DNA of 64,000 nt from Verrucomicrobiales bacterium (lineage in GTDB: Bacteria; Verrucomicrobiota; Verrucomicrobiia; Verrucomicrobiales; V1-33), in assembly GCA_028293125.1 (NCBI GenBank), contig JAQGPJ010000021.1, forward strand, positions 1 to 64,000, in the 5' to 3' direction. How positions within the stretch are numbered: the stretch's first letter is position 1; the number at the start of each line of letters is the position of its first letter. A program made the translations under genes and the position numbers. The notes below the pieces were generated by a model. The model was given only the letters and a program-made list of their open reading frames with translations, was not told the DNA's origin and did no database searches. Shown here one piece after another: positions 1-64,000 of this stretch.

Positions 1-1
1 C

Positions 2-181
2 CTCAACAATCTCGCGGCGCTGCTTCACGCCAAGGGGAACCATGCGGGGGCGGAGCCACTTCTGCGCCGGGTTCTGGAGGCGCTGGAGCGGGTGCTGGGA
101 CCGGAGCATCCCGACACGATCACCTCCTTCAACAATCTCGCGGCGCTGCTTGAGTCCAAAGAGGCATTCGGCAGGAATTAG
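2..181 (+). CDS. TPR-repeat protein, C-terminal end (5' partial)
   Basis: Reading from base 2 gives 59 residues and a TAG stop, with no start in the window, so only the C-terminus of a longer protein is present. It holds one complete and one partial tetratricopeptide unit of the 42-residue kinesin-light-chain type: the phrase FNNLAALL/LNNLAALL recurs 42 residues apart, followed by EPLLRRVLEALERVLGPEHP. The 21-base string coding NNLAALL is identical in both copies, which points to recent unit duplication. Such arrays make protein-protein contacts and often end NB-ARC, CHAT or kinase proteins, but the upstream domain is outside the window. The array stops abruptly within a unit, so the end may be truncated. 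Confidence 0.8.
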   Translation, partial: LNNLAALLHAKGNHAGAEPLLRRVLEALERVLGPEHPDTITSFNNLAALLESKEAFGRN

Positions 182-541
182 AAAAGGCGCACAGGGCGAA
201 GGTGGCGATGCCTTTCGGCCTTGCCGCATGGCTGTGGCCGTTGGCCTGGTCCTCCGCGCTGACGGTTCCCATGCAAGTTCCTGCGCCCGGTATGCCCCAT
301 GATTGTTTTGCAGCCAATCAGCAAACTGCAGGCCAGGGCGATTCTTCATTTAACCCCGGTGCTGGCGGGACAGCCAAACGCACAGGACACGCTGGATGGA
401 TGCTCCGTGATTTTTCAAGCCGGGTGGGTGGCAGTCGCGGGCAAAGCGGCTCTTCCTTGCCCTGCCGGCAATGGTGCCGGCTGTGTGTGATAATAATGCC
501 GGCTCCGGGCAATCAGTGCCGATCCCGCGCGGAGCCGCGCT
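182..541. other. Non-coding stretch, nothing recognised
   Basis: About 360 bases between the TPR protein and the PEP-CTERM pseudogene. Several overlapping frames are open on both strands, but none gives a recognisable protein. I see no tRNA, repeat array or clear terminator. Confidence 0.5.
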
Positions 542-1153
542 TTAGGGCACGCGCCTCCGGTTGAAAAGGCACAGCAGAACTGTTCCTCCGCAATACGCCC
601 AGGTGACGGGCTCGGAGGCAGGCGCAAACCGCAGATTGTCGATGGAGTAATCCTGATCGGAGGAATTGGTGGCCAGGGAAACAGTGGAGACAGGTGTCAA
701 ACACCAGCCCGAAAAAGCGCGGAGTGCCCAGCGGCGGGTTTGGAGCTGTCCCGACAGGGTCGGATCCATAACTCGTCACCCAGATGGAGCCGCCATCGTC
801 GGGGCCCACATAATCAAACCCAAAACCCCAGATGGGCTTCGGGAATGCAAACACGGGCATCGTGGATGTGTCCTCAAAATCCGTGTTGATGCAGGGGGTG
901 GGAAAGTCGCCTCCCATTGCTCCCGCGACGGCAAGCCCTCCCGTTCCCATTCCGATAATTGAAACGTTGGTGGTCGTGTGAAACACGTCCCCTTGAACCA
1001 CTGGAACCGGTTGCAAGCTGTCCAACGATTCGAATGTCCGCCTGGTTGTCGGGAGGGCATTTTCCCAGCCGGGAATATCCGTGGCCACCACAGCCGCATG
1101 GAGCGCCCGGCTCAGGGAGACGGACAGGAGGATGGTTTAAGCAGTGATTTCAT
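542..1153 (-). pseudogene. PEP-CTERM secreted protein, interrupted by two frameshifts
   Basis: Three frames must be joined to recover one sensible protein. An ATG at 1153 starts a signal peptide (MKSLLKPSS), then the frame shifts near 1125 into LSVSLSRALHAAVVATDIPG, and continues through a beta-rich region (TFESLDSLQP, GFDYVGPDDGG, FFGLVFDT). It shifts again near 692 into VSTVSLATNSSDQDYSIDNL and ends with the tail ASEPVTWAYCGG then FNRRRVP, a degenerate PEP-CTERM signal: E-P, hydrophobic stretch, arginine cluster. The tail would normally send the exported protein to exosortase. Either the gene is dead or the sequence has two base errors here. The core resembles the secreted beta-sandwich proteins common among PEP-CTERM families; no enzyme motif is seen. 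Confidence 0.7.
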
Positions 1154-1464
1154 ACTGAGACAGATGGGGAAATGACGCGCATTCACTATTTTGCCCGGTA
1201 TTATGAAGGCAATGCGGAAAAATGAGGGTTGCCCGGTCGGAGCGGCCACGCCTTCATTGCCTGACCGTGCCCACCTCCCGAATTCCGTTCCCACTCACGG
1301 ATCGGAACGGGCTCCGGAAGGCTTTGCGGAGTAACCGGGACGGCCTGCCGGCTTGCAGGTCCCGGCCACCAGCGCCCCGTTATTGCGCCGGAACGCCATG
1401 CTGGTGGCGTCGGAAGCCGGCGGGAGGGTAGTCTAGTTCTGCGACATGAAGGGCGCTGCCGCCT
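1154..1464. other. Non-coding stretch, nothing recognised
   Basis: About 310 bases upstream of the interrupted PEP-CTERM gene and downstream of the next minus-strand gene. I looked for the sigma-54-like motif found upstream of other PEP-CTERM genes in this window and did not find it. No recognisable protein remnant in any frame. Confidence 0.4.
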
Positions 1465-2739
1465 TCATTTGTCCTGAGTCCCAAAAAACACCTCCCTCAG
1501 TCCTTCTCTTTGCACAGGATCAGTGATTCGAGCCGCCCAGATGCGCGCTGCATCCAAATCATCTTTGGCAAGAAGGTTGGCCAGACGGCACACCATGGCG
1601 TCAAAGGAGGGGTTGGCGGGGTTGCGCTCCAGCCATTCAGTCAGCAAAGCGGCATCGCTTGCGAACCACGTCAGGAGAAAGGTGTCCATGAAACATTCCC
1701 TTGTCTCCTCATCCTGGAAACGCTCCATCACCGCTGTGCCCGTCATGGGATCCAGATACCCCATATAACCTCCCAAATCATGGGCTGCGGACTGGGAAAA
1801 CCATGGCTCTCCGGCATACGGGGCCACGATTTCAACCAGTTCCTTCCGCCGGGACAGGCCAAACTCTCCCGCACGGTTGTCCCCGTAGGAAAGAAGCGTT
1901 TCAAGGCTGGCGGTTTTGAACAAGGCCAGAGCGCCGCTGTCCGCCAGCTTACTGAACCATTGCCTGACACCAGCAATTCCCCTGCTCTGGATGATGAAAT
2001 CCGTGGCCATGCCCAGAGCCGGGCTGAAAAGGGGATCCTCCGCATGGGCCTGCAAAAGCTTCGCTGCCGTCTCCGGCGACTGGGCGGCCAGGCCGCTTAC
2101 TAGGCCTTTGACTGCTGCGCCGGGCTCGGAAGGCAACCCACCGGCATTTTCCTTGAGCCATGCGACGGCGGCGGCGCTGTCCCGGCAGGCCCATCCCCCC
2201 AGCACATCGGATATGGCCTGCTCTCCCTCCACTTGAGCCCATGCCAAAGCGATGCCCGGGCTCATTTGTCCGCACCGCCGAAAGAAAGCGGCGGTCTCCG
2301 CAGGACAAGCGTGTCCTTCCAACAGGCTCTGACGGAGCATGGCCCTGATAGCCCCCGCATCCTCCACCCCCATCAGTGGCAGCAACGCCTGCCACCGCGC
2401 CAGCCTCTCCACTGGATCAGTCATGGTCAGAACCGTGCCGAGCTTCTCCAGCAGCACCTGATTGACCTTCCCTGACCGGGCGGCACCGCGCACGGCAGCC
2501 GCATCGGCTGCGGCAGCATCCAGCCAAGTTTCCCCGGCGGTTCCGACAGGCCTTCCCGCCAGTGAGGTTGGAAGGCCTGTCCTGCGGCTCCCTGCATCCG
2601 CGCCCTGTCTGGGAGTCCCCGGCGCCGGGGCCGGCTTGCAATACCAGCCGGCGGCAAACCCTGCCAGGATTCTGGCGGCGCAAAGGACTGTGGGGCGGAT
2701 CGGGATCATTGCGGAGAAGGCGGAAAGCATTCCCTTCAT
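1465..2739 (-). CDS. Exported alpha-helical hypothetical protein (paralogue of the 17.8 kb gene)
   Basis: A 424-residue protein. The N-terminus has a hydrophobic segment (TVLCAARILAGFAAGW) that could be a signal peptide or anchor; ATG at 2709 is an equally good start. The rest is alanine- and tryptophan-rich helix with loosely repeated phrases such as GGWACRDSAAAVAWL, AWAQVEGEQA and ARIWAARITDPVQREGL. The style, length and N-terminal arrangement match the 426-residue product at 17799-19079, so the two are probably distant members of one lineage-specific family of helical-repeat surface proteins. No catalytic motif is recognised and no function is proposed. The gene is isolated, with 74 bases to the next minus-strand gene upstream. 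Confidence 0.7.
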   Translation of the reverse strand: MKGMLSAFSAMIPIRPTVLCAARILAGFAAGWYCKPAPAPGTPRQGADAGSRRTGLPTSLAGRPVGTAGETWLDAAAADAAAVRGAARSGKVNQVLLEKLGTVLTMTDPVERLARWQALLPLMGVEDAGAIRAMLRQSLLEGHACPAETAAFFRRCGQMSPGIALAWAQVEGEQAISDVLGGWACRDSAAAVAWLKENAGGLPSEPGAAVKGLVSGLAAQSPETAAKLLQAHAEDPLFSPALGMATDFIIQSRGIAGVRQWFSKLADSGALALFKTASLETLLSYGDNRAGEFGLSRRKELVEIVAPYAGEPWFSQSAAHDLGGYMGYLDPMTGTAVMERFQDEETRECFMDTFLLTWFASDAALLTEWLERNPANPSFDAMVCRLANLLAKDDLDAARIWAARITDPVQREGLREVFFGTQDK

Positions 2740-2813
2740 CCCGGATCCGTAAAGCGGTCAGTCCGCTGGTCAGACGCGCGGCGCCCAAACAGGAACGGCA
2801 GGAGACCGCAGCC

Positions 2814-3254
2814 CTAATTCGAGCAGTTCAGCCGGGCCCGGAGCGCCAGAATCGCCTCTCTTGGAAATCTTTCCCGGAAGGCATCAATGACTCTCGCCTC
2901 CAGAATGCCGGTCAGCACCCTGGCCGGGATCTCCGGGTAATCGTTTTGGAAGCGGTCCAGGTGCTCAAGCTCCGACCGGAACTCCTGCCTGAAGCTGCCA
3001 TAGTTGTGGCTGCCCGCCAGTTCATCCCAAAGCAGGGCCAGCACGGGCAGACTCCCGCCGTGCTCCAAATCCGTATCCAATCCTTGGTTCAGCTGCATGC
3101 CAGCCTTTACGGAAATACGGTTCGTGACGATGACGTCAAACCATTTGAGGGAACTTTTATGCCGAAAGAGGGAATCCCGCGCCCGGGGATCAACCGCTTT
3201 CGGGGGCATCGCGGCAGGCACCGGCATCACCCTTTTGAGATCTTGCGGCCCCAC
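2814..3254 (-). CDS. Hypothetical protein, 146 residues
   Basis: Unrecognised. The reading frame has protein-like composition: charged helices such as FRQEFRSELEHLDRFQNDYP and a C-terminal ARVIDAFRERFPREAILALRARL. There is no signal peptide, membrane segment or known motif. The likely start is ATG at 3209 (MPPKAVDPRARDS), because the first 15 residues read like translated leader; ATG at 3254 is the longest option. It could be a soluble helical protein co-transcribed with the downstream 1465-2739 gene on the same strand, 74 bases away. It sits in a region containing relics, so it may itself be a remnant. Confidence 0.45.
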   Translation of the reverse strand: MGPQDLKRVMPVPAAMPPKAVDPRARDSLFRHKSSLKWFDVIVTNRISVKAGMQLNQGLDTDLEHGGSLPVLALLWDELAGSHNYGSFRQEFRSELEHLDRFQNDYPEIPARVLTGILEARVIDAFRERFPREAILALRARLNCSN

Positions 3255-3466
3255 CCGGCAGACTGGTGACGCAATGATTCACGGGACGGTGCGCGGGTGG
3301 ATCCAGGGCAAGGATCTCATCCAGAAGCTGGTTGAGCATTGCGAGCGTGAAAGTGGCGGGATTGCGCCGGTTGTTTTCCCAACAGATCAGAGTGTTGAGG
3401 CCGGAGTGCGGAGGGAAGCCGGTGGAGCTGCGGGGAATGATGTTCCGGACCTGCGGGCCTGCGCGC

Positions 3467-3688
3467 TTAATTCCCTGTCTGCGCGTCCGACCCCCCGGAC
3501 ACCGCCACGCGCACCGGCTTGCCGGGCTCTCCATAGGCGCTGGCGTTTGAAAGGAGGCTGCGGAGGACCTGCCGGAGACGCGGCGCGTCCCAGTGTCCAT
3601 GGAGATTCCCTTCCAGTGTCAGTTCCGTTCTGCTGCCGTCGACAAGGATTTCCTTCATTCCCGCAAGGATGAATTCGGCAAGGCGCAT
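3467..3688 (-). pseudogene. Histidine-kinase ATPase-domain remnant
   Basis: A 73-residue frame reads LHGHWDAPRLRQVLRSLLSN then ASAYGEPGKPVRVAVSGG. This is the N-box half of a HATPase_c domain (typical pattern: D-x-x-R-L-x-Q-V-L-x-N-L-L-x-N-A-x-x-H-G). It aligns well with the intact kinase at 33084-34286 (DRKRLSQLFANLLSNAIFHG). The dimerisation/phosphoacceptor region and the G1/G2 boxes are absent, and the asparagine-glycine context is altered, so it cannot be a working kinase. I read it as the surviving fragment of a decayed sensor kinase. Confidence 0.65.
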
Positions 3689-3726
3689 GGGGGCATCCCG
3701 GGGAGCGCGGTTCTCCGATCAAGGGA

Positions 3727-4518
3727 TTGAGCTTGCATTATTTTACGGACTGCATGGGAAGCCTCCGGGACCCAGGGCCTCCGGCGCACCACAGCCACGG
3801 TGGTGCCTCAGGGGGGCGCTGGATTGAATTTTCAGGCATCGCGGGGATGGAGCCAACCGTTGTTATGGCAGCTTCACAAGCCTGGGCAATGCATTATCTC
3901 AGTTCCATCATTGGCGAACCGGTCTGCAGCATCGGCGCAGCCGGTGGCTGCCCGGCGCTGCTGACAGAAAAGGGGTTTGCGGTGTGCGACCCGCTGGCCT
4001 TCGATGCGGGCGTAAAGGTGTCCGATGACGGGGACTCCTCCGAACGCTGCGAATTCCGGCGGGGGCAGGTCCATATCCGGACTGGCCCTCAAACTTGGAA
4101 GGGAGACCCCGGCCTGTTCTGGAATCTGAATCCGGTCCCGGACTGGATCGTGATTCTGCCCTTTGAAAGCCTTCCCCCTGAATCGCGGAAAGTTATCGCC
4201 GATGTCCTGCCGGAGGGATTCAGCGTGCCGTCCGCCTCCGTCGCCCTCCTGCGGCGTGTGGCGGAGGCATACAGGAAGGAGGAAAGACGGCTTCTGAGGC
4301 TGCGGGACGCGCTGGCGGATGCCGGTTATCCCAGCCCGGTCACGCTTCAGCCCACGGGCCTGCACAGCGCGCCGCTGCGCATTTACGGCAGGAGCCGGCT
4401 GCGTCCGCTGCCGCTGCCGAAAGACCACAGGCTTGACGCCATCCTGCTGAACTGGAGCGGCGGCAGGGAGACGGTGGAGTTTAAAAGCTGGCGCGCTGAG
4501 CCCGCCCCGGCGGCATGA
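3727..4518 (+). CDS. Hypothetical cytoplasmic protein, 263 residues
   Basis: Not recognised. From about residue 35 the frame is convincingly protein-like: WIVILPFESLPPESRKVIAD, then a charged helix VAEAYRKEERRLLRLRDALA, then a C-terminal RLDAILLNWSGGRETVEFKS. The first 30 residues look like leader, so ATG at 3847 (MEPTVVMAAS) may be the real start. There is no signal peptide or membrane segment. The opposite strand is also open across the C-terminal half, but its product is arginine/glutamine-rich and unconvincing. The IS relic follows within 100 bases. Function unknown. Confidence 0.5.
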   Translation: MSLHYFTDCMGSLRDPGPPAHHSHGGASGGRWIEFSGIAGMEPTVVMAASQAWAMHYLSSIIGEPVCSIGAAGGCPALLTEKGFAVCDPLAFDAGVKVSDDGDSSERCEFRRGQVHIRTGPQTWKGDPGLFWNLNPVPDWIVILPFESLPPESRKVIADVLPEGFSVPSASVALLRRVAEAYRKEERRLLRLRDALADAGYPSPVTLQPTGLHSAPLRIYGRSRLRPLPLPKDHRLDAILLNWSGGRETVEFKSWRAEPAPAA

Positions 4519-4605
4519 GCCCCGCACCCCCACGAAGGCGGGACAGGCAAATCCAAGCCCATGCGGCGGGGGCGGTTGGAGGCCATGAGGGCATCGGCCT
4601 CACAA

Positions 4606-4764
4606 AAGGGGGCGGAACACCAAAATACATTTGGCCGGGATGCGCATGGCATGCCGGTGCGGGTCACTATTACAGCGGGTCCCGTGGCTGATTGCACGCA
4701 GGCTGCCGGCCTGATGGAGGGGATTGAGGCCCAAAGGATAAAGCCCCGAGCGGGCCGCAACCGC
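4606..4764 (+). mobile_element. IS5-family transposase remnant (internal fragment)
   Basis: In the forward frame, residues KGAEHQ, then GRDAHGMPVRVTITAG, then PVADCTQAAGLMEGIEA, match the central region of the second ORF of IS5/IS427-type DDE transposases, whose usual pattern is K-G-[AG]-x-E-N-x-A-I-G-R-S then D-x-x-G-M-P-V-R then T-x-G-x-V-x-D then Q-A-x-x-L-I-E-G-I. After that the normal L-A-D-[KR]-G-Y-D-S block is missing and the frame jumps to PRAGRNRS, which resembles the later P-P-R-K-N-R block. So the element has lost both ends and an internal piece. I found no terminal inverted repeats around it. Confidence 0.65.
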
Positions 4765-4822
4765 AGCTCCAGCCAAAATCATCGGCTGAGGCCGCCTCAT
4801 TTTGCGGAAAACCACCCTGTTT

Positions 4823-5791
4823 TCACCGTTTCCCACGCCCATGCGGCTGGTCCAGATGCAATTCCGGTCCGATGGGCACGATGCGGGTGGGATTGATATC
4901 ATCGTGCGTTATGTAGTAGTGGCGCTTGATGTGGTCCAAATTGACGGTGTCCGCAATGCCCGGCTGCTGATAAAGATCACGCAGATAGCCTTCCAGATTC
5001 GGATAGTCCGTGATGCGCCTCACATTGCATTTGAAGTGACCGTGATAAACAGCGTCAAACCGGACCAGCGTGCAGAAGAGCCGCCAGTCCGTCTCCACCA
5101 GTCGGGAGCCAAAGAGCCAGCGGCTGCCCGCCAGACGCTCCTCCAAAGTGTCCAGCGCGGCGAAGACTTCGCGGCAGGCCTTTTCATACTCCTTTTGACT
5201 GGTGGCGAACCCCGCCCGGTAAACGCCATTGTTCACTTTTTCGTAAATGTACTGGGAAAGCTCCTCCTGTTGCTCCGCGATGTCCGCCGGAAACAGATCC
5301 GCCGCCCCCGCCGGGTCCCCCAGAGCGGCAAAGGCCTCATGGAACATGCGGCAGATATCGTCCTCGGAGTTGTTGACGATCCGTCCCTTCTCCCTGTCCC
5401 ACAGGACAGGCACGGTCACGCGGCCTTGGAAGTCCGGCTTCGAGGCCGTGTAGGCCTCGCTGAGAAAGCGGAAACCGTTCACCGGGTCCGGACTGTGCCC
5501 CGGCCCCTCCCGGAAGGCCCATCCACGGTCATCGCGCACCGGATCCACCACCGTGACTTCCACCGCCTTTTGGAGCCCCTTCAGGTTCCTCACGATCAGC
5601 GTGCGGCATGCCCACGGACAGGCCAGCGAGATGTAAAGATGGTAACGTCCCGCCACTGCCGGAAACTCCGCCCCCTCCGCCGCCGAAATCCAGTCCCGGA
5701 ACTCATCCTCCTGGCGCTGGAACTCCCCATCGGAGGACTGCTCCTGCTGAAACTGGGCTTTGACCGGGGCGGCGGCGGGTGTCGTTTCCAT
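4823..5791 (-). CDS. yqjG: Glutathionyl-hydroquinone reductase (Xi-class glutathione transferase)
   Basis: A 322-residue enzyme of the YqjG/PcpF/ECM4 type, which removes glutathione from glutathionyl-hydroquinones using a catalytic cysteine. The family motif is clear: YHLYISLACPWA with Cys58 as nucleophile. It is followed by VPVLWD and NNSEDDICRMF of the thioredoxin-like N-terminal domain, and a helical C-terminal domain ending DHIKRHYYITHDDINPTRIV, which is diagnostic for the Xi class. Length fits the family (about 320). The protein is soluble and cytoplasmic. It stands alone on the minus strand, divergent from the secreted protein at 6039. A role in quinone or aromatic detoxification is known for the family and inferred here. 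Confidence 0.93.
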   Translation of the reverse strand: METTPAAAPVKAQFQQEQSSDGEFQRQEDEFRDWISAAEGAEFPAVAGRYHLYISLACPWACRTLIVRNLKGLQKAVEVTVVDPVRDDRGWAFREGPGHSPDPVNGFRFLSEAYTASKPDFQGRVTVPVLWDREKGRIVNNSEDDICRMFHEAFAALGDPAGAADLFPADIAEQQEELSQYIYEKVNNGVYRAGFATSQKEYEKACREVFAALDTLEERLAGSRWLFGSRLVETDWRLFCTLVRFDAVYHGHFKCNVRRITDYPNLEGYLRDLYQQPGIADTVNLDHIKRHYYITHDDINPTRIVPIGPELHLDQPHGRGKR

Positions 5792-6038
5792 AACAGGTCC
5801 AACCTTCGCCCCCGCACCGTCACCGTCAAGCGGGGCGGGGCTGGACTATGGTCTCCACTGCCACCGCTGCGCGGCACGGAACACCTGTTCCGCACCGGCG
5901 TTTCCGGCTTCCAGTGGAACCCTCCGGACGTATTCCCGCACAGGGGTCCGGCCTTGCCGTCTCTGGATCCTGCGGGCTTCGAAGATTGGTTACAATTTTG
6001 GATTGCGCGCCCACATCATATGTTATAAGCCATTTGCG

Positions 6039-7082
6039 ATGAAACGATATGCCTTCTGTCTCCTTGCCCTCCTGGGAGCGTCCGCGGCGCGGGCGGACGA
6101 TCTGTTTTACGAGGACGGCGCGAAGGCTGTGAACCGGACCCTGATCATCGGCAACGTCATCTATGAGCAGGTGCAGATCGTGGCGCGGGTGCCGGGAGGC
6201 CAGGTGGAGCTGAAGGTCAAGGGCGGCAGAAACCTTGTGGTGCCGGAGAAGCGCGTCCCGCCGCTGTGGTCTTCCGCCATGGACAAACGGGAGGGCCAGC
6301 GCCGGATCTCGGCGCAGCGCGGCATCGGCCCGGGAGGAAATGCGATCGGCACAGTCAACATCACCGGCCAGGAAAAAGCCGAGGTGAAAAGCCTGTCGAA
6401 CCGGGCGTTTGAAATGCGTGCCCTGGCCGATGAGAGGTGCTATGTGCCCTGCAGCGTCACCAAGGCTGACGGCACCATGATGCAAGGTGTCCTGCTGGGA
6501 TTCCGGGGCCGGAGATCGGACGTTCTCTTCAGCAATTATTATGCGGTGGCATGGGTGGGGATGTATTATTTCCATCCGGCGACGGCGGACCGGCTGTCCA
6601 TGATGGATATCAAAGAGGAGACGGGGGGGAGCAGCGGCAAAACGGATGAAATTATTGAGCAGGTGAAGGAAACCCCGCCCAAAGCGCCGGAGCGGAATCC
6701 GGAGGTCCGCTTGGTGGATATCATGACCCACGGCCCGGATTATAATCCGGAGCCTGCCCCGGCGGAGTCACCTGATCCGCCCGTGGCCATGACCAGGGAG
6801 CAGAAGGAAATCCGCGACCGCGCCACCAAAATCTGGCCCCGCGATTATAAAATGCAGCGGAAGGAGGTGGCAAGGCAGGAGGAGGCATGCCAGCAGATCA
6901 CTCAATGGTCCGGCACCCCGCCCCCCGGTCTTTCCAAAAAGGAGTGGGAGGAGATCTGGCTGCGCGCGCGCCGCAACTGGCCGGGGAATTACCGCATGCA
7001 GATCCAGGAGATCCAAGAGCAGATGGAAGCCTTGGCCGCTCTCAAAAAGAGCGGACCTCAGGCTTCCAAAGGAGCACGGTGA
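6039..7082 (+). CDS. Exported hypothetical protein with C-terminal W-P-x-Y-x-M-Q repeats
   Basis: 347 residues from ATG 6039, chosen because it opens a clean signal peptide (MKRYAFCLLALLGASAARAD); the frame is open further upstream but that part is not protein-like. The mature N-terminal half looks like a small beta domain (DGAKAVNRTLIIGNVIYEQV, VELKVKGGRNLVVPEKRVPP). A proline-rich linker follows, then two related helical units: TKIWPRDYKMQRKEVARQEE and RNWPGNYRMQIQEIQEQMEA, each with W-P-x-[DN]-Y-x-M-Q. This implies a repeated helical hairpin. No enzyme motif is seen. Likely periplasmic or envelope-associated; function unknown. Confidence 0.7.
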   Translation: MKRYAFCLLALLGASAARADDLFYEDGAKAVNRTLIIGNVIYEQVQIVARVPGGQVELKVKGGRNLVVPEKRVPPLWSSAMDKREGQRRISAQRGIGPGGNAIGTVNITGQEKAEVKSLSNRAFEMRALADERCYVPCSVTKADGTMMQGVLLGFRGRRSDVLFSNYYAVAWVGMYYFHPATADRLSMMDIKEETGGSSGKTDEIIEQVKETPPKAPERNPEVRLVDIMTHGPDYNPEPAPAESPDPPVAMTREQKEIRDRATKIWPRDYKMQRKEVARQEEACQQITQWSGTPPPGLSKKEWEEIWLRARRNWPGNYRMQIQEIQEQMEALAALKKSGPQASKGAR

Positions 7083-7292
7083 ATGCCGGACGGCTCAACC
7101 GGCGGCTGGCTGTTTCAACACCGGCATGCATGCGTCAGCCCATCCAGTCCATCAGCATCCCACGGCCTGTCCCCGCCCGGTTAATATCGGCTGCCCCTCT
7201 AAAAACACGGCAATTCATGGAGAGCCTCCCTTTTTCTCAACCTTATTTTATCCAAACGCCTCCAAGGCACGAAACCCGCTCTGAAGCAGGGC

Positions 7293-7532
7293 ATGAAATC
7301 CCTCTTTGAGAACGACATTCTGCGCTTCACCCGTCATATCCCCATCCCTGAAAAGGGACTGTGGGAAGTGGCGTTGCTTTCACCGGTGGAGGAAGGCGAG
7401 GAAATCAGCTTCCGGGGACGCTGCTACCGCGTGGAGGAAGTGACCGCAGGGGAGTTTTGCGGCAATCTGGTTTACCAGGCGCGGCTGTCCCGCACCGGCA
7501 CCGTCCCAGTCATCAGCCAAACCGCGGCCTGA
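7293..7532 (+). CDS. Small hypothetical protein, 79 residues
   Basis: A compact acidic frame starting MKSLFENDILRFTRHIPIPE and containing EEGEEISFRGRCYRVEEVTA, with regular alternation of hydrophobic residues suggesting a small beta barrel. No signal peptide or cysteine motif. It sits alone between two exported-protein genes on the same strand. Not recognised as a named family. I accept it as a gene because of its codon use and coherent composition, with moderate certainty. Confidence 0.55.
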   Translation: MKSLFENDILRFTRHIPIPEKGLWEVALLSPVEEGEEISFRGRCYRVEEVTAGEFCGNLVYQARLSRTGTVPVISQTAA

Positions 7533-7644
7533 TGGCAACAGGCACGCCGCAGTCCTGCCCTTGGCTGACTGCAGCCGGGTTCTATGCAGCGTCCCCCGGC
7601 CCCGCACGGTTGAAACCCCTGTCGGCAAAGGCATGGTTACAGCC

Positions 7645-8853
7645 ATGAAAAGACGCGGAGCAATCGGACTGGCTATCGGCGGCGGCATGATGGGTATTCC
7701 GGGGTGCCGGAAAGGGGATTCCGCTCCTGGAGGACCGCCGGAACGGGCTAATCCGAATCCGGCGGCGCAAAACATGGCACCGCCACCGGAGGGCCATGAT
7801 CTGGTGCCGGTGCGGGTGGAGGAGAGTCTGGAGATTCGGACCATCGCCGGCCTGCGGCCCTACCGGCCATCAGGGTTTGTGGTGCGGCGGGAGGATGTGT
7901 CAGGAAAGACCCTCGTCCACAACTACGGCCACGGCGGCGGCGGCTTCAGCCTGTCATGGGGATCGGCCCGGCTGGCAGTGGATCTGGCCCTGCCGATGGC
8001 GGGACTGGAGTGCGCCATTGTGGGCGCCGGGATCATGGGGCTGTGCACGGGCCGCCTGCTCCAGCAGCACGGGGCCAAAGTGGCCATTTACGCCAGGGAT
8101 CTGCCGCCGGAGACCACCTCGAATGTGGCGGGAGCCCAGTGGTGGCCCTTCTCCGTGTTCGACAACAGCCGGCGCACGGACGCCTTTGCCCGGCAATACG
8201 TTCAGGCTGCGGAGTTCTCACACCGGTATTTCCAGCAGCACACCGGCCCGGAGTGGGGGGTGAGTTGGATGCCGAACTACTATCTGAGCGACGGGCAGCC
8301 GATGAACGGATGGATCGGAGGGCCGGGCGGCGTGCTGCACGGCCTGCAGACGGACTTCCGCGACTTCGCGCCGGGAGAACATGTGTTTTCCAAAGGCCAC
8401 GCACGGCGCTTTTACAGCATGCTTATCGAGCCATCGGTCTATCTGCCGCGTCTGATTCGGGAATTCCGGGAGGCGGGCGGGGAGATCACGGTGCGGCCCT
8501 TCGCCGCCGCCGCGGAGGTGCTTTCCCTTCCCCAGCCAGTGATTTTCAACTGCGCCGGACTGGGGGCCGGCACCCTTTTCAACGACCCGGAGCTGGTGCC
8601 CATCAAAGGCCAGCTGACCTTTCTGATGCCCCAGCCGGAGGTCCGCTACAACCTGATGAGCGGGGATTGCTACATGTTCCCCCGCTGCGATGGCATCCTC
8701 CTCGGCGGCACCTACGAAACGGGCCAGTGGGATGCCGCCCCGGACCCGCAGGCCAAAGCCCGGATTTTTGCCGCCCAGCGCCGCATCTTCCAGACCATGG
8801 CGGACATGCAGCGGGCCCACCGTGGCTCCGGTGCGGCTCCGGAAAGGATATGA
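7645..8853 (+). CDS. FAD-dependent oxidoreductase, D-amino-acid-oxidase-like with permuted motif order
   Basis: 402 residues. The start at 7645 opens a twin-arginine/lipobox-like leader (MKRRGAIGLAIGGGMMGIPG then C), so it is probably exported. The substrate and FAD-end motifs that normally close a D-amino-acid oxidase come first: GLRPYRP (residues 69-75) and HNYGHGGGGFSLSWG (92-106). The nucleotide-binding VGAGIMGL (126-133) follows, then YARDLPPETTSNVAGAQWWP and a C-terminal FNCAGLGAG plus PIKGQLTF. In canonical DAO the Rossmann G-x-G-x-x-G is at the N-terminus and the R-P-x-R/H-N-Y-G-H-G-G block at the C-terminus. I recall bacterial relatives with this order, so it is likely a real permuted branch rather than an assembly fault. 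Oxidative deamination of D-amino acids is inferred; substrate unknown. Confidence 0.8.
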   Translation: MKRRGAIGLAIGGGMMGIPGCRKGDSAPGGPPERANPNPAAQNMAPPPEGHDLVPVRVEESLEIRTIAGLRPYRPSGFVVRREDVSGKTLVHNYGHGGGGFSLSWGSARLAVDLALPMAGLECAIVGAGIMGLCTGRLLQQHGAKVAIYARDLPPETTSNVAGAQWWPFSVFDNSRRTDAFARQYVQAAEFSHRYFQQHTGPEWGVSWMPNYYLSDGQPMNGWIGGPGGVLHGLQTDFRDFAPGEHVFSKGHARRFYSMLIEPSVYLPRLIREFREAGGEITVRPFAAAAEVLSLPQPVIFNCAGLGAGTLFNDPELVPIKGQLTFLMPQPEVRYNLMSGDCYMFPRCDGILLGGTYETGQWDAAPDPQAKARIFAAQRRIFQTMADMQRAHRGSGAAPERI

Positions 8854-9069
8854 GCGGACAGCTGTTTATCGGAGCCCGTGTTTTCATTTTACACCGAATC
8901 AGCCCAGCTTCACCCAGTTCCAACCCAGGGGATCAGCCTGCCTCATTCCCTCTTAATCCCCCAGCCATGTCAGAGCAGGCCGGGCAGTAAAACCCATTTC
9001 CGGGAAGTTCCGCCACCGTCATGCTTTCCGCTGTTGCGCCCCCTTGGGGACTGACCTTTCTACGCCTCC

Positions 9070-10674
9070 ATGAAGTTCATCTTTTTCACGGGGGGAGTAG
9101 TCAGTTCATTGGGCAAAGGGTTAACGGCGGCCTCCTTGGGCACGCTGCTGGAGTTGCGCGGACTGAAGGTCATCATGCAGAAATTCGACCCGTATCTGAA
9201 TGTGGATCCGGGCACCATGAGCCCCTACCAGCATGGAGAGGTTTATGTGCTGGACGACGGTGCGGAGACGGATCTGGACCTGGGCCACTACGAGCGCTTC
9301 ACCCATTCCAACCTCACCAAGCTCAACAACCTGACCAGCGGCCAAGTGTATCTGAACGTGATCGAGCGCGAGCGCATGGGCGGCTACCAAGGCAAGACGG
9401 TGCAGGTCATCCCCCACATCACGGACGAGATCAAGGCCCGCATCCGCGAGGCCGCCGCCGTCAGTAAAGCCGACGTCATCATCACCGAGATCGGCGGCAC
9501 CACCGGCGACATTGAGGGTCTGCCCTTTTTGGAGGCCATCCGTCAGTTTATGCACGAGGAGGGCACTGAGAACTGTCTTTTTGTTCATGTAACCCTCATT
9601 CCCTTCATCCGCGCCGCTGGCGAGCTGAAGACCAAGCCCACCCAGCAGTCCGTTGCCAAGCTGCGCGAGATCGGCATCCAGCCCCACGTCGTGGTCTGCC
9701 GCACGGAGGACCAGTCGCTGGAGAAGGAAGTGCGCGAGAAGATTTCCCTTTTCTGCAATGTGCCGCTGAAGGCGGTCATTGAGGCCCGGGACGTGAAGTC
9801 GTCCATCTACGAGCTGCCGCTCATGATCTACCGCGAGAAATTCGACGCCCTCGCCTGCGAGATGCTGCACCTGCACACCCGTGAGCCCGATCTTACTGAG
9901 TGGAAGAACTTTGTGAACCGTGTGATCCACCCCACCAAGCACGTCCGCATCGCCGTGGTGGGCAAGTACATCGAACTGCAGGACGCCTACAAGAGTGTGT
10001 ACGAAGCCCTCACCCACGCCGGTGCCATGCATGACTGCGAAGTGCGTCTGGTGCGCGTGGACGCCGAGGATCTGGAGCACAACAATCCCCGGCAGATTCC
10101 CGACGATATTCAGGGCGTGCTGATCCCCGGCGGATTCGGTGACCGCGGCATTGAAGGCAAGATCATCGCCGCCGGCTACGCCCGCGAAAACCGCGTCCCC
10201 TATCTGGGCCTGTGCCTGGGAATGCAAATCGCCACCATCGAGTATGCCCGCAATGTCTGCGGCCTGGCCAACGCCAACAGCACGGAGTTCGCCTCCGATT
10301 CTCCGGATCCCGTCATCTGCCTGATGGAGGAGCAGAAGGAAGTCACGGAATTCGGGGGCAGCATGCGCCTGGGCACTTGGAAGACCGTCATCAAGCCCGG
10401 CAGCCTGGCCCACCGCCTCTACGGCTCCGCCGAAATCAGCGAGCGCCACCGCCACCGCTACGAATTCAACAACGACTACCGCGGCCGTCTGCAGCAGGCC
10501 GGGTTAGTCATCTCCGGCACCAGCCCCGATGACAGCCTCGTGGAGATGATCGAGGTCCCCGACCACCCCTTCTTCATCGCCTCCCAGTTCCACCCCGAGT
10601 TCCTCTCCAAGCCCAACCACCCCCACCCTCTCTTCTCCGGCTTCATCGAGGCCGCGCTGAAGCAGAAGAAGTAG
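9070..10674 (+). CDS. pyrG: CTP synthase
   Basis: 534 residues, full length. It makes CTP from UTP, ATP and glutamine in the cytoplasm. The N-terminal synthetase domain begins [20 protein letters not shown] with the P-loop-like GVVSSLGKG, then [20 protein letters not shown] and [20 protein letters not shown]. The C-terminal class I glutamine amidotransferase domain has [10 protein letters not shown] (nucleophile Cys382) and [11 protein letters not shown] (His508, Glu510). All catalytic residues are present. Alone on its strand; 215 bases separate it from the upstream oxidase. Nothing in the leader suggests attenuation. Confidence 0.98.
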
Positions 10675-11074
10675 CGGTTGGAAGCCGGCAGCCGGAAACG
10701 ACGGCACGTGGAGAGCAGAGGCGGTGACAGGACGGGGGTTTTCCGCCCTTCCCTCAGCCTGATTTCATTCTTGGAGCTTCACTTTCATCCCGTATTCCCA
10801 TCCTTATACCGGAATCGGCACCGCGTCACTGCTGCTTCAACGGGAGCAGCGGTGACAATGGTGTCGGGCTGAAGCGGGATCCATTCCGGATGCAGCCTTC
10901 ATTACTCTGGCCGGTTCCACCTGCCGGCTTTTTCCTGCATGGGCAAAGTATCCCATTGCCGAGCGCCGCCGGCGGGCAAGCGGTTTCGCTTAAACAAATA
11001 ATGTGCGGATTTCCGATTTCAGTTTAAAAGTGAAACAATAATAAATATCCGATACCAGACTGCGCCTTACTGGC
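10675..11074. other. Intergenic region between pyrG and the next gene
   Basis: About 400 bases. The first part is GC-rich with no clear terminator; the last 90 bases become A+T-rich (around 10990-11060), which is where a promoter for the 11075 gene would be expected. No protein remnant is recognised. Confidence 0.4.
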
Positions 11075-11530
11075 ATGACAGAAGAGGAACTGCTGCAAAA
11101 AATCCACCACGCTTTCCAGTCGGTGGAAAGGCCGTCCCGCATGACCGTTGCGGACGGGGATTTCGAGTGCATGGACAAAGACCGCACACTGCATTCAATG
11201 CGGAAAGGCCAAGTCACTCTGCGGGAGGCATTCAATCCCGGTTATTCCATATTCACTGAGATCCTTCCGGAGGCTCTGGTGTATTTTTTTGAGGATTTTG
11301 CAAAGCTGGCACTGCTCCCACATGATGGAGATGAAGAGTGGTTCGGGGAGCACTTCATGATGTTTCTGGATGACCGCTTCAGGAACAAATGTAACACTTC
11401 GCAAAAGGAAGCGGTTCGCGCCTTTTTGGAGTTCATGCAGCGCAGATTTTGGGCATTGATAAACTGGCATCTCCCTTACCTTAACGCCAACGCTTTCAAA
11501 TACTGGGATCTGACGCTTCCGGAAACCTGA
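11075..11530 (+). CDS. Hypothetical protein, 151 residues (possibly DUF6714-like)
   Basis: A soluble acidic protein starting MTEEELLQKIHHAFQSVERP, with LREAFNPGYSIFTEILPEAL in the middle and a C-terminal FLEFMQRRFWALINWHLPYL. The layout (N-terminal helix with A-F-x-x-V, a leucine-proline-E-A-L segment, C-terminal aromatic helix) recalls the small DUF6714 proteins, but I cannot confirm this without a profile search. No signal peptide. The upstream region is A+T-rich, consistent with its own promoter. It converges on katG, whose terminator lies between the two genes. Confidence 0.6.
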   Translation: MTEEELLQKIHHAFQSVERPSRMTVADGDFECMDKDRTLHSMRKGQVTLREAFNPGYSIFTEILPEALVYFFEDFAKLALLPHDGDEEWFGEHFMMFLDDRFRNKCNTSQKEAVRAFLEFMQRRFWALINWHLPYLNANAFKYWDLTLPET

Positions 11531-11640
11531 GTTTTCCGCAGCAATTGGCTTTTCGATGCTCCGCCACCAGCCGGCTGCCGGCAGCAATTCCGGCTCTGAA
11601 CGCCAATAGGCGGCAAAGCAGGCGAAAGCCAAAAACTCAG

Positions 11641-11674
11641 CAAAAAACCGCCCTCCCGGAAATCGGAAGGGCGG
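11641..11674 (-). terminator. Rho-independent terminator of katG
   Basis: Read on the minus strand, the stem CCGCCCT/AGGGCGG (extended by CCG/CGG past one mismatch, five-base loop) is followed directly by a run of six T residues. It lies about 75 bases after the katG stop and in the right orientation for it. Confidence 0.8.
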
Positions 11675-11748
11675 CTATCTGCAAAGGATCGGGGCTGCGC
11701 CGCGCGGTGGAAGGCCGGTGGCGGCAGCCCCGTTGGGGAGGGATTTGA

Positions 11749-14040
<2,292 letters not shown>

Positions 14041-14109
14041 TCATTGGTGCCGCCCGGATGGGGAGCCGAGGAACAGGGGAAGTCTGGAGGCGGCCGTAGC
14101 ATAGGTGAA

Positions 14110-14146
14110 ATAATTAATTCCTTTACTTGAAATAGGCTGTGCCTAT
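14110..14146 (-). promoter_or_regulatory. OxyR-like operator upstream of katG
   Basis: Four tetranucleotides occur at the exact OxyR spacing: ATAA-N7-CTTT-N7-ATAG-N7-CTAT, against the consensus ATAG-N7-CTAT-N7-ATAG-N7-CTAT (14 of 16 bases). The right half (14132-14146) is a perfect dyad, ATAGGC-TGT-GCCTAT. The site lies 82-118 bases upstream of the katG ATG, where peroxide-responsive activation by OxyR is well known in other bacteria. No oxyR gene is in the window. A weak TATGCT (minus strand, 14103-14098) could be the -10. Confidence 0.6.
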
Positions 14147-14320
14147 GGAAAAACGGAGGCCTGACTGCTCGCCCAACACTGGCCAGGCAGCCGGCCCATC
14201 CGCCAAAGTTCAGCTCAACCGGCGGTCCCTCCCTTCCGAATCCCGTGTGCAAACCCCTTGCCGCGCGCCACACTTCCCTGCCTTGCCGACTGCCATTGCC
14301 GGCGGAAGTTTCAATCCTCC

Positions 14321-14922
14321 ATGCCCTCAACTTCTGAAACTGATCCCATGGAAAAACCCGGTCATTCCAGCAGGCAGATGCCCCGGAAAGAGCGTGCGGA
14401 ACTGCTCGCCACGCTGAAAGAGCGCTTCGCCCAAAACATGACCCGCCATCGGGGTGTGGAGTGGGCGGCAGTGGAGGCTAGGCTGGAATCCAGTCCCGAA
14501 AAGCTGTGGTCCCTGCACGAAATGGAGCGCACCGGCGGCGAACCGGACGTGACCGGCCATGATTCAGAGACAGGCGAATACCTCTTCTGCGACTGCTCCC
14601 CGGAATCCCCTCCAGGCCGCCGCCGCATCTGTTATGACCGGGAGGCGCTGGGGTCCCGAAAGGAGCACAGACCCGGAACCAGCGCCTTGGACATGGCGGC
14701 CGCGATGGGCATCCAAATGCTGGATGAGGAGCAGTACCGCGCACTTCAGACTCTGGGCAGCTTCGACACCAAAACCTCCAGCTGGTGTGGACACCCGCTG
14801 ACATGCGGAAACTGGGCGGTGCCCTCTTCTGCGACCGCCGCTTTGGGCGCGTGTTTGTCTATCACAACGGCGCGCAGTCCTATTACAGTGTGCGGGCCTT
14901 CCGCGGGATGCTGCGAGTGTGA
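14321..14922 (+). pseudogene. DUF4256 protein gene with one frameshift
   Basis: The frame from 14321 (or ATG 14348) gives the conserved DUF4256 core: ERAELLATLKERFAQNMTRH, EKLWSLHEMERTGGEPDVTG, RRICYDREALGSRKEHRPG, ALDMAAAMGIQMLDEEQYRA and GSFDTKTSSW. At about 14781 the frame breaks. One base missing after TCCAGCTGG would restore VWTPADMRKLGGALFCDRRF, then GRVFVYHNGAQSYYSVRAF and RGMLRV with TGA at 14920-14922, the expected family C-terminus. So the gene is intact except for a single-base deletion, which could be biological or a base-call error. DUF4256 proteins are small cytoplasmic proteins of unknown function. The uninterrupted frame would instead run on to 14962 with a nonsense tail. Confidence 0.85.
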
Positions 14923-15028
14923 GGCCCAGGCTTCTTTTTCCACTCTCCGGAGGCATGGCTGAAATCCCCGCCGCCGGCCTGACAGGACTTGATTCCCCTC
15001 CTGGGGCACCGGAGACTGCGCGCCCGCC

Positions 15029-17638
15029 ATGAGTTACCCCTCCGCTGCCGCCACCGCCGCATCCGCCCTGCCCATCTATGAGATCGAACCCGCCCTGCTC
15101 GCCGCCTGGCGGGCCGCAGGGGAGCGCCGGCGGTTTGTGATCGAAGCCCCCACGGGATCCGGCAAGTCCACGCAGCTGCCGCAGATGCTCTCCCGGCACG
15201 GCCTGCTGGGGAACGGGGAGGTGGTCATCCTGCAGCCCCGGCGCATTGCCGCCCGCATGCTGGCCCGCCGGGTGGCGGAGGAGATGGGCGTGCGCCTGGG
15301 CGACGAGGTGGGTTATCAGGTGCGGTTTGAGAATGTGACCGGCAACCGCACCCGCATCCGCTTCGTCACGGAGGGCATCCTGCTGCGGCAGCTGATGGAC
15401 GATCCGTCCCTGCGCGGGATCAGCGCCGTGATTTTCGATGAATTCCACGAGCGCCATCTCTATGGCGACATCACCCTGGCGCGCTGCCTGGAGGTGCAGG
15501 AGAAATCACGGCCCGACCTGTCCCTGCTGGTCATGTCCGCCACGCTTCAGACAGAGGCGCTGAAGTCCTATCTGGAGCCCGCCACCCACTTGGTCAGCGC
15601 CGGGCGCACCTTTCCCGTGACCGTGCGCTACGCGCCGCAGCGGGCGCAGGTGCGCGGGGAGATCTGGGACCACGCCGCGCGTGTCTGCGGCGAGGCTCTG
15701 GCCAGCCAGCCGGAGGGGCATGTGCTCATCTTCATGCCCGGCGCTTTTGAAATCCGGAAAACCATGGAGGCCCTGGGCCGGGAGAAATGGGCGCGCGGTT
15801 TTGACATTCTGCCGCTGCACGGGGAGCTGACACCCGCCCAGCAGGACGCCGCCGTGGGCAGTGGCGGCCAGCGGCGCATCATCGTCTCCACCAATGTGGC
15901 GGAGACCTCCCTGACCATCGACGGCGTGCGCATGGTGATCGACAGCGGCTTGGCCCGCCTGGCCGCCTGGGACGTGAACCGCGGCATCAACACCCTGACC
16001 ATTCAGAACATCGCCCGGTCCAGCGCCGACCAGCGCGCGGGCCGCGCCGGACGCACCGCCGCCGGGGAGTGCTGGCGGCTTTGGAGCGAGAATGACCATG
16101 GCCGCCGCCCCGCCGCGGAGGTGCCGGAAATTCTGCGCCTGGATCTGGCGGAGGTGGTGCTCACCCTTCATGCCGCCGGCGTGGGTGATCTGGCCGGCTT
16201 CCGCTGGTTCGAGGCTCCGGATCCCAAATCGCTGGACCGCGCCAATGTGCTCCTGGAGCAACTGGGTGCCCTGCGGCCGGAGGACAGTGCGGCCGGTTCC
16301 GGGTCCGGCTCCGTTTCCACCGGTGGCGGGCAGTCATTGATCCTGACAGGCGAGGGCCGCCGTCTGACGCGCTACCCGCTGCACCCGCGGCAGGCCCGCC
16401 TGATGGAGGCCGCTGCGGAATACGGCTGCATCCCCGCCATGGCTCTTATCACCGCCCTGCAGCAGGGCCGCTCCCTGTTTGTCAAAGGCACAGGCGAACC
16501 GTGGCGGAAATTCAGCACGCCGGACGACGACAGTGATTTCCTGCCCCTGCTGCGCGGCTGGCAGGCGGCGGCGGAGCGGAATTTCCACCCCGACGCCTGC
16601 GGCCAGATGTCGCTGAACGGGCGGGCCGCCTCCGAGGCCGGACGCCTGGCCGCCCAGCTGACCGGCATCGCCGGCGCGCGGCGCGACACCCCGCTGGAGA
16701 TCCCGGACGGGGAGTCCCTGGCCAAGTGCCTGCTTTCCGGCTACTCCGACCAGGTGGCCCGCCGCACCAGCACCGGCAGCGGCGCCTGCGATGTCGTGGG
16801 CGGCCGCCGCGGCGCGGCCTCCAAGGAGAGCGTAGTGCGCGGCTCCATGCTCCTCGTGGCCGCCGAGATCGCGGAGGTGCAAGGCCGGGATCTCAATGTG
16901 AATCTGAATCTCCTGACAGAGATCACGGAGGACTGGCTGGGCGATCTTTTCCCGGAGGATTTCCATTTGGAGCGCGCCCCGTTTTTTGACGCCCAGCAGC
17001 GGCGCGTCAGCCAACGCGAGCGGGTGCGCTTCCGTGATCTGATCCTGCGCGACCGCCAGTCCGGCGAGGCCGAGCCCCACGCCGCCGCCGCCATCCTGGC
17101 TGATGAGGTGCTGCGGGGCAATCTGACGCTCAATGAGTGGAATGACGCCACCCGGCAGTGGCTGGCCCGCTTGGACTTTCTGCGCCGCGCCATGCCCGAT
17201 CTGGAGGTGCCGGAGTTCACCCCCGAGGACCACCGCCTGGTGCTGGAGAGCCTCTTCGACGGTTGCCGCACCTACAAGGAGATCAAGGACCTGCCTCCCC
17301 TGCCCGCCCTCCGCGACTGGCTGGGCCATCAGAAGGCAGCTGCTTTGGACCGCCACGCCCCGGAGCGCATCGCCACCGACGGCGGCAAGATGGTCAAAAT
17401 CGACTACACCCGCCCGGAGGAGCCGAGCGTCGCCGTCTTTATCCAGCAGCTCTACTCCCAGCGCGACACCCCCAAAATCGCCAACGGCCGCGTTCCCTTG
17501 GTCCTCAGCATCATGGCCCCCAACCACCGCCCCATTCAAGTCACCCGCGACCTCGCCGGCTTCTGGAAAAATCACTACCCGGCCATCAAAAAGGAGATGG
17601 AGCGCCGCTACCCCCGGCACGAGTGGCGGGCAATGTGA
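15029..17638 (+). CDS. hrpB: ATP-dependent helicase HrpB (DEAH/RHA family)
   Basis: 869 residues. Walker A is APTGSGKST (residues 40-48) and the motif II box is DEFH (137-140), the HrpB variant, followed by VMSATL (motif III), STNVAETSLTIDGV and QRAGRAGRTAAG (motif VI). The HA2 helicase-associated region follows, and the diagnostic HrpB C-terminus is present: VPLVLSIMAPNHRPIQVTRD then LAGFWKNHYPAIKKEMERRY. Length is normal for HrpB. Bacterial HrpB is a presumed RNA helicase; in some species it affects mRNA processing, but its target here is unknown. It stands alone on its strand. Confidence 0.95.
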   Translation: MSYPSAAATAASALPIYEIEPALLAAWRAAGERRRFVIEAPTGSGKSTQLPQMLSRHGLLGNGEVVILQPRRIAARMLARRVAEEMGVRLGDEVGYQVRFENVTGNRTRIRFVTEGILLRQLMDDPSLRGISAVIFDEFHERHLYGDITLARCLEVQEKSRPDLSLLVMSATLQTEALKSYLEPATHLVSAGRTFPVTVRYAPQRAQVRGEIWDHAARVCGEALASQPEGHVLIFMPGAFEIRKTMEALGREKWARGFDILPLHGELTPAQQDAAVGSGGQRRIIVSTNVAETSLTIDGVRMVIDSGLARLAAWDVNRGINTLTIQNIARSSADQRAGRAGRTAAGECWRLWSENDHGRRPAAEVPEILRLDLAEVVLTLHAAGVGDLAGFRWFEAPDPKSLDRANVLLEQLGALRPEDSAAGSGSGSVSTGGGQSLILTGEGRRLTRYPLHPRQARLMEAAAEYGCIPAMALITALQQGRSLFVKGTGEPWRKFSTPDDDSDFLPLLRGWQAAAERNFHPDACGQMSLNGRAASEAGRLAAQLTGIAGARRDTPLEIPDGESLAKCLLSGYSDQVARRTSTGSGACDVVGGRRGAASKESVVRGSMLLVAAEIAEVQGRDLNVNLNLLTEITEDWLGDLFPEDFHLERAPFFDAQQRRVSQRERVRFRDLILRDRQSGEAEPHAAAAILADEVLRGNLTLNEWNDATRQWLARLDFLRRAMPDLEVPEFTPEDHRLVLESLFDGCRTYKEIKDLPPLPALRDWLGHQKAAALDRHAPERIATDGGKMVKIDYTRPEEPSVAVFIQQLYSQRDTPKIANGRVPLVLSIMAPNHRPIQVTRDLAGFWKNHYPAIKKEMERRYPRHEWRAM

Positions 17639-17798
17639 GTGAGGTGGCCAAAGCCGGGACGGCTGCCTCCGCCGTCCATAATTTCTGTGGAGGAACCGGT
17701 TGAATCCAAGGCGGAGACGTATTTTTATGAAAAATTCATAAATTGGATGAAAAATGCCGGTTCCGGAGCCTCTTTGAAGGTCTGCTGTTCGCTTTTTT

Positions 17799-19079
17799 AT
17801 GATCAAACGTCCTTTTGTGATTCATTTTGTATGGGGAGCCATTGCGGCGGGAGCCTGGTGGCTGGGCGGCTGGAATGAGATCCCGGATGGGACGACCGGA
17901 CTATGGGCAAAGGAGGTAATTGGTATGCAGCATAAGGCAAGGGGGGTGGGGACGGTCTCCGGACCCGCAGCCCGGATGCTGGGAGAGGCGAGCCTCGGAG
18001 CAACCGCTGGCTGGCTCGCAAAATGGAGTGGTGGAAACGGCGCAATCTCTGCGGAAAACATGACGGCGGCACTAATGGAGGCACTGGGCGATCCGGATTC
18101 CGTGCGCGGTATGCGGCACTTCACGCATTTGCTGGAATGCCTGACAGCGGAGAATGCACCGGCGGCGCTCATGGCATTGAAAAATCACTCCGGTCCGCCT
18201 GAAACGGCGCTGTGGGTCAGCATGTTTTGCACCGCATGGGGAGCGAAAGCCGGGGCGGCGGCACTGGAAGGGGTGACGGCGGGGAACGACCGCGGGGCGG
18301 CGATGCTGGGCTGGGCACGCAGTGATCCGGCGGCGGCGGCACAATGGCTGGCGGCACTGACGGAGGAGACGGATGATGACACCCGTCGCGGGCTGCAGCG
18401 AAGCCTGCTGCGCGGCATGGCGCGGAGCAATCCGCAGGCGGCCATCAACCACATCGCGGCAATCACTGCGGGTGATCGCGGAGATTTAATTCGTGCAGTA
18501 ACGATGGAGCAGATGTCGCACGGGCTTCCGGCGACGGCGCAGTGGGCGGCCGGACTGGCGGATACTGAGATGCGCGCCTCCGCACTGGAAGCCGTGGCAC
18601 GCCATTACATGCAGGTGGACCCGTCGTCGGGCATGGCATGGGCGGCGGAAAAAGCCGTCACGTCGGAGATGCGGCAGGCGGTGGGACGGGTGGCGGACCG
18701 GATTGCCGATAAGGATGTAACGGCCGCCTTGAATTGGACAAGGCAATTGCCGCCCGGGCCGGGGCAGGAGGAGGCGTACCAGCAGGTCTTCAGTGAATGG
18801 GCGCGCAAGGATCCCATGGCTTCCAGTCAGGAACTGCTGCGCATGCCGCAGGGGCAGGAGCGGGATAATGCAATCCATTCGTTTGCGGGCAGCGTGGCCA
18901 GGGAAAGCCCGGAGGACGCCATCGTGTGGGCGACAGCGATTGGTGATCCGGAACTGCGCCTCGACACTCAGATTGATGTGGCGAGGAAATGGAATGAGGC
19001 GTCTCCGGAGGTGGCGCGGACGTGGATTGTTGCGAATCTGCCGGCGGAAGCCCGGGAGAAGGCGCTGACGAAGGATTAA
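17799..19079 (+). CDS. Membrane-anchored or exported helical-repeat hypothetical protein
   Basis: 426 residues. The N-terminus MIKRPFVIHFVWGAIAAGAW is a short cytoplasmic stretch and hydrophobic segment, so the protein is exported or anchored. The body is degenerate helical repeats of about 30-40 residues keyed on tryptophan and alanine: AMLGWARSDPAAAAQWLAAL, AQWAAGLADTEMRASALEAV, SSGMAWAAEKAVTSEMRQAV, AALNWTRQLP and AIVWATAIGDPELRLDTQID. The scaffold resembles other solenoids used for binding. It is similar in style to the product at 1465-2739. No catalytic motif. Convergent with the YihY gene. Confidence 0.72.
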   Translation: MIKRPFVIHFVWGAIAAGAWWLGGWNEIPDGTTGLWAKEVIGMQHKARGVGTVSGPAARMLGEASLGATAGWLAKWSGGNGAISAENMTAALMEALGDPDSVRGMRHFTHLLECLTAENAPAALMALKNHSGPPETALWVSMFCTAWGAKAGAAALEGVTAGNDRGAAMLGWARSDPAAAAQWLAALTEETDDDTRRGLQRSLLRGMARSNPQAAINHIAAITAGDRGDLIRAVTMEQMSHGLPATAQWAAGLADTEMRASALEAVARHYMQVDPSSGMAWAAEKAVTSEMRQAVGRVADRIADKDVTAALNWTRQLPPGPGQEEAYQQVFSEWARKDPMASSQELLRMPQGQERDNAIHSFAGSVARESPEDAIVWATAIGDPELRLDTQIDVARKWNEASPEVARTWIVANLPAEAREKALTKD

Positions 19080-19205
19080 AAGGCGGCAGTACCGAGCACC
19101 GCCATGACGAGCTGCAGCAAGTGACCCGGTTTTCGGAGTTCACCACAATACTCAGACCGCGAAAATCAGGAGATTTCAGCCAGCCAGGCTCTCAGGCCAT
19201 GGATA

Positions 19206-20195
19206 TTATTTATCAGCTTCATCCTCCGGCCCGCTGTCCCCGCAAGGTGGAACTTCAGGAGGGATGGATGCCGCCGAAATAATGGCGGCGGACAGCCCCA
19301 GCCTCGCCCGCAGCAGATCATCGACGAGAACCGCCCGGCTGTTGGGAACCACACCGGAACCGAATTTCCGGGCATAAATCTTTGTGATTTCCGCGCCGAA
19401 AAAGAGGATGCACGCGGAGTAATAAATCCAGGCGAGGATGATCACCACGGAGCCGGCGGCTCCAAAACTGGAGGCCACGCTGCTGGTGGCGAGATAATAG
19501 CCGATGATCAGCTTCCCGAAGGTGAAAAGAAGGGAGGTGGCCACAGCCCCAAGCCAGACGTCGCGCCAGAGGAGCTTCACATTTGGAAGCAGCTTGAAAA
19601 TCATCGCAAAGAGACCGCTGACCACGGCAAACGAGATGATAAAATCCCAGATCCGCCACACGGCGGCAGGCAGTTGAAACTGCCCGCTCATGTAATTTCC
19701 CAGCGCGGCGAGAACAAAACTGATGACCAGCGAGACGAGCAGCAGAAAACCAATGGCCAGCACGATCGAAAACGAAAAGAAGCGGTCATGCATCAGCGTG
19801 AGCAAGGGACGGCCCGGCTTCACGGCAACGCCCCATATGGAGTTCAGGGCGTCCTTCAGCTCGGCAAACACGGTGGACGCGCCAAAAAGCAGCAGGCCAG
19901 TGCTGAGAACCGTTGCCAGCACCCCTCCTGCTTTCTGCTCGGCGCTTGACTGAACCGCCGCCTGAATAGCCTCGCCTGCCCCTGTTCCGACGAGCAGCGC
20001 TATTTGATGTGAAAGTTCCCCTCTGGCCGCCTCCTCCCCAAATACCACGCCGGCCATGGAGATTACGATCACGAGCAGCGGCGCGAGTGAGAAAACCGCG
20101 TAGTATGCCAGCGAGGAGCTGAGACGCATCGCCCCGTCGTCCACCCAGCCGAAAGCGGCTTCTTTCAGCAGCTCAGGCAGGCGGCGGGCATTCAT
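19206..20195 (-). CDS. YihY/virulence factor BrkB family inner-membrane protein
   Basis: 329 residues from ATG 20195 (MNARRLPELLKEAAFGWVDD), chosen because family members begin with this helix; ATG 20234 would add 13 residues. The hallmark LSSSLAYYAVFSLAPLLVIV is followed by a large loop and further membrane segments: VLSTGLLLFGASTVFAELKD, FSIVLAIGFLLLVSLVISFV, WDFIISFAVVSGLFAMIFKL and SVVIILAWIYYSACILFFGA, then AEITKIYARKFGS. Six transmembrane helices are expected. The family was once called RNase BN by mistake; its role (envelope integrity or transport) is still unclear. Confidence 0.92.
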   Translation of the reverse strand: MNARRLPELLKEAAFGWVDDGAMRLSSSLAYYAVFSLAPLLVIVISMAGVVFGEEAARGELSHQIALLVGTGAGEAIQAAVQSSAEQKAGGVLATVLSTGLLLFGASTVFAELKDALNSIWGVAVKPGRPLLTLMHDRFFSFSIVLAIGFLLLVSLVISFVLAALGNYMSGQFQLPAAVWRIWDFIISFAVVSGLFAMIFKLLPNVKLLWRDVWLGAVATSLLFTFGKLIIGYYLATSSVASSFGAAGSVVIILAWIYYSACILFFGAEITKIYARKFGSGVVPNSRAVLVDDLLRARLGLSAAIISAASIPPEVPPCGDSGPEDEADK

Positions 20196-20313
20196 GGAGC
20201 TGGGCGCGGCGTGGTTGGGCGCAGGTGGAATCAAAGGCCTTCAGCAGGACTGCAGCATCGCCGGCCCGTCCGATTCAACAAAGCGGACAGACCGGCAGTC
20301 CTGAACAGACAGC

Positions 20314-20694
20314 TTACGTGAAGAAGTTCCTGACCTGAGCGATCATTTGCGGATCCGTCTGGTGCTCGGCGGTTTCGAGGGTGATTTTTGCATGGGCAAA
20401 ATGCGTGTCCTCCGCCAGAAAATTCCGGAACTGCTCCTGCAGGGTTCCGGGGCCGAAAACAAGGATTCCGTCATATCCTGCCAGCAGGGCGGCCAGCGCT
20501 TTGAAATACTTGAGAGTGTCAGCCTGCTTGCCGCTGTGCACCGTATGCTCGCTGCCCCCGCGCTGCTCCCCGCCCGCCTGAAGTCTTTCCTGAATCACAA
20601 ATTCGCCGTCATCGGCATCCCGGGTGATAATGACGGCGGCGCGCTGGTCAAGCCAGACGCCTGCCTGACGCAGAGCTTGAGGGGTGTTTTTCAT
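20314..20694 (-). CDS. Small eRF1-domain-3-like protein
   Basis: 126 residues. It has the pattern of a widespread small family related to eRF1 domain 3: an N-terminal VWLDQRAAVII (usual form: W-I-D-x-x-K-A), a linker with charged residues, DTLKYFKALAALLAGYDGIL, then VFGPGTLQEQFRNFLAED, and a C-terminal AEHQTDPQMIAQVRNFF (usual form: A-D-x-M-T-D-N-Q-x-x-A-x-V-[KR]-x-[FY]-F). Soluble and cytoplasmic. Roles in ribosome or stress biology are suspected for relatives but not established. A single gene with 118 bases to YihY downstream. Confidence 0.7.
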   Translation of the reverse strand: MKNTPQALRQAGVWLDQRAAVIITRDADDGEFVIQERLQAGGEQRGGSEHTVHSGKQADTLKYFKALAALLAGYDGILVFGPGTLQEQFRNFLAEDTHFAHAKITLETAEHQTDPQMIAQVRNFFT

Positions 20695-21132
20695 AATGAT
20701 GAATTTTGTTTGATGTGGTGAATTGCGCCTTGAGGAATTTGACAGGCCTCATGGATTGAAAATGCGCCGGCCAGCCCGGCGCGAAGCAGGAATGATTATC
20801 CGCAGGCATCAAAGAAAGAGGGCTGGGCAGTTACAACGTGGCCCGGCGGCTTTTGGATACTGAAGTGTAAAGTGGCGCGGGGGTGCCTGCGGATTCGTTG
20901 GAGACCGATTTTGCTCCTGCAGACAAGCGGGCACGGCCCGGAGGTGGGAGATCGCTCCGCCCGCTGCATGAAGTGTGTGGACGGCTTTTCCCCGGTGGAG
21001 CCGCCTCCTTTCCCGGTCCGATGTGACATTCCTCGACTGCAGAGCGGCCCTCCGCTGCTTTTTGCATGGACAGTGCCCGGACGGGCGCGGCTGGAGGAAA
21101 CATGAAATGAATTCCCTGAACAGCCATCAGCC
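20695..21132. other. Intergenic region with one strong hairpin
   Basis: About 440 bases without a convincing gene. A perfect 7-bp stem GCGCCGG/CCGGCGC with a five-base loop lies at 20764-20782, upstream of the 20314-20694 gene; it lacks a T-run in either direction, so it is not a standard terminator. No remnant of a known protein is seen. Confidence 0.4.
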
Positions 21133-22455
21133 TCATGGCAGCTGAGGCACGGTCCGCAAAATGCGCCGCAGCTTTTGTCCGGGCTCCGGCGGGGACCAAG
21201 GGCCGAAACGCAGGGGGACAGGCCGGAAACGCTGATTTTTCCAAAACCGGTGCAGGGACTGCTCCACGGTCCGCGCGGCTTCTCCGGCCATCGGGAGAGG
21301 GGTTTTCAATGCCACGCGCAGCCCTCCATTTTCCGGATCCTGAACCACGGAGTATTCCTCAATGGCCGGATGCGCGGTGATGACCGCCAGGCGGATGAAG
21401 TCCGGGAAGATCTCCACCGTGCCGCCGCCAACGCGCTCAAAGACCAGCAGGTCGTCGCAGCGGCCCTCCACGGCCTCCAGCGCGGTGAAAAGGCTGCCGC
21501 AGGGACAGGGCGTGCGGCGCTCCCGCAGCACATCATTCAGGCGGTGACGGATGACCGGCTGCGTGCGGCGGCGGAAGTCGGTAATGATGGGCACAAACCG
21601 GCCCTCACCCAGCTCCTCCCGCTGAATGACCGCCACGTCCTCATTGAGATGCATGGTTCCATAGGCACAGGTGGCACCGAGAAATCCCTCCGTGGCTTGG
21701 TAAATCCCGTGCACCGCACGATGCCCGAAAGCGGCGGCGATGAAGGCGGCGTCCTGCGGCTCCAGCACCTCGGCGGCAGCGCAGATTTTGTCAGGGCGGA
21801 CGGAGATCCGGCCTGCGGCCCGCGCCTCGGCCAGCCGCCGGAGCGCACTGGGCGGGGCCACCAGCAGGGTGGGTGCAAAGGCTTCGAGCTGCTCCAGCAG
21901 CTCCTCCCAGGGACGGAGCAGGTCAAAGTAGCGGAAGGAGAGCCGCCGGCTTTGGATACTGCGGTAGAGATTGCTGTTGGACCGCAGGAAAAGCGCCGCG
22001 CGCTGGCCATGGGCGGCCAGCCCCCGGGGCAGCACGCGGGCGAGAAGGGTGCCCGCCCATTCCGCCCGCTCGGCGGCGCTGGCGGCAAAGAGGCCCCGGC
22101 TGCCGCTGGTGCCGGAGGACAGGCCGACGGTGAGGCCTTTGACCATGGGCAGGAAATCCCGCGTCTCCTCCGCGCGCTGGGCCACCCGCAACGCCTCCCC
22201 GAGGTCCAGGCCGGCGGTGTTCAGCCGGCTGAAATTCCCCATCATCTCAGTTTTCCCAATGATGGGAAAATCCCGCCAATTCCGCAGGTCCAACCCAGCA
22301 TAAAGTTCCTGGTAATACGGAGAATGCCGCCTCACCCACGCCAGGTGCCGCCTCACGGCTGTGTCCTGCCAGCGCTCCAGAGCCTCACGCGTTTTCCAGC
22401 GGCCGGCATTCCGCCGCGCCCGGGCATAGGACCAAAGCAGACGGAGGGAATTCAT
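21133..22455 (-). CDS. Adenylate-forming enzyme, PaaK/coenzyme F390 synthetase-like
   Basis: 440 residues. An ANL-superfamily enzyme of the phenylacetate-CoA-ligase/F390-synthetase type, expected to activate a carboxylate as acyl-AMP. The phosphate-binding loop is LTVGLSSGTSGSRGLF, the aromatic motif is YQATEGFLGATC (usual form: Y-G-x-T-E), and the C-terminal part has IITDFRRRTQPVIRHRLNDV, CPCGSLF and EGRCDDLLVFER, the [KR]-x-D-D hinge region. The N-terminus starts MNSLRLLWSYARARRNAGRW. Its ATG overlaps the stop of the upstream hydrolase gene (ATGA). It ends a five-gene minus-strand cluster with a ketoacyl synthase and a reductase, so a fatty or beta-hydroxy acid is a likely substrate (inference). 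Confidence 0.82.
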   Translation of the reverse strand: MNSLRLLWSYARARRNAGRWKTREALERWQDTAVRRHLAWVRRHSPYYQELYAGLDLRNWRDFPIIGKTEMMGNFSRLNTAGLDLGEALRVAQRAEETRDFLPMVKGLTVGLSSGTSGSRGLFAASAAERAEWAGTLLARVLPRGLAAHGQRAALFLRSNSNLYRSIQSRRLSFRYFDLLRPWEELLEQLEAFAPTLLVAPPSALRRLAEARAAGRISVRPDKICAAAEVLEPQDAAFIAAAFGHRAVHGIYQATEGFLGATCAYGTMHLNEDVAVIQREELGEGRFVPIITDFRRRTQPVIRHRLNDVLRERRTPCPCGSLFTALEAVEGRCDDLLVFERVGGGTVEIFPDFIRLAVITAHPAIEEYSVVQDPENGGLRVALKTPLPMAGEAARTVEQSLHRFWKNQRFRPVPLRFGPWSPPEPGQKLRRILRTVPQLP

Positions 22456-23303
22456 GACCGCCAGACCTCCGGGCAGTGGGTGGGGATGATCGTCACTTCC
22501 GGATGGGCCAGGTGCAGCCGGTGCAGCTTTTCCAAGGTTGCGTTCAGAGCCCGCCAGTCTCCGAGAAACCGCACCAGGCGCGAGGGCGGCCGCCGGGAGC
22601 GGATGGCTTCACTAGACCATGCACCGTCCGCCGCCAGCAGGGTTGGCCCTCTTTCCTGATCTCGGAGAAAAAGCCCCATCTGCCCCACCGCATGGCCCGG
22701 CAGGTCCACTGCCAGCAGGCTGCCATCGCCCAGCACGTCGCGGGCTTCGGCAAACGGGGAAAACCGGTCAGGCAGGCGGACACAGGGGGCATCCTCCAGA
22801 AAGCGCACGCGCTGCATAAAGTCCTCCGGGATCAGTCCCGGCAAAAACGCGCGGCGCAGTGCGCCGAATCCCTCCCGTCCCGCCACGTCCTGCCAAGCAG
22901 CATGGGAGCAGTGGAAAAGCGCCTCTGGGAAGTCCCGCAGCCCCCCGATGTGGTCGGCATGGAAATGCGAGATGAAGACATGCCGGACCACGCTGGCGGA
23001 AATGCCCATGGCAGCCAGCTGCCGCATGACGGAGCCGCGGGAGTGAAGCCGCACCGGCGTGAACCAGCGGTGGAGCCGCGCGGGCCAGCGCCGGGTTTCC
23101 TGAAAAAAGCGCCCGGAGTAGCCGGTGTCGAACAGAATGGGGCCGGCGGGGTGCTCCAGCAGCGCGGACAGGGCCTCGAACCGCATCACCCGCCAAGGGG
23201 CGCCGCGCAGGGACAGACCCTCCAGCTGGCGGCAGAAGCCGTCGGTCATCAGGGTCAGCTTCACCGGGGGCATGGCATCACACAGCAGGCATTCAGGCCT
23301 CAT
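22452..23303 (-). CDS. Metallo-beta-lactamase-fold hydrolase
   Basis: 283 residues from ATG 23303, chosen because it overlaps the upstream stop as ATGA. The metal-binding motif is HVFISHFHADHIGG (H-x-H-x-D-H), with later ligands in VDLPGHAVGQMGLFL, LAADGAW and IIPTHCPEVW. This is the arrangement of the lactonase/glyoxalase-II-like branch, which hydrolyses lactones or thioesters. No signal peptide. In the classic olefin cluster (oleABCD) the hydrolase position is filled by an alpha/beta-hydrolase; here an unrelated hydrolase fold occupies the cluster. Substrate unknown; a beta-lactone or acyl-thioester from the neighbouring enzymes is possible. Confidence 0.85.
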   Translation of the reverse strand: MRPECLLCDAMPPVKLTLMTDGFCRQLEGLSLRGAPWRVMRFEALSALLEHPAGPILFDTGYSGRFFQETRRWPARLHRWFTPVRLHSRGSVMRQLAAMGISASVVRHVFISHFHADHIGGLRDFPEALFHCSHAAWQDVAGREGFGALRRAFLPGLIPEDFMQRVRFLEDAPCVRLPDRFSPFAEARDVLGDGSLLAVDLPGHAVGQMGLFLRDQERGPTLLAADGAWSSEAIRSRRPPSRLVRFLGDWRALNATLEKLHRLHLAHPEVTIIPTHCPEVWRS

Positions 23304-24286
23304 TGCTGCCCCCTCCACCATTCAGCGAACCCCTGAAGGCCCTCAGCAACGGAAACCCGTGGTTTGTAATCAAGGACGGTCCGCGCGGCGGTGAGGTCGA
23401 AGGTTTGGGAAAAGGCCAGCACGCCGGCGCTGTAACGGGTGAGCGGCGGCTCCCAGCGCGCACCGGTGAAAAGCCGGGAACCGGCCTCCAGCGCCATGGC
23501 CGCCCACCGGGCTTTGCGCAGGGGAATGCGCCGTGGTTTCCACGGCAGGCCCGCGGCGCGAAACAGGTGGCTCAGGAGTTTTTCCCGCGGCCACGGCTCG
23601 CCATTGGTGATGTTGAAAGCGCGGCCCGCCGCCGGAGGTGACACGGCGGCGGCAATCAGGGCATCGACCACATTCCCCACCCAGGTCACCTCCACCAACG
23701 GATCACCGGGACCGATCAGCGGAAACCCTCCCCGCCCCGCCGCTCGCAGGAGGCGCGGGAAAAGGGAGGTGTCGCCCGGCCCGAAAACCGCCCGCGGACG
23801 CAGGATCACGGTTTCACAGCCGGCGGCGTTCACGATGCCCTCCGCCATCCCCTTGGTGCGGGCGTAGTCATTAATTGGATGCCGGGCGGGGGCCGAGGCT
23901 TCCGTGAGGTCAAACCGGTCCCGCTCCTCGAAATAAATACTGGGCGTGGAGACGTGGACCAGCCGCCGCACGACGTGTTTTCCACAGGCCGCCGCCACAT
24001 TCGCGGTGGCCTGGACATTGTCCCGCAGAAAATCCGCCCGCCGTCCCCAGGGCGAGGACCGGGCTGCGCAGTGAAAGACATACTCCTGCCCGGCGCAGGC
24101 CGCGCCCACCGCCTCCGCACCGGCGAGGTCCAGCCGCAGAAAGCAGATGCCCTGCCCGTCCAAACGCTCCCCGGCGGCAGTGTTTCTCCCCGCTCCGGTC
24201 ACGTCCCAGCCCATGTCCCGCAGGCGGCGGGCCAGTGCTCCGCCAAGAAATCCGGTGGCTCCGGTGACCAGCGCGCGCGGTTTCAT
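23300..24286 (-). CDS. NAD(P)-dependent epimerase/dehydratase, OleD-like 3-beta-HSD family
   Basis: 328 residues. An extended short-chain reductase with the nucleotide site ALVTGATGFLGGALARRL, the conserved YVFHCAARSSPWGR and LVHVSTPSIYFEERDRFDL, and the catalytic Y-x-x-x-K in NDYARTKGMAEGIVNAAG. The FHCAA/HVSTPS/Y-x-x-T-K pattern is the one seen in OleD and 3-beta-hydroxysteroid dehydrogenase relatives, which reduce 2-alkyl-3-keto acids to beta-hydroxy acids. It overlaps its neighbours on both sides by 4 nt (ATGA), so translation is probably coupled to the ketoacyl synthase, its likely supplier of keto substrate. Confidence 0.85.
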   Translation of the reverse strand: MKPRALVTGATGFLGGALARRLRDMGWDVTGAGRNTAAGERLDGQGICFLRLDLAGAEAVGAACAGQEYVFHCAARSSPWGRRADFLRDNVQATANVAAACGKHVVRRLVHVSTPSIYFEERDRFDLTEASAPARHPINDYARTKGMAEGIVNAAGCETVILRPRAVFGPGDTSLFPRLLRAAGRGGFPLIGPGDPLVEVTWVGNVVDALIAAAVSPPAAGRAFNITNGEPWPREKLLSHLFRAAGLPWKPRRIPLRKARWAAMALEAGSRLFTGARWEPPLTRYSAGVLAFSQTFDLTAARTVLDYKPRVSVAEGLQGFAEWWRGQQ

Positions 24287-25287
24287 AATTCCAGAATAAC
24301 ACCTCCAATGGAAAGCCCGGCGGATGTGCCCATGAGTGCGATCCTGTCCCCGCGCCCGATCCGCCCCTGCGCCCAGGCGTCGTGCAGCCCGATGGGAATC
24401 GTGGCCGCGATGGTGTTGGCCCCGTCCTGGGCGTGCACAAAAAACCGCTCCTCCGGAATGCCCAGGCGTTTCCGCAGCAGGCGCATGGCCATGAGGCTGC
24501 CCTGATGGGGAATCACCAGTTTCAGGTCCTCCCAGCCGCGCAGGCCCGCGGCCCCCAGCAGCCGCGCGGTGAAGGCCGGCAGCCGTCCGCTGGCGAAGCG
24601 GAACACCGCTTTGCCCTCCATGCGGAAGAGGTAATCCCCGGTGTTGGATCCATCATGGCGCGATCCCGGAATCCCCGTGCCGCCGCCCCGGATCTCCGTC
24701 AGGGACGCCGCCTCAGCCCAGGTTTCCAAGCCGGACGCCAGCACCGCCGAGGACTCCCCGGCGGGGGTGGGCCGGATGACCGCGGCCGCCGCGCCGTCCC
24801 CGAGGATGGTGCAGCTTTCCGGATGCGACCAGTCAATGCCCGGCGATGCCAGCTCACTGCTGATGAGCAGCAGATTCCGGTAGCGCCCCGAAGCCACCAC
24901 GGGTGCCAGATGGTCCAGCGCCACCACAAAGCTGAGGCAGGTGGCGTTGATATCGAAAGAGGGCACCCCGGCGAAGGCAGGTCCCAGTTCCCGTTGCATC
25001 AGAGCCGCCGTGCAGGGCACGGGCTGCTGCATGGTGCCGCTGGCGCACACGATGCCGTCCACATCCCCGGGGGAAAGGCCGGCCTGCGCCAAGGCCCGCT
25101 CCGCCGCCCGCGCGCCCATCCAGGAGGCGGTCTCGTGGACGGCGGCAAAGTAACGGCTGTGGACGCCGGAGTGCTTTATGGTCCAGCCCGGCTCCAGTCC
25201 GGCCAGCGCATCGGTCTCCTCCGCGCTGACCCGCCGCTCCGGAAGGAATTTTCCGAGTCCGGCAATCTGGCAGCGTTGAGGATTCAT
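24283..25287 (-). CDS. Beta-ketoacyl synthase III-type condensing enzyme (FabH/OleA-like)
   Basis: 334 residues, complete thiolase-fold enzyme. The catalytic triad is visible: Cys117 in FDINATCLSFVVALD, His261 in KLVIPHQGSLMAMRL and Asn291 in DGANTIAATIPIG. Also typical are GIVCASGTMQQPVPCTA and CTILGDGAAAAVI. Such enzymes join an acyl-thioester to malonyl-ACP or a second acyl chain. The next gene, an OleD-like reductase, starts inside its stop codon, which favours a dedicated pathway over a duplicate fatty-acid FabH. Its own start MNPQRCQIAGLGKFLPERRV lies 93 bases after the PAP2 gene. Confidence 0.88.
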   Translation of the reverse strand: MNPQRCQIAGLGKFLPERRVSAEETDALAGLEPGWTIKHSGVHSRYFAAVHETASWMGARAAERALAQAGLSPGDVDGIVCASGTMQQPVPCTAALMQRELGPAFAGVPSFDINATCLSFVVALDHLAPVVASGRYRNLLLISSELASPGIDWSHPESCTILGDGAAAAVIRPTPAGESSAVLASGLETWAEAASLTEIRGGGTGIPGSRHDGSNTGDYLFRMEGKAVFRFASGRLPAFTARLLGAAGLRGWEDLKLVIPHQGSLMAMRLLRKRLGIPEERFFVHAQDGANTIAATIPIGLHDAWAQGRIGRGDRIALMGTSAGLSIGGVILEL

Positions 25288-25380
25288 GGGCAGCGGCAGG
25301 GCGGACGGGCAGATTTTGGAAAGAGTGATGGAAACGGATGGAAAGCAGAACGGTGTCCGGACACCCTGACAGGGTCCGCG

Positions 25381-26238
25381 TCAGTTTGCCAGCGCGCCGG
25401 AGGCCGGACGCCGGACCAGCCACAACACACCCGCCAGCAGCACCAGGCCTCCCAGCACATCCACAAAATAATGCTGCCCCAGCCACACTGTGGATAGCCA
25501 GATCCCGGCCACCACCGGAGCATGCCGGAGGAAAAGCCGCCGGTCCGCCCGCGCATCAAAAACCAGGATCAGCCCCGAAACCGCGCAGTGCAGGCTGGGA
25601 AAACAGTCCACCCGGTTGCTGCCCCAAACGACCATGGCCTCCGCGAGCCGCGTTCCCAGCCATCCCGCCGGTGGAGGGGTGAATCCGGAACCCGCGTCCA
25701 GATACGGACCAGCCGCCGGGCACAGAATATACCCCGCAAACCCCAGCGCATACACCAGCCCCAGGGCGCGGAAGAATGGTCCCGCCCGCTGCCCCGGCAC
25801 CCAGCCATGCCGCCACAGACCAAGCATCAGATAGGGAAAAAGTCCCATATAGCACCAGGACATCAGCTCGGTGAGCACTGGATGCCCCAAGCGCTCCATC
25901 CACACCCCGCCGAAACCGCCTGTCAGCAGCCGGTCCGCCTCCTGAAGCAGCCGCGCGCCATCGGGCCGGAATGCCGGGACCCCGGCCCCGAGCGCGTGAT
26001 AGCACGCCGCCATGGCCGCCATGAAATAAAACCACCGCACCCGACAGGCCACCAGTCCCGGCAGGCTTTGCACCCAGGCGATGGTCAGCAGCGTCGCCAC
26101 CGCCACCCCGGCCGTTTCCACAAAAGCGGCGGTCCACGCAAGGCCATGAACCGCCAGCAGCGCGGCATACACGGCAAAAAGCGTCAGATAAGTCCATTCG
26201 TGGAGTTGGATACCGGCGGGACAGAGGGTCATTCTCAT
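25381..26238 (-). CDS. PAP2_3 membrane phosphatase/phosphotransferase (inositolphosphoceramide-synthase-like)
   Basis: 285 residues from ATG 26238 (ATG 26232 also possible); the upstream frame is open but reads as leader. Six or more hydrophobic segments, with the PAP2_3 signature: YILCPAAGPYLDAG before a loop, FPSLHCAVSGLILVFD (the usual S-G-H replaced by S-L-H), and WLGQHYFVDVLGGLVLLAG (H-x-x-x-D). This branch includes inositolphosphoceramide synthases, which move a polar phosphate head group onto a lipid. It precedes the ketoacyl-synthase cluster on the same strand by 93 bases, suggesting that it acts on the lipid product; this is inference. Confidence 0.78.
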   Translation of the reverse strand: MRMTLCPAGIQLHEWTYLTLFAVYAALLAVHGLAWTAAFVETAGVAVATLLTIAWVQSLPGLVACRVRWFYFMAAMAACYHALGAGVPAFRPDGARLLQEADRLLTGGFGGVWMERLGHPVLTELMSWCYMGLFPYLMLGLWRHGWVPGQRAGPFFRALGLVYALGFAGYILCPAAGPYLDAGSGFTPPPAGWLGTRLAEAMVVWGSNRVDCFPSLHCAVSGLILVFDARADRRLFLRHAPVVAGIWLSTVWLGQHYFVDVLGGLVLLAGVLWLVRRPASGALAN

Positions 26239-26421
26239 GGAAACATGGAAACGGGAGCTGGCGCAGCATGGGTCCGGGGACGGAGCGGTGCCTCCCATAC
26301 CGGATTCCCCGGTATTTTCCACGACCTTGTGAATCCCGTCCCCTCCCAGTCGGACCACCCGGCCGGAAGCGTGAAGACACTCCTGATTTGGAAGGCTTCA
26401 GCGTCCCTCCCCGGGAAGCCC

Positions 26422-28026
26422 TCACTCCGTCTCCACCAGAATGACCGCCAGATGGTCATTGCGGATTTTGGTGGTCAGAGCGGGCTTAGGGACTGATGCC
26501 GCGGCGATGGCGATCTCCAGCAGGCGTTCGCCGGTCAGCAGGTCGGTGGCCCGCAGTTTCCCGGCGGTGGCGGGGAATTTCAGCTTCTCCAGCGGCACCC
26601 GGATTTCAAAACCGGACTCCCCCGCCGGCCCTTCATAGTTGGGCACCACCAGCACTGCTTTTTGGCCCGCATAACGCGCATAGGCTTGGAGCGGATTGGG
26701 AACTCCGTTCCGTGTGGAGTCCACGGCGGTGAGATTGGCCTGCCGGGTCTCGTCCGGGAAACGCTCAAAAATGTCCGGATGGCTGCGACGGATGCGGAGG
26801 TATTTTTTGACGTCCTCAAAAAACTCCCGGTTTCCCGGCTGCTCCTTTGCCGCCCAATCGATGAAGTTGAAGAACATGACGCCGCCCTCCGCCTCCGGGA
26901 TCAAGGTTTTGGGATTGTTCCACTCCTCGCCAATCCACCACAGGGGGATCAGAGGAGCGAACACAGCCGTGTAGCCGAACCGCACCCGGCTGCCCAGCAC
27001 AAAGGGTTCGCCGTCATCGTGGTTCAGCAAATTCTGGGTGTAGAAGCGGAAGGCCCCGCCCCTGCCCTGCTGCTGGACTGTGGCCTGCCCGATGCCGGCA
27101 CCGGTGCGGATCATCTCCACCAAATTGGACCTCAGCAGGGCGTCACTGTGCTTGCCGAACCGCTCATGCTGCTGCTTCAGGCGGTCAGGATGGGCGTAGT
27201 CGGGCTCCTCGGTCCACCCTGTCACTCCGTTCTGCTCAAAGTCAAAGGTGTCCTCCCGCCCGGCGGGCATTTCAGCCATCAGAATGATTTTGCGGCCTTT
27301 GGCATACACCGCCTCCCGGACCTCTTTAAAAAAGTAGCCTGAGGTGTCCGGTGCCAGATCGACCCGGCAGCCGTCGGCCCCGGTCTCCATGATAAAATTC
27401 ACGGCGGCATCCCGGTACCAGCTCCGGAATCCGGCGTGGCTCCAGTCAAAGCCGTAGCCGCCCCAGACCTCCCAAAATTTCCCGTCCGGCAGCCGCTTAT
27501 AGAACTCCGGATGGGTGGTGACCAATGGCGCGTCCTTCCGCGTGCCCCAGACCACGATATCAAAAATCACCCGGATATTCCGCCGGTGCGCCTCCTCCAC
27601 GAACCGCCTCACCACTTTGCAGGACTCGTGAAAATCCGCCCCGGCGGTCAGCCGCGGCTCCAAGGTGGCCGGGCCGAAGTTTCCATAGCCATTTTTCCGG
27701 GAGCCTCGCTCCTGGACCGGACAGATCCACAGGCCGTTCACGCCCATCTCCGCGTAATGATCGAGGACTTTGACTGCGGAGGCGAAGGTGCCCTCCGGCG
27801 TGGCGGTCTCGATTCTCAGTTCCGCCATGATCAGGGTTTTAACCCAGTCCGGTGACATCCCCTCCATCCCGACCTCGCTGTCCGGCAGCACCTTCGGAAT
27901 CAACGCCGCATTGCTGATGGGCTCCTGGCCGGATCCGGACGGTCCAGCGATGGCGGGACAGCCAGCCAGCCACAGCACGGCGGCCACAACGGTGGGAAGG
28001 AGAGCGGTCAGAAAGGAAAATCGCAT
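26422..28026 (-). CDS. Secreted GH13-like alpha-amylase family enzyme (lipoprotein)
   Basis: 534 residues. The leader MRFSFLTALLPTVVAAVLWL then AGC carries a lipobox-like L-A-G-C, so it is likely exported and lipid-anchored. The (beta/alpha)8 features are ASAVKVLDHYAEMGVNGLWI, RRNIRVIFDIVVWGT, GADGCRVDLAPDTSG with the presumed nucleophile Asp near residue 223, and KIILMAEMPAGRED with the presumed acid/base Glu near 250. A C-terminal beta domain follows (VLVVPNYEGP, FEIRVPLEKL). Substrate is probably an alpha-glucan or oligosaccharide; subfamily unassigned. The gene lies just upstream of the lipid cluster on the same strand, but 180 bases and a change of theme separate them. Confidence 0.85.
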   Translation of the reverse strand: MRFSFLTALLPTVVAAVLWLAGCPAIAGPSGSGQEPISNAALIPKVLPDSEVGMEGMSPDWVKTLIMAELRIETATPEGTFASAVKVLDHYAEMGVNGLWICPVQERGSRKNGYGNFGPATLEPRLTAGADFHESCKVVRRFVEEAHRRNIRVIFDIVVWGTRKDAPLVTTHPEFYKRLPDGKFWEVWGGYGFDWSHAGFRSWYRDAAVNFIMETGADGCRVDLAPDTSGYFFKEVREAVYAKGRKIILMAEMPAGREDTFDFEQNGVTGWTEEPDYAHPDRLKQQHERFGKHSDALLRSNLVEMIRTGAGIGQATVQQQGRGGAFRFYTQNLLNHDDGEPFVLGSRVRFGYTAVFAPLIPLWWIGEEWNNPKTLIPEAEGGVMFFNFIDWAAKEQPGNREFFEDVKKYLRIRRSHPDIFERFPDETRQANLTAVDSTRNGVPNPLQAYARYAGQKAVLVVPNYEGPAGESGFEIRVPLEKLKFPATAGKLRATDLLTGERLLEIAIAAASVPKPALTTKIRNDHLAVILVETE

Positions 28027-28113
28027 GCCAGGAGGGAAGCGGCGGATGTCCGCCGCATGAGAGGGGCGGCACTTTCAGCTGTCATCCTTCTGCGGCAACC
28101 GGTGCCTGGTCTG

Positions 28114-28160
28114 GGAAAAAAATTGGCCTCCAGAGGGCGCTGCTGGAACCCTTCTGGAGA
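28114..28160 (-). terminator. Rho-independent terminator of the 28201 PEP-CTERM gene
   Basis: On the minus strand an imperfect stem CTCCAGAAGGG/CCCTCTGGAG is followed by GGCCAA and a run of eight T residues. It begins about 40 bases after the stop codon. Confidence 0.7.
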
Positions 28161-28200
28161 CCGGTGTTACTGTGAACGAATTTTTTGAAGGCCACTCCGC

Positions 28201-29004
28201 TCAGAGGCGGATGGCGGAACGGCGGCGGGAGGAAAGCGCCAGTCCCAGGAAGCTGGCTATGGTCAGGACTCCGGCGGGCTCGGGAGCGGACACCACGAAG
28301 AATTTGCGGATGAAGGACTGCTTTTTTGGAATCACATTCCTGCGGGCACCCAGGTTGTCCATGGTCAGAGCCTGCGGCTTTTCCTTACCATCAGCGGCGG
28401 AGGTTCCGCCAGTGCGGTCTGCAAATTTCCAGATGCTCTTGTCGCTGTCGTAAAGGCTGGCCCAGCGCCAATCCACCGGATCCTCCAGAGCGCTGCCCTC
28501 AGAAACTCCCTGCCCGGTGCCGGGCTGAAGCTGGAGGGTGCCAAGGAAGCTGGCGGAGAAAGTGTTGGCCATTAAAGATTTCAATCCTTCGGCAGGAGCA
28601 GTGTCCCCGGAAGTTTTGGAATCCAGCTTTGCCGCCGGACCGGACGATTTGCCGGAGGCCCCAATAAAACCGCCGAGGAAGCCGGTCGAGGCTCCGTTCG
28701 TGACCACCGCTTTTCCCGCCGTCATGGAGTTATTCCGGGCGGTGTAAACCGAACTGTGGTCCGGCAGGGCGCCGGCAGGGGGGTAGGTTTCAAAAGCCCC
28801 AGAGGAGCCATTGATAGTTTCGGAAACATTCCTGGCACCTGCTCCCCGACTGTAATGGGTCTCATACAGGGTGTCAAAAACGGTTCCCACGCTAAAGATG
28901 GTGCCGGTTCCGTCAAGTTGTGTAACAGTCCGGGTTACCGCTGCCTGGGCTACTGCGGGAGACGCGGTCAGCAGAAGTGCGGCGAGGCGCCTTGAGGTTT
29001 TCAT
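28201..29004 (-). CDS. PEP-CTERM secreted protein A
   Basis: 267 residues from ATG 29004, chosen for the signal peptide MKTSRRLAALLLTASPAVAQ and because it lies 46 bases from a sigma-54-like promoter. The mature part is low in cysteine and rich in Gly/Ser/Thr (SVYTARNNSMTAGKAVVTNG, FLGGFIGASGKSSGPA). It ends with the exosortase signal APEPAGVLTIASFLGLALSS then RRRSAIRL, almost the same as the tail of the neighbouring 29399 protein. Presumably exported, processed at the PEP motif and linked to the outer surface or exopolysaccharide. No enzyme motif. The exosortase gene is not in this window. Confidence 0.85.
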   Translation of the reverse strand: MKTSRRLAALLLTASPAVAQAAVTRTVTQLDGTGTIFSVGTVFDTLYETHYSRGAGARNVSETINGSSGAFETYPPAGALPDHSSVYTARNNSMTAGKAVVTNGASTGFLGGFIGASGKSSGPAAKLDSKTSGDTAPAEGLKSLMANTFSASFLGTLQLQPGTGQGVSEGSALEDPVDWRWASLYDSDKSIWKFADRTGGTSAADGKEKPQALTMDNLGARRNVIPKKQSFIRKFFVVSAPEPAGVLTIASFLGLALSSRRRSAIRL

Positions 29005-29049
29005 GGAGGAGGGGGAGGTGAAATTCTGAGGCGTGGACAACCCTCATTA

Positions 29050-29101
29050 TGCAAGTTGGAGGCCAAACCGTAATAAACATCACAAATCCTTCATTTTGAA
29101 C
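29050..29101 (-). promoter_or_regulatory. Sigma-54-like promoter and upstream element of PEP-CTERM gene A
   Basis: Minus-strand TGGCCTCCAACTTGCA (29065-29050) fits the -24/-12 consensus TGGCAYRNNNNTTGCW at 10 of 12 defined positions with exact GG-N10-GC spacing. A conserved 9-mer, GTTCAAAAT on the minus strand, lies at 29093-29101, with its proximal edge 43 bases from that of the -12 element. Both parts and both distances recur upstream of the 29399 gene. Confidence 0.6.
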
Positions 29102-29315
29102 CATTTAAGCCGCTAAATCCAATTTATTAAACTAATACATTAACTAATTATGCAATGCACATGCACGATCACTGCAATCAGACTATCCCATAGTTTCAAT
29201 GAGAGAGTGATCCACTCTCCTGATCATTGCCCTTTCGCAATGCCCGGCGGCTGGATTCAGACCACCGCTGCCGCTGCTGAAAACCGCCTTGCTTTTAATG
29301 GAATGAAGAGGAAGG

Positions 29316-29401
29316 CCTCCAGCCGGTGGTTTTCAACCGGGCTGGAGGCTTGGGCATTCCAATTGGAAATTTCAATGGACTGAAGAACCGCATCCCGCTC
29401 A
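29316..29401 (-). repeat. 3'-end hairpin repeat, copy 1
   Basis: Just after the stop of the 29399 gene (minus strand), a stretch of about 85 bases carries the string ATTGAAATTTCC and a hairpin CCTCCAGCC...GGTT/AACC...GGCTGGAGG at 29316-29348. A diverged copy lies at 30803-30892. It is not followed by a clean T-run, so it may be a 3'-end stabiliser rather than a simple terminator. Confidence 0.6.
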
Positions 29402-30397
29402 CAGGCGGACGGCGGAGCGGCGGCGCGAAAAGAGGGCCAGTCCGAGGAAGCCACCCATGGTCAGGACTCCGGCAGGTTCGGGAGCGGACACGAGGGTGAT
29501 TTTGCCAGTGAAGGGATTATCCATCATGGTCGCGTTCTTGTCGGTGATGTTCCAGTTTTTGGCGATCAGAGTTCCGTTGATATTGGCGCTCTGATTCACA
29601 TCGGCGGCCGGAGCGAGGATGGTGCCTTTGAACATCTGGTTGACGTTAAGGGTCTGCGCGGAAGTGTCCCCCTCCACGCCGCTCGCCTGGTCCACAAAGT
29701 TCCAGAGGATTTTACCGTCGGTGGCGTTGGTGGACAGGCCCCAATCCACACTGTGACCCAGCACATTGACCACAATGGTCTCCTCACCGGTGCCGCCACC
29801 GAAGCTGATGTTGTTGAGGCCGCCGATTTTGGAGCCGTCGATGGTGTAAACCTTCAGGCCGTCCCCGTTGGCTGTATTCTGGGAAAGGTCGACCTTGACG
29901 CTCACGTCCTTCGGGTCCAGCGAGATGGTCACGCTGTCCATTTTGGCCAGATCGGAGGAAAGCTTGACCAGATTTTCGACTGTCGGAGCGAGATCAAAGG
30001 ACTTGTTGTAAATGTCCCCCTTTTTGGCAACCAGATTGTCTTTGGTATAGTCGCCACCGATGTAAATGTCACCACTGTTGGCACGCACGGCGGCGTCCGC
30101 CCCTTTGTTTCCGGCCACGGTGTTATCGCCGCCGATGTAGAGGGAGGTGTTGTCCGGCAGAGGACTGCCCGGCTGGGTGGTGCCGTTCACCAGACGGACA
30201 TCATAATTCACGCCGGAGAAGTTTCCTCCCACCACCACCGATCCCTGGGCCTGCCCGCCTTCGGGGGCATAGGCATTGCCACTGACGAAAACATTGGTGT
30301 CTCCGGCTATCCCAAGGGAGAGGGAGGTCACGGCAGCCGGAGCGGCGGCGAAGGGACAGATGAGAAGAAGAGCAGTGAGGAATTTGGATTTGTTCAC
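29399..30397 (-). CDS. PEP-CTERM protein B with choice-of-anchor A domain
   Basis: 332 residues from a GTG at 30397. I prefer this start to ATG 30430 because it opens the signal peptide (V/M)NKSKFLTALLLICPFAAAP and keeps the same 47-base distance to the sigma-54-like element as the paralogue; the ATG would leave almost no leader. The body is a choice-of-anchor A domain: AYAPEGGQAQGSVVVGGNFS near the start and KILWNFVDQASG, FKGTILAPAADVNQ and INGTLIAKNWN near the end, a beta-helix-like adhesive fold. The tail APEPAGVLTMGGFLGLALFS then RRRSAVRL is a PEP-CTERM signal. Expected at the cell surface; an adhesion or matrix role is inferred from the domain. Confidence 0.87.
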   Translation of the reverse strand: MNKSKFLTALLLICPFAAAPAAVTSLSLGIAGDTNVFVSGNAYAPEGGQAQGSVVVGGNFSGVNYDVRLVNGTTQPGSPLPDNTSLYIGGDNTVAGNKGADAAVRANSGDIYIGGDYTKDNLVAKKGDIYNKSFDLAPTVENLVKLSSDLAKMDSVTISLDPKDVSVKVDLSQNTANGDGLKVYTIDGSKIGGLNNISFGGGTGEETIVVNVLGHSVDWGLSTNATDGKILWNFVDQASGVEGDTSAQTLNVNQMFKGTILAPAADVNQSANINGTLIAKNWNITDKNATMMDNPFTGKITLVSAPEPAGVLTMGGFLGLALFSRRRSAVRL

Positions 30398-30443
30398 AGT
30401 AGCAGACTTTTCGATGTTAATTTTCAGCAACGGATGATTTTAA

Positions 30444-30495
30444 TGCAGTTTGGATGCCATGAATGCAACCTTCATCTAAATCATTTATTTTGAAC
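30444..30495 (-). promoter_or_regulatory. Sigma-54-like promoter and upstream element of PEP-CTERM gene B
   Basis: Minus-strand TGGCATCCAAACTGCA (30459-30444) matches the -24/-12 consensus with TGGCAY intact, exact GG-N10-GC spacing and one mismatch in TTGC. The 9-mer GTTCAAAAT is repeated at 30487-30495, again 43 bases from the -12 element measured edge to edge as in gene A. In known PEP-CTERM systems sigma-54 and the PrsK/PrsR regulators control such genes. Confidence 0.6.
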
Positions 30496-31118
30496 GGTTT
30501 ACGAATTTTTTAAGGATTTCATGTCGGCGGGAATCCCAAATTTCATTGCAGCTGCACGGAATTTGCAATCCATCGCAACGTTCCTGCAACATCCGCAGGG
30601 CACCAAAGCCCTGCCGCCGAAGCCATGTCCTGATTCGTTTAAAGTTCATTTGGAACACCTGAGCATTCGGATTCCGTCAAATTTTTTGACGGAAACATTT
30701 GAACTATTACAGGACCGCGCAGAATTCCCAAAGGGAAATAGGAGAGATTTTAATTTTAAAACCCCACTCGTGGTGCCTGTATGAGTACCCCCAGCAGGAA
30801 GAGTCTCCAGCCAAAGGTTTTCAACCTGGCTGGAGAACTTGAACACTTCGATCGGAAATTTGAATGAACTGCAGGACCACGTTCCTCTCCCGCCTGCCGG
30901 GGGCAGGATTGCCAGTCACAAAAGCAAGGGCATTGCCGGCGGGCGCCAAGGTGGCGCAAACCACTGCCACCCGCGCTTCAACAAGGGGGAGGAAAAACGG
31001 CAAATTACAAAGCTCCATTTTTCCCCTCCTGCTCCCTGTGCGGAATACCCCCATCGGCTGCGGTCGGAAAGGGAATTTTTTGCCGGCACGCCGCTCTGTT
31101 GCCATGCCGGGCCTGCGC
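30496..31118. other. A+T-rich intergenic region with hairpin and repeat copy 2
   Basis: About 620 bases without a gene I can support. It contains a perfect 9-bp inverted repeat TTCCGTCAA/TTGACGGAA with a five-base loop at 30672-30694, and the second copy of the 3'-end hairpin repeat at 30803-30892, including CTCCAGCC/GGCTGGAG at 30805-30835. The repeat copy without a preceding PEP-CTERM gene suggests that a third paralogue once stood here. An 87-codon forward frame spans the inverted repeat but is unconvincing. Confidence 0.5.
30803..30892 (-). repeat. 3'-end hairpin repeat, copy 2 (orphan)
   Basis: Aligned on the minus strand with copy 1, it shares GAG.GG..CG.GGT.CT.CAGT, CATT.AAATTTCC and the CTCCAGCC.GGTTGAAAACC hairpin, roughly 70% identity by eye. 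Similarity starts right at the position of the stop codon in copy 1 and does not extend into a recognisable PEP-CTERM coding tail. Confidence 0.6.
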
Positions 31119-31679
31119 TTATTCCCCCGCCACCCTCACGGTGCGTCCCTGGCCTCTCATCCAGGCGGTGCGGAGGCTCTGGTGCAGAGCCAGCAGGTCC
31201 GCCTTGTTTTGAAGCCGGAACTCAATGGTGTGGGCATGGGTGGCCAGCGGATAGTCCTTGACCACCTTGCGCCAGACCTTGTCGGTGCCCGTGCGGTCGG
31301 CGGCGCTGTCCGCCAGCTCGGTCAGACGGGCCTTGGCGGCCTCCGCCGCACCCGAGGCCGTTCCCACCGGCAGTGACTCCATAAAATAAAACCGCGCCAG
31401 GGCGGACCCCTCTGTCACCACATTCATTTCCGTGACCCGGCCTCCCGTCAGGTTGAACTCGTGCAGGCTGACCACGTTCACCCTGCTCAGCAGCACGGTG
31501 TAGCTTCCGCCTGGCAGCGTGCAGTCCCAGAAGGCGTTTTTCGAGTCTGTGTCCGTCACGCTTCCCCCCGCCGGAGGCGTGGTGGGCGTGGGATTCTGCG
31601 CGGACAGCCGCGCGGGCGCGGACAGCAGCAGCATCAGACCCAGCAGGGACGCACAACGGAGGACGGGAGGCATTTTCAT
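31119..31679 (-). CDS. Exported hypothetical protein, 186 residues
   Basis: ATG 31679 opens a good signal peptide (MKMPPVLRCASLLGLMLLLS then APARLSA). The mature part begins with a threonine/proline linker, then a small beta region (SYTVLLSRVNVVSLHEFNLT, TEMNVVTEGSALARFYFMES) and a helical C-terminus (ASGAAEAAKARLTELADSAA, EFRLQNKADLLALHQSLRTA). No known motif. The mixed beta-then-helix layout suggests a periplasmic binding or structural protein. It is divergent from the dienelactone-hydrolase-like gene with a 190-base gap. Confidence 0.7.
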   Translation of the reverse strand: MKMPPVLRCASLLGLMLLLSAPARLSAQNPTPTTPPAGGSVTDTDSKNAFWDCTLPGGSYTVLLSRVNVVSLHEFNLTGGRVTEMNVVTEGSALARFYFMESLPVGTASGAAEAAKARLTELADSAADRTGTDKVWRKVVKDYPLATHAHTIEFRLQNKADLLALHQSLRTAWMRGQGRTVRVAGE

Positions 31680-31870
31680 TTCCCGCCATCCTGGCAGCAC
31701 CGGCCGGATTTGTCACCGGGAACATGGCTTGATCCCTGACAGAGCCGGATATGGGGCGGCTGTGATGCTCCAAACAGCCGACAAATAAAGCTCATCGTTA
31801 AGGCATTCCGCGTTTCCGTGCGGGGAAATGCTTCCCGGACGCCCAAGGCACGCCATAATCCGCCTCCATT

Positions 31871-32770
31871 ATGAACCGACAAACCTCCGCCGATTTTGAT
31901 CAGGAACTGCTCAATCTTTATGATGACTACGCGCACGGCCGGGTGAGCCGCCGGACATTTCTGGACAAAGCCTCCAAATACACGGTGGGGGGCATGACGG
32001 CGCTGGCCATTCTGGAGGCCATGAGCCCGAATTATGCCTTCGCCCAGCAGGTGGCCAAAGAGGATGCACGGCTGAAAACCGGTTATGCAGAGTATGACTC
32101 TCCCAAGGGCGGCGGCAAAATGAAGGGCTATCTGGCCCGTCCGGCCCATACGGACAGAAAACTGCCCGCCGTGCTGGTGGTCCATGAGAACCGGGGTCTG
32201 AATCCCTATATCGAGGACGTGGCCCGCCGGGTGGCGGTGGAGGGGTTTCTGGCCTTTGCTCCCGATGCCCTGACTCCTCTGGGGGGTTATCCTGGCAATG
32301 ACGACAAGGGGCGCGAGCTTCAGGCCAAACGCGACAGCCGGGAGATGCAGGAGGATTTTATCGCCGCCGCCCAATGGCTGAAGACCCATCCGGAAAGCGA
32401 CGGCAAGGTGGGCGTCATCGGATTCTGCTACGGAGGCATGATCTCCAATGTGCTGGCCGTGGCCCTGCCGGATGTCATTCTGGCCGCAGTGCCCTTCTAC
32501 GGGCGCCAGCCGGCGGCGGAGGACGCTGCGAAGATCAAGGGTTCGCTGCTGATGCACTACGGCGAGCTGGACCAGCGGGTGAACGAAGGGCGCGCCGCTT
32601 GGAACGAGGCGCTGAAAAAAGCGGGTGTGAACTTCACGGACCATGTCTATCCCAAAGCCAACCACGGCTTCCACAACGACACCACCCCGCGCTATGACGA
32701 GGCGGCGGCCAAACTGGCCTGGACGCGGACCGTGGAGTTTCTCAACAAAACTTTGAAAACCGGCGTGTAA
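31871..32770 (+). CDS. Dienelactone hydrolase family protein with N-terminal Tat-like leader
   Basis: 299 residues. An alpha/beta-hydrolase with the dienelactone-hydrolase triad: Cys186 in VIGFCYGGM, His in [10 protein letters not shown] and the family Glu106 in [15 protein letters not shown]. The first 60 residues carry [20 protein letters not shown] then [13 protein letters not shown], a twin-arginine S-R-R-T-F-L motif with a hydrophobic stretch, as in YghX-type members. Likely exported folded, acting on an ester or lactone; the physiological substrate is unknown. Monocistronic, followed by hairpins at 32859 and 32907. Confidence 0.88.
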
Positions 32771-33083
32771 CATGCCGGTTCAGGCCATCAGTCGGCACTT
32801 GGCGGAGCGTGTGCCCGGAGGGGTGGAAAAAACCTGCCCCTGTCGGGCGGCCCTTGCAGGCTGGCTCCCTCGTTCAAAAAGGGAGTCAGCCCGAATAAAA
32901 TTCCTGGGGGATTTATTCCCCCGCGGTGAGGTCGGCGATCAAATGCTGCGGAACCGCACCGGATAATTTGTAAAAAAGGGCAGATCATCATTTGAACGGG
33001 AAATGTTTTCCCGCTGGCAAGACCCTCAGAATCATCAACGGTTCCACTTCCCCGGACTCATGATGATTTGCCCCACCGCCTGA
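32771..33083. other. Intergenic region with two hairpins
   Basis: About 310 bases. A strong stem GGCTG-G-CTCCCT/AGGGAG-T-CAGCC lies at 32859-32891, followed by an A+T-rich patch and a GGGGG/CCCCC hairpin near 32907-32923. They probably end transcription of the hydrolase gene, but the T-runs are poor. No protein remnant is seen. Confidence 0.45.
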
Positions 33084-34286
33084 ATGATGGATGATGATGA
33101 TTTGGTGAACAGCACATCGAAGGATGTCGCGCTTATTCAGGCGATCACGGCGGTGCCGGCGATTTTGGATGTGATCTGCCGCACAACCGGCATGGGATTC
33201 GCCGCCGTGGCACGGGTGACGGAGAGCCGCTGGGTGGCCTGCAGTGTGCTTGACCATATTCAGTTCGGACTGCCGGCCGGAGGCGAACTGGAACTGGAGA
33301 CCACCATCTGCCATGAGATCAGGCAAAGCCAGGCACCGGTGGTGATCGATCATGTGGCCCGGGATGAGGTTTACTGCGGCCACCACACGCCTTTGAAATA
33401 TGGCTTCCAGAGCTACATTTCGATGCCTATTTTCTTAAAGGACGGGCAGTTTTTCGGAACGCTGTGCTCTATTGACCCCAATCCCGCCCGTCTGAACACA
33501 CCGGAAACCCTCAGCATGTTCAAGCTCTTCGCGGAGCTGATCGCTTTTCATATTGATGGGGCCAAAACGCTGGCGCGCAGCGAGTCCCAGTTACAGGAGG
33601 TCCGCGAAATTTCCCAGCTAAGGGAGCAGTTTATCGGCGTGCTGGGGCACGATCTCCGGAATCCTCTGAACGCCATCTCCATGGGCACCATGCTGCTGAG
33701 CGAAAGCCCGCTGGAACCGGAGGACAAGGAAGTGGTGAGAATGATGGACCGCAGCATTTCCCGAATGTCCGAACTGATCGACGATGTCGTGGATTTCACC
33801 CGGGGACGACTGGGCGGAGGCATCCCCATCGGGGAAAAACTGCCGGAGCCGCTGGAGCCGATGCTTTGGGGGGTGATCGGGGAGATGAGCGCGGTGAGGC
33901 CGGACCGCAAAATCGAAACCACTTTCGCCCTGAGTGGGGAGGTTTCCTTCGACCGGAAGCGGCTGTCCCAGCTTTTCGCCAATCTGCTCTCCAATGCCAT
34001 CTTTCATGGGAAGCCTGGCACCCCTGTGCAGGTGCGCGCCACCGGCGGCGGCGTGGAGGAATTGAAGCTGTCGGTCTCCAATGCCGCCGATCCCATCCCT
34101 CCGGAAGTGCTGGCGCGGCTGTTCAAGCCTTTTTCACGGGGAGAACCCTCCGGCCATCAGGAGGGACTGGGGCTGGGACTCTACATTGCCTCGGAAATCG
34201 CCAGGTCCCATGGGGGCAGCCTGTCCGTGATTTCCAATGAGCAGGAGACCATATTCACCTTTGTGATGCCGGCGTCACCGCTCTGA
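33084..34286 (+). CDS. GAF-domain sensor histidine kinase (orphan)
   Basis: 400 residues, soluble. Residues about 15-160 form a GAF domain (DVICRTTGMGFAAVARVTES, SYISMPIFLKDGQFFGTLCS). Then a linker helix and the phosphoacceptor box FIGVLGHDLRNPLNAIS with His189, followed by the ATPase domain: N-box LSQLFANLLSNAIFHGKPG, a G1-like VSNAADPIPPEVLARLF and G2 GLGLGLYIASEIARSHGG. G1 has lost the usual D-x-G-x-G, a variation seen in some relatives of this HWE/HisKA type. No response regulator is adjacent. The phytochrome-like CHEIRQ region could bind a small ligand, but none is identified. A decayed homologue lies at 3467-3688. Confidence 0.88.
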   Translation: MMDDDDLVNSTSKDVALIQAITAVPAILDVICRTTGMGFAAVARVTESRWVACSVLDHIQFGLPAGGELELETTICHEIRQSQAPVVIDHVARDEVYCGHHTPLKYGFQSYISMPIFLKDGQFFGTLCSIDPNPARLNTPETLSMFKLFAELIAFHIDGAKTLARSESQLQEVREISQLREQFIGVLGHDLRNPLNAISMGTMLLSESPLEPEDKEVVRMMDRSISRMSELIDDVVDFTRGRLGGGIPIGEKLPEPLEPMLWGVIGEMSAVRPDRKIETTFALSGEVSFDRKRLSQLFANLLSNAIFHGKPGTPVQVRATGGGVEELKLSVSNAADPIPPEVLARLFKPFSRGEPSGHQEGLGLGLYIASEIARSHGGSLSVISNEQETIFTFVMPASPL

Positions 34287-34327
34287 AATGGTGGGGACGG
34301 GTGGTGATGATGATGCATCCAACAAAT

Positions 34328-35554
34328 TCACCCCACTTTGGAGTTGGGCTTCAGCCGGGAAATCTGCGGCCCGAGCGGCGTCAGATTGCCTTCGGCATGG
34401 AAAAGCCAAATCCGCAGAAAACCGCCCAAGGCCAGGGAGGAGCGGGAAAACTGGATTCCCTCCGCAGTGGACAGTGCTTTGGCTGACTCCCAAAGGAACT
34501 GTTGGACGCTGAAGTCGGAGATAACCGCGATTTTCCAAGGGGCCACGGCCTTCATCTCCAGTGCTTCGGCATTAAGGCCGTGGATAGCGACGGCTCTGAC
34601 AGGATCGGAGTCGGAGAAGGAGGAAGCCGTTGATTCCGGTTGCGGTTCCGGTTCCGGATTGCGGTCAGGGTGCAGGGCTTCACCGGGTTCGGAATTATAA
34701 AGCACCGCAACCGCCTGTCCTTGCGTCTCCTGGCGGCCAAGCACGGTGCCGGATGCCGGACCGGCCGCCGGAAGCGCGCGCACCGCCTGCACGGAGGTGC
34801 CAGTGAACCGGGCATCGCGCAGGTCCAGCAAGCCGTCCTCCGGATTGAGGGATCCGGTGAAAGTGAGATTCCGGGCCTTGGCCTCGAAGCCCGGCACAGG
34901 CACGCCGGACAGCATCAGGGCAAAGCGGGGATCGTCAAAGCTGAGCGCACCGGCGGTGACTTGGACACGCCCGTCATTCAGGCACATGCCGGGGCCCGCC
35001 TGGCCTTCGGTCCGGGCGGCGGTCAGCGTCCAGTGCCCAAGTGACACCAGATCCATCCGGCCCCGGGCGATTTTGATGGATTTCCAGGAGACCAAGGGCA
35101 TCACGCGCGTGAGGGGCTGCGGGGGATCATGGCGCAGGCCGCGGCGCCAGACGACGGCGGGGGATTCGAGCACCACATCGCCCAGCCGCCCGGCCAGAAG
35201 ACCGGTCAGGGAGGCATTGCTGGTGGCGGACGCGGACTGGAACACAGGCTCCGCTTGGTCCGCATGGGTCAGCTTCAGGCCGGTGATTCTCCACAGCCCA
35301 CCCTCCAAGGCCAGGCTGTCCATGCGGACCTTCCAGACGGAGTTCCCCGAGGCCAGCAGCCGGTTCAGCAGGGACACGCGTCCAGCCCATGCCGCCATGC
35401 CCAGCACCGCGATCACCACCGCGCCGCCGCCCAGCCCCCAGGTCAGACGCCGTCTCCACCGCCGCCGCCGGCGGGGCGGGGCGGCTGGAGCGGGTCCGGA
35501 TTCCGGGAGAAGGCTGGGGCGGGAGGATGAGGCTGTCGGGGCGGGAACGGACAC
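34328..35554 (-). CDS. Single-pass membrane protein, AsmA-like
   Basis: 408 residues. An N-terminal proline- and arginine-rich cytoplasmic stretch (PPRRRRRWRRRLTWG) is followed by one membrane segment (LGGGAVVIAVLGMAAWAG). A long periplasmic beta-rich region follows: WKVRMDSLALEGGLWRITGL, LGDVVLESPAVVWRR, ALSFDDPRFALMLSGVPVPG and LTFTGSLNPEDGLLDLRDAR. This 'one helix, then repeating beta strands describing gene-derived layers' layout is typical of AsmA/TamB-type lipid-transport or envelope proteins, but similarity is structural and weak. It lies between kup and the kinase, converging on the latter with a 41-base gap. Confidence 0.6.
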   Translation of the reverse strand: MSVPAPTASSSRPSLLPESGPAPAAPPRRRRRWRRRLTWGLGGGAVVIAVLGMAAWAGRVSLLNRLLASGNSVWKVRMDSLALEGGLWRITGLKLTHADQAEPVFQSASATSNASLTGLLAGRLGDVVLESPAVVWRRGLRHDPPQPLTRVMPLVSWKSIKIARGRMDLVSLGHWTLTAARTEGQAGPGMCLNDGRVQVTAGALSFDDPRFALMLSGVPVPGFEAKARNLTFTGSLNPEDGLLDLRDARFTGTSVQAVRALPAAGPASGTVLGRQETQGQAVAVLYNSEPGEALHPDRNPEPEPQPESTASSFSDSDPVRAVAIHGLNAEALEMKAVAPWKIAVISDFSVQQFLWESAKALSTAEGIQFSRSSLALGGFLRIWLFHAEGNLTPLGPQISRLKPNSKVG

Positions 35555-35639
35555 GGACGCAAAAGGAGGAAGGTTACTCCATGCCGCGCCAAAAGGAAGG
35601 AAGTAAAGCAGGCATGCCGTTCATCCAGCGGCGGAACCT

Positions 35640-37532
35640 TCACAGTTCAATCTGAATCCCGAACTCCACCACGCGGCTGGGCGGGATATTGTAGTAGGCC
35701 ACCGCGCTCTGGGCGTTCCGGGACATGGTGGAGAAGAGCTTGCTGCGCCAGCGGGCGAAGGTGTGGTGCGTGGGGATGATGGTCTCCCGGCCCAGGAAGT
35801 AAGAGGTCTGCATGGGGTCCAGCATCAGATTGTGCTCTCCGCACTGCCGCAGCAACTCCGTCACGTCCGGCTGCTCCATGAAGCCGAAGTGGCCCACGAT
35901 GCGGTAAACATTGTCCGCCAGCTTCTCGATGGTCAGACGCTGGTCCGCGGTCACATAGGGGTGAAGCTCCGAATCAATGGTCAGGAAGATGATGCGCTCG
36001 TGCAGCACTTTGTTGTGCTTCAGGTTGTGCAGCAGCGAGATGGGGGTGAGGCCGGTGGAGCCCGCCATGAAGACGGCGGTGCCGGGCACCCGGTGCACGG
36101 TCTTGCCGCGCTCGATGCTTTCCAGAAACTGCTTCAGCGGCAGCGCCTGCTCCTGGAGCTTGTGGGACAGGTAGCGGCGTCCGGCCTTCCAGGTGGTCAT
36201 CATGGTGTAGAGGACCAGAGCCGCGATGATGGGCACGAAGCCCCCATGGAATATCTTCAGGGAGTTGGCATAGACAAAGACCAGATTCATCACCACCTGC
36301 ACGATGATGGCCGCCCCGGCCTTCAGCGGGGTCCACTTCCAGGCGCGGGTGGCGGCGAAGAAGAGCAGAATGCTGGTCACCGCCATGGTCATGCTGACGG
36401 CGATGCCGTAGGCGGCGGCCAGTCCCTTGGAGGACTGGAAGCCCAGCACCAGTCCCATGCAGCCGAACATCAACAGCCAGTTCACCCGGCTGATGTAGAT
36501 CTGCCCGCGCTCCGAGGAGGAGGTGTGGGAGATGCGGATGCGCGGCAGATACCCCAGCTGCACCGCCTGCATGGTCAGGGAGAAAACGCCGGAGATCAGC
36601 GCCTGTGACGCGATCACCGCCGCGCAGGTGGCCAGGATCAGTAGCGGCATGCGGCCCCAGGACGGCATCATGAACTGCAGGGGGTTCTCAATGCCCGCCG
36701 GATTCTGAAGCAGCAGCGCCCCTTGGCCCAGATAGTTCAGAATGAGGGCCGGCTTCACCACGGTGAACCAAGAGAGCGTAATAGGCCGCCGGCCCACATG
36801 CCCCATGTCGCCGTACAGCGACTCGCCGCCGGTGATGGTCAGGAAAACCCCGGTCAGCACCACCACCGACTCGTGCCCGTGGTGCAGAAGAAACCTCACT
36901 CCCAGCCAGGGATTGAAGGCTGCCAGCACCTGCGGAGCCCGCACCACCCAGAAGGCGCCCATCACGGCCAGGGTCGCAAACCACAGCAGCATGATCGGCC
37001 CGAACGCGGCCCCCACTTTGGCGGTGCCCAACTGCTGAAGCGAGAACATCATGACCAGAATGACCAGGGTGATGGCCACGATGATTTTGGGATCCAGGTC
37101 CGGCATCACCACCGTCAGCCCTTCCACCGCCGAGATCACGGAAATCGCGGGGGTGATCATGGCGTCGCCGTAAAGCAGCGCGGCGCCGAACACCGCCAGC
37201 GTGAGCATGAGTTTGGCGACCGGGGTGCGCCACATGCCCTTGCGCTCGGGGAAGGCCACGCTCAGCAGCGAAAGAATACCTCCTTCCCCCTGCTTGTCCG
37301 CCTTCATCACCAGTCCCACGTACTGAATGGAGATCATGATGACGATCGTCCAAATGATAAGGGACAGAACGCCCAGGACGCTCTCCGGATTGATGTGGTG
37401 CGGATTGCCTTCAAAACACTCCCGCATCGCATAGAGCGGGCTGGTGCCGATATCGCCGAAAACGATGCCCAGCGCCGTGAGACAAAGAAGTCCGAATTTG
37501 GCACTGGTGGGGGAGGCGTGGTTTTGGCTCAT
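35640..37532 (-). CDS. kup: Potassium uptake protein Kup
   Basis: 630 residues from ATG 37532 (MSQNHASPTSAKFGLLCLTA); an upstream ATG at 37583 adds residues encoded by the leader hairpin region and is rejected. The family signature is clear: LGIVFGDIGTSPLYAMRECF, then about twelve membrane segments, including AVFGAALLYGDAMITPAISV, TVVKPALILNYLGQGALLLQ and VSMTMAVTSILLFFAATRAW, and the cytoplasmic C-terminal domain with HNKVLHERIIFLTIDSE, YRIVGHFGFMEQPDVTELLR and TSYFLGRETIIPT. It imports potassium with protons across the inner membrane. It has a long structured leader with a terminator-like hairpin right before the gene. Confidence 0.96.
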   Translation of the reverse strand: MSQNHASPTSAKFGLLCLTALGIVFGDIGTSPLYAMRECFEGNPHHINPESVLGVLSLIIWTIVIMISIQYVGLVMKADKQGEGGILSLLSVAFPERKGMWRTPVAKLMLTLAVFGAALLYGDAMITPAISVISAVEGLTVVMPDLDPKIIVAITLVILVMMFSLQQLGTAKVGAAFGPIMLLWFATLAVMGAFWVVRAPQVLAAFNPWLGVRFLLHHGHESVVVLTGVFLTITGGESLYGDMGHVGRRPITLSWFTVVKPALILNYLGQGALLLQNPAGIENPLQFMMPSWGRMPLLILATCAAVIASQALISGVFSLTMQAVQLGYLPRIRISHTSSSERGQIYISRVNWLLMFGCMGLVLGFQSSKGLAAAYGIAVSMTMAVTSILLFFAATRAWKWTPLKAGAAIIVQVVMNLVFVYANSLKIFHGGFVPIIAALVLYTMMTTWKAGRRYLSHKLQEQALPLKQFLESIERGKTVHRVPGTAVFMAGSTGLTPISLLHNLKHNKVLHERIIFLTIDSELHPYVTADQRLTIEKLADNVYRIVGHFGFMEQPDVTELLRQCGEHNLMLDPMQTSYFLGRETIIPTHHTFARWRSKLFSTMSRNAQSAVAYYNIPPSRVVEFGIQIEL

Positions 37533-37846
37533 GGATAGGGGGAGACAATCTGCCGCTGGCCGGGATGGATGGCTGCAGGCCAAAAAATCCGCCTGCCCGC
37601 GCGTCGCGGCAGGCGGAGGACAGAAGGGTGCTCTGGATTCATCTTCAGGCGGAGGAGGCGCAGACCTGCCTCCCCGTCCGATGAAACGTGTGACACTGCT
37701 TTTTCAATTGTCCATCGCGAGTCCTGGGCCGTCCTCCGATCGGTGGAAAACGGGTCATTTCCAGAAATGCGGGCATCCGTCAGACGCAGTCGGCCCGCAT
37801 TTGCGTGCAAAGGTGGAGTTAAGGCATCGATTATTTTTATTATAAT
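37533..37846 (-). promoter_or_regulatory. Structured kup leader, candidate cis-regulatory RNA
   Basis: Minus-strand order from a possible -10 (TATAAT, 37844-37839; the octamer ATTATAAT is self-complementary): hairpin ATGCGGGC/GCCCGCAT (37767-37800), hairpin GGAGGC/GCCTCC (37654-37673), then a strong terminator-like hairpin (37589-37616) and the kup start. I compared it by eye with the c-di-AMP, cobalamin and M-box consensus elements and found no match. A -35 is not evident. Role in potassium control is inference. Confidence 0.4.
37582..37616 (-). terminator. Terminator-like hairpin inside the kup leader
   Basis: On the minus strand CCGCCTGCC/GGCAGGCGG, a perfect 9-bp stem with a ten-base loop, is followed by A and six T residues, 50 bases before the kup start. 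No minus-strand gene ends upstream, so it would act on the kup transcript itself. Confidence 0.65.
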
Positions 37847-38072
37847 GCCTCTGCTCCGTGTCGGCTGTCTGTGGCACAAAAAAGAGATTGCTGTTTTTTT
37901 AACGGTAAAGAACAGAGGAATTCACCTGCCCGCCAAAGCAAACTGTGCCCTTTGGAGACGTAAAAAGCCTTCGTATGAACAAACTCCGGCCATTGGACCG
38001 CAGCTTTGGGATTCAACTCATTTTAAACTTCCATCCGCCCCCCCGCACTGAAACTATCCCTTTTATTTCCTT

Positions 38073-39071
38073 ATGAAAATCCGTTCCTATTATCTACTCG
38101 CTGCCGCGCTTTCCGGCAGTTTGGCCAGCCTCCCCGCCACCGCCCACGCCGCCGTCATCACGGGTGTCACGGTCACCGATTCGGCCACCGCCTTCAGTCC
38201 TGACTACTCCGCGGACAAGGCAGTGGACGGCGACACCAGTGACTATGCCTCCCAAAATCAGGGAGCGGACACCTTCCTCCAGTTTGCCTTCCCCGGAGCC
38301 CGGCAGGTGAACCGCGTGGTGGTCATGAACCGCGACAGCCCGGCGGAGGCGGACTGGATCGGGAATTTCACCCTGACCTTTGATGGCGGACTGTCCACCT
38401 CCATCGCCCGCACCGCCATCCGCGGGGGCAGCGCCATCATTTCCCTGGGCGGGACCTACACCGCCACCGGCGTGCGGCTGGATGTGGACACCACCGGCAG
38501 CGCCGGCCCCGGAGGGAACACCGGAGCCCAGGAGGTGTTCTTCCTTAGTCCCATGACCGATAAAGTCGCTGTCTCCGGAGTCACGGTGGCCGGCAGTGCC
38601 ACTCCCTTCAGTGCGGACTACGCCGCCGCCGGAGCCTTGGACGGCATTGTGGGGCGCAGTCAGGGTGCCGGGGTGACGCCGGAGTACGCCTCCGCCGGCC
38701 TGGGAGTGGATGCTTATGTGGACTTCAATCTGGGGGCCATCCTGCCTGTGGGCGGCTTCGATCTCTTCGACCGCCCCGCCGGCGCGGACCGGGTCAGCGC
38801 CTTCGACCTCATTTTCAGTGTGAACTCCGTCTTCGGCGACGGGGATGACACCACCCTGTCCTTCAATGGCACGGGCATGGCCACCAGCGGGGAGTTCGCC
38901 TCTATCCAGGCCCAGTATGTGAGGTATGACGTGACCGCCAAATCGGGAGCCGGCGTCAACACTGGCCTGAGCGAGATCGTGTTCTACGCCGCCATTCCTG
39001 AGCCTTCGTCCGCCGCGGTCAGCCTGGCCGCCTTGGCAGGTCTGGGCCTGCGCCGCCGCCGCCGGCGCTGA
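38073..39071 (+). CDS. PEP-CTERM protein with two discoidin-like domains
   Basis: 332 residues with signal peptide MKIRSYYLLAAALSGSLASL then PATAHA. Two related beta-sandwich domains follow. The first has YSADKAVDGDTSDYASQNQG and VNRVVVMNRDSPAEADWIGN; the second has GVTVAGSATPFSADYAAAGA and YVDFNLGAILPVGGFDLFDR. This is the F5/8 type C (discoidin) pattern of carbohydrate-binding modules. The tail IPEPSSAAVSLAALAGLGLR then RRRRR is a PEP-CTERM signal. Expected on the cell surface, possibly glycan-binding. It is followed by a truncated paralogue and a giant lamin-tail protein on the same strand. Confidence 0.87.
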   Translation: MKIRSYYLLAAALSGSLASLPATAHAAVITGVTVTDSATAFSPDYSADKAVDGDTSDYASQNQGADTFLQFAFPGARQVNRVVVMNRDSPAEADWIGNFTLTFDGGLSTSIARTAIRGGSAIISLGGTYTATGVRLDVDTTGSAGPGGNTGAQEVFFLSPMTDKVAVSGVTVAGSATPFSADYAAAGALDGIVGRSQGAGVTPEYASAGLGVDAYVDFNLGAILPVGGFDLFDRPAGADRVSAFDLIFSVNSVFGDGDDTTLSFNGTGMATSGEFASIQAQYVRYDVTAKSGAGVNTGLSEIVFYAAIPEPSSAAVSLAALAGLGLRRRRRR

Positions 39072-39180
39072 TGCGGTGCCGTGCCGCCCTATCCGGCCCG
39101 CACCTGTTTTCAAATGTTTCCTATTCCTCCGGGTCCTTCCGGACCGGAAGGAATGCCCATCCCCCCGCCCCGCCCCCTAA

Positions 39181-39795
39181 ATGCTCAAGTCCCCTTTTGT
39201 TCCCATCCGTCCCGCCCTGATCACGGCCTGCGCCCTGCTGCCATTATTCACCGCCCGCGCTGAAATCCTGACGCCTCCGGACATCATCACCTTCTCCACG
39301 GAGTTCAGCGGCCAGTATGCGGCCCTGAATGTCTTCGACGGCGATGCCACGGACTTTGCCTCCCAAGGAGCCGGCCTGGACACGTTTCTGGAATTCCAGT
39401 TCACCGCCGCGCAGACCTTCGACCGGATTGTGGTCATGAACCGCGACAGCCCGGCGCGGGATGACTGGGTCGGGGATTTCACCCTGACGCTGAATGACGC
39501 GGCAACCGTCTCCGTGACCCGCGAGGCCAAACGGGGGGTGAGCGGGGTGCATTCCCTGGGCTCCCCGGTCACCGCTGCCAAAGTGCGGCTGGACGTGGAT
39601 ACCCTGGGCACTGGCGGCCCCGTGGCCAACAATACCGGGGCCATGGAGATTTTCTTCATCAAAACCCCTGAGGGCAGCGTGCCGGTGGACAGCCTGACAG
39701 TGACGGAATTCGCCACGCTCTTCAATGTGGACTACGCCGCCGCCACTGCGTCCCGTCCGGGTTTTCTCACGCTCCAGCGCGATTTTCCTTCCTGA
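39181..39795 (+). CDS. Truncated discoidin-like paralogue lacking its sorting tail
   Basis: 204 residues with a signal peptide (MLKSPFVPIRPALITACALL then PLFTARA). The first discoidin-like domain is complete and closely parallels the 38073 protein (QYAALNVFDGDATDFASQG, DRIVVMNRDSPARDDWVGDF, VRLDVDTLGTGGPVANNTGA). The second domain begins (VDSLTVTEFATLFNVDYAAA) and then switches to TASRPGFLTLQRDFPS and a stop. The rest of domain two and the PEP-CTERM tail are missing, replaced by the junction with the next gene 50 bases later. I read it as a 3'-deleted copy: possibly still secreted, but unlikely to be sorted by exosortase. Confidence 0.75.
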   Translation: MLKSPFVPIRPALITACALLPLFTARAEILTPPDIITFSTEFSGQYAALNVFDGDATDFASQGAGLDTFLEFQFTAAQTFDRIVVMNRDSPARDDWVGDFTLTLNDAATVSVTREAKRGVSGVHSLGSPVTAAKVRLDVDTLGTGGPVANNTGAMEIFFIKTPEGSVPVDSLTVTEFATLFNVDYAAATASRPGFLTLQRDFPS

Positions 39796-39844
39796 CCTGT
39801 CCTGCTCCCGCCTGCGTAGATTTCCATCCCCTGTGCCGCATTCC

Positions 39845-42800
39845 ATGAAAACCCCCTCTCCTCTCCTTGCCCTGTCTTTCCTTGGGTGCCTCCTGTCCCC
39901 CGCCTGGTCAGACAGTGTGGTGGTCTTCAACGAGATCATGTACAACCCTTCTCCCGTCCATGAGCCGGCGGGGGAATGGGTGGAGCTGCGGAACCAGATG
40001 GGAGTCGATGTGGATATCTCCCTATGGGGTCTGGCGGACGCCGTGGCCTATACTTTTCCCGCCGGCACCGTGATTCCTGCGGGCGGCCTGATTGTGGTGG
40101 CGGAGAATCCGGCGGCCCTGATGGCCGCCACGCCCGGTCTGACCGGGGTGTTCGGCCCGTGGTCCGGCAAGCTGAACAACGGCGGTGAGAAGATCGAACT
40201 GCGAAATAACAACCGCCGCGCGATGGATGAGGTGGATTACAACAACAAAGGCGAATGGCCGGCAGCCGCGGATGGCGGCGGCCCGTCGCTGGCGCGCAAA
40301 GCCAAGTTTCTGGACACCCGCAAAACCGCCTCGTGGGCGGCCAGCCGCAAAACCGGCGGCACGCCGGGAGCGGACAATTTCCCTGACAATCCCGGACCAT
40401 CCCCGACGCTGGTGATCAATGAGGCCGGGACCGCCCGGCTGGAGATCATGAACACGGGCCCGGAGGCCGTGAATCCGGCGGGCTGCCGGCTTCAAATCAC
40501 GGGGGGCGCCGGGGTGGATCTGCCGGATCAGCCGATCCCGCCCGGCGGCTGGCTCAATGTGACGCTGGCGGGCGCGGAGGAGCAGCCGGCAGTGCTGTAT
40601 GCCCCGGATGGCGTGACCTGCCTGGACGCCGTGCTGGTGCGGCAGAAACCCCGTGCGCGTTTCCCCGACGGCACCGGCCCCTGGTATTACGCCACCCAGG
40701 AGACACCCGGCGCCGCCAACGCCGTGACACTTCAAAATGGAATCGTGATCCATGAGATCATGTATGATCACCCGGACTCCTCCCTGCTGCCCGAAGGCGC
40801 GCCGCGGCCGGGGCAGTGGCTGGAACTTTACAACAAATCCGGAGCCGCCGTGGATCTCAGCGCCTGGCGCCTCGACGGCGCGGTCACCTTCCCCTTCCCC
40901 CCCGGCACGGTGCTGGCCGCCGGAGCCTATGCCTTGGTGGTGGAGAATCCCACGTCCTTCGCCACCGGCCATACGCCGCCGGCGGGCACGGCGGTGTTCG
41001 GTCCATGGATGGGAAATCTCTCCCATAATTCCGACACCCTGATCCTGAAGGACGCCGCCGGCAATCCGGCGGACGAGGTCACCTTTTTCTCCGAGGGCCG
41101 CTGGCCGGCGGAGGCCAATGCCGGAGGCTCCAGTCTGGAACTCCGCCAGCCTGAGGCCGACAACAACACCGCCGAATCCTGGGCCGCCAGCGACGAGTCG
41201 CACAAAGCCGCCTGGCAGACCTTCACCTGGCGCGGTCCCAACAAGCCTTCCCAGAACAACGAGCCGGTGCTCTGGCGTGAGCTGAATCTGCTGCTGCTGG
41301 ATGGTCCAGGGGAATGCCTCGTTGATGATGTGAAGGTCACGGACACAGTCACGGGCAACAATCTCATTCAGAACGGCACCTTTGACGACGGGGCCAACCA
41401 CTGGCGGCTGCTGGGCACCCACGGAAACTCCCGCGTGGAGGCCGAGCCCGGCAATGAGAGCGGCAACAAGGTGCTCCATGTGACCGCCACCGGTCCTGGG
41501 GAATACCAAGGGAACCAGATCGAAAGCACTTTTCTCAACAACCAGGCGCTGGTGACCAACCGGGAGTATGAAATCTCTTTGCGCGCCCGCTGGCTCAGCG
41601 GCGGCGGACGGCTGAATACACGGCTTTACTTCAACCGGCTGCCCCGCACCAACCTGCTGAATGTGGTCTCCAACGGCGGCACTCCCGGAGCGCCCAATTC
41701 CCGCGCCGTGGCCAATACAGGACCGGTTTACGGTCAGCTGCGGCATTCCCCTGTGGTTCCGTCGGCGAACCAGGCGGTGACGGTGAGCGTGGAGGCCTCC
41801 GATCCCGACGGGGTGGCTGCCCTGTCGCTGAAATACGCCGCCGGCGCCGGTGCCTGGCAGACCGTGCCCATGACAGCGGCGGGCGGCAGTCCGCTGTTCA
41901 CCGGCACTATCCCCGGCCAAGCCAGCGGAGCCGTGCAGTTTTATGTGGCGGGCCAGGACACCGCCGGGGCTGTCAGCACCTTCCCGGCCGCGGGAGCGGA
42001 CTCCCGCGCCATGTACAAGGTTCAGGACAATCTGGCCACCGGCACCCTGCCGAAATTCCGCGTGGTGATGAAGCCGGCGGATGTGGCCTTCATGCACACG
42101 CCGGTGAACACGCTGAGCAACGCCCTCGTGCCCTGCACCATCATCGCGGAGGAAAGGGATGTTTACTACAATGCCGGCATCCGCCTCAAAGGGAGCTTTG
42201 TGGGGCGCAATGTGGCGCGGGTGGGCTTCACCATCATTTTCAACAGCGACCAGCTTTTCCGGGGTGTGCATGACAAGGTGGCCATCGACCGCAGCCAGCA
42301 TGCGGCCCTCGGCCAGGGGGAGATCATCGTCAAGCACATCGCCAGCGCCGCCGGCGGCATCCCCAACATGTATGACGACCTGGGCCGTTTTATCCACCCC
42401 CTGACCACCTACACGGGCAAATGCCAGATGCGCCTGACGGGATTCGACGACGGCTATCTGGACACCCAGTATCCCAACGGAGGCAATGGCCAAATGTACG
42501 AGATGGAGGTCATCCGGTGGAATCTCCGGACCGTGGACAACAAACCCGAATCCCTGAAGCTGCCCGGCAATGAGAGCGGCGGCACCGGCTATCAGAACTA
42601 CGATGTGGCCGACTACGGCACCGACAAGGAGGCCTACCGCTGGACCATGCTTCAGTCCATGGGACGCAGCCGCGATGAATACTCGCGGATCGTGGACATG
42701 TCCCGCCTGTTCTCCAAAACCGGAGCCGCCTTCGACACCGAGGCCAATCAGCGGCTGGACAAGGAGGCCTGGCTGCGCACCTTGGCCTTCCAGAGCCTGG

Positions 42801-44107
42801 TGGGCACGGCGGACGCCGCCTTCACGGGCAGCAATATCCACAACTTCCGGGTCTATGTCCGGCCAAGTGATGGCCGGGCGCTTTACATGCCATGGGACTG
42901 GGACAGCGCGTACCAGCTGGGCGCCAACGCCCCGGTTGTCGGCAGTGGGAATTTCGCCAAGGTGGTCACTTCCACCCCGGACAACCGCCGGCGTTATTAC
43001 TGGCAGCTGAACGACCTCGTGAAGAGCGTGTTCAACACCGCCTACATGACCCGCTGGACCCAGCACTACGGCACAGTGGCCGGGGAAAGCTACGCCGGCA
43101 TTCTCAGCTATATTGGCAGCCGCGCGGCCTTTGTAAGGACCCAGGTGCCGTCCGGCACGGCCTTCACCGGCACCGCCGGCGCGGTGAGCGCTGCCGGCAT
43201 TCTGGCCCTGACCGGCACGGCGAATATCGATGTGCTGAATCTGGAGGTGAACGGCATGGTTTATCAGCCGGTGTGGACCTCCAACACCGCGTGGCGGCTG
43301 AATGTGCCACTGTCCCCGGGCTCCAACACCCTGGCCATCCGGGGATTGGACAAAAACGGAAACGGCGTCAGCGGCGCCTCCTCCAGCCTGACTGTGGAGA
43401 ACAGCGGAGCCTCTCCGTGGGCCGCGCTGAAATTCAGCGAATGGATGGCGGAGAACACCAACTCCATCACCGATCCCGCCGACGGTAAACACGAGGACTG
43501 GCTGGAGCTTCACAACCCCACTGAGCAGGCCGTGGACCTCACCGGCTGGCGGCTGAGCGACGATCCCGCCAATGCCGCGCTTTTCACCGTCCCGGGCGGC
43601 TGGTCCATCCCGGCCAAAGGGTTTCTGTTGATCTGGGCGGACAATGAGCCCTCACAGAACCCCGCCACTCCAAAGGCCGGTGACGCGCTCCACGCCGGAT
43701 TCAAGCTCAGCAAGGAGGGTGAAACCCTGCTGCTGTCCGCCCCGGACGGACGGGAGATTGACCGCGTGACCCTAAGCACCCAAAGCGCCAATGTTTCCGA
43801 GGGCCGGCCACTGGACGGCGATGCCGCCGCAGCTTCCGGACCTGGAGTGGCCCTGACCATTCCCTCCCCCGGCACCGCGAATGTGCTGACCCGCTTCCTG
43901 CGGGTCTCCCTGACCGGTGAAGGCACTCCGGAGGTTGAAATCACCTCCACTCCGGGCTGGAGCTATCTGCCGGAGACCTCCACGGATCTGCAATCCTGGC
44001 TGCCTTCAGACTCCGCAGCCCAGGCGGCCGGCGCCACCCTGACACTGCCTGTTCCGGCGGCAGGCGTCCGGCCATTTATGAGGGTAAGGGTTTCCAAACA
44101 GGATTGA
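39845..44107 (+). CDS. Giant secreted lamin-tail / CotH-like protein
   Basis: 1,420 residues from ATG 39845, which opens the signal peptide MKTPSPLLALSFLGCLLSPA then WSDS; the frame is open upstream without a leader. Approximate order: lamin-tail domain 1 (20-170; VVFNEIMYNPSPVHEPAGEW), a spacer, lamin-tail domain 2 (295-460; IVIHEIMYDHPDSSLLPEGA), a CBM-like beta sandwich (480-620; NLIQNGTFDDGANHWRLLG), an Ig-like segment (640-720), a CotH-type kinase-like domain (725-1100; GIRLKGSF near residue 779 and MPWDWDSAY near 1016) and lamin-tail domain 3 (1180-1340). CotH proteins can be atypical surface kinases. No PEP-CTERM tail. Probably extracellular; an adhesion or matrix role is inferred. Confidence 0.87.
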   Translation: MKTPSPLLALSFLGCLLSPAWSDSVVVFNEIMYNPSPVHEPAGEWVELRNQMGVDVDISLWGLADAVAYTFPAGTVIPAGGLIVVAENPAALMAATPGLTGVFGPWSGKLNNGGEKIELRNNNRRAMDEVDYNNKGEWPAAADGGGPSLARKAKFLDTRKTASWAASRKTGGTPGADNFPDNPGPSPTLVINEAGTARLEIMNTGPEAVNPAGCRLQITGGAGVDLPDQPIPPGGWLNVTLAGAEEQPAVLYAPDGVTCLDAVLVRQKPRARFPDGTGPWYYATQETPGAANAVTLQNGIVIHEIMYDHPDSSLLPEGAPRPGQWLELYNKSGAAVDLSAWRLDGAVTFPFPPGTVLAAGAYALVVENPTSFATGHTPPAGTAVFGPWMGNLSHNSDTLILKDAAGNPADEVTFFSEGRWPAEANAGGSSLELRQPEADNNTAESWAASDESHKAAWQTFTWRGPNKPSQNNEPVLWRELNLLLLDGPGECLVDDVKVTDTVTGNNLIQNGTFDDGANHWRLLGTHGNSRVEAEPGNESGNKVLHVTATGPGEYQGNQIESTFLNNQALVTNREYEISLRARWLSGGGRLNTRLYFNRLPRTNLLNVVSNGGTPGAPNSRAVANTGPVYGQLRHSPVVPSANQAVTVSVEASDPDGVAALSLKYAAGAGAWQTVPMTAAGGSPLFTGTIPGQASGAVQFYVAGQDTAGAVSTFPAAGADSRAMYKVQDNLATGTLPKFRVVMKPADVAFMHTPVNTLSNALVPCTIIAEERDVYYNAGIRLKGSFVGRNVARVGFTIIFNSDQLFRGVHDKVAIDRSQHAALGQGEIIVKHIASAAGGIPNMYDDLGRFIHPLTTYTGKCQMRLTGFDDGYLDTQYPNGGNGQMYEMEVIRWNLRTVDNKPESLKLPGNESGGTGYQNYDVADYGTDKEAYRWTMLQSMGRSRDEYSRIVDMSRLFSKTGAAFDTEANQRLDKEAWLRTLAFQSLVGTADAAFTGSNIHNFRVYVRPSDGRALYMPWDWDSAYQLGANAPVVGSGNFAKVVTSTPDNRRRYYWQLNDLVKSVFNTAYMTRWTQHYGTVAGESYAGILSYIGSRAAFVRTQVPSGTAFTGTAGAVSAAGILALTGTANIDVLNLEVNGMVYQPVWTSNTAWRLNVPLSPGSNTLAIRGLDKNGNGVSGASSSLTVENSGASPWAALKFSEWMAENTNSITDPADGKHEDWLELHNPTEQAVDLTGWRLSDDPANAALFTVPGGWSIPAKGFLLIWADNEPSQNPATPKAGDALHAGFKLSKEGETLLLSAPDGREIDRVTLSTQSANVSEGRPLDGDAAAASGPGVALTIPSPGTANVLTRFLRVSLTGEGTPEVEITSTPGWSYLPETSTDLQSWLPSDSAAQAAGATLTLPVPAAGVRPFMRVRVSKQD

Positions 44108-44559
44108 TGCCATCTCCCGCCTTGGCCGGGAACGGACGGATTCCAGCCTGAAGCCCACCACTCTGTCAAGCATCTCTGACTTTTTGCGGCAGGGCGTAAA
44201 CGAATTTTCCGCATGAATGGGTACCATAAAATTTGATGAAATGAATTTTTTGGGGTTTTAAGGGGTTCTTTGGCTTTTTTCGCCTATCCTAACAACAATT
44301 GCGGCGGTTTTGACCGGTTTCCGGAGTGCAAAATGCACACGGGGCTCCGGACGGCAGGGATTGAACTTGGGACAGCCTGCATTTTGCGGCATTCCACCAC
44401 AGCATGTATTTTGCAGGTGGCAAAATGCGCCCGCATTCCGGGCTTGGCACCGGGGTTTTCCCGTAAAACGACCCCGGCACGTCCCCTGCAAGAGGAGTCT
44501 GTGCCCTTCAAAACCCCTGAGGGCTTTAAAACCCTCTGACTCCCACCTGTTGAATTAAC
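44108..44559. other. Intergenic region with repeated GCAAAATGC motifs
   Basis: About 450 bases. It contains four copies of a near-palindrome: GTGCAAAATGCAC (44327-44339), GCATTTTGC (44379-44387), GTATTTTGC (44406-44414) and GCAAAATGC (44420-44428). They precede the lipoprotein/ECF group by 130-230 bases. T-rich patches near 44245-44280 may end the lamin-tail gene transcript. A string resembling a tRNA T-arm in the reverse direction does not fold as a tRNA. Confidence 0.45.
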
Positions 44560-44832
44560 ATGAAAGCCACCTTCCTTCTTCTAATCCCTGCATTGGCCGC
44601 CGCTACCCTCACTTCCTGTGACTCCGCTGAGGAGAAGGCCCGCAAGAAAGCTCTGGAGGCTCAGGCCGACCAGCTGGAAAAGCAGGCTGATGCCACCCGC
44701 AAGGTGGGCGAGGCCGCCGCTGAAACCCGCGAGAAGGAAGGCAAGGCCAATGCTGCCGCCACCAAGAACAGCACGGAGAAAAAAGCCGATCAACTGGAGG
44801 ATGCGGCCGATGCCACCCGCCAGCAAAAATAA
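44560..44832 (+). CDS. Small coiled-coil lipoprotein
   Basis: 90 residues. The signal peptide MKATFLLLIPALAAATLTSC ends in the lipobox L-T-S-C with Cys20, so it should be a lipoprotein. The rest is highly charged, without aromatics, with a heptad-like repeat: KKALEAQADQLEKQADATRK and EKKADQLEDAADATRQQK are near copies of one another. Such Lpp-like coiled coils can tether or space the outer membrane. The ECF sigma gene follows 57 bases later on the same strand, so they may be co-transcribed. Confidence 0.82.
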   Translation: MKATFLLLIPALAAATLTSCDSAEEKARKKALEAQADQLEKQADATRKVGEAAAETREKEGKANAAATKNSTEKKADQLEDAADATRQQK

Positions 44833-44889
44833 ATGGTCCCGGCAGTCACTTTCCCAAGCGCACTTTCAACTTTCGCCACCACACCAGCC

Positions 44890-45516
44890 ATGTCACTCCG
44901 CGACTTCAACGCCCTTGATTACGCTCCCTCGACTTTTGATGATGCCGAACTTCTGCGCCGCATTGGCGAGGGCGACAACAAGGCTTTCCGTCAGTTCTAT
45001 GACCGTCATGCCCCGCTGGCCTACTCCGTGGCTTTGAAGATTTTGGCGAATCCCACCGACGCCGGTGATGTGGTGCAGGATGTCTTTGTGACCGTGCACC
45101 GCAAGTCTGACCAGTATCATGTGGGTCTGGGCAAAGCCTCCTCCTGGCTGGCGGCGATCACCCGCAACCGCTCTCTGGACCGTCTGCGGGTCCTCAAACG
45201 CCAATCCCGCCACGCTTTGCTGGAACGCGAAAACGCCCTTCAGGAATTTGATCCCTGCCAACGCGGCAATTCCGATAACCAGCTCTACCGCGATGAGCGT
45301 GAACTGCTGCGCGAAGCGGTGAGCCGTCTGGGTGCTGAACATCGTCAGGCACTGAATCTGGTATATTTCGGCGGTATGACCCATCAGGAAATCGCTCAGC
45401 AGTTCAATCTGCCCCTTGGCACTATCAAAGCCCGCGTCCGCCGCGGCCTGCAGAAGCTGCGCGGTTCCCTTAAAGGCCGTCTGCAGCCTCTTGGGGTTGA
45501 AGCGGAGATTGTCTGA
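44890..45516 (+). CDS. ECF-type RNA polymerase sigma factor
   Basis: 208 residues from ATG 44890 (MSLRDFNALDYAPSTFDDAE); 19 upstream codons are open but not protein-like. Region 2 is visible in LLRRIGEGDNKAFRQFYDRH, AYSVALKILANPTDAGDVVQ and VFVTVHRKSDQY, with WLAAITRNRSLDRLRVLKRQ. Region 4 is in LREAVSRLGAEHRQALNLVY and FGGMTHQEIAQQFNLPLGTI then KARVRRGLQKLRGSLKG. It belongs to the SigK/RpoE-like ECF group that usually works with an anti-sigma factor, but none is adjacent. Neighbours are a small lipoprotein upstream and a stress-type PNPOx protein downstream, compatible with an envelope or redox stress regulon (inference). Confidence 0.92.
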   Translation: MSLRDFNALDYAPSTFDDAELLRRIGEGDNKAFRQFYDRHAPLAYSVALKILANPTDAGDVVQDVFVTVHRKSDQYHVGLGKASSWLAAITRNRSLDRLRVLKRQSRHALLERENALQEFDPCQRGNSDNQLYRDERELLREAVSRLGAEHRQALNLVYFGGMTHQEIAQQFNLPLGTIKARVRRGLQKLRGSLKGRLQPLGVEAEIV

Positions 45517-45565
45517 GCACCGGTAAATCTTTCGTCTGTCTTTCCTGCCTGTGCCAATTCCTGCC

Positions 45566-46078
45566 ATGCAATCTGTCATGTCCACTGCCACTCCAGAGAA
45601 AATCCATGAACTGCTGGAGGATTTCGAGTCCGCCATGCTGGTCACCTCGGGGGAGTCCTCCTCCCCCTTTCACGCCCGTCCCATGGAGGTGGCACATCTG
45701 GACAAAGACTGCCGCGTATGGTTCTTTACTTCCCTGAAAAGCCCTAAGGTGGGGGAAATCCGTCAGGATGAAAACGTGCTCCTGACCTTCCAAAAGGACC
45801 ATCGCAAGTATCTGACCCTTACCGGAAAAGCGGACATTGTGACTGACCGCACGCGCATTGAGGCGCTGTGGAAAGAGTCTTACCGCTCCTGGTTTCCCGA
45901 TGGTGTGGCTGATCCCGATCTGGCGCTCGTGAAGGTCATTCCGGAGCGTGCGGAATTCTGGGACAACTCCGGTAGCAAAGGCATCCGCTACCTCTACGAG
46001 GCAGCCAAGGCCCGCATGCAGGGCACCACCCCCCATATCGAAGAGGGTGAGGTTCATGGAGTGGTGGCTCTGACCTGA
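45566..46078 (+). CDS. Pyridoxamine 5'-phosphate oxidase-fold protein (general stress protein 26-like)
   Basis: 170 residues from ATG 45566 (ATG 45578 also possible). A single split-barrel flavin-binding domain: IHELLEDFESAMLVTSGESS, then HARPMEVAHLDKDCRVWFFT, VLLTFQKDHRKYLTLTGKAD and EALWKESYRSWFPDGVADPD. These are the markers of the general stress protein 26 branch, whose members bind FMN or FAD and respond to stress. It lies 49 bases after the ECF sigma gene on the same strand, so it may be co-transcribed or part of its regulon. Biochemical activity unknown. Confidence 0.88.
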   Translation: MQSVMSTATPEKIHELLEDFESAMLVTSGESSSPFHARPMEVAHLDKDCRVWFFTSLKSPKVGEIRQDENVLLTFQKDHRKYLTLTGKADIVTDRTRIEALWKESYRSWFPDGVADPDLALVKVIPERAEFWDNSGSKGIRYLYEAAKARMQGTTPHIEEGEVHGVVALT

Positions 46079-46468
46079 CTTTTTTAACCCCCCAAAAGCC
46101 ATGACCCCCCGCAACAGCAGCCCCTGCTCTGTGCATGATAAACTCCCGTTCTCCCGCGCCGCCGGATCCCTTGAGGAACACGGTCGTCCAGCGGGACGCC
46201 AGGACCGGATCGCCTGGGCCATCGTAACGCCTCAGTCCCCGGCAGGCAAAACGCCGCAGCCACAGAATAAATAGCACGGCGTTTCTTGGTTTTCATTCAC
46301 TACCGCTGATATGAAAAACCTGCAAACTCCCCGGAAATCCTCTGCCTGTAATGCTCCATCCACATCCGGAGCAGACAGTTAACACCTCCCTTCCAGTTTC
46401 CAAAAGGGGTGAATTCCTCAAATGTGACGGTATTGCCAATTCCAACTGAACTGCGGTTGGGCCAGCCT
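46079..46468. other. Intergenic region, nothing recognised
   Basis: About 390 bases between convergent genes. It includes short open frames on both strands, but none resembles a protein. No strong terminator or tRNA is visible. Confidence 0.4.
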
Positions 46469-46933
46469 TCAGGACTGCAGGCCGCTTCTCCGGGCCTGTT
46501 GCAGCGCCTCCGCAGGATCGTGTGTGGTCACAAAATCGCCTCTCAGGATTCTCAAAGCCAGAATCTCCTCATGAATCTCAGCCGGAGTTCTTATCCCTGC
46601 CCTTCTTAAAATGGGCAGAGGCGGACACCATCCCTGCACCGCGTGCAGCGCCAGAAAACTCCCAACGGCCAGACTCACAAACGCCCAGCCGGGCCGGCGG
46701 TGTTTCAAAACCAGGAAAGACGCGGCTGCGGTGAGCAGCCCGGCATTCAGCTCCAAAGTTCTTTCCACATCCCATTCGCGCTTCAGCTCCTCGATACGCG
46801 CGGTCAGTGCCGCCGCCGAAGCTCCGCGGAATTTCAGCACGGCCAGTTCTGTCGCTGTGGCGATGCTTTCATTGATTTCAGCATCAGTGGCATGGGACAC
46901 ACGGTCCTCACTTGAAGGGATTATGGAGTTCAT
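46469..46933 (-). CDS. DUF2892-like inner-membrane protein
   Basis: 154 residues from ATG 46933 (MNSIIPSSEDRVSHATDAEI). An N-terminal amphipathic helix with a coiled-coil look (ALTARIEELKREWDVERTLE) is followed by two membrane segments (LNAGLLTAAASFLVL and AFVSLAVGSFLALHAVQGW), then the DUF2892/YgaP-like C-terminal signature CPPLPILRRAGIRTPAEIHE and ILALRILRGDF. In relatives this membrane module is fused to rhodanese domains; here it stands alone. Function unknown. The upstream frame is open to 47014 but reads as leader. Confidence 0.78.
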   Translation of the reverse strand: MNSIIPSSEDRVSHATDAEINESIATATELAVLKFRGASAAALTARIEELKREWDVERTLELNAGLLTAAASFLVLKHRRPGWAFVSLAVGSFLALHAVQGWCPPLPILRRAGIRTPAEIHEEILALRILRGDFVTTHDPAEALQQARRSGLQS

Positions 46934-47154
46934 GGAATGGCGTTGTCGGGGATGTTCCCAAGCTTTTACGACCGGCGTGCCTCCGCCGATGATTTTATCT
47001 CCTTCCAACACCACTTCATCCTGACAAAACCGTCCCCATTCAAGGCTGAGGACCGGTCATTTCCGCCAGCCATGAAAGGACCGCGGGAAAACATGTTCCG
47101 GACGCTCATCGCCGTTTGCCCCCTTTGCTGTTTCCTTTGTTATCCAAGTCCGGG

Positions 47155-47432
47155 GCGTTTTGAGCAGGAAGAACCGAAACTTGGCAGTCCCGCGAGCCAT
47201 TGCAGACCGGGACGGAGGTGTGGCTGTTGGTGAAACTGATCCCGCGGGCGGACAGGCGGTCAATGTTGGTGGTGATTGTCTATTTGTTGCGTCCGGTGTA
47301 GCCGCCCCAATGATTCCGATCGTCCACGGCGATGATGAGGATATTCGGCTTTGCCGCCACCTGCGCAGGCGAGGGACTATGCGCCGCGAACCATAGCAAT
47401 GCGTTCGGAGCGGTGAAGGATTTCATATGCAT
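47155..47432 (-). pseudogene. Sulfatase N-terminal remnant with in-frame stop
   Basis: From ATG 47432 the frame reads MHMKSFTAPNALLWFAAHSP, then AKPNILIIAVDDRNHWGGYT and GRNK, a TAG stop at 47280-47282, and continues in the same frame as TITTNIDRLSARGISFTNSH then TSVPVCNGSR. These are the classic steps of a type I sulfatase N-terminus: P-N-I-L-x-I-x-x-D-D, the N-I-D-R-L helix, and the C-x-x-S-R formylglycine site with G in place of P. After about residue 80 the similarity stops. So a sulfatase gene has been cut off after its active site and carries a nonsense change. It lies just downstream of an intact sulfatase of a different subfamily. Confidence 0.75.
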
Positions 47433-47455
47433 ATGGCGCAGGGGTGGGCCAGGGA

Positions 47456-48868
47456 CTATTCGGTTTGACCCCAGATAGCGGGGGATTTGAAGCCAGGTAT
47501 TTTGGGCTTCGCTTTTGGCTCCGCAGCCTGCGAGGCCAGATCCCGGTAGCGCCCGAGCAGTTGCTTTACTTTTTCAGGATGGGCGGCGGAGAGGTCGGTT
47601 TTTTCCGACTCATCCTGCGCCAGATTGAACAGCTCCACGCGTTCCCCGCCACCCGTTGCCTTTTCCTTTCCGCCGGCATCCTCATCCTCGATGCGGGTGC
47701 CGTTGATGACCAGCTTCCAGTCACCCACCCGGATGGCTCCGTTGCCCGGAGTCGTATTGATAAGGATTTCCCGGTCGGGCAGCGCCCCGCCGGCGGTGGC
47801 GGTGAGGACGCTGGAGATGTCCTGTCCGTCGACAGTCAGTTTCTGCTCAATGGAGGTGCCAGCCACCTTCAGCAGAGTCGGATACCAGTCCGTGATGTGG
47901 ATGGGCGTCCGGATGGACGTTCCTGCCTGGATCCTGCCCGGCCAGGTGGCGAAGGCGGCAACCCGGACCCCGCCCTCATAAACGCTGCCCTTGCCGGCGC
48001 GCAGCACCCCGTTGTCGGACAGCCGGCCGGGATTCGGACCGCCGTTGTCACTGGAGAAAACGATCAGGGTGTTGTCCAGCAGACGCTCGCTTTCAATGGC
48101 TTGGGCAATGATGCCGACAGCGTCATCAAGCGCGGTGATCATTGCGGCGTAGATCCTGCGGTTTCCCCGAAGATCCGGATAAAGGGTCAAATAGCGCTCC
48201 GGAACCTGATGGGGCGCATGCACCCCATTGAAGGGCACATAGAGGAAAAACGGCTTTGATTGGTCACGCTCCCGGATCAGACGCGCGGCCTCCCGGCCCA
48301 CCAGTTCCGTAGCGTACCCCTCCTCGCGGTTCACTTTGTCGTCCCGGTGCCAGTCGAATCCGCCGTCACGGATATGGGTGAAGTAGTCGAGCGCACCGTT
48401 GTAATGGCCGTATTGGTGATCGAATCCGCGTCTGGTGGGGAGGTATGCGGGCTGGAAATGGCCAAGATGCCATTTTCCGGTGATGGCGGTTTCATAACCG
48501 GCGGATTTCAGACCTTGAGCGAGGGTTTGCTCCTCCAGCGGAAGACCATACTGCGCCCATGGCCTGACAACTCCCGTCTGGAACCCGTAGCGGAACGGAT
48601 AGCGCCCTGTCATGAAAGCGGCGCGGGTGGGCGAGCAGACCGGCTGGACGTAATACTGGTCAAGTTTGGCCCCGCTGTTGGCCAGCTTGTCCAAGTTCGG
48701 AGTTTTGATGGCCGGATTGCGCCAGCCGACATCATTGCCGCCGAGGTCATCGGCGAGGAGATAGACCATGTTGGGCCTGGCAGCTCCGCCAGCGGCAGGT
48801 GGCTGTTTCTCCAAGGCGTGCGCGGAGGGAATCAGAAAAAGAGACAGCAGCAGAAGGGCCAGTTTCAT
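47456..48868 (-). CDS. Secreted type I sulfatase
   Basis: 470 residues from ATG 48868, which opens the signal peptide MKLALLLLSLFLIPSAHALE; 18 upstream codons look like leader. Metal site LLADDLGG (Asp40, Asp41) and the formylglycine site VCSPTRAAFMTGR (Cys78-Ser-Pro-Thr-Arg) are intact, as are GYETAITGKWHLGHFQP, FLYVPFNGVHAPHQVP and IVFSSDNGGPNPGRLSDNGV. The cysteine must be converted to formylglycine by a maturation enzyme not in this window. It removes sulfate from a glycan. It ends the minus-strand carbohydrate cluster with a xylanase and esterases, so a sulfated xylan or decorated plant/algal glycan is a plausible target. Confidence 0.93.
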   Translation of the reverse strand: MKLALLLLSLFLIPSAHALEKQPPAAGGAARPNMVYLLADDLGGNDVGWRNPAIKTPNLDKLANSGAKLDQYYVQPVCSPTRAAFMTGRYPFRYGFQTGVVRPWAQYGLPLEEQTLAQGLKSAGYETAITGKWHLGHFQPAYLPTRRGFDHQYGHYNGALDYFTHIRDGGFDWHRDDKVNREEGYATELVGREAARLIRERDQSKPFFLYVPFNGVHAPHQVPERYLTLYPDLRGNRRIYAAMITALDDAVGIIAQAIESERLLDNTLIVFSSDNGGPNPGRLSDNGVLRAGKGSVYEGGVRVAAFATWPGRIQAGTSIRTPIHITDWYPTLLKVAGTSIEQKLTVDGQDISSVLTATAGGALPDREILINTTPGNGAIRVGDWKLVINGTRIEDEDAGGKEKATGGGERVELFNLAQDESEKTDLSAAHPEKVKQLLGRYRDLASQAAEPKAKPKIPGFKSPAIWGQTE

Positions 48869-49119
48869 GGAGTCAGAGGATGGGTATGTTGCGCTGGAGG
48901 ATTTTTCCTCAAAAGGGCCCATGAAAAGCGCATGGCAGACCGATGAATGTCATGCGCTTCAACTTGTCCATGGCGGTTCTGCGGCTGATCTGAGGAGGGA
49001 TTACCGGCTGCCGGCTGCCACTGCCGGCTGCCACAAAAACAGCACCGATTGCGCAGTGCAACGCAATCATGAGGCGGCCAACATGGTTCCGGCGGACCCT
49101 GTCATCATTACCATGGCCC

Positions 49120-50430
49120 TTAAGAGCCTGGGGCTTGCTTAGGGGCGGCCCCCGCGAGCCTGATCACGGCATCGAAAGCAGGCTTCGGTTTGCCATCCGC
49201 ATCGAAAAGCAGAGGCTTGCCCTGTGCCCGCCATGAGTTGCCGTCGTTTGGTCCCCAGAAGGTGACCAGCTTCACCGCACTGCGGTGTTTGATGAACGCC
49301 CTGAAGATGCCGGTATAGGCTTCGGTGAGGCGGGTATTGGCCTCCTCCACAAGTCCACCCTGGGTGGCTGCGGCATTGCCCGCGATGTCGGCTTCCGTGC
49401 CGCGCTGACCGCCGGCCGCGCTGTTGACGTCCAGCTCCGTGATATGGATCGGGAGTCCCAGCGCGGCGATCTCCGTCAGGCACTGGTCCATTTTCTCAAA
49501 GGTGATGGACACATTGAGATGGGCCTGCGTCCCGATGGCCATGACGGGCACTTTTTTCTCCCGCAGCGACTTGATGAGCCTGACAAGCTTTTCGCGCTTG
49601 GCGGGATTCTCAAGTCCGTAGTCGTTGTAGCGGAGAATGGCGTCCGGGTCCGCCTCATGGGCATATTCGAAGGCTTTTTCGATAAAGTCCGGGCCGATGA
49701 TGACCGACCATGGGGATTTCCGGAGGATGTCCGGGCCGTTATCCGACAGGGCCTCGTTCACCACGTCCCAGACTTTGATTTTGCCTTTGTAGCGCCCCAT
49801 GACCGTATGGATGTGCTCCCGCATCCGCTCCAGCAGTTCCTCACGGGACGCCCGGGGGCCATTGAGATCAAAGGGTCGGAATGTGCCGGGACCGCCGGGC
49901 CGGCGGGGGCCGCCTCCGCCCTGGCCGGGACCAGGAGTGCCATTGGACGGGAGTGCCGGAGCCGTCTCCGGCACTGGCTTTTCCGGCGAGGGAACGGCGG
50001 GCGCGTCCGGAGACGGGTGAATGCCTTCAAAAACCCAATTCGGGGTCTGGCTGTGCCACACGAGCGTGTGTCCGGCGAGCTCCATATGGTTGGCTCTGCC
50101 AAACTCCACAAAAGCATCCGCCGCCGTGAAATCGTAGCCGTCTTTTCCCGCCCGCGGATGGATCGGGCCCCATTTCATTTCATTCTCGGCGACCACTTGG
50201 TTGAACTGTGCTTTCACCAGGGCAATATCGGCGGCGACCTGCTCCGGGGTGCGCCGGAATCCACGCCCTGAAGTGATGGCGCGGTTGATCGCCGTGCCGA
50301 TTTTGAATTGCTCCTTGAAGGCATCCTTCAAAGTGCCGGGATTCACTTCCGCCGGGGCATCAGGAGCCCAGATTGTCAAAAGACCCGCCGCCAGCAGGCT
50401 GGCGCGGACGAAAAAATTGGCTGTGGTCAT
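49120..50430 (-). CDS. GH10 endo-1,4-beta-xylanase with a proline/glycine-rich insert
   Basis: 436 residues from ATG 50430 (signal peptide MTTANFFVRASLLAAGLLTI then WAPDAPA). The GH10 barrel is clear: KAQFNQVVAENEMKWGPIHP, AGHTLVWHSQTPNWVF, VWDVVNEALSDN with acid/base Glu226, and LPIHITELDVNS with nucleophile Glu332; TFWGPNDGNSW closes the fold. Between NWVF (133) and REELLERMREHIHTVMGRYK (from 196) lies about 60 residues of proline/glycine-rich sequence (VPSPEKPVPETAPALPSNG and QGGGGPRRPGGPG) not usual in the family. It cleaves xylan backbones outside the cell. Neighbours are esterases and a sulfatase. Confidence 0.95.
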   Translation of the reverse strand: MTTANFFVRASLLAAGLLTIWAPDAPAEVNPGTLKDAFKEQFKIGTAINRAITSGRGFRRTPEQVAADIALVKAQFNQVVAENEMKWGPIHPRAGKDGYDFTAADAFVEFGRANHMELAGHTLVWHSQTPNWVFEGIHPSPDAPAVPSPEKPVPETAPALPSNGTPGPGQGGGGPRRPGGPGTFRPFDLNGPRASREELLERMREHIHTVMGRYKGKIKVWDVVNEALSDNGPDILRKSPWSVIIGPDFIEKAFEYAHEADPDAILRYNDYGLENPAKREKLVRLIKSLREKKVPVMAIGTQAHLNVSITFEKMDQCLTEIAALGLPIHITELDVNSAAGGQRGTEADIAGNAAATQGGLVEEANTRLTEAYTGIFRAFIKHRSAVKLVTFWGPNDGNSWRAQGKPLLFDADGKPKPAFDAVIRLAGAAPKQAPGS

Positions 50431-50536
50431 TTGAGTAAGGTGGAGGCTTTTGATGGGTGGTGCCAGACATTCATCCAGGTGATTTTCCTTGGCGGAAAAT
50501 CCTGTTCCTGCCGGCATCCGGTGTTAGATGGGTGGA

Positions 50537-51493
50537 TCAGTGGTCCTCGGGAAACATGATCTGTGCGGTTTGAAATAAATATCGCCGCCAGTTCAGCCAC
50601 TCGTGGCCGTGGGAGCTCAATACCCAGAAGTTCCGGATGCCGTGGTTGTTGAAAACCGCCAGAGTCCGCATGCTGTTGAACAGCGCGATGTCCGTCTCAC
50701 CGGCTGCGAAGTAGATGGGCATGCGGAACTTCCCGTTGATGTTTTCCTGACTGAGGAGGGGCTTGATACGCTCCTCAAACGCCGGCAGCTGATCCTGCCA
50801 GAAACCCGAGCTGAAGACATAGAGCTCACCGAACGTTTCCAGATGGGTCAGGCCGGTGTTGAGGACGACGAATCCGCCCATGGACAGTCCGGCGACAGCG
50901 CGGCTTTCGCGGTTGGTCCGGGTCCGGTAGTGGCTGTCCACGAAAGGCACGATATCCTTCAGGTATTCCTGCGTGCAGGCGTCGTCCTCCCCAGGCTGGG
51001 GAGGGGTTCCGGAAACCACGCCGCCGGTGTTCGGCATCGCGATGATCATCGGCCGGGCTTTTTTGTCGGCGATGAGATTATCCAGAATCAACCCCGCAAA
51101 GCCCTTGGCGGTCCAGTGGGTTTCGTTCTCGCCGCCGCCATGATTCAGATAAAGCACGGGATAGCGTCCTGAAGGGTCCGCCTCATACCCTGGCGGGATA
51201 TAAATGTTCATGGATTTCTCCCGCCCTTGGGTGGTGGTGTATTTCACAACCTCCAGGCGTCCATGCGGCACATCCCTATTTGCATAGAACGCGGTGTCAT
51301 CCGGAGCCGGCAAAGCGGGCAGGATGGGCACGGGATTCCTCGGAGCAGGCGGCGGACGCCATTGGCCTTTCTGTGAGGAGCCGGCAGGGGCGGCAGGTTT
51401 TGGCTCCTGAGCGCTTACGACGGCTGCCAAGGTGAAACAGGCCGCCAAAAGAAGCCCTAGCGGGGCATTTCGGATCGGATGGTGGAATTTCAT
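50537..51493 (-). CDS. Secreted CE1-like esterase (feruloyl or acetyl-xylan esterase type)
   Basis: 318 residues with signal peptide MKFHHPIRNAPLGLLLAACF then TLAAVVSA. After a proline-rich linker comes the PF00756 esterase fold: MNIYIPPGYEADPSGRYPVL, YLNHGGGENETHW, ESRAVAGLSMGGFVVLN with the nucleophile Ser in G-L-S-M-G-G, an acid region near FAAGETDIAL and the catalytic His in LSSHGHEWLNWRRYLF. CE1 enzymes release ferulate or acetate from xylan side chains. Its closest relative in the window is the esterase domain of the following 1,495-residue protein. Same strand and spacing as the GH10 gene (106 bases), so co-expression is likely. Confidence 0.92.
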   Translation of the reverse strand: MKFHHPIRNAPLGLLLAACFTLAAVVSAQEPKPAAPAGSSQKGQWRPPPAPRNPVPILPALPAPDDTAFYANRDVPHGRLEVVKYTTTQGREKSMNIYIPPGYEADPSGRYPVLYLNHGGGENETHWTAKGFAGLILDNLIADKKARPMIIAMPNTGGVVSGTPPQPGEDDACTQEYLKDIVPFVDSHYRTRTNRESRAVAGLSMGGFVVLNTGLTHLETFGELYVFSSGFWQDQLPAFEERIKPLLSQENINGKFRMPIYFAAGETDIALFNSMRTLAVFNNHGIRNFWVLSSHGHEWLNWRRYLFQTAQIMFPEDH

Positions 51494-51554
51494 GCGGAGG
51501 TGGGCCTTGGTTCGTTTTTGGTGCAGAGGATAAGTCAGGAGTGACGGACCGGGA

Positions 51555-54500
51555 CTATTTCAGCGATTTGAGAAAAGCGATCACGTCCTCGAACTCCTGC
51601 GGTTTCAGAATCAGGCGCATGGGCGGCATCGGTGAGATGGGCGTGGCGGTGTAGCCGTCCGCGAGTCTGGCATTGGGGTCGGTGAGGCTTTCAAGCAGGT
51701 AAGGCGCGTCCTTCCGGTTGGCGATGCCATCCAGCGCGGGACCGACGGTGCTGCCTTTGCCGGCGAGGGCATGACAGTTCACGCAGGCGGCAACGGGGTG
51801 CTTCCAGAAAATGTCCTCCCCGCGCTGAACGACTCCGGCGGTGACGGATTCCGTTTCCGTTTCGGGGACCAGTTCGCAGAGTTTCACATCGTCGAAAAAG
51901 CTTTCGCCCTGCCCCCGGTGTGAAATGAGAATCGCCGCTTTGGGGTTGGAGCCAGTGCTGTAGGTGGTCTCGACATAGGTCCAGTCCACGTTGCGGAGGA
52001 AACGCTCCGTTTCCACGCGGCTGCCAGGATTGCCTCTTGGAGCGCCGGCGGCTCCAATGCTCAAGGTGACACCGCGACCGGGGAATCCCGCATTTCCGAA
52101 GTTGGAGACTTTGACCCAGCCGCTGAGCCGGTATTCGGTTTGAGGCTTGAGATCCACCTCCGCATTGAGAATGGAACCGCCCATTCCCTCAGCTTTGCAG
52201 CTCAAGGCCCTGGTCCCGCCATGGACGCTGCCGGCGGCCTCGATGACTGTCCATTTGGCGGGAGGCGCCTCGGCTCCGGGGGGACCAAAGCCCGCTCGCC
52301 CAAAACCCCCGCGGGGTTTCCAGCCTTCCGGCAGCCCGTCCGCGCCAGTGACTTCAAAGCCATCGGCGGGCAGCAGGTTCGGTCCTTCCTTGTAAGCTTC
52401 GGCCTTGTGCCTCCTCATCAGGATGCGCGCGGCTTCATGGAGCCATTCGTCCTTCCGGTTGGCGTCATTCACTGCAAGTTTTTTCACTAGCGTCTGAATC
52501 TCCGGGGTGGTTGGAAACTCCGAAAGTTTTAACAGCGCCGCCAGCCGGGTGACGGGATCGGGATCGCTCACGATACCGGAGCCGAAATACAGCTTCTGTC
52601 CCGCTGCGTCGGCCGGCAGCGCGCGCACCGCATTGCGGCGGAGGCGCGCGTCCCTGGCAAACAGGGCGGCATTGAACATGGTTTCATCCAAGGCATTCAG
52701 ACCCTGCAAAGTCCACAGGGCATGCAATGCCCCAACCGCTCCGTCATTGGCCTGCACCAACTTTTTCAGACCGGCGATGGCGGCCGTGTGTTTGCCCTCA
52801 ATCAGCAGGCGCTGGGCGGAGAGGCGGCGTTCCTGAATATCGGAATTCAGCGCCGCGGTCAGTTGTGCGGGATCCGCCGGGTCCAATTTCTGCAGAGCGG
52901 CGGGCTCTTTCGCCTGACTCCACACCACCCGGTAAATGCGGCCCCGTGAGTGGTCGCGCAGCTCATTCTCGTGTGCTCCGCCGGGGCCGGTTTTGGCGTT
53001 GTAGCCGCCGTTCCGCTCGCTGGGCGTGGGATTGTGCTGGATGATGAAATTCTGCCAGTCGGCGAACCACACCGCGCCATCGGGACCGACATCGGCGAAT
53101 ACCGGCGACATCCACTCATCGGTGCTCGCCACGAGGTTGAACGCGTCGCCCGCCACCGCGCCCGCGCCATCCGGCTTCACATCCATCAGCGTGATGACTT
53201 TCATCGTGGGCTCGCAGACCATCACCTTGCCTTGAAGCCGGGGGGGCAGTTTGGCGGACTCGATGAAATTGCTGCCCGCCGCTGCCGTGTAGCCGCCCAG
53301 CACATCCACCTGACGGAAGTTGGGCGTGATGGTGTGGACTTTCTCCTCCGTATTGATTTTTTTGGCAGTCATCACCCGCATGTCCGCCGGAACATGGGTC
53401 GCCGGGATGCCCCCGTAGAAGAGCGGCGCGCCATTGGCCGTGCCCCCGAACTGATCCCCCGCCGCATTTGCGCTCTGCCCCCACGAGTTATTGGTGAACT
53501 GATGGAGAAACTCCAGCGCTGAACCGTCCGCTTTAAAGCGGTAAGTGCCCTGCGCGAACTTTTTGGGCTCCCCGCCCACACGGCCATCGAAGCCTGAATA
53601 CCCGACGCAGCCATAAAACCAGTTATCGATCCCATAGTGCAGGTTATTGGCCTGGGCGTGGGTGTCACCGATTCCCCAGCCGGTCATGACGTCCTTACGC
53701 ACATCCGCTTTGTCATCGCCATCATTGTCCTTCAAAAACAGCAGGCGGGGCGGCTGTGAGACAATGACTCCGCCATTCGCGAACGTGAGGCTTGTCGGAA
53801 TATTCAGGTGATCGGCAAAAATGGTGAACTTGTCCGCCCTGCCATCGCCATCCGTATCCTCACAGATTTTGATACGGTCATTTCCCTCCCCGCCGGGCAC
53901 CACACCGTGTGGATAGTCACTCGTTTCCGCCACCCAGCAGCGGCCCCGCGCATCCCACGCCATCGCGATGGGTTTGGAGATGTCCGGCTCCGCTGCAAAA
54001 AGTTCGAGCCGCAGATCCGGCGCTGCCTGCGTGCGCGCCAGGCTCGCCTTCACACTCATCGGCTGCTGGAAAGTGAGCGCCTGCGGGCGGCGCTCGTAGT
54101 TGGCGACATTCCCGTTCACGGAGCGCTCCTCCGGCTCGAGGCTTTTCAGAAACTGCTCCCACTCCGCCCGACGCTGCGCGCCTGCGGCGGTCAGCAGTTT
54201 TTCCTTCAGCGGTTTTAAAAATGCCCCGGGTGCGGGATTTCCGCCCGCCGTGGCAAAGTCCACCGTGACTATTTTGGATGCGGCCACTCCGGCCAGTGTG
54301 GGAAACCCGGCGGCGGGAGCATCCAGGAGAACGGCATCAAATTCTGCAACCCACTCCGGAGTGACGAGTGCGGGGTCCGCCGTGTAATCGAACCACAATC
54401 CTTCGCGCCCCAAATCCCGCATGATGGTGTGGCAGTGCGCGCGGCCCTGGGATTCCTCCGAGCCAAGAAAAAGCACGCGGATGGCACCGCTGGCCGGGGC

Positions 54501-56042
54501 CCCGCTTTTCAAGGACGCCCCTTTGGCAGGCCCGGGGGACTCAGGCGCAGGGGTTGCGGCGGGGGCAGCCGCCGCCGCTTCACGTTTCACCGTGATCTGC
54601 TCCGTCGCGAAATCCCCCACCGTGCGGGTCAGCTTCAGCTCATCCCCCGACAGCGTGCCTGTATAGGTGACGCGTATTTGATTTCCGCCAAAGTCCAGTA
54701 TCTCGACGAAGGAGACTTTGTCGCCGTCCATTCTGCCCTCCTTCAGCTCCACCACGCGTTTTTCCCCGCGCGCTTCCGCGTCCGCTTTTCCGGAGATCTT
54801 TTCGCCGTCCAACTGGAAATGGAACGAATATTTCTGCACTCCGATCAGGGAGTCGAACTCCGTATTCCAAGTGCCGCTCAGTCTGCCGGGTTCCTTCACC
54901 ATCACGGCGGGCTGGAACAGAAGGGGAGCCAATTCCTTAAGGCTGCGCCGCCAGGATTGCCACTCATGGGCCGTGTCTGGAGAGACATAAAAGACGCTGT
55001 GAAGACCCGCTTCCGCCAGCGCCGCCGCTGCCGCCCGGGGATCACCCCCACGGCGCGGTTGCTGCCCGTCACCGATTTCACGGCTGCCGTAGCTGACAAA
55101 CACCAGCCGGTTTTTCTGCTTGAAGGCGGTCATGTCCGCAATGTCTCCCGGACTGATGCTTCCGCCGCTGAAGAGGCCGATATGGGAGAATTTATCAGGA
55201 TTCCCCAGCGTGATTGTCTTTGTTTCCATACCGCCCATCGACAGGCCCGCCATCGCGCGGTTCGGCTGGTCGCTGAGCGTGCGGAAATGGGCGTCAATAT
55301 AGGGAACCAGCTCGTCCAGAAGGACGGTTTGGAAGGGCTCGATTTTGAACTCCCTCATTCCACCGAAGCGGATTTCATTGGTCATGCCATACGTCATGAC
55401 GATGAGGAACGGTTTCGTTTTGCCCTCCGCCAGAAGGTTGTCCATGATCTGCCCGGCGCAGCCCTGGTTGCTCCATCCGTATTCATTCTCCCCGTATCCA
55501 TGCTGAAGATAAAGCACGGGATAGCGCTGATCCGCTGCCTGATCATACCCGGGAGGGGTATAGACAAAAGCGCGGCGCTCGGATCCGGTGCTTTCCGAGT
55601 GAAAGTAAATCTCCCGCATCTGACCGTGAGGCACCTTTTTCAGCGCGTAGAAATCCTGATCCTTCGCCGGGATCTCAATGCCGCTGCCCCATCGTCCGGC
55701 ACCGAAAAAATACCGGCTGTCAGGATCCGGAACCTCGGCTCCGTCGATCTTGATGGTGTAGTAGTGGAATCCCTCATCCAGCTTCCTTGTGTAGCCGGTC
55801 CACGCCCCGTCCTCCCCTTTTATAAAAGGACTGCTGTCCTTGAAGCTCACGGACACGCTTTGCGCCTGGGGAGCCATGATGCGGAACCGGGCGCGCCCTT
55901 CAGAGTTGAATTGCGGGAAGGGCCGGCCCTGCTGATTGGTGGGGGCGGGTTTCCAGTCGTCGATCGGCGATATGTCCTGGGCCGCGGCCAGTTGGCAGCA
56001 CAGAACCGATGGAATCATTAGGAATGGCAGCTTTTGTATCAT
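51555..56042 (-). CDS. CE1 esterase fused to PVC-type dehydrogenase and cytochrome c
   Basis: 1,495 residues. Order: signal peptide (1-22); E-set/CBM48-like domain (40-125; ARFRIMAPQAQSVSVSFKDS); CE1 esterase (135-380; Ser268 in AMAGLSMGGMETK, His359 in SPDTAHEWQSW); a small beta domain (388-490); a ThuA-like flavodoxin segment (510-610; IRVLFLGSEESQGRAHCHTI); the PVC-type dehydrogenase beta propeller (660-1065; LRLELFAAEPDISKPIAMAW, RCWVAETSDYPHGV, DTDGDGRADKFTIFAD); HEAT-like repeats (1075-1240); a CBM-like sandwich (1250-1390); and a cytochrome c domain with CVNCH (about residue 1420). This couples deacylation and a sugar-type dehydrogenase with haem electron transfer in one exported chain. 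Fusion confirmed by one uninterrupted frame; substrate inferred from the locus. Confidence 0.9.
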   Translation of the reverse strand: MIQKLPFLMIPSVLCCQLAAAQDISPIDDWKPAPTNQQGRPFPQFNSEGRARFRIMAPQAQSVSVSFKDSSPFIKGEDGAWTGYTRKLDEGFHYYTIKIDGAEVPDPDSRYFFGAGRWGSGIEIPAKDQDFYALKKVPHGQMREIYFHSESTGSERRAFVYTPPGYDQAADQRYPVLYLQHGYGENEYGWSNQGCAGQIMDNLLAEGKTKPFLIVMTYGMTNEIRFGGMREFKIEPFQTVLLDELVPYIDAHFRTLSDQPNRAMAGLSMGGMETKTITLGNPDKFSHIGLFSGGSISPGDIADMTAFKQKNRLVFVSYGSREIGDGQQPRRGGDPRAAAAALAEAGLHSVFYVSPDTAHEWQSWRRSLKELAPLLFQPAVMVKEPGRLSGTWNTEFDSLIGVQKYSFHFQLDGEKISGKADAEARGEKRVVELKEGRMDGDKVSFVEILDFGGNQIRVTYTGTLSGDELKLTRTVGDFATEQITVKREAAAAAPAATPAPESPGPAKGASLKSGAPASGAIRVLFLGSEESQGRAHCHTIMRDLGREGLWFDYTADPALVTPEWVAEFDAVLLDAPAAGFPTLAGVAASKIVTVDFATAGGNPAPGAFLKPLKEKLLTAAGAQRRAEWEQFLKSLEPEERSVNGNVANYERRPQALTFQQPMSVKASLARTQAAPDLRLELFAAEPDISKPIAMAWDARGRCWVAETSDYPHGVVPGGEGNDRIKICEDTDGDGRADKFTIFADHLNIPTSLTFANGGVIVSQPPRLLFLKDNDGDDKADVRKDVMTGWGIGDTHAQANNLHYGIDNWFYGCVGYSGFDGRVGGEPKKFAQGTYRFKADGSALEFLHQFTNNSWGQSANAAGDQFGGTANGAPLFYGGIPATHVPADMRVMTAKKINTEEKVHTITPNFRQVDVLGGYTAAAGSNFIESAKLPPRLQGKVMVCEPTMKVITLMDVKPDGAGAVAGDAFNLVASTDEWMSPVFADVGPDGAVWFADWQNFIIQHNPTPSERNGGYNAKTGPGGAHENELRDHSRGRIYRVVWSQAKEPAALQKLDPADPAQLTAALNSDIQERRLSAQRLLIEGKHTAAIAGLKKLVQANDGAVGALHALWTLQGLNALDETMFNAALFARDARLRRNAVRALPADAAGQKLYFGSGIVSDPDPVTRLAALLKLSEFPTTPEIQTLVKKLAVNDANRKDEWLHEAARILMRRHKAEAYKEGPNLLPADGFEVTGADGLPEGWKPRGGFGRAGFGPPGAEAPPAKWTVIEAAGSVHGGTRALSCKAEGMGGSILNAEVDLKPQTEYRLSGWVKVSNFGNAGFPGRGVTLSIGAAGAPRGNPGSRVETERFLRNVDWTYVETTYSTGSNPKAAILISHRGQGESFFDDVKLCELVPETETESVTAGVVQRGEDIFWKHPVAACVNCHALAGKGSTVGPALDGIANRKDAPYLLESLTDPNARLADGYTATPISPMPPMRLILKPQEFEDVIAFLKSLK

Positions 56043-56105
56043 GGTGGTTGGTGCAGTGGAGGAGGATGGGGATGGGGATGGGGAGCGTCTGCCTGACGGG
56101 GTTTC

Positions 56106-57749
56106 CTACCGTTGTCCGGCCCCGGGTTCAGGCTGTTGCCTGCCGCTGTCGCGGAGAGCCCTGACTTCATCAGCCGTCAGGGCGCGGTTAAAGAGGCAGA
56201 ATTCGTCCATGGCTCCGCTGAAATTCCGAATCAGAGCGGGATCATTTTGGGTGAAACCATCCGCGTTCCAGTTTCCCAGTTCCGCGATGCCCACGCGGAA
56301 AGGAGGCCGGATTCTCAGGGTCCTGCCGGCCACGGGCCGCCCGTTGAGGTAATGCGTCACCCGTTTGGCATTCCCGTCGAGAACCACCGCAAGGTGGATC
56401 CACCTTCCGAACTGATCCAGCGGCAGCACCGAAGGGCTGGCCACGATCTGGTAGTTGTCCGGCGGGCCGATGATGGTCAAGCCCAGAACCCCATCCTTCC
56501 GGATGAGCCAGTGCACCGTTCCGGGACTGAAGCCGTCACACATGAATAAGGAGTTGAACTCCCGGTCCAGCCCTTGGATCCGGACCCACGCCGCCAGCGT
56601 CATGGAGTTGAATTCACCCGGAACGCGCAGGCGGATGCGGTCGCTCACCCCCCGGAACTCCAGCGCCGGTTTTTTTGGCCAGCGGCCTTCCGTGGATTGG
56701 CAGCCCACGATGGTGCCGCTGGGCTCCGCTGTGCTGGCGCGGCTCGTGTTTGGCAGAAGCCAGTCCGGAGGGGCAGCCTGTTCAAAATCAAAATGCACCA
56801 GCAGGGATGGATCCCGGTTCAGTTCCTGACTGGCTTCACGCCATTGGGCGTACCGCGAAAAGTCGGAATCCACCGCTTTGGCCTGCAGATCGAACAGGGA
56901 GGCGAATCCCGTCCGGTTGGCCGTGATCAGGACAGGCGGATTGGCATGATCCGCCGCCGCACCCGATCCCTCATCGAGTTTCAGTTTGGGGGAAGCCATG
57001 GCCGGCTGGATCTCAATGCTTCCTTTGAAGACATGCACCTCTGCTCGCAGCGCACTCACATCGACCCCGAACTGGGTGCCTAAATCCGTGATGTCCATCC
57101 AGGGAGTGCGCAGTCTGAATCCGATGGCCTGCGTGGGCACCTCCGCCATGAATCTCCCTGTGCGGCAGATGACCTCCCCCGGGGATATGAGCTGAAATTC
57201 CGCAGGCCCCTCCATCACTACCCGGGCACCGCTGTAAAAGACCACCTGTGCCAAACCCGAGTCCAGCCGCAGCCAACCCGGCTCAAGAGGTGACCCCGGT
57301 TCCAAGGGTTGGCTTCCGGGAGTCCAGCGCGCCTTGACCACCCGGTTCAGAACCGCCACCGCCTGGCTTGTCGCTCCCTTGCGCTCATCCTTCCGCCCTC
57401 CGTTCCACCCCCACCAGCCTGCGGCCAATACAGCAAGGCAGGCAGCGGCGGCAACTACGGTCCAGTTCGGAAGGCGGCTTCGCTGGCTCACCGGGAGGGC
57501 ACTGGGAAGGGTGGGGCCTGGATCAGGGGTGGCTGTGGACCCCTCCGCTCCGCGGGCCCCCGTGATGAAGGGCTCGCGCTGCCCGGCCAGCCGCGAATGC
57601 AATTCAATCCGCAGAATATATTCATCGCGGGCGGCGGGGTTTTGCCGAAGCAGTGCGTTGAGAGCCTGAGCCTGGTCCGCGGAAACCAACCCGTGACAGA
57701 CAGCGGCCACCGCATCGTCAAACTCAGATGAGGGAAAGGCTAGCGGCAC
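56106..57749 (-). CDS. FecR-LamG anti-sigma-like membrane sensor
   Basis: 547 residues. The N-terminal 60 residues (CHGLVSADQAQALNALLRQN, ILRIELHSRLAGQ) are a short cytoplasmic anti-sigma-like helix region. One membrane segment follows at about 94-112 (WTVVAAAACLAVLAAGWWGW). A FecR domain (WLRLDSGLAQVVFYSGARVV, FRLRTPWMDITDLGTQFGVD) comes next, and a C-terminal LamG/concanavalin-like domain (330-530; SMTLAAWVRIQGLDREFNSL, GRWIHLAVVLDGNAKRVTHY, FSGAMDEFCLFNRAL) that could bind glycan outside. Its ATG lies 10 bases inside the sigma gene, so the two are translationally coupled. It should hold the ECF factor until a signal is sensed; this is the known FecR logic and an inference for this protein. 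Confidence 0.85.
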   Translation of the reverse strand: MPLAFPSSEFDDAVAAVCHGLVSADQAQALNALLRQNPAARDEYILRIELHSRLAGQREPFITGARGAEGSTATPDPGPTLPSALPVSQRSRLPNWTVVAAAACLAVLAAGWWGWNGGRKDERKGATSQAVAVLNRVVKARWTPGSQPLEPGSPLEPGWLRLDSGLAQVVFYSGARVVMEGPAEFQLISPGEVICRTGRFMAEVPTQAIGFRLRTPWMDITDLGTQFGVDVSALRAEVHVFKGSIEIQPAMASPKLKLDEGSGAAADHANPPVLITANRTGFASLFDLQAKAVDSDFSRYAQWREASQELNRDPSLLVHFDFEQAAPPDWLLPNTSRASTAEPSGTIVGCQSTEGRWPKKPALEFRGVSDRIRLRVPGEFNSMTLAAWVRIQGLDREFNSLFMCDGFSPGTVHWLIRKDGVLGLTIIGPPDNYQIVASPSVLPLDQFGRWIHLAVVLDGNAKRVTHYLNGRPVAGRTLRIRPPFRVGIAELGNWNADGFTQNDPALIRNFSGAMDEFCLFNRALTADEVRALRDSGRQQPEPGAGQR

Positions 57750-58279
57750 GGGGTGATGCCCTCCGGCTTGATGGCCTCCTCGATGCAGCTCTGCAGGGCT
57801 CCCCGCACGCGCTGCAGCGTTTTGTAGGTGGCCGCCACCGTGCGGCTGAACTCCGCGGCCAGTTTCTCAATTCCGTCCCGGCGGTAGTAATACCCCTCGA
57901 CCAACGACCGCTGATCCTCCGGCAGTTTGCCCAGGCATCCCGCCAAATGGCTCAGCCGCAGATCAAGCTCCGGCCTCAGATCCTCACGCCGCTGCGCCAA
58001 TTCCTCGGCGAGTCCGTTATCAAGCAGGATTTTCCAGCGGTGCCGCCGTTCCAGCCATTGCCGTGTCTTGTTCAACGCGAAGCGGCACGCCCACGGGGTG
58101 AATGGCAGCCCCGGGTTGTAGGAATCAAACTTCTCCCATAACACGAGCGCTGTCTCCTGGACAATGTCCTCCGCGTCCGATACAAAAGGAACCAGCGCGG
58201 CCACGTAACGGAAGATCTCCCGCTCACTGCGGAGAAACAGGGAGAGAAACTGCTCCTGGGAGGCGGATAGGTCCTTCAT
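57740..58279 (-). CDS. ECF sigma factor, Rhodopirellula/Verrucomicrobium type
   Basis: 179 residues from ATG 58279 (MKDLSASQEQFLSLFLRSER); 58 further codons upstream are open but read as leader. Region 2 is ALVPFVSDAEDIVQETALVL then WEKFDSYNPGLPFTPWACRF, the latter phrase typical of the large planctomycete/verrucomicrobial ECF family. Region 4 is CLGKLPEDQRSLVEGYYYRR then IEKLAAEFSRTVAATYKTLQ. It overlaps the FecR-LamG gene by 10 nt and heads the minus-strand carbohydrate genes, so it most likely drives them or a wider polysaccharide regulon. Its own promoter motif cannot be identified from this window. Confidence 0.92.
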   Translation of the reverse strand: MKDLSASQEQFLSLFLRSEREIFRYVAALVPFVSDAEDIVQETALVLWEKFDSYNPGLPFTPWACRFALNKTRQWLERRHRWKILLDNGLAEELAQRREDLRPELDLRLSHLAGCLGKLPEDQRSLVEGYYYRRDGIEKLAAEFSRTVAATYKTLQRVRGALQSCIEEAIKPEGITPCR

Positions 58280-58666
58280 GGGCAACTCTGGTGGGCATCT
58301 ACTGCAAACACACTGATTACTTCCGGCGGAAACCCCGGCTTGGACAATTTTTCGGCACTTTTTTGCGCTCGGGCTGTCTTCTCCCGCCTGCAAACCTAAA
58401 ATGCGGAGTAGGACCGTCGTGGGATGGGAGGTGCCCCTATGCCTTGTTTCCACACCGCCTGCCGCACCGCTTCATGGCAGGCCCCCCCGCTTCCCACCCG
58501 TATGGTTCCGGTCCGCTGGTGATGGCGCTGAAAGGATGAAACGCTTTTCCCGCGCTCCAAATCCGGAAGGAGGCTTGGGATGCGGCGTATCCTGATCGTG
58601 GGATTAAGATTGAATCAGGCGCGTCCCGGAAATTTTCCAGCCCTGCCCCACGCACCCTTTCACCCC
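58280..58666. other. Divergent promoter region between ECF/FecR and DUF1549 genes
   Basis: About 390 bases separate two divergent start codons (58279 minus, 58667 plus). No open frame here is convincing. The arrangement suggests shared control of the sigma/xylan operon and the DUF1549/DUF1501 pair, but I cannot pick out a repeated promoter motif. Confidence 0.4.
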
Positions 58667-61453
58667 ATGAACAGCGTCCCGTCCATGAAACCGGCAGCAC
58701 AGCATGCGGGAATCCGGGCGGCAGTGCTGGTTTTTGTGGCTGCAGCGGGGTTTTCCAAGCTCGGGGCAGCCGAAACTCCGGAGCCATCCGGCCAGCCGCG
58801 GCACCAGGGGCCGGAGGTATCCGCCGAAAGCCCGCCCGCGCCATGGTGGTCGCTGGCTCTATTGGTGAGGCCTGCGGTGCCAGGAACCGGGGAGGAAAAC
58901 CCGATCGACGCCTTTGTCCGCGAAAAGCTGGCGGCGAATCACCTTGAGCCCTCGCCTGAGGCCGATCGGCGGACGCTGATCCGGCGGCTGAGTTATGACC
59001 TGACCGGGCTGCCGCTCACTCCGGAGGAGATGGCGGCATTCATAGAGGATGACGATCCGCAGGCTTACGAAAAGCTGGTGGACCGGCTGCTGGCCAGTCC
59101 CCGTCACGGGGAGCATTGGGCGCGGCACTGGCTGGATGTGGCCAGCTACGCCGACACCCACGGCAATGACCACGACTTCATCCGCCCCCACGCGTGGCCT
59201 TGGCGCGACTGGGTCATCCGCGCCTTCAATGAGGACAAACCCTATGCCCGGTTTGTGCAGGAGCAGGTGGCCGGGGACGCGCTGTTCCCGGATGACCCGC
59301 AGGCCACGGTGGCGCTGGGCTTCCTGGCCGCGGGTCCGTGGGACCACACGCTGATGGTCACGGTGCGGGAGGACACGGTGGATCACCGGATGGCGCAGAA
59401 TCTGGACCGCGACGCCATGGTGACCGCCACCATGGGCACCTTCCAGAGCCTGACCGTGCAGTGCGCCCGATGCCACAATCATAAGTTCGACCCCGTCAGC
59501 CAGCGGGAGTATTATGCCCTTCAAGCCGTCTTCGCCGGGGTGGACCGGGCCGACCGTCCGTTCGATGAGAATCCCTCCATTCACGTCAGTCGCCGGCATC
59601 TGCTGGCAGAGCAGAAAAAGCTGAAGCAGCCGGACGAAGCCTTTCTGACCCGTCTGGAATCGCTTGAAATCACCCGGAAGGTCACCGCCTGGGAGGAGGC
59701 TTGGAAACAGCGGGAAAAGGCATGGCAGCCGCTCAGCGCGGTCAGCGTGGTGTCCACCGGCGGGGCCACCCTGACCAGACAGGAAGATGGATCGTGGCTG
59801 GCCGGCGGCACGCGTCCGGACCGGGATACCTACATCCTCACCGCCCGCCGCCCGGCGGGGAAGCTGGGGGCCCTGCGGCTGGAGGCCATGGCGGATGACC
59901 GCCTGCCCCAGCGGGGTCCGGGCCGGTGGGACAATGGGAATTTCCACCTGTCGGAGTTCCGCGCCTACGCCGCCGCCCCCAGTGCGGGCGAAAGCGCCAA
60001 ACCCCTGCCCATCGCCCGCGCCACCGCCGACCACAACGAGGGTCCTGGCATCTCCGCGGCCCAGGCGGTCGATGGACGCGAGGAGACACAGTGGGGCGTG
60101 CATCCGCGCTATGGCGAACCGCATCAGGCGGTTTTCGAACTGAAGGAGCCGGCGGAGTTTCCGGAGGACACGCTTTTCACTATCGTGATGGACTTCCGCA
60201 GCGGTGCCCCCGGCCACGGCTTGGGCCGGTTTCGCATCAGCGCCGGCAGTGAAGCGGCCACACCCATGCCCACCGCGCTGGATGAAGTGCTGCGCCTGCC
60301 GGCTGACAAACGGTCCCCCGCCCAGCGCCGGGAACTGGCGCTGACGGTGCTGAGAGAGGAGAACCGGCGGGCGCTGGAGGCCCTGCCCCCGCCCCAAATG
60401 GTCTATGCGGTGGCCAGTGATTTCCCGCCGGACGGGGAGAACTTCAAACCCGCGCCGGAGCCCCGCCCCATCCACCTGCTGGCGCGGGGGGAGCTGAGCC
60501 GGCCCGGAGACCTGATCGGTCCGGCGGCGCTGGGCTGCATTCCCGGCATGCCGGCTGATTTGGGAATTACGGATGCCGGTGACGAATCGGCCCGCCGCGC
60601 CGCTCTGGCGCTGTGGCTTACGGACAGCCGGAATGGGCTCACTTGGCGCAGTATTGTGAACCGGGTTTGGCACTGGCACTTCGGGCGCGGACTGTGCGAC
60701 ACGCCCAACGATTTTGGAAAAATGGGCGGCACTCCCTCCAATACCGCCCTGCTCGACTGGCTGGCGGTGTGGTTCCGCGACGATGCCAAAGGATCGCTGA
60801 AAGCCCTGCACCGGCTGATCGTCACCAGCCACGCCTGGCGGCAGAGCTCCCTCGCCTGGCAGGGAGCGGAGACCGATGCCGACAACCGCCTGCTGTGGCG
60901 GCAAAACCGGAACCGGCTTTCCGCCGAGGCGGTGCGCGACACCCTGCTGATGCTGGGCAGGCAACTGGATCTGACTGTGGGCGGCCCGGCGGCGGTGCAG
61001 TTCAACGCCAAAGGCGACGCCACCTTCAACCCCGGCGGAAATCCGCCCTTTGTGGATTATGAGCATTTCAATCCTGATGCCTCGGAGGCCCGCCGCAGGG
61101 CGGTTTACCGCTTCCTGTTCCGCACGGTGCCGGATCCGCTGATGGCGGCGCTGGACAGTCCCGACGGCGGTTCGGTCGCGGCGGTGCGCGGCGTCTCCAC
61201 CACCGCGGTGCAGGCCTTCGCCCTGATGAACAATCCGTTTGTGATCCGGTGGAGCGGCCACATCGCGAGCCGCGTCACGGCGGCGACGGCCGCCACTCCG
61301 GAGGATCAGGTGGAAGCCGCGTTCAAGCTGATCCTCCTGCGCCAGCCCACCGATGCCGAGCGCACGGCCTTCGCCGGCTATCTCCAGCGGCACGGAGCGG
61401 CCAATGCCTGCCAGCTGCTGATCAACAGCAACGAATTCCTCCACCTTGATTGA
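58667..61453 (+). CDS. DUF1549/DUF1553 (PSCyt2-PSD1) protein without N-terminal cytochrome
   Basis: 928 residues from ATG 58667 with an exported N-terminus (AAVLVFVAAAGFSKLGAAE). Domain order: DUF1549 (about 80-290; PIDAFVREKLAANHLEPSPE, LIRRLSYDLTGLPLTPEEMA, RHGEHWARHWLDVASYADTH) including the family C-x-x-C-H in CARCHNHKFDPVSQREYYAL (Cys266-His270); a discoidin-like segment in the middle (430-540; WDNGNFHLSEFRAYA); and DUF1553 (about 600-900; IVNRVWHWHFGRGLCDTPND, LLDWLAVWFRDDAKGSLKAL, PDPLMAALDSPDGGSVAAVR). The separate N-terminal cytochrome (PSCyt1) common in relatives is absent. Such proteins occur almost only in PVC bacteria next to DUF1501 genes; proposed role in glycan oxidation, unproven. 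Confidence 0.92.
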   Translation: MNSVPSMKPAAQHAGIRAAVLVFVAAAGFSKLGAAETPEPSGQPRHQGPEVSAESPPAPWWSLALLVRPAVPGTGEENPIDAFVREKLAANHLEPSPEADRRTLIRRLSYDLTGLPLTPEEMAAFIEDDDPQAYEKLVDRLLASPRHGEHWARHWLDVASYADTHGNDHDFIRPHAWPWRDWVIRAFNEDKPYARFVQEQVAGDALFPDDPQATVALGFLAAGPWDHTLMVTVREDTVDHRMAQNLDRDAMVTATMGTFQSLTVQCARCHNHKFDPVSQREYYALQAVFAGVDRADRPFDENPSIHVSRRHLLAEQKKLKQPDEAFLTRLESLEITRKVTAWEEAWKQREKAWQPLSAVSVVSTGGATLTRQEDGSWLAGGTRPDRDTYILTARRPAGKLGALRLEAMADDRLPQRGPGRWDNGNFHLSEFRAYAAAPSAGESAKPLPIARATADHNEGPGISAAQAVDGREETQWGVHPRYGEPHQAVFELKEPAEFPEDTLFTIVMDFRSGAPGHGLGRFRISAGSEAATPMPTALDEVLRLPADKRSPAQRRELALTVLREENRRALEALPPPQMVYAVASDFPPDGENFKPAPEPRPIHLLARGELSRPGDLIGPAALGCIPGMPADLGITDAGDESARRAALALWLTDSRNGLTWRSIVNRVWHWHFGRGLCDTPNDFGKMGGTPSNTALLDWLAVWFRDDAKGSLKALHRLIVTSHAWRQSSLAWQGAETDADNRLLWRQNRNRLSAEAVRDTLLMLGRQLDLTVGGPAAVQFNAKGDATFNPGGNPPFVDYEHFNPDASEARRRAVYRFLFRTVPDPLMAALDSPDGGSVAAVRGVSTTAVQAFALMNNPFVIRWSGHIASRVTAATAATPEDQVEAAFKLILLRQPTDAERTAFAGYLQRHGAANACQLLINSNEFLHLD

Positions 61454-61468
61454 CTGAAGGACCGACCG

Positions 61469-62884
61469 ATGAACACGCCCCGCCCCCTTCCTCTGACCCG
61501 ACGCGGTTTTCTCGGCAGTCTTTCCGGCGGGCTGGGAGGCATCGCCCTGACCTCCCTGCTGCAGCGGGAGGCGCTGGCCTCCGGGCCACCCATGTTCGCG
61601 CCCAAGGCCAAACGCGTCATCCAGCTCTTCATGAACGGCGGGGCCAGCCAGTGTGATCTCTTCGACTACAAGCCGCAGCTGATCGCCCGGCACGGGCAGA
61701 AGTTCGATCCCGGCGCCGGCCAGCGGGTGGAGGCCAGCATCAGCATTCCCGGCAATGTGATGAAAAGTCCGTTTGAATGGGCGCGGCACGGTCAGTGCGG
61801 GCGGTGGGTCAGCAGCGCGCTGCCGCATCTGGCCCGGCATGTGGACGACATGGCCTTCCTGATGGCCATGCAGTCCAGCTCCAATGTGCACGGCCCGGCG
61901 TCCTATCTCCAAACCAGCGGCTTCTCCCTGCCCGGTTTTCCCTGCGCCGGTGCCTGGGTCTCCCATGCCTTGGGCAGCATGGCGGACAATGTGCCGGCCT
62001 TTGTGGTGTTGCCGGACGCCCGCGGCCTGCCCTACAACGGCCAGAGTGCCTTCACCTCGGGATTCCTCTCGGCGAACCATCAGGGCACGGTCATCAGCGG
62101 CTCGGCCCCGCAGCCCATCACCCACCTGCGGCCGCCCGCGGATGCGCCGGGCATCACCCCGGCCAGCCGCAGTGAGGGCTTGGATCTGCTTAGGGATTTG
62201 AATACGGAACATGCCGCCTGCCGGCATGGGGATTCCCAGCTGACCGCCCGCATCGCCAGCTATGAACTGGCCGCCCGCCTGCAGCTGGCCGCGCCGGAAC
62301 TGCTGGACATTTCCCAGGAAACCGTAGCCACGCAGAACCTCTACGGACTGGATCAGACAGAGACCGCCGACTTCGGACGGCGCTGCCTGCTGGCTCGCCG
62401 CATGATCGAGCGCGGCGTGCGTTTTGTGCAGGTGTGGAGCGGCCACGGTGGCGGAGCCAACAATTGGGACAACCACACCGACATCGCCCGCGAGCTGGGC
62501 GACGCCGCCCTGCGCATGGACCGCCCGGCAGCGGGACTGCTCATGGATCTGAAGGCGCGCGGCCTGCTGGACGACACCCTACTGGTGTGGACCACGGAGT
62601 TCGGCCGCATGCCCTTCAGCCAGGGAGGCGTCGGCCGCGACCACAACGGCGGGACGTTTGTCTCCTGGTTCGCGGGAGCCGGCGTCAAGCCCGGCACCGC
62701 CCACGGCGAAAGCGACGAATGGTCCTGGAAAGCCCGCGAAGGCATCACCACCAACCACGACTTCCACGCCACCCTCCTGCACCTGCTGGGGATCGACCAC
62801 GAAAAACTGACCCTCCGCCACAACGGCATCGACCGCCGGCTGACGGATGTGCATGGGCATGTGATCCGGGAGGTGCTGGTGTGA
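61469..62884 (+). CDS. DUF1501 Tat-exported protein
   Basis: 471 residues, 15 bases after the DUF1549 gene. The leader has the twin-arginine motif LTRRGFLGSLSGGLGGIALT. The body is the alkaline-phosphatase-like DUF1501 fold: KRVIQLFMNGGASQCDLFDY, MAFLMAMQSSSNVHGPASYL, AGAWVSHALGSMADNVPAFV, RRMIERGVRFVQVWSGHGGG (written here across its start), NNWDNHTDIARELGDAALRM and VWTTEFGRMPFSQGGVGRDH, with a C-terminal GIDRRLTDVHGHVIREVL. Length fits the family. Always paired with DUF1549/DUF1553 in PVC genomes, which supports a joint periplasmic complex of unknown substrate. Confidence 0.93.
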   Translation: MNTPRPLPLTRRGFLGSLSGGLGGIALTSLLQREALASGPPMFAPKAKRVIQLFMNGGASQCDLFDYKPQLIARHGQKFDPGAGQRVEASISIPGNVMKSPFEWARHGQCGRWVSSALPHLARHVDDMAFLMAMQSSSNVHGPASYLQTSGFSLPGFPCAGAWVSHALGSMADNVPAFVVLPDARGLPYNGQSAFTSGFLSANHQGTVISGSAPQPITHLRPPADAPGITPASRSEGLDLLRDLNTEHAACRHGDSQLTARIASYELAARLQLAAPELLDISQETVATQNLYGLDQTETADFGRRCLLARRMIERGVRFVQVWSGHGGGANNWDNHTDIARELGDAALRMDRPAAGLLMDLKARGLLDDTLLVWTTEFGRMPFSQGGVGRDHNGGTFVSWFAGAGVKPGTAHGESDEWSWKAREGITTNHDFHATLLHLLGIDHEKLTLRHNGIDRRLTDVHGHVIREVLV

Positions 62885-63133
62885 TACGGCTCCGCTGACT
62901 CATACGGACAGACACTTTGCCCTTCAGCTTTGGATTTCCAACATCAAATCTCCATTCTGCCGGTTGCCAAGTCATAGACGATACAAGCTCACCCGAAAGG
63001 ACAGCGTGCCTTTGTCGGATAAAGCCTTTCCAGCGGCTGGGAATTGCGGAATGTCGGGTGCGATCTGCGGGAAGTGGATGAAGGACTGATAGTCCACTAT
63101 CCGAATATCCCGGAGAACGGGTGGGGCGCTTAT
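62885..63133 (+). other. Intergenic region, possible short gene relic
   Basis: About 250 bases. A forward frame with one internal TAA reads SGWELRNVGCDLREVDEGLI then VHYPNIPENGWGAYL (about 63035-63130), which has protein-like composition but matches no family I recognise and runs into the stop region of the next minus-strand gene. It may be the end of a lost gene or chance. Confidence 0.3.
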
Positions 63134-64000
63134 TTATTCTTGCCGCCGACGGCGCAGAGTCGCGAGAGCCACTGCGCCCAGACCCAGAAGAACGGTGGAG
63201 CCGGGTTCGGGCACTGTGGCGATAGTCACACGGTAGGCCAGGAACATGGTGTCGTTCTGATTCACGCCGGTGATGGCGTCCGGCCCCATCAGGCGGTTGG
63301 CGGGATGATTCACGAAGGCGTTGTAGTCCACCAGGGTACCGCCGGGGCCGACCATTTGGCCGTCGGACGTCAGGAAGTCGTTGTCATTGGCGATGAAGAG
63401 GAAGTAGTCATCCGGCGCGGCGGGATCGTTGGCGGAGACCAGGGACATGCCCTCCCATTTCTCCCCGAGGGTGAGCTGGGTAACCTGATTGGGGCCTCCC
63501 AGGTCCAGACTGATATTGAATTTGTCCAGCTGGGTGTTGTTGAGCATGTTCAGCGCCTCCACGGTGCTGAGCTGGGTGATGGCGGGATTCAGCATGCCGG
63601 GACTGGTGGTCACCAGGCCGCCCACACCGTCACTTGCGGTGCCGGCGATGTCCGTGGGCGCGCCCACGTTGAGATCGACCAGCAGCACGCTCTTATAAAC
63701 CGAAGGATTCCCGGCCACGCTGCCCTGACCGTTGCCGTCGCGGGACAGCACCAGCAGGCGGTTGTTGTCCAGGGAGATGATCTCGCTCTGGGCGGCGGTG
63801 GCGTTGACCGCCGTGCCCCCGCCGTTCTGCGTGTAGGTGGGCAGCTGCAGGACGAATTCGCTCAGTGGCGCGTCCGGCGTGGCGTTGCCGGCCACATCAT
63901 ACACCGTCAAACGGGTATAGAGACGGTTCTGCTGGGCGGATCCGCTGTCCTGCACCGTGCCGCTCTGGAGAAGCGTGAAGAGCCGGCTGCCATCCGGGCT
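63134..64000 (-). CDS. Phytase-like PEP-CTERM secreted protein (5' partial)
   Basis: 288 residues are visible; the frame is open to the window edge (SPDGSRLFTLLQSGTVQDSG at the start), so the N-terminus lies outside. The core resembles the esterase-like/phytase beta-propeller family: NRLLVLSRDGNGQGSV, ITQLSTVEALNMLNNTQLDK, LTLGEKWEGMSLVSANDPAA and DYFLFIANDNDFLTSDGQMV. It ends with VPEPGSTVLLGLGAVALATL then RRRRQE, a PEP-CTERM signal. Expected to be exported and sorted by exosortase; enzymatic activity on phosphoesters is only suggested by the fold. Confidence 0.85.
   Translation of the reverse strand, partial: SPDGSRLFTLLQSGTVQDSGSAQQNRLYTRLTVYDVAGNATPDAPLSEFVLQLPTYTQNGGGTAVNATAAQSEIISLDNNRLLVLSRDGNGQGSVAGNPSVYKSVLLVDLNVGAPTDIAGTASDGVGGLVTTSPGMLNPAITQLSTVEALNMLNNTQLDKFNISLDLGGPNQVTQLTLGEKWEGMSLVSANDPAAPDDYFLFIANDNDFLTSDGQMVGPGGTLVDYNAFVNHPANRLMGPDAITGVNQNDTMFLAYRVTIATVPEPGSTVLLGLGAVALATLRRRRQE

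Follow-up and report, generated by a model that had tools for sequence, protein, structure and literature searches.

What does a small, tightly packed gene set around a predicted condensing enzyme make in a Verrucomicrobiales bacterium (assembly GCA_028293125.1)? In the window, which is the whole stretch of 64,000 nucleotides analyzed here (contig JAQGPJ010000021.1), a preliminary description had read the locus as an Ole-like lipid pathway in which the ligase and the hydrolase are swapped for enzymes of unrelated families. The locus does hold a conserved lipid-type gene set with a condensing enzyme and an OleD-related reductase, as that description proposed. Our own reading, to which we give about even odds (roughly 50%), is of a conserved four-gene core pathway that makes and activates a beta-hydroxyacyl lipid unit, which different lineages then pair with different head-group enzymes.

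Layout and distribution of the core genes

All five open reading frames were found on the minus strand at the positions given in the preliminary description.

21133-22455, minus strand: TIGR02304 'F390 synthetase-related' adenylate-forming enzyme, a PaaK-like ANL ligase (profile match, structure relative, motifs)
22452-23321, minus strand: MBL-fold hydrolase, AHL-lactonase-like (Lactamase_B match, metal ligands)
23300-24286, minus strand: SDR with NAD-dependent epimerase/dehydratase fold, probable 3-keto reductase (NF042422 match, tree, motifs)
24283-25287, minus strand: KASIII of the MxnB/CorB-containing clade (C117-H261-N291 triad; Val90 replaces the catalytic Glu of OleA/PpyS)
25381-26238, minus strand: PAP2_3 membrane protein, IPC-synthase-like (Pfam match, motifs, proximity); ATG start at 26238, open frame extending to 26358

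The four core genes are genuine and intact, and their reading frames, which overlap by 4, 22 and 4 bp, are translationally coupled. The PAP2_3 gene lies on the same strand, 93 bp upstream of the KASIII gene. Counted over the best 80 named loci, all four core genes are present in 72, and in 71 they share a strand and follow either of two orders, KASIII-SDR-MBL-ligase (48 loci) or SDR-MBL-ligase-KASIII (23 loci). Because content and order are conserved in these loci, chance association is excluded. The genome search also showed that the gene order is kept far beyond close relatives, the point on which the earlier proposal could have failed: KASIII-SDR-MBL-ligase recurs over at least ten phyla, and the core occurs in Bacillota, Pseudomonadota, Verrucomicrobiota, Myxococcota, Fusobacteriota, Actinomycetota, Cyanobacteriota, Chloroflexota, Bdellovibrionota, Campylobacterota and others. 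Escherichia coli carries a seven-gene version between narI and purU, matched in 672 of 5,426 complete genomes (about one in eight), and yet the ligase family of so widely conserved a core still bears the name 'F390 synthetase-related'.

The patchy distribution of the core suggests horizontal transfer. The KASIII tree places the window gene with Bacillota (99/94), while the ligase tree, without good support (95/75), sets it beside Verrucomicrobiota and the SDR tree gives it no clear position; since these trees disagree, the idea that the window cluster came recently from Bacillota was rejected and no donor is claimed. Base composition gives no pointer on this question. A search for phage carriage of the ligase gave no match. 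A literature search, with subscription journals and bioRxiv preprints largely outside its scope, found no published description of the cluster; one paper (PMC2649909) names an F390-synthetase-like gene, but solely within ladderane candidate clusters.

The condensing enzyme and its three partners

The condensing enzyme (ACP_syn_III_C, 85 bits; cut-off 26.6) has the Cys117-His261-Asn291 triad noted in the preliminary description, and each of these residues is invariant in 65/65 cluster KASIII proteins. The conserved C-H-N catalysis is equally compatible with plain FabH-type chemistry and with chain joining. In the tree, the window protein and 64 relatives form a third clade (support 100/99), which is neither OleA nor FabH and in which MxnB and CorB are nested. 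The OleA clade (100/100) leaves the window protein out, and the column of the OleA Glu, which is E in 13/13 OleA rows, holds I, L or V in all 65 cluster proteins (Val90 in the window). Tree and column together rule out OleA. In keeping with this, the window protein reaches only 81 bits with the OleA model PRK09258 (cut-off 285), and a profile search found no OleA above the cut-off in its own genome. An OleA-like A role, earlier thought recognizable, is not supported for this protein, which lacks Glu117 and is closest to MxnB/CorB. Housekeeping FabH was ruled out by the separate clade and by a distinct FabH gene in the same genome (contig C13, 421.8 bits); the KAS III tree had been set beforehand as a possible refutation, and the condensing enzyme did not group within FabH. 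The FabH model TIGR00747 gave 208 bits (cut-off 292), and the best NCBIfam match, PRK07204 'beta-ketoacyl-ACP synthase III', a family to which no specific function is assigned, gave 375 bits, just under its curated cut-off of 402.

In structure, the modelled window KASIII comes closest to MxnB (Z 46.0, rmsd 1.8, 328 residues, 36% identity); FabH structures follow within a few Z units, and OleA gives Z 40.5 with 21% identity. The hallmark of MxnB/CorB-type action is the joining of two long chains through two tunnels, a property that the window KASIII may share. MxnB and CorB have been shown experimentally to join two carrier-bound chains (PMC5724707, PMC4901931), and V94 has been reported at their Glu position (PMC4578411).

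The window SDR (Epimerase, 124.5 bits; cut-off 20.9) keeps its GxxGxxG motif and Y141/K145, and is probably a 3-keto reductase. Its best NCBIfam model is the OleD-type NF042422, at 226 bits against a cut-off of 580, and the cluster SDRs form the sister group of OleD (OleD 100/98; cluster group 98/82), which bears out the proposed relationship of the reductase to OleD. Because the genes that are likely OleD in relatives carrying OleA, at 358-398 bits, also fall under 580, the tree outweighs the cut-off on this question, and the window SDR appears not to be an OleD ortholog. In nine Verrucomicrobiota-phylum genomes, no OleD lies within about 7 kb of OleA; it is located elsewhere in those genomes.

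The hydrolase matches Lactamase_B (53 bits; cut-off 22.7) and has an intact catalytic site, HxHxDH plus H210, D232 and H282. Ligands H119, H121, D123, H124, H210 and D232 are invariant in 68/68 proteins and H282 is kept in 64/68. Although the metal site is intact, the protein misses the AHL lactonase (AttM/AiiA) cut-off, with 79 bits against 390 for the AttM model, and it is probably a thioesterase or lactonase of the pathway. Its MBL fold differs from that of OleB, and the two are unrelated, as the preliminary description had said. The ligase is a full-length member of TIGR02304 above the curated cut-off (431.8 bits against 251.9; residues 3-436). Its ANL motifs are intact, namely SSGTSG 113-118 (P-loop), Y252/T255/E256 (YxxTE, A5), D308 (A7), G331-R332 (A8) and K428 (A10 Lys), and its best solved relative is PaaK 4r1l. 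We found no established function for TIGR02304, of which coenzyme F390 synthetase itself is only a distant relative; the window enzyme is probably the acyl-activating or acyl-transferring step. Given the PaaK-like match, the claim that this ligase comes from a family unrelated to OleC does not stand, since both belong to the ANL adenylating superfamily. The picture of an Ole-like set with two swapped enzymes thus keeps its OleD-related reductase and its unrelated hydrolase, and loses the OleA role and the unrelated ligase.

Candidate head-group genes beside the core

In other lineages, the core is accompanied by one of several module sets: an ATP-grasp enzyme with a FemX/MprF-fold transferase, glycosyltransferases, or PAP2 with an OlsE-like hydroxylase and a desaturase. 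Among 86 loci these were counted 33, 19 and 18 times, respectively, with no co-occurrence, an exclusivity that partly follows taxonomy (many loci are from close Streptococcus and Burkholderia) and so overstates the number of independent events. On one Rhizobium plasmid, ATP-grasp, GNAT and glycosyltransferase genes lie near a single core. The model of a partner protein of about 380 residues has a FemX/MprF fold (pLDDT 93; FemX Z 17.1, MprF Z 15.4). The GT21 (ceramide-glucosyltransferase-type) and MGT-type glycosyltransferases among the partner genes, together with the OlsE-like lipid hydroxylase of the proteobacterial module, point to lipid head groups, and the mutual exclusivity of the sets suggests that head groups are swapped on a common lipid core.

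At the window locus, the upstream PAP2_3 gene is the only candidate head-group gene. Its product (69 bits; Pfam cut-off 27) has the C2 and C3 motifs PSLH and HYFVD (H-x3-D), scores 32 bits with the phosphoinositol dihydroceramide synthase model (cut-off 480) and is a candidate head-group phosphotransferase or phosphatase. In beta- and gammaproteobacterial clusters, a PAP2 gene directly follows the ligase gene. The window PAP2_3 lies on the opposite side of the core, had no phmmer match to the proteobacterial PAP2 and shares 24% identity with it in a forced alignment; it could be a bystander. Neither an ATP-grasp nor a FemX-fold partner was found in its own genome by a search that recovered positive controls in G004, G022 and G038. 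Because the congener G004 has both partners, the local set could be incomplete.

A proposed pathway and its relation to known systems

What was observed is the set of genes with their active sites intact, the order in which they are conserved, the clades into which they fall and the mutual exclusivity of the modules. The reactions and their substrates, the order of the second and third steps, the chain lengths, the number of long chains joined (one or two), the product and the place of PAP2_3 in the pathway are inferred. KASIII would join an acyl thioester and a second carbon nucleophile that is already activated into a beta-keto thioester; this nucleophile would be a beta-ketoacyl thioester, on the MxnB/CorB pattern, or malonyl-ACP, on that of FabH. 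The MBL hydrolase would then free the beta-keto acid, and the SDR would reduce the ketone to a beta-hydroxyl. The TIGR02304 enzyme may adenylate the acid and hand it to a carrier or head group; a ligase of the ANL type acting downstream of a hydrolase makes for an apparently wasteful order. A lineage-specific module would supply the head group, here probably PAP2_3 by phospho head-group transfer or dephosphorylation. Among the products predicted earlier, a head-group-modified lipid fits best; nothing specific speaks for an end point at a beta-lactone or an olefin.

An Ole-type pathway would explain why the SDR is nearest to OleD models and sister to OleD, why the ligase belongs to OleC's superfamily and why the hydrolase resembles lactonases. 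We consider it quite improbable: the KASIII stands outside the OleA clade, every cluster KASIII is missing the catalytic Glu required by OleA and PpyS (PpyS E105A is dead, PMC4578411), the core holds neither OleB nor OleC, and the head-group genes would be left unexplained. A small diffusible acyl molecule, such as a pyrone, lactone or acylated signal, is unlikely too, even though the nearest characterized ketosynthases make alpha-pyrone antibiotics, the hydrolase is lactonase-like and TetR-type regulators adjoin the core in Ketogulonicigenium and Rhizobium. Among the partner genes are those for lipid enzymes integral to the membrane and for glycosyl- and aminoacyl-transferases of lipid type; the neighbor tally, only partly annotated, brings out no dedicated exporter or receptor, and pyrones need neither reductase nor re-activation.

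Closer to our preferred reading, and indeed its one-chain form, is a FabH-like primer enzyme that yields an unusual one-chain beta-hydroxy fatty acid, followed by head-group attachment as in ornithine lipids. The retained triad and FabH fold (seen in the TIGR00747 score and the small Z gap between FabH structures and MxnB) and the OlsE-like hydroxylase speak for this form, whereas tree and structure comparison place the KASIII clearly outside FabH and closest to enzymes that join chains, and a dedicated KASIII and SDR would be redundant with a normal fatty acid synthase that already supplies 3-hydroxyacyl-ACP; we hold it to be possible but doubtful. Equally tentative is the boldest version of the pathway, an undescribed membrane-lipid class over ten or more phyla, in which an MxnB-type KASIII would join two acyl chains by a C-C bond, reduction would give a beta-hydroxy (mycolate- or ceramide-like) core, and aminoacyl, glycosyl and phospho head groups would be interchangeable. 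On this version, about one sequenced E. coli in eight would make such a lipid. Should the product be a membrane lipid, an entire class of lipids would have escaped notice in well-studied organisms. The cluster yields clear, testable head-group predictions.

The cluster resembles the bacterial olefin pathway but differs from it. With OleABCD it shares a condensing enzyme, an OleD-related SDR, an ANL enzyme and a hydrolase, and a similar overall logic. It differs in a KASIII of a separate clade without Glu117, an SDR clade that is sister to OleD, a ligase of another ANL family and a hydrolase of another fold with no OleB-type decarboxylase; profile searches found neither the OleB alpha/beta-hydrolase nor the OleC ligase among the four core genes. 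With ornithine-lipid, MprF and ceramide-type enzymes (OlsE, MprF/FemX, GT21, IPC synthase), the partner genes elsewhere have folds or families in common, although none reaches the NCBIfam cut-off of a characterized enzyme, and the acyl core follows a different route, in that OlsBA and serine palmitoyltransferase are not seen in it. The likeness to MxnB and CorB lies in the same KASIII clade, the same Val at the Glu position, the same conserved Gln and the best structural match. Those enzymes, however, act last in large PKS lines and give a pyrone (myxopyronin, corallopyronin), whereas the operon of the window KASIII links it with an SDR, an MBL hydrolase and an ANL ligase and contains no PKS. 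MxnB and CorB fall within a large ketosynthase family whose members apparently make lipids, and this suggests an origin for those antibiotic enzymes.

Genomic setting and core enzymes

The home genome comprises 6.48 Mb split over 120 contigs. The cluster and its flanking genes are arranged as follows.

26422-28026, amylase-like gene, upstream of the cluster
26238-25381, minus strand, PAP2_3 protein
25287-24283, minus strand, KASIII condensing enzyme
24286-23300, minus strand, SDR
23321-22452, minus strand, MBL hydrolase
22455-21133, minus strand, PaaK/F390-like adenylating enzyme
19206-20234, BrkB-family gene, downstream of the cluster

Consecutive ORFs of the four-gene core share 4, 22 and 4 bp, which is what a single transcript with coupled translation would show, and PAP2_3 lies 93 bp upstream of KASIII. 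The amylase-like and BrkB-family genes were not found beside other cluster copies in the fetched loci. Farther away, two different minus-strand proteins (28201-29040 and 29399-30430) share a near-identical C-terminus (SAPEPAGVLT..FLGLAL.SRRRSA.RL), a PEP-CTERM-like sorting signal.

The C117-H261-N291 triad of KASIII, already recognized in the preliminary description, is present and invariant in 65/65 aligned cluster proteins. Likewise intact are the MBL metal ligands, the cofactor and catalytic motifs of the SDR and, in the ligase, the ANL motifs, the A10 lysine among them; PAP2_3 has both PSLH and H-x3-D. The best-scoring models for the SDR are those of OleD, at a score below the cut-off; in the tree, the cluster SDRs form the sister group of OleD, together with two other SDRs from the phylum. 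AHL lactonases are nearest to the MBL hydrolase, with scores far below their cut-offs. The ligase belongs to TIGR02304, an equivalog of NCBIfam to which no function is assigned; among solved structures, PaaK-type CoA ligases are its closest relatives.

Gene order and distribution

Searching the ligase alignment against 84,980 species genomes gave 392 relatives, of which the best 80 were analyzed. With all genes on one strand, the order KASIII-SDR-MBL-ligase occurred in 48 of these loci and SDR-MBL-ligase-KASIII in 23; one locus (L103) held all four genes rearranged, and the remaining eight lacked KASIII or were interrupted by contig ends. Conservation of gene order extends far beyond close relatives: the cluster occurs in Bacillota, Pseudomonadota, Verrucomicrobiota, Myxococcota, Fusobacteriota, Actinomycetota, Cyanobacteriota, Chloroflexota, Bdellovibrionota, Campylobacterota, Bacteroidota and Melainabacteria. 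Counting the home genome, a ligase above the TIGR02304 cut-off was found in 8/57 relatives from the home phylum and in 2/388 genomes of a phylum-wide sample. This patchy distribution over many phyla suggests that the cluster may have spread by horizontal transfer.

In two E. coli records inspected (L125:5001-11882, L122:5200-12081), the interval from narI to purU contains a complete seven-gene version (KASIII, SDR, MBL, F390-like, PAP2, OlsE-like sterol desaturase family, fatty acid desaturase), which adjoins tRNA-Tyr in L125; it had a match in 672/5,426 complete E. coli genomes, nearly all chromosomal. Of the Pseudomonas megaplasmids pMPPla107 and pBASL58 (L124, L195), pBASL58 has the four core genes dispersed among hypothetical genes instead of in an operon, and on pMPPla107 the ligase alone was seen in the stretch inspected. 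A TetR-type regulator adjoins the core on Ketogulonicigenium and Rhizobium plasmids (L194, L196), and these alphaproteobacterial versions also carry a sulfotransferase, or GNAT, Rieske and ATP-grasp genes.

Placement of the condensing enzyme

The preliminary description proposed an Ole-like pathway and asked whether KASIII groups with OleA or FabH. A tree of 100 rows placed it with neither: OleA (100/100), FabH (100/99) and the cluster proteins with the alpha-pyrone ketosynthases MxnB and CorB (100/99) formed three separate groups, MxnB and CorB being nested within the cluster group. The AlphaFold model (pLDDT 95.7) had CorB and MxnB as top Foldseek ranks and was nearest MxnB (Z 46.0, rmsd 1.8, 328 residues), with OleA farther away (Z 40.5, 21% identity); since the FabH and BioZ structures trail MxnB by no more than about 2 Z units, structure alone is insufficient to settle the function. 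The home genome encodes a separate FabH and has no OleA above the cut-off. In members of the phylum with a clear OleA, among them G136, G133 and G065, the best OleD match is far from it (more than about 7 kb away), meaning that the ole genes are not organized as one operon there.

The catalytic base is a glutamate, E117 in OleA and E105 in PpyS. This position is Val90 in the window KASIII, and the alignment column holds I/L/V in 65/65 cluster proteins, whereas it is E in 13/13 OleA rows. Kresovic et al. reported Val at this position in MxnB and CorB and attributed it to the greater acidity of the alpha-carbon in the beta-keto substrates of these enzymes (PMC4578411). Because the OleA glutamate is missing, plain condensation of two acyl groups is unlikely and a pre-activated nucleophile is favoured, either an MxnB-like beta-keto thioester or FabH-like malonyl-ACP.

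Putative head-group partners and proposed function

All ORFs of the fetched loci were clustered and modules tallied over 86 loci, revealing three partner sets that never co-occur there. The first contains an ATP-grasp (33/86 loci), usually alongside a protein of ~380 aa (27). The second comprises glycosyltransferases (19 loci altogether; MGT type 18, GT21 type 7), and the third PAP2 (18), an OlsE-like sterol-desaturase-family protein (18) and a fatty acid desaturase (17). Enzymes of these kinds build lipid head groups. Dense sampling of Streptococcus and Burkholderiales makes the exclusivity partly phylogenetic; the ATP-grasp and glycosyltransferase sets each occur in several phyla. It may also fail in some lineages, since a Rhizobium plasmid outside the 86 combines one core with nearby genes for GNAT, Rieske, ATP-grasp and glycosyltransferase proteins.

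Genes of the ~380-aa family are located after the ligase or ATP-grasp gene (L044:11313-12473 and 28 other loci). Two members scanned had no Pfam or NCBIfam match, and the model (pLDDT 93) shows a tandem-GNAT fold matching FemX (Z 17.1), aminoacyl-tRNA-dependent peptide synthases (17.1) and MprF (15.4). On a Paenibacillus plasmid, the gene in its position is labelled "GNAT family" in the deposited annotation.

Neither the ATP-grasp nor this FemX-fold protein was detected in the home genome, in a search whose positive controls included the congener G004. In G004 both accompany the core (L037), with KASIII in a different tree region, so two species of one genus carry different cluster versions. 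PAP2_3 is the only lipid gene near the window core. By analogy with the proteobacterial sets, it could serve as the head-group enzyme here, but phmmer found no homology between it and the PAP2 proteins of those sets, so its candidacy is based on position and family.

We infer that KASIII would carry out the condensation and the MBL hydrolase would release the product, which would then be reduced, adenylated and finally attached to a head group. Given the two candidate nucleophiles, the predicted product is a beta-hydroxy lipid with either two chains or one.

No description of the cluster was found in the literature searched, which covers few subscription journals and preprints. The individual enzyme families are already known, the ligase family as a database name without function. 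The cluster is regarded as a form of KASIII-based lipid or polyketide assembly.
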